A stretch of 7,273 nucleotides of DNA from Cyanobacteria bacterium HKST-UBA02 (GTDB taxonomy: Bacteria > Cyanobacteriota > Vampirovibrionia > Obscuribacterales > Obscuribacteraceae): NCBI GenBank assembly GCA_020431945.1, contig JAGQHH010000625.1, positions 1 through 7,273 of the forward strand, in the 5' to 3' direction. Below, piece by piece: positions 1 through 7,273 of this stretch. The stretch's first letter is position 1. Every line of letters begins with the position of its first letter. The translations under genes were made by a program, and so were the position numbers. The notes under the pieces were generated by a model, which saw only the letters and a program-made list of their open reading frames with translations, had not been told where the DNA came from and made no database searches.

Positions 1-700
1 CGAGAGCCTGCACTGCGGCGATTCTGACCCGCAGATAGTTGTCGTTGAGGGCGGCGGTAAGGGCCGGGACCGCGATCTTCGCATTGCTGTGATAGCGGCT
101 CAGGGCTGATGCTGCAGCGGCGCGCAGGGAGGGAGCATTGTTCGATTTGAGAACATCGACGAGCACTTCGGTGGATCTCGTGTGCAGGGTGGGCCGCTCT
201 TCACGCGCCAGGTGGGCGAGAGCCTCGATGGCTTTTCGCGCTACCGAGACTTCTTTGTCTGTTTTGATGAACTCGATGATGGTGGCTTTCACGTCATCAG
301 TTTTGGGACCGATGTTTCCCAGGGTGGTGATCAGGGCTGACTTGACCTGGTTGTCGTCGCTTGCCTTGAGAATGCCGATGATGGTGCTCAGAGAGGAATC
401 GCTGATCGAAAAGTCCTGGTTGCTCGAAAGGCGCTCCAGGAGCTGGGAGGCTTTGAGCTTGACAGTGGGATCGCTGGTGTCGAGAAGATCGACAAGGGCC
501 TCGGCAGCCTCGGACGGGCGGTCGTGGACCTGGCGCTCGAGCTCGTAAATATCGAGCTGGACGCCCTGGGTATTGGCGCGAATCGCTTTGATGATGCTTT
601 TCACCGGCTCGCTGGACGAAAGACCCGGCGCGGCGGTCGCCGGCTCAGCCAGAAAGGGGGCTCCTGCGGCAATGACAGCCACGATCAATCGCTTTCGCAT
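1..700 (-). CDS. Secreted HEAT-repeat protein, N-terminal part (runs off window)
   Basis: An open frame starts at the ATG at 698-700 and continues past base 1; 233 residues are visible and there is no stop. The N-terminus (MRKRLIVAVIAAGAPFLA, then ATAAP) is a typical Sec signal peptide, with cleavage likely near residue 24. From about residue 66 there are at least five consecutive helical repeats of roughly 30-40 residues (about 66-92, 104-131, 137-165, 176-203, 207-233). Each has the pattern hydrophobic helix, D/N turn, V-R/K, then A-LG/AL, as in ALTAALNDNYLRVRIAAVQAL. This is the HEAT/PBS-lyase-like pattern, normally a protein-binding scaffold without catalysis. A GAGG ribosome binding site lies 8 bases before the ATG. 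Two further ATGs just upstream are out of frame. It lies 78 bases after the beta-propeller gene and could be co-transcribed or use its own promoter. The partner and exact role are unknown. Confidence 0.85.
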   Translation of the reverse strand, partial: MRKRLIVAVIAAGAPFLAEPATAAPGLSSSEPVKSIIKAIRANTQGVQLDIYELERQVHDRPSEAAEALVDLLDTSDPTVKLKASQLLERLSSNQDFSISDSSLSTIIGILKASDDNQVKSALITTLGNIGPKTDDVKATIIEFIKTDKEVSVARKAIEALAHLAREERPTLHTRSTEVLVDVLKSNNAPSLRAAAASALSRYHSNAKIAVPALTAALNDNYLRVRIAAVQAL

Positions 701-728
701 AAGGCAATCCTCATCTCCATCTAGTGGA

Positions 729-758
729 ATGATACCCGTTGAGCCCGGCATCGGTCAG
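729..758 (-). promoter_or_regulatory. Possible sigma-70-type promoter for the HEAT-repeat gene
   Basis: On the minus strand, CTGACC (758-753; 4 of 6 matches to TTGACA) is followed after 18 bases by TATCAT (734-729; 5 of 6 matches to TATAAT). Transcription would start near 722 and give a leader of about 20 bases containing the GAGG ribosome binding site. The -35 element overlaps the inverted repeat at 752-776. This is only a consensus match and could be chance. Confidence 0.3.
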
Positions 759-776
759 GGGGGAAACCCTGATCCG
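752..776. repeat. Intergenic hairpin, copy A of a dispersed repeat
   Basis: CGG-TCAGGG (752-760) pairs with CCCTGA-T-CCG (767-776): nine base pairs with one bulged T and a GGGAAA loop. It begins 2 bases beyond the stop codon of the beta-propeller gene. Seventeen bases (760-776, GGGGAAACCCTGATCCG) recur exactly on the opposite strand at 5773-5789. No T-tract follows on the minus strand, so it is not a standard intrinsic terminator. It could be a REP-like element, an mRNA 3'-end stabiliser or a weak terminator. Confidence 0.6.
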
Positions 777-778
777 GA

Positions 779-1936
779 TTATGGCTTGTCCGGAGCGAAC
801 CGGATCAGAAGAGCCCGGGGAAAATAAATCGAGGCATTGTTGAAATGACTTTCCATATCTTTTGTATTGCGGCAATAAGTGACCACGAGAGAGCGCTCCC
901 TGGCGGATAGCTCGCTGTGACCCTTGGCGCTGTAGAGAATGACGTTGTCTTCCTTTTCGGGGCAGTTATAGACCCGTGTGGCGGCGCTCCAGGGACCTTC
1001 CGGGCAGGGCGCTCTGCGGACGGCGATGTCTTTGCTGAATGGAGGCATATAGGCTGCTACCACGCCCTCGATACCCTTCACCCTGCCCACGGACATCTCG
1101 GGTCCGGCGTCCTCGAACAAGATAGTGGCTTTCTCCGGGGTGCTGCTCCAGGTGGCGCCGCCGGCGAAGAATTCCATATTCTTCAGATTCAGCGCGGCAA
1201 GAGAATCACGATCTATACGAGCTAGAATCAGGGGATGGGCGTTCATGCCTGATTTGCGTCTGGGGGCGGTGCAAAAAACGAAGAGATAATTGCCCTGCAG
1301 ATAGCAGGCGGCTCCGGCATGGACCGCTTCCGGGTCCCAGGGGAGGGTGACGGAGCGCTGCTTCCAGTTGGCCGGCTCTTCCTGGGGATTGTCGATGACG
1401 ACGAGATCGTGACCGGCGGTCTCGAACTGGAAGGGCGGGGGAAGCTTCAGGTTGGTGCGAATGCGGTGCAGGAAAACATAGAGCTTGCCGTCCACGAAGG
1501 CGCCATCGCCGGGCCAGACATACTCTTTGTCTTTTGCTTTCCAGATGGAGTCGGGCTTGGGCTTTGACTTGTCCCAGTAGAATGTCAGGTCACCATATTC
1601 GATGCCGGAGGGTTTTGTTTCATCGGCATGGAGCTTTCCCCTGGCGATGGTGTTGTTGATCATGTCTACTTTGATGCGCTTGGAGCCTTCGATGTCACCG
1701 ATCCAGGTGTCTCCGAAAGTCCAGATCGTCTCCTCCAGCCCGATGGGGACCGAGAAGGCGCCGTCGGCTCCGACCCAGCCGTGGTGCTGATCGAAGAGCC
1801 TGTTGAGCTCGGTGAGGGGCTCGACGGATTCGGCTTCGAGGGGTGGGGGAGTCTGGATTAAGTCGGAGCCCGCGCAAAACCCCGGCCCGAGAGACAGGCT
1901 CAGAAGAGCTAATAAGGCGCAAAAAAACAGGGGCAT
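779..1936 (-). CDS. Secreted DUF4185/DUF5005-like beta-propeller protein
   Basis: This 385-residue protein has a hydrophobic N-terminus (about residues 1-22) that looks like a signal peptide, although the annotated start lacks the usual positive charge. The mature part carries motifs I associate with the DUF4185/DUF5005 group, which resemble five-bladed glycosidase-like propellers: GWVGADGAFSVP (53-64), WTFGDTWIG (72-80), MINNT (92-96), WPGDGAFVDGKLYVF (141-155) and a closing YFPRALLIRF (371-380). These suggest exported carbohydrate binding or processing, but no catalytic residues can be assigned. It starts 15 bases after the stop of the triple-AAA protease gene, so the two very likely share a transcript. 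The ribosome binding site is weak. An in-frame CTG three codons upstream (1943-1945) would add Leu/Met-Lys-Pro and give the signal peptide a lysine. The family assignment comes from motif recognition only. Confidence 0.75.
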   Translation of the reverse strand: MPLFFCALLALLSLSLGPGFCAGSDLIQTPPPLEAESVEPLTELNRLFDQHHGWVGADGAFSVPIGLEETIWTFGDTWIGDIEGSKRIKVDMINNTIARGKLHADETKPSGIEYGDLTFYWDKSKPKPDSIWKAKDKEYVWPGDGAFVDGKLYVFLHRIRTNLKLPPPFQFETAGHDLVVIDNPQEEPANWKQRSVTLPWDPEAVHAGAACYLQGNYLFVFCTAPRRKSGMNAHPLILARIDRDSLAALNLKNMEFFAGGATWSSTPEKATILFEDAGPEMSVGRVKGIEGVVAAYMPPFSKDIAVRRAPCPEGPWSAATRVYNCPEKEDNVILYSAKGHSELSARERSLVVTYCRNTKDMESHFNNASIYFPRALLIRFAPDKP

Positions 1937-1951
1937 AGGCTTCAGGTGTTT

Positions 1952-4900
1952 TTACCCGTTGTCTTTACTCTTGTCGGGGTCCGATTCGGCGGTGGCGGGC
2001 GGCGGTGTCTCTTTTCCTGATCCGTTCGTTCCGGACCCGTTCTTGGATTTCTTGCCGGGCTTTCCTTTGCCGACGGTGGCAAGACCGGCAAGGAAGTCCA
2101 CATCGATAACCGGTCTTTGACCGACAAGCTTGCGTTCGGCGAGAGTGGCAATCTCTCTGTCCAGATCTTCCTCTCTGATCTGAGGTTCGAGAATGCGGAC
2201 GATATCCTTGAAGTAGAGGGTTTCTTTCTCGACCAGAGCTGCTGCCATGGTATCTAGCTCTTCGCGTTTGGAGCGCAGAAGCTTCTCTACATTCGCGTAG
2301 CACTCGTCGACAATTTTCTTGATCTCGATCTCTATCTCTCTTTCTGTCTCCGGAGACGCCTTGCCGTCGTTGTCGAAGCCGAATGCGACATTGGTGTTGA
2401 ATTTGAAAGTGCCCATGCCGTAACGGCGTACCATGGCACTGGCTGTGCGGGCGACACTCGACAGGTCGGCGCTGACGCCGGCTGCGTTTGTTTCACGGAA
2501 AATGGTCTCGGCTACGAGACCGCCCAGCCCGACTTCGATTCTTGAGCGGAGCTCGAAAGCGTTCGGCACATGGTGGAAGTTGTCGTCCTTATCCACGGAC
2601 CACATATAGCCGAGAGCGGCGCCGCTGGGCACGATGGTTACTACCTGAATGCGCTCCAGCTCGTTGCGGTAATAGGATACGATCGTGTGCCCGGACTCGT
2701 GATAGGCGGTTTTCCATAGGTCTTTGAGGACCACGTTTTGAGTTCGATGCATGCCGAAGTGGACTCTTTGAATTGCTTGAATCATGTCCACCTGGCTGAC
2801 CGCGGTGCGACCATTGCGAATAGCCGTGAGACCTGCCTCGTTGACTATATTGGCGAGCTCGGCTCCGGCGTCGAACACGGTCATCCTGGCGATTTCCAGG
2901 ATATTGACCGAGTCGTCCAATTCTATGCTCTCCAGATAGTGCTGGAGAATCGCCTCTCGCCCTTCCAGATTCGGCAGAGGAACGTCGATCCGTCGATCGA
3001 ATCTCCCTGGCCGAAGAAGAGCATCATCGAGCATGCCTGGATTATTGGTAGCACCGATGGTGAGTACTTTGTGCTTGCCGAACCCGTCCATTTCTACAAG
3101 AAGCTGGTTTAGAGTCCGGTTTACCTCATTTTGCCCGCCGAAGCCTCTGTCCTTGGTTCGACTGGAGCCCACTGCATCGATCTCGTCGATGAAGACAATG
3201 GCGGGTTTGCCGCTACGCCGTGCTTGTTCGTATATGGCCCTGACTCTCTGGGCACCGAGACCGACCCAGACCTGTACGAAGTCGGTGCCGGCCATGGAGT
3301 AGAACGATACTCCTGCTTCATTGGCGATGGCTTTGGCGAGCATGGTCTTACCGGTGCCGGGCCGACCGACTAGAAGTATTCCCTTGGGGGCTTTGAGACC
3401 GCTTTTCTGGACGATGTCTATGTTTTTAAGCAGCGTCACTACTTCTTTGGCCTCGCTGATGGCCTCGTCCATTCCCTTGACGTCCTCGAGTTTGACATCG
3501 AGGTCTGGTACCTTCGAGAGATTCATACCATCGGTGTTGAGTTTGTGACCGGCTGTCACTGACACGCGGCCTATCGCTTCTTCCAGATCATCAGCGTCGA
3601 TCCGCTTCTTGGCTTTACGAACGGCAAGAATGGCTGCTTCGTTGACGGTAGCTGCTATGTCCGCGCCGGAGAAATTGAAGGACTGCTTTCCGAGCGTTTC
3701 CAGGTCGATATCTTCTTCTACTTTGACCTTCTCGAGATAGGTCTTGAAAATTTTCTCCCTGGCCTCAGCATCGGGAAGAGGTACATATAGTTTGCGATCG
3801 AAGCGACCCGAGCGCAAAAAGGCCGGGTCGAGCTGATTCTCGACATTGGTTGCGCCAATCGTGATCACATTGCTGTGACCGCCGACACCGTCTAGCTCCA
3901 CCAGGATCTGATTGAGTTCGGTGGTACGCTCGTTTCCTGTGTCGCGCATGGTGCCGCCCACGGCATCGATCTCGTCAATGAAGACGATGGCAGCCGGGCT
4001 CTTTCTGGCTTGACTGTAGAGCGAGCGGATTCTAGCTGCCCCTTCGCCTCTGAATGAGCTCTTGAAGTAAGTCGCGGAAAGTCCATAGAAAGGAACTCCG
4101 GCCTCGTTCGCGATGGCTTTGGCAAGCATAGTCTTACCGACTCCAGGCGGGCCGATCATCATGATTCCTTTGGGGAGCTTGGCGCCAATCTGGCGTAGCT
4201 CATCGCCGCGCTTCAGGAAGTCGACAATTTCGCTGATGTCCTGCTTGACGTCGTCGATTCCAATAACGTGCTCCAGCCTGACTTTCGGGTCATGGGTAAT
4301 GAGCTCCACGCCGGAGGTGAGAGTGCGTTCCAGACCGATTGCGATGTTGTCCAGAGCAGTCTTGATCGTGTCCAGGGTGACTTTGTTCGGTCCACCCGGG
4401 CGTCTTGCCAGGAGCGCTGCTTCGTTTACGACGTTGGCGATGTCGGCAGGCGAATAGTTGGCTGTGAGATCCACAAGCTCTTTCATCTCGATATTTTCGT
4501 CATGAGCGACTTTATTCAGGTAGTACTTGAAAATCAGCCCCCGTTCTTCTTCTGTGGGGATCTGGAAGTAAATTCGCCGACTCATCCGGCCCGCTCTTAA
4601 AAGAGCCGGATCGAGCATGCCATCATTATTGGTTGCGCCAATAACCAGCATGCGGGAGCCATGGAAGCCGTCCATCTCGGTGAGTAGAGTATTGAGGGTC
4701 ATATTCATATCTGTCTGACCGCCGAAACCCCGGTCGGCTTGCCGCCGGGCCCCGACCGATTCGATCTCGTCTATGAACAGGATAGCCCTGTCGTGCTGGC
4801 GAAGCTTGGCGAAGAGCATCTTGAGCTTGAGCACTCCGAGACCCATGATCAGTCCGCTGAGACCACCACCCTCGATGACATAGAAGGGCACGCCGACTTC

Positions 4901-5368
4901 GTTGGCGATGGCGCGGGCGAAGATAGTCTTGCCGACTCCGGGAGGACCGATGAAGATCATGCCCTTGGGGACATCGGCGCCGGAGTCCATGTAGTGCTGG
5001 CTGTTAGAGAGAATATCGATAACTTCTTTGATCTCGACTTTGGCTTTGTCATTGCCGATGAGTTCTTCGAGCGTCTGGGGAGCCTTCGGGCTGATAGGCG
5101 GATCTTTGAAAAGAAACGGAAAGAACTTCTTTCCGAATGGCTTGGGAGCTTTGGAATCGGCTCTGGGTGGAAGCGGAAAGAGGATCGAGAGGAGAATATA
5201 GAACTGCATCAAGATGAGCAGGGCACCGAATATAGCGGCGCCGATCAAGTTGATGATCGAGTATTTCAGAAGAGCCGGGAAGGAGGTGAACGGGTTCCAC
5301 CACTGGGCCGTGAGAATCAGGACCACGGTCCATATGATCAAGAGCGTCCAACGGGCCCAATTTTTCAT
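1952..5368 (-). CDS. FtsH-like membrane protease with three AAA+ modules and an M41 peptidase domain
   Basis: This 1138-residue protein has two N-terminal membrane helices (about 7-23 and 38-64) joined by a loop of about 15 residues. Three AAA+ modules follow. Module 1 (about 97-348) has Walker A GPPGVGKT at 141-148, Walker B ILFIDE at 196-201 and arginines R258, R261 and R264. Module 2 (about 363-606) has GPPGVGKT at 406-413, IVFIDE at 461-466 and R519, R522 and R525. Module 3 (about 625-875) has GRPGTGKT at 668-675, IVFIDE at 724-729 and R786, R789 and R792. The M41 domain (about 876-1065) has zinc ligands in HESGH (H890, H894) with catalytic E891, and a probable third ligand D968 in VSADL. 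The C-terminal 38 residues are low-complexity and charged. The predicted role is ATP-dependent extraction and degradation of membrane or misfolded proteins, with the catalytic part in the cytoplasm. Ordinary FtsH is about 610-650 residues with one AAA+ module and a larger periplasmic domain, so this is a variant and not a standard ftsH. AGGA lies 11 bases before the ATG. The beta-propeller gene follows after 15 bases. Confidence 0.95.
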   Translation of the reverse strand: MKNWARWTLLIIWTVVLILTAQWWNPFTSFPALLKYSIINLIGAAIFGALLILMQFYILLSILFPLPPRADSKAPKPFGKKFFPFLFKDPPISPKAPQTLEELIGNDKAKVEIKEVIDILSNSQHYMDSGADVPKGMIFIGPPGVGKTIFARAIANEVGVPFYVIEGGGLSGLIMGLGVLKLKMLFAKLRQHDRAILFIDEIESVGARRQADRGFGGQTDMNMTLNTLLTEMDGFHGSRMLVIGATNNDGMLDPALLRAGRMSRRIYFQIPTEEERGLIFKYYLNKVAHDENIEMKELVDLTANYSPADIANVVNEAALLARRPGGPNKVTLDTIKTALDNIAIGLERTLTSGVELITHDPKVRLEHVIGIDDVKQDISEIVDFLKRGDELRQIGAKLPKGIMMIGPPGVGKTMLAKAIANEAGVPFYGLSATYFKSSFRGEGAARIRSLYSQARKSPAAIVFIDEIDAVGGTMRDTGNERTTELNQILVELDGVGGHSNVITIGATNVENQLDPAFLRSGRFDRKLYVPLPDAEAREKIFKTYLEKVKVEEDIDLETLGKQSFNFSGADIAATVNEAAILAVRKAKKRIDADDLEEAIGRVSVTAGHKLNTDGMNLSKVPDLDVKLEDVKGMDEAISEAKEVVTLLKNIDIVQKSGLKAPKGILLVGRPGTGKTMLAKAIANEAGVSFYSMAGTDFVQVWVGLGAQRVRAIYEQARRSGKPAIVFIDEIDAVGSSRTKDRGFGGQNEVNRTLNQLLVEMDGFGKHKVLTIGATNNPGMLDDALLRPGRFDRRIDVPLPNLEGREAILQHYLESIELDDSVNILEIARMTVFDAGAELANIVNEAGLTAIRNGRTAVSQVDMIQAIQRVHFGMHRTQNVVLKDLWKTAYHESGHTIVSYYRNELERIQVVTIVPSGAALGYMWSVDKDDNFHHVPNAFELRSRIEVGLGGLVAETIFRETNAAGVSADLSSVARTASAMVRRYGMGTFKFNTNVAFGFDNDGKASPETEREIEIEIKKIVDECYANVEKLLRSKREELDTMAAALVEKETLYFKDIVRILEPQIREEDLDREIATLAERKLVGQRPVIDVDFLAGLATVGKGKPGKKSKNGSGTNGSGKETPPPATAESDPDKSKDNG

Positions 5369-5402
5369 GACTCTGGCTATCCTCTCTTATGAAACTAGAA
5401 TC

Positions 5403-5417
5403 TTCCGACCATCGGAA
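5403..5417 (-). other. Small hairpin between the 75-residue gene and the protease gene
   Basis: TTCCGA and TCGGAA form a perfect six-base-pair stem around a three-base loop. On the minus strand it lies 13 bases after the stop of the small protein gene and 34 bases before the protease ATG. Only a broken T-rich stretch (GATTCTAGTTT) follows. A weak or partial terminator, or an RNA processing or stability site, is possible. Chance is also possible at this size. Confidence 0.35.
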
Positions 5418-5430
5418 AGTCTGCTCTCAT

Positions 5431-5658
5431 TCACGTTTTCGTATCCTTGATGCTGGCGGCGCCGAGATAGTCCCGGTCCATGTCCACGAAATTCATCTCC
5501 GGAAGCATGCCTGCTTCGGCGCGGCACTTCAAGGCGACGTTTTCATGGACGATGCAATCCCGCACGGCCACGGGACGAAAATCACGCGAAAGACCCCGGC
5601 CTCCGAAAAGGCAGGTGAAGGTGAGAACCACTATGAAAGCTATTATGTAGTTTCGCAT
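5431..5658 (-). CDS. Small secreted or membrane-anchored protein of unknown family (75 residues)
   Basis: I do not recognise this protein. It begins MRNY, followed by an uninterrupted hydrophobic stretch (about residues 5-19) and GGRGLSRD, which fits a signal peptide or signal anchor. The remaining 50 or so residues are polar and contain two cysteines, C35 and C45, that could form a disulfide outside the cytoplasm. C16 lies inside the hydrophobic stretch, but TFTC is not a convincing lipobox. The ribosome binding site is weak: GGGA about 10 bases upstream, or AGG directly before the ATG. The gene has the same orientation as its neighbours and lies 62 bases before the protease start, so it may be the first gene of that transcript. 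A 106-codon frame on the other strand overlaps it but lacks protein-like features. Its reality rests on the signal-like N-terminus and gene order. Confidence 0.55.
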   Translation of the reverse strand: MRNYIIAFIVVLTFTCLFGGRGLSRDFRPVAVRDCIVHENVALKCRAEAGMLPEMNFVDMDRDYLGAASIKDTKT

Positions 5659-5725
5659 ACCTGTGTTGTTCCCATCTCGACCCGGAATCTCCCGTGGAAG
5701 CCGCCATAGGGCTTGCTAAAGAGCT

Positions 5726-5731
5726 ATTTTA
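5726..5731 (-). promoter_or_regulatory. Possible -10 element upstream of the small protein/protease genes
   Basis: TAAAAT on the minus strand (5 of 6 matches to TATAAT) lies about 67 bases before the small gene's ATG and directly beside the inverted-repeat arm at 5731-5740. No convincing -35 element is seen at 16-18 bases. Promoter activity is inferred only from this box and from the need for transcription after the repeat region. Confidence 0.2.
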
Positions 5732-5784
5732 ACCCTGATCGCAGGGCGGCGCTCGGTTGGTTGAGACGTTATCGGATCAGGGTT
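5731..5784. repeat. 10-bp inverted repeat in the gap between the CPGC thioredoxin-like and small protein genes
   Basis: AACCCTGATC at 5731-5740 is the exact reverse complement of GATCAGGGTT at 5775-5784, with 34 bases between the arms. The left arm can also form a local hairpin (CCCTG-ATCG-CAGGG, 5733-5746). The right arm is also part of the hairpin at 5775-5795. Alternative foldings are therefore possible. The same ten-base word occurs at 765-774, so this is a third, partial copy of the dispersed repeat. Confidence 0.6.
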
Positions 5785-5795
5785 TCCCCTGGATC
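5775..5795. repeat. Intergenic hairpin, copy B of the dispersed repeat
   Basis: GATC-AGGG (5775-5782) pairs with CCCT-G-GATC (5787-5795): eight base pairs with one bulged G and a TTTC loop. It begins 8 bases beyond the stop codon of the CPGC thioredoxin-like gene. Bases 5773-5789 are the exact reverse complement of 760-776. Relative to the upstream gene it is inverted compared with copy A. No T-tract follows, so its action as an intrinsic terminator is doubtful. Confidence 0.6.
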
Positions 5796-5803
5796 AAGCC
5801 GCT

Positions 5804-6304
5804 CTATGACGGATCCCTTGGCTGATTATCCAGAGCGGGCGCCGATTGCGGAATATTGATCTGATTGCGAGCCAGCCAGCCGCGCATGGAATTCTCGTCC
5901 ATGGCGCCTTCATTGGTATCCTGCACATGGCCTTCCTGGAAGATCATAAATGTAGGCACGCCATAGACGTTATATTTGCCCGCCAGTTTAGGGCTCTTTT
6001 CGAGATTGACCTTGCAGATCGTGACCTTGCCCTGTCCCTCATAAGCCAGGGTGCCGAGCACCGGAGCCACCTGCTTGCAGCCCGGGCAGTTGTCGGTATA
6101 GAACTCTACGAGTACCGGATCCCGTGAATCCAGGACATAGCCCTGGAAGGTGCTCTCATCGGTTTCGAAGATGAGTTCCTGACCCCGCAGGGCGGGCTGG
6201 TTGGCGCCCTGGTCATCCTGCAGGGGTTGCACCTTGAAGTTCATGCCGTTGAGTATGGAGCCCACCGCCAGAGCCAGCAGAAACGCGATTACGACCTCTT
6301 TCAT
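5804..6304 (-). CDS. Membrane-anchored thioredoxin-like protein with CPGC active site
   Basis: This 166-residue protein starts with a hydrophobic segment (residues 3-19, after MKE) that is probably an uncleaved signal anchor, because no clear cleavage site follows. A linker of about 25 residues is followed by a thioredoxin fold (about 43-150): VLVEFYTDNCPGCKQVAPVL contains the redox pair C73 and C76, KVTICKVNLEKSP contains an extra C97, and GVPTFMIF contains the usual cis-proline P117. The C-terminal tail (about 151-166) is polar. The likely role is thiol-disulfide exchange or thiol reduction on the outer face of the cytoplasmic membrane. The active site is CPGC, preceded by DN, instead of the usual WCGPC, so its redox potential and partners may differ. 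GAGGA lies 6 bases before the ATG, immediately after the T-tract of an intrinsic terminator, which suggests transcription separate from the upstream FAS1 gene. Confidence 0.88.
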   Translation of the reverse strand: MKEVVIAFLLALAVGSILNGMNFKVQPLQDDQGANQPALRGQELIFETDESTFQGYVLDSRDPVLVEFYTDNCPGCKQVAPVLGTLAYEGQGKVTICKVNLEKSPKLAGKYNVYGVPTFMIFQEGHVQDTNEGAMDENSMRGWLARNQINIPQSAPALDNQPRDPS

Positions 6305-6316
6305 GGGATTTCCTCG

Positions 6317-6349
6317 AAAAAAATGAAGGTAGACTCCAAGCCTACCTTC
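6317..6349 (-). terminator. Strong intrinsic (Rho-independent) terminator after the FAS1 gene
   Basis: On the minus strand, GAAGGTAG (6349-6342) pairs perfectly with CTACCTTC (6332-6325). Three inner pairs (G-U, C-G, U-A) extend the stem to 11 base pairs around a UGG loop. One A is followed by seven Ts (6323-6317). It lies 37 bases beyond the FAS1 stop codon. The T-tract ends one base before the GAGGA ribosome binding site (6311-6315) of the next gene, whose ATG is at 6302-6304. It either ends FAS1 transcription or limits read-through into the thioredoxin-like gene. Confidence 0.88.
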
Positions 6350-6386
6350 TATATTTACACAAGGGCGCTATTTTCGCACCGTGGTT

Positions 6387-6935
6387 TTATTTGCCACGCT
6401 CCGGAACGAGCAGGAAGTCGATCACATGGATGACACCATTGGCGCAATCGACGTCGGGTTTGGTGACGATCGCTCCGTCGACGACCAGGGTCTGACCGTC
6501 GTCTTTGGAATCGATCATCAGGCTCTCGCCCTGGATGGTCTTGATCGAACGCTTCTGAGCGAGATCTTCAGCGCTTACTTTGCCTCTGACCACGTGATAC
6601 TTGAGGATCTCGGGGAGCAGGTCTTTATCGCTGAGAATCTCTTCTCTTCTTTCTTTGGGCAGTTTGCCGAAAGCAGAGTCGCTGGGAGCGAACACTGTGT
6701 ACGGTCCCTTGCCGTGGAGGGTGCGAGCCAGACCCGTAGAAGCGAGGGCGCCGGTGAGGGTATCGAAATCGCCTTCAGACTTGGCGGTCTGAACGATGTC
6801 TTTCTTCTTGCTCACTTGCCGCTTTTTCTTGGCAACGGCCGGTTGCGGGCTGGTCACCTCGATGCCCAGCGTCAAACCAGTGCCCATTACCGAAAGGGCA
6901 AGCAAGCTCATCGCTGCGCGCTTAACGTATTCCAT
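6387..6935 (-). CDS. Secreted fasciclin (FAS1) domain protein
   Basis: This 182-residue protein has an N-terminal signal peptide (MEYVKRAAMSLLALSVMGTG to PAVA, cleavage likely near residue 35), then a lysine-rich stretch (KKKRQVSKKK). A single FAS1 domain fills residues 45-180. The family's conserved blocks are present: TVFAPSDSAF (80-89), YHVV (113-116) and NGVIHVIDFLLVP (166-178). Bacterial FAS1 proteins of this size are usually exported and linked to adhesion or cell-surface interaction. No catalytic activity is expected. I chose the start at 6935 because AAGGAG sits 6 bases upstream; a start 24 codons earlier would place charged and aromatic residues before the signal peptide. An intrinsic terminator follows, and a thioredoxin gene lies 84 bases upstream. 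Confidence 0.92.
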   Translation of the reverse strand: MEYVKRAAMSLLALSVMGTGLTLGIEVTSPQPAVAKKKRQVSKKKDIVQTAKSEGDFDTLTGALASTGLARTLHGKGPYTVFAPSDSAFGKLPKERREEILSDKDLLPEILKYHVVRGKVSAEDLAQKRSIKTIQGESLMIDSKDDGQTLVVDGAIVTKPDVDCANGVIHVIDFLLVPERGK

Positions 6936-7019
6936 CTCGATCTCCTTCTTCTTAACCCAAAAGAAATTACAAACCCGGAAAGTCGCCGGATCTTGTCTGT
7001 CTCCCAAACACTGCCAGTA
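6936..7019 (-). promoter_or_regulatory. FAS1 upstream region with ribosome binding site
   Basis: This is the 84-base gap between the thioredoxin stop and the FAS1 start. AAGGAG at 6947-6942 is a near-perfect ribosome binding site, 6 bases before the ATG, and decides that start. TGTAAT at 6971-6966 (5 of 6 matches to TATAAT) could be a -10 box, but no -35 element is evident at the right distance. A four-base-pair CCGG/CCGG pairing (6975-6989) is too short to be called a terminator. Co-transcription with the thioredoxin gene therefore remains possible. Confidence 0.45.
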
Positions 7020-7273
7020 CTAGACGTGCTTGTTGATAGCTGTCGTCAGTTTGGATTTCGGAACCGCACCGACAACCTGCTCTACTACCTGGCCTTGCTT
7101 GAAGAGATAAAGGCTAGGTATGCCTCTGATATGGTATGCCTGGGCAGTTTTCGGATTCTCGTCGGTATTAACCTTGACGACTTTGATTTTGCCCTCGAAA
7201 TCCTTGGACAGATCCTCGACGATGGGAGCCACCGCTTTGCAAGGACCGCACCAAGGAGCCCAGAAGTCGACCA
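7020..7273 (-). CDS. trxA: Thioredoxin, classical WCGPC type (5' end outside window)
   Basis: The visible 83 residues and stop codon cover the thioredoxin fold from just before the active site to the C-terminus; about 20-25 N-terminal residues should lie beyond the window. The redox motif WCGPC is encoded at 7239-7253, preceded by [17 protein letters not shown], the cis-proline segment RGIPSLYLF and [10 protein letters not shown] follow in the expected order. The family reduces protein disulfides in the cytoplasm, recharged by thioredoxin reductase. The VKVNTDENP and [10 protein letters not shown] segments are very like cyanobacterial m-type thioredoxins as I recall them. An internal GTG at 7230-7232 is not a plausible start, because it would remove the active site. 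Confidence 0.95.

What the first reader, a model, noticed from the sequence alone, without database searches (positions are those of the whole stretch)
1952..5368. FtsH-like protease with three tandem AAA+ modules on one M41 domain
The translation shows three complete AAA+ modules in one chain (Walker A at residues 141, 406 and 668), then a single intact HESGH metallopeptidase domain. Known FtsH proteins have one AAA+ module per peptidase. All three modules keep the Walker B acidic pair and the arginine-finger positions, so all may hydrolyse ATP. Two assemblies are conceivable: six chains forming three stacked rings over a peptidase ring, or two chains whose six modules make one pseudo-hexameric ring with only two peptidase domains. 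Either would be a new layout for an ATP-dependent membrane protease.
Basis: partly seen in the sequence, partly recalled or inferred. Interest (0 to 1): 0.85.

Follow-up and report, generated by a model that had tools for sequence, protein, structure and literature searches.

The report
Membrane protease with three motor modules
A bacterial membrane protease of the FtsH family carries three ATP-driven motor modules in one chain instead of the usual one; the layout is real and conserved, and the modules most likely stack as three rings above the cutting ring.

Summary
Window 1952-5368 (-) encodes 1138 aa: an N-terminal membrane anchor, three complete AAA modules (Walker A at 141, 406, 668) and one M41 peptidase domain (HESGH, 890). 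It is no artefact: 50 of 53 genomes of one bacterial order carry it (named relatives: Candidatus Obscuribacterales), at least some beside ordinary one-AAA FtsH. 'One AAA per peptidase' is not a rule in sequence databases: FtsH-like chains with 2, 3, 4 and 6 AAA modules occur in Omnitrophota, with 2 and 3 in Actinobacteriota, 3 in Chloroflexota, 4 in unnamed relatives. A module tree suggests that modules multiplied separately in at least three lineages. In the window's family all three ATPase sites are conserved; module 3 keeps a near-invariant pore tryptophan, module 2's pore loop is variable. A thioredoxin-like gene and a small membrane-protein gene usually lie upstream. My literature searches listed no description of tandem-AAA FtsH. 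New variant of a known kind.

The parts
1952..5368 (-). ORF of the three-AAA FtsH-like membrane protease, 1138 aa
5297..5362 (-). predicted membrane helix 1 (residues 3-24)
   Evidence: AF2 helix; the hydropathy scan flagged only residues 46-64, so that this helix crosses the membrane is the less certain
5180..5281 (-). predicted membrane helix 2 (residues 30-63); only a short loop lies between the two helices
4340..5077 (-). AAA module 1 (residues 98-343); Walker A 141-148 (window 4925-4948); pore loop LIMG
3557..4285 (-). AAA module 2 (residues 362-604); Walker A 406-413 (window 4130-4153); pore loop SFRG
2759..3499 (-). AAA module 3 (residues 624-870); Walker A 668-675 (window 3344-3367); pore loop VWVG
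2195..2713 (-). Peptidase M41 domain (residues 886-1058)
2687..2701 (-). zinc motif HESGH (residues 890-894); D968, invariant in the 22 sequences, is the likely third ligand (role recalled)
5804..6304 (-). upstream gene: thioredoxin-like protein with an N-terminal hydrophobic stretch (166 aa, CPGC)
   Evidence: Pfam Thioredoxin; a relative lies within three called ORFs upstream on the same strand in 17 of 18 loci (window included), and seven ORFs away in L190
5431..5658 (-). upstream gene: small protein with an N-terminal hydrophobic stretch (75 aa), directly before the protease
   Evidence: chosen by position and aligned with the equivalent small ORF of 14 other loci; 12 of 18 loci cluster by BLAST, the window's copy aligning only weakly; no Pfam match

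Best explanation
It is a membrane-anchored, FtsH-type AAA zinc metalloprotease whose AAA module has been triplicated within the gene. Six chains most likely assemble into three stacked AAA rings (module 1 nearest the membrane, then 2, then 3) above one M41 peptidase ring, as if a p97/Cdc48-like double ring had been built into FtsH between the membrane and the ordinary AAA-M41 unit. Substrate would enter at the membrane side, be pulled through the rings in order, and be cut in the M41 chamber. Ring 3 (pore tryptophan, FtsH-type contact to M41) is the main driver; ring 1 (conserved pore loop, usually Ile or Phe) and ring 2 (variable pore loop) probably grip, gate or add processivity, all three hydrolysing ATP. 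The upstream thioredoxin-like and small proteins probably act as adaptors or regulators. Shown: domain content, conserved active-site motifs, distribution, gene neighbourhood. Predicted: pairwise stacked geometry. Inferred: hexamer, three-ring stack, substrate path, roles of the rings and partners.
For: Domain content and intact sites. In 145 family members the key residues of modules 1 and 3 are intact in 145 of 145 and of module 2 in 144 of 145 (one further row, P0014, was dropped because only two modules passed the length filter). AF2 model of the whole chain (pLDDT 83.6, pTM 0.67): modules 2+3 superpose as one unit on Cdc48 D1-D2 (8ub4_E 473 residues, 2.9 A; 6omb_E 482 residues, 2.9 A), module 3 + M41 on FtsH/YME1 (7wi4_A 393 residues, 2.8 A; 6az0 430 residues, 3.4 A). 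AF2 of residues 1-612: modules 1+2 superpose on p97/Cdc48 D1-D2 (6chs_D 503 residues, 3.4 A; 7rlh_A 502 residues, 3.6 A). Gaps between module matches are 18-22 residues. Co-loss test over 288 chains with two or more AAA modules and at most one HExGH (283 with one, 5 with none, of which P0158 and P0163 read HEAAH), 883 modules: 12 modules have lost Walker A K or Walker B D/E; 9 of these 12 have lost SRH R1 in the same module, and in 0 of 12 has a neighbour lost R1; 13 modules in all have lost R1 and 0 of 13 have a neighbour with a dead site, as homotypic rings predict. Four-AAA chains exist: 29 of 340 sequences, 27 of them with one HExGH (many are near-copies); Pfam confirms P0122 and P0172. 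No simple single pseudo-hexamer fits four. Upstream genes.
Against: No hexamer was modelled and no PAE was available; AF2 may place tandem AAA modules p97-like out of training habit. In the whole-chain search the rows for module 1 are mostly single-domain matches; one row, 8ooi_A, spans 97-715 at 5.6 A. The model of residues 1-612 has pTM 0.51, its linker (about 345-360) is low in confidence, and 11 of the 50 rows shown span both modules, the best-scoring rows being single-domain. The co-loss test was thought of after the degenerate modules were seen, its cases lie in relatives and, but for one sequence (P0201, Walker B E to V, R1 kept), not in the window's family, and they rest on about three independent losses; 3 of the 12 dead-site modules keep R1, and 4 modules lost R1 with Walker A and B intact. 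In 27 of 145 family members module 2 has a gap at the pore aromatic position, so ring 2 may not pull at all.
Confidence: 0.62

Rival explanations
1. Stacked rings, but only ring 3 translocates; rings 1 and 2 are an ATP-regulated gate, holdase or spacer that sets how substrates leave the membrane. This differs from the best explanation in the role of rings 1 and 2, not in assembly.
For: Pore position is W in 143 of 145 module 3, but I in 102 and F in 42 of 145 module 1, and widely variable with 27 of 145 gaps in module 2. In nine Omnitrophota-type relatives the middle module has lost its Walker B residues.
Against: In the window's family all three nucleotide sites are conserved at 144-145 of 145, which suggests hydrolysis in each.
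Confidence: 0.2
2. Two chains make one pseudo-hexameric AAA ring (1-2-3-1-2-3) with only two peptidase domains, dynein-like in principle.
For: Chains with 1, 2, 3 and 6 modules exist and all divide six; the six-module chain L178 could be a whole ring by itself.
Against: Four-module chains in Omnitrophota and in at least one other, unnamed lineage, though three such chains could still make two rings; Arg-finger loss stays within the dead module, not in the neighbour; predicted neighbours superpose on p97 D1-D2.
Confidence: 0.08
3. The three-AAA chain does not act alone but mixes with the one-AAA FtsH of the same cell into hetero-hexamers.
For: One-AAA FtsH is present beside it (G001 has one of each; rows of other genomes); cyanobacterial FtsH hetero-hexamers are described (passages of PMC8047818 seen).
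Against: Mixed stacks would leave rings 1 and 2 incomplete; module 3 does not group with the four one-AAA FtsH modules of the same order in the tree.
Confidence: 0.08
4. Assembly artefact or fused neighbouring genes.
For: None found.
Against: 50 of 53 genomes of the order; one open frame with conserved linkers.
Confidence: 0.01

Closest known systems
FtsH / YME1 / AFG3L2 (M41 AAA proteases)
   Same: Membrane anchor, FtsH-type AAA module followed by M41 with HExGH; NCBIfam FtsH_fam TIGR01241 above its cut-off; module 3 + M41 superposes on FtsH
   Different: Three AAA modules, not one; only a short loop between the two predicted membrane helices, where classical FtsH has a domain (recalled)
p97/VCP/Cdc48 (tandem D1-D2 AAA unfoldase)
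   Same: Neighbouring AAA modules of the models superpose on D1-D2; AAA modules with SRH arginines
   Different: Three modules, membrane-anchored, peptidase in the same chain; a p97 N domain is not among the Pfam families shown (25 of 46)
Uncharacterised tandem-AAA FtsH-like proteins of Omnitrophota, Actinobacteriota and Chloroflexota (found here)
   Same: Two to six AAA modules before one M41
   Different: Modules group by lineage rather than by position, so probably amplified separately; P0264 (Chloroflexota) and P0172 (unnamed) have two hydrophobic stretches about 100 residues apart
FtsH double proteins (31 of P0232-P0263; some named dinoflagellates: Durusdinium, Polarella, Symbiodinium)
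   Same: More than one AAA in an M41 protein
   Different: Two AAA-M41 units in one chain, two HExGH

Membership tests
FtsH / peptidase M41 AAA protease | M41 domain with HExGH zinc motif | tested here: met
   PF01434 at 886-1058, HESGH 890
FtsH / peptidase M41 AAA protease | FtsH-type AAA module directly before M41 | tested here: met
   TIGR01241 best stretch 623-1055; 1001.4 bits for the whole protein (summed over three stretches) against cut-off 600
FtsH / peptidase M41 AAA protease | N-terminal membrane anchor | tested here: met
   by prediction only: helices 3-24 and 30-63; hydropathy clear only for 46-64
FtsH / peptidase M41 AAA protease | a single AAA module per chain (as described in the passages seen) | tested here: not met
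   three; so it is an M41 AAA protease but not of the described one-AAA layout
FtsH / peptidase M41 AAA protease | hexamer with ATP-dependent proteolysis | not testable with these tools
   needs purified protein
p97/Cdc48 | stacked tandem AAA geometry | tested here: met
   in predicted models only
p97/Cdc48 | curated family model CDC48 (TIGR01243) over its cut-off | tested here: not met
   551.3 bits, cut-off 802.65

The most novel reading that the evidence does not exclude
The number of AAA rings stacked on a membrane metalloprotease is an evolvable dial: separate lineages built FtsH-type machines with two, three, four and even six AAA tiers over one M41 ring, the window's being a three-tier machine with all tiers ATPase-competent and a dedicated thioredoxin-like membrane partner.
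Probability: 0.55. Interest if true: 0.78.

Novelty: new variant of a known kind. Interest (0 to 1): 0.6.

Why it matters
AAA proteases as reviewed (passages of PMC7226402) have one or two AAA modules per motor subunit, FtsH one. A natural set of FtsH-type proteins with one to six AAA modules and the same peptidase gives a ready series to ask what extra rings buy: pulling force, processivity, gating or extraction from membranes. The degenerate-module relatives are natural controls with one ring probably switched off.

Tried and rejected
Divisors-of-six idea: after seeing 1, 2, 3 and 6 modules per chain I thought the count might betray a pseudo-hexamer; one search showed four-module chains, so it was dropped. 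A single shared origin of the last modules was tested and rejected: last modules of the window's family with the Omnitrophota last modules, AU p 1.4e-6; with the Actinobacteriota/Chloroflexota-group last modules, p 5.2e-5; gene conversion within lineages could also give this. Omnitrophota against the Actinobacteriota group was not tested. Seven of 122 rows were dropped between the trees: three modules of P0177 (two flagged as long branches), the decayed module 2 of three Omnitrophota three-AAA chains (P0163's flagged for odd composition) and module 2 of P0126. The two modules of the two-AAA type L143/L144 grouped together but not. PLSDB plasmids: no match. In structure searches no solved three-AAA FtsH was among the rows shown. 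Literature: searches (20 of 40 papers listed), 85 and 86 in the open-licence PMC library listed no paper that, from title and start of abstract, describes an FtsH with more than one AAA module; I saw passages only of PMC7226402, PMC8047818 and PMC2674469, which describe FtsH with one AAA. Most subscription papers are missing from that library and preprints of bioRxiv are not held as such. Not done: hexamer modelling, PAE, expression data.

Full report
What is there. The minus-strand ORF 1952-5368 encodes 1138 aa. Pfam finds AAA in three stretches, AAA_lid_3 in three, and M41 once at 886-1058. A home-made AAA-module HMM places the modules at 98-343, 362-604 and 624-870, with Walker A Lys/Thr, Walker B Asp-Glu, sensor-1 Asn and both SRH arginines in each. 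AF2 gives two N-terminal helices, 3-24 and 30-63, with only a short turn between them, so the domain that classical FtsH has there (recalled) is missing.

Is it real. A protein search listed 120 relatives (a capped list) of 1043-1206 aa at 63-94% identity; all 120 have at least three Walker A motifs and a HExxH. Names given include Candidatus Obscuribacterales and several cyanobacterial MAG labels; locus L001 is titled a Melainabacteria MAG. The genome searches name no groups; in the order that contains both G470 and G001 (the genome of L001), 50 of 53 genomes carry the three-AAA protein, whole or in contig-end pieces; G388, G419 and G471 do not show it. In 382 genomes of the class, drawn from a larger group, the same 50 carry it, and the next matches drop to 445.6 bits and map to module 3 + M41 only. 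G001 also has a 673-aa frame with M41, an ordinary FtsH. The window's own genome is not held, so its place in this order is inferred from P0001 (94% identical, unnamed) and P0002 (82%, Candidatus Obscuribacterales).

Wider distribution. An Omnitrophota contig end (L002; three Walker A motifs, no M41 seen) led to a search of 237 genomes of that phylum: 10 have matches well above the one-AAA level (weaker tandem forms could be missed). Counting motifs gave two AAA in seven of them (G673, G700, G702, G717, G730, G696, G810), three in G782 with a decayed middle module and HEAAH, at least three in the contig-end G002, and six in G693, a 1903-aa single ORF with one HEAGH. Pfam confirms AAA in six, four, four, three and two stretches with one M41 in L178, P0122, P0172, P0264 and L180. 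Two further protein searches brought four-AAA proteins named from Omnitrophota (P0126, P0127, P0134) or unnamed (the P0172 and P0175 types), and three-AAA proteins named from Omnitrophota, Acidimicrobiales, Thermoleophilaceae, Solirubrobacterales, Mycobacteriales and Chloroflexota. Over 340 sequences (312 proteins of the three searches, the window, and 27 locus proteins), the HMM counted 3 modules in 248, 2 in 46, 4 in 29, 1 in 16 and 6 in one. The 46 include 34 chains with two HExGH and 2 Cdc48-like controls, so 10 are true two-AAA one-M41 chains; the 16 are the chosen one-AAA controls. Group searches around a record titled Solirubrobacterales (class of G826) and one titled Actinomycetes (phylum of G825) found strong matches in only 6 of 249 and 3 of 296 genomes at E <= 1e-150 (the two sets overlap). 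Of these nine genomes, modules were counted in seven: three AAA in G952, two in G935, G1054, G1006, G1239, G1205 and G1210; G905, G915 and a second locus of G1205 were not resolved. So the layout is sporadic there and near-universal in the window's order.

Origin. In a tree of 115 modules the 21 modules of the window's family fall on one side of a branch (94/64, 96% of bootstrap trees; not starred), the 32 Omnitrophota tandem modules form one group (100/100), and the 23 modules of the Actinobacteriota/Chloroflexota group, which include the unnamed four-AAA P0175 and P0244, another (94/89). Grouping the last modules of the window's family with the last modules of either other lineage is rejected. 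So the amplification probably happened separately in at least three lineages, or module sequences were homogenised within lineages.

Assembly. Three lines favour stacked homotypic rings. First, predicted geometry: modules 2+3 of the whole-chain model and modules 1+2 of a second model each superpose as one unit on the D1-D2 tandem of Cdc48/p97, and module 3 + M41 on FtsH. Second, four-module chains occur in Omnitrophota and outside it. Third, co-loss: Arg fingers act on the neighbouring subunit's ATP (recalled, established for AAA proteins), so in a homotypic ring a dead module no longer needs its own Arg finger, whereas in a mixed ring it must keep it for the next module. In 288 chains and 883 modules, 9 of 12 dead modules lost R1 too, in none of the 12 cases did a neighbour lose R1, and none of the 13 R1-less modules has a neighbour with a dead site. 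Against: 3 of 12 keep R1; 4 modules lost R1 with Walker motifs intact; the losses are few in origin; the test came after seeing part of the data; and only one case (P0201, R1 kept) is in the window's own family. The AF2 interdomain placement carries no PAE and the second model has pTM 0.51.

Roles of the rings. In 145 family members the pore position is Trp in 143 of module 3; Ile 102, Phe 42, Val 1 in module 1; and in module 2 mainly Phe 48, Trp 40 or Tyr 15 but a gap in 27. Ring 3 therefore looks like the main pulling ring; rings 1 and 2 are less certain.

Neighbourhood. I compared 18 loci (window, L001, L185-L200). A thioredoxin-fold gene of one cluster lies within three called ORFs upstream on the same strand in 17 of 18, and seven ORFs away in L190; the cluster also contains short soluble thioredoxins further up. 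The ORF directly before the protease is usually a small protein with an N-terminal hydrophobic stretch: 12 of 18 loci cluster by BLAST, and 15 rows chosen by position, the window included, were aligned, the window's only weakly. The thioredoxin-like member lacks CxxC in L001, L185, L187, L190, L193 and L196, so a binding rather than redox role is possible. Downstream DUF4185 and HEAT genes recur in only 3 and 2 of 18 loci, the window counted.

Verdict. The layout is real, conserved and, by the searches named, undescribed; it is a new variant of the FtsH family and part of a wider set of tandem-AAA FtsH proteins.

Noticed in passing
L178:190-5901 (G693:C1): Omnitrophota ORF of 1903 aa with six AAA modules, all with Walker A and SRH arginines, and one HEAGH M41 domain (on its near-identical P0121, 88).
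   Followed up: partly
L143, L144 (G446, G443): A second tandem FtsH type in the same order: two AAA modules, M41, and in L144 two hydrophobic stretches about 150 residues apart.
   Followed up: partly
P0142, P0156-P0163; L179: Three-AAA chains of Omnitrophota type whose middle module has lost Walker B and sensor-1 residues; P0158 and P0163 (the protein of L179) also read HEAAH in place of HExGH.
   Followed up: partly
P0300: 1905-aa protein with six Walker A-like motifs, four full-length AAA modules and no HExGH.
   Followed up: no
P0232-P0263 except P0244: Proteins with two AAA-M41 units in one chain, some named from dinoflagellates (Durusdinium, Polarella, Symbiodinium).
   Followed up: no
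L146, L147: Genomes of the same order also encode Cdc48-like two-AAA proteins of about 730 aa without HExGH.
   Followed up: no
L156: Two FtsH-like genes in direct tandem in G472.
   Followed up: no
window 6387-7007 and 7020-7271 (-): A fasciclin-domain protein and a further thioredoxin (cut by the window end) upstream of the thioredoxin-like gene.
   Followed up: no
window 779-1936 and 2-751 (-): DUF4185 and HEAT-repeat genes downstream on the same strand, recurring in only 3 and 2 of 18 loci.
   Followed up: partly
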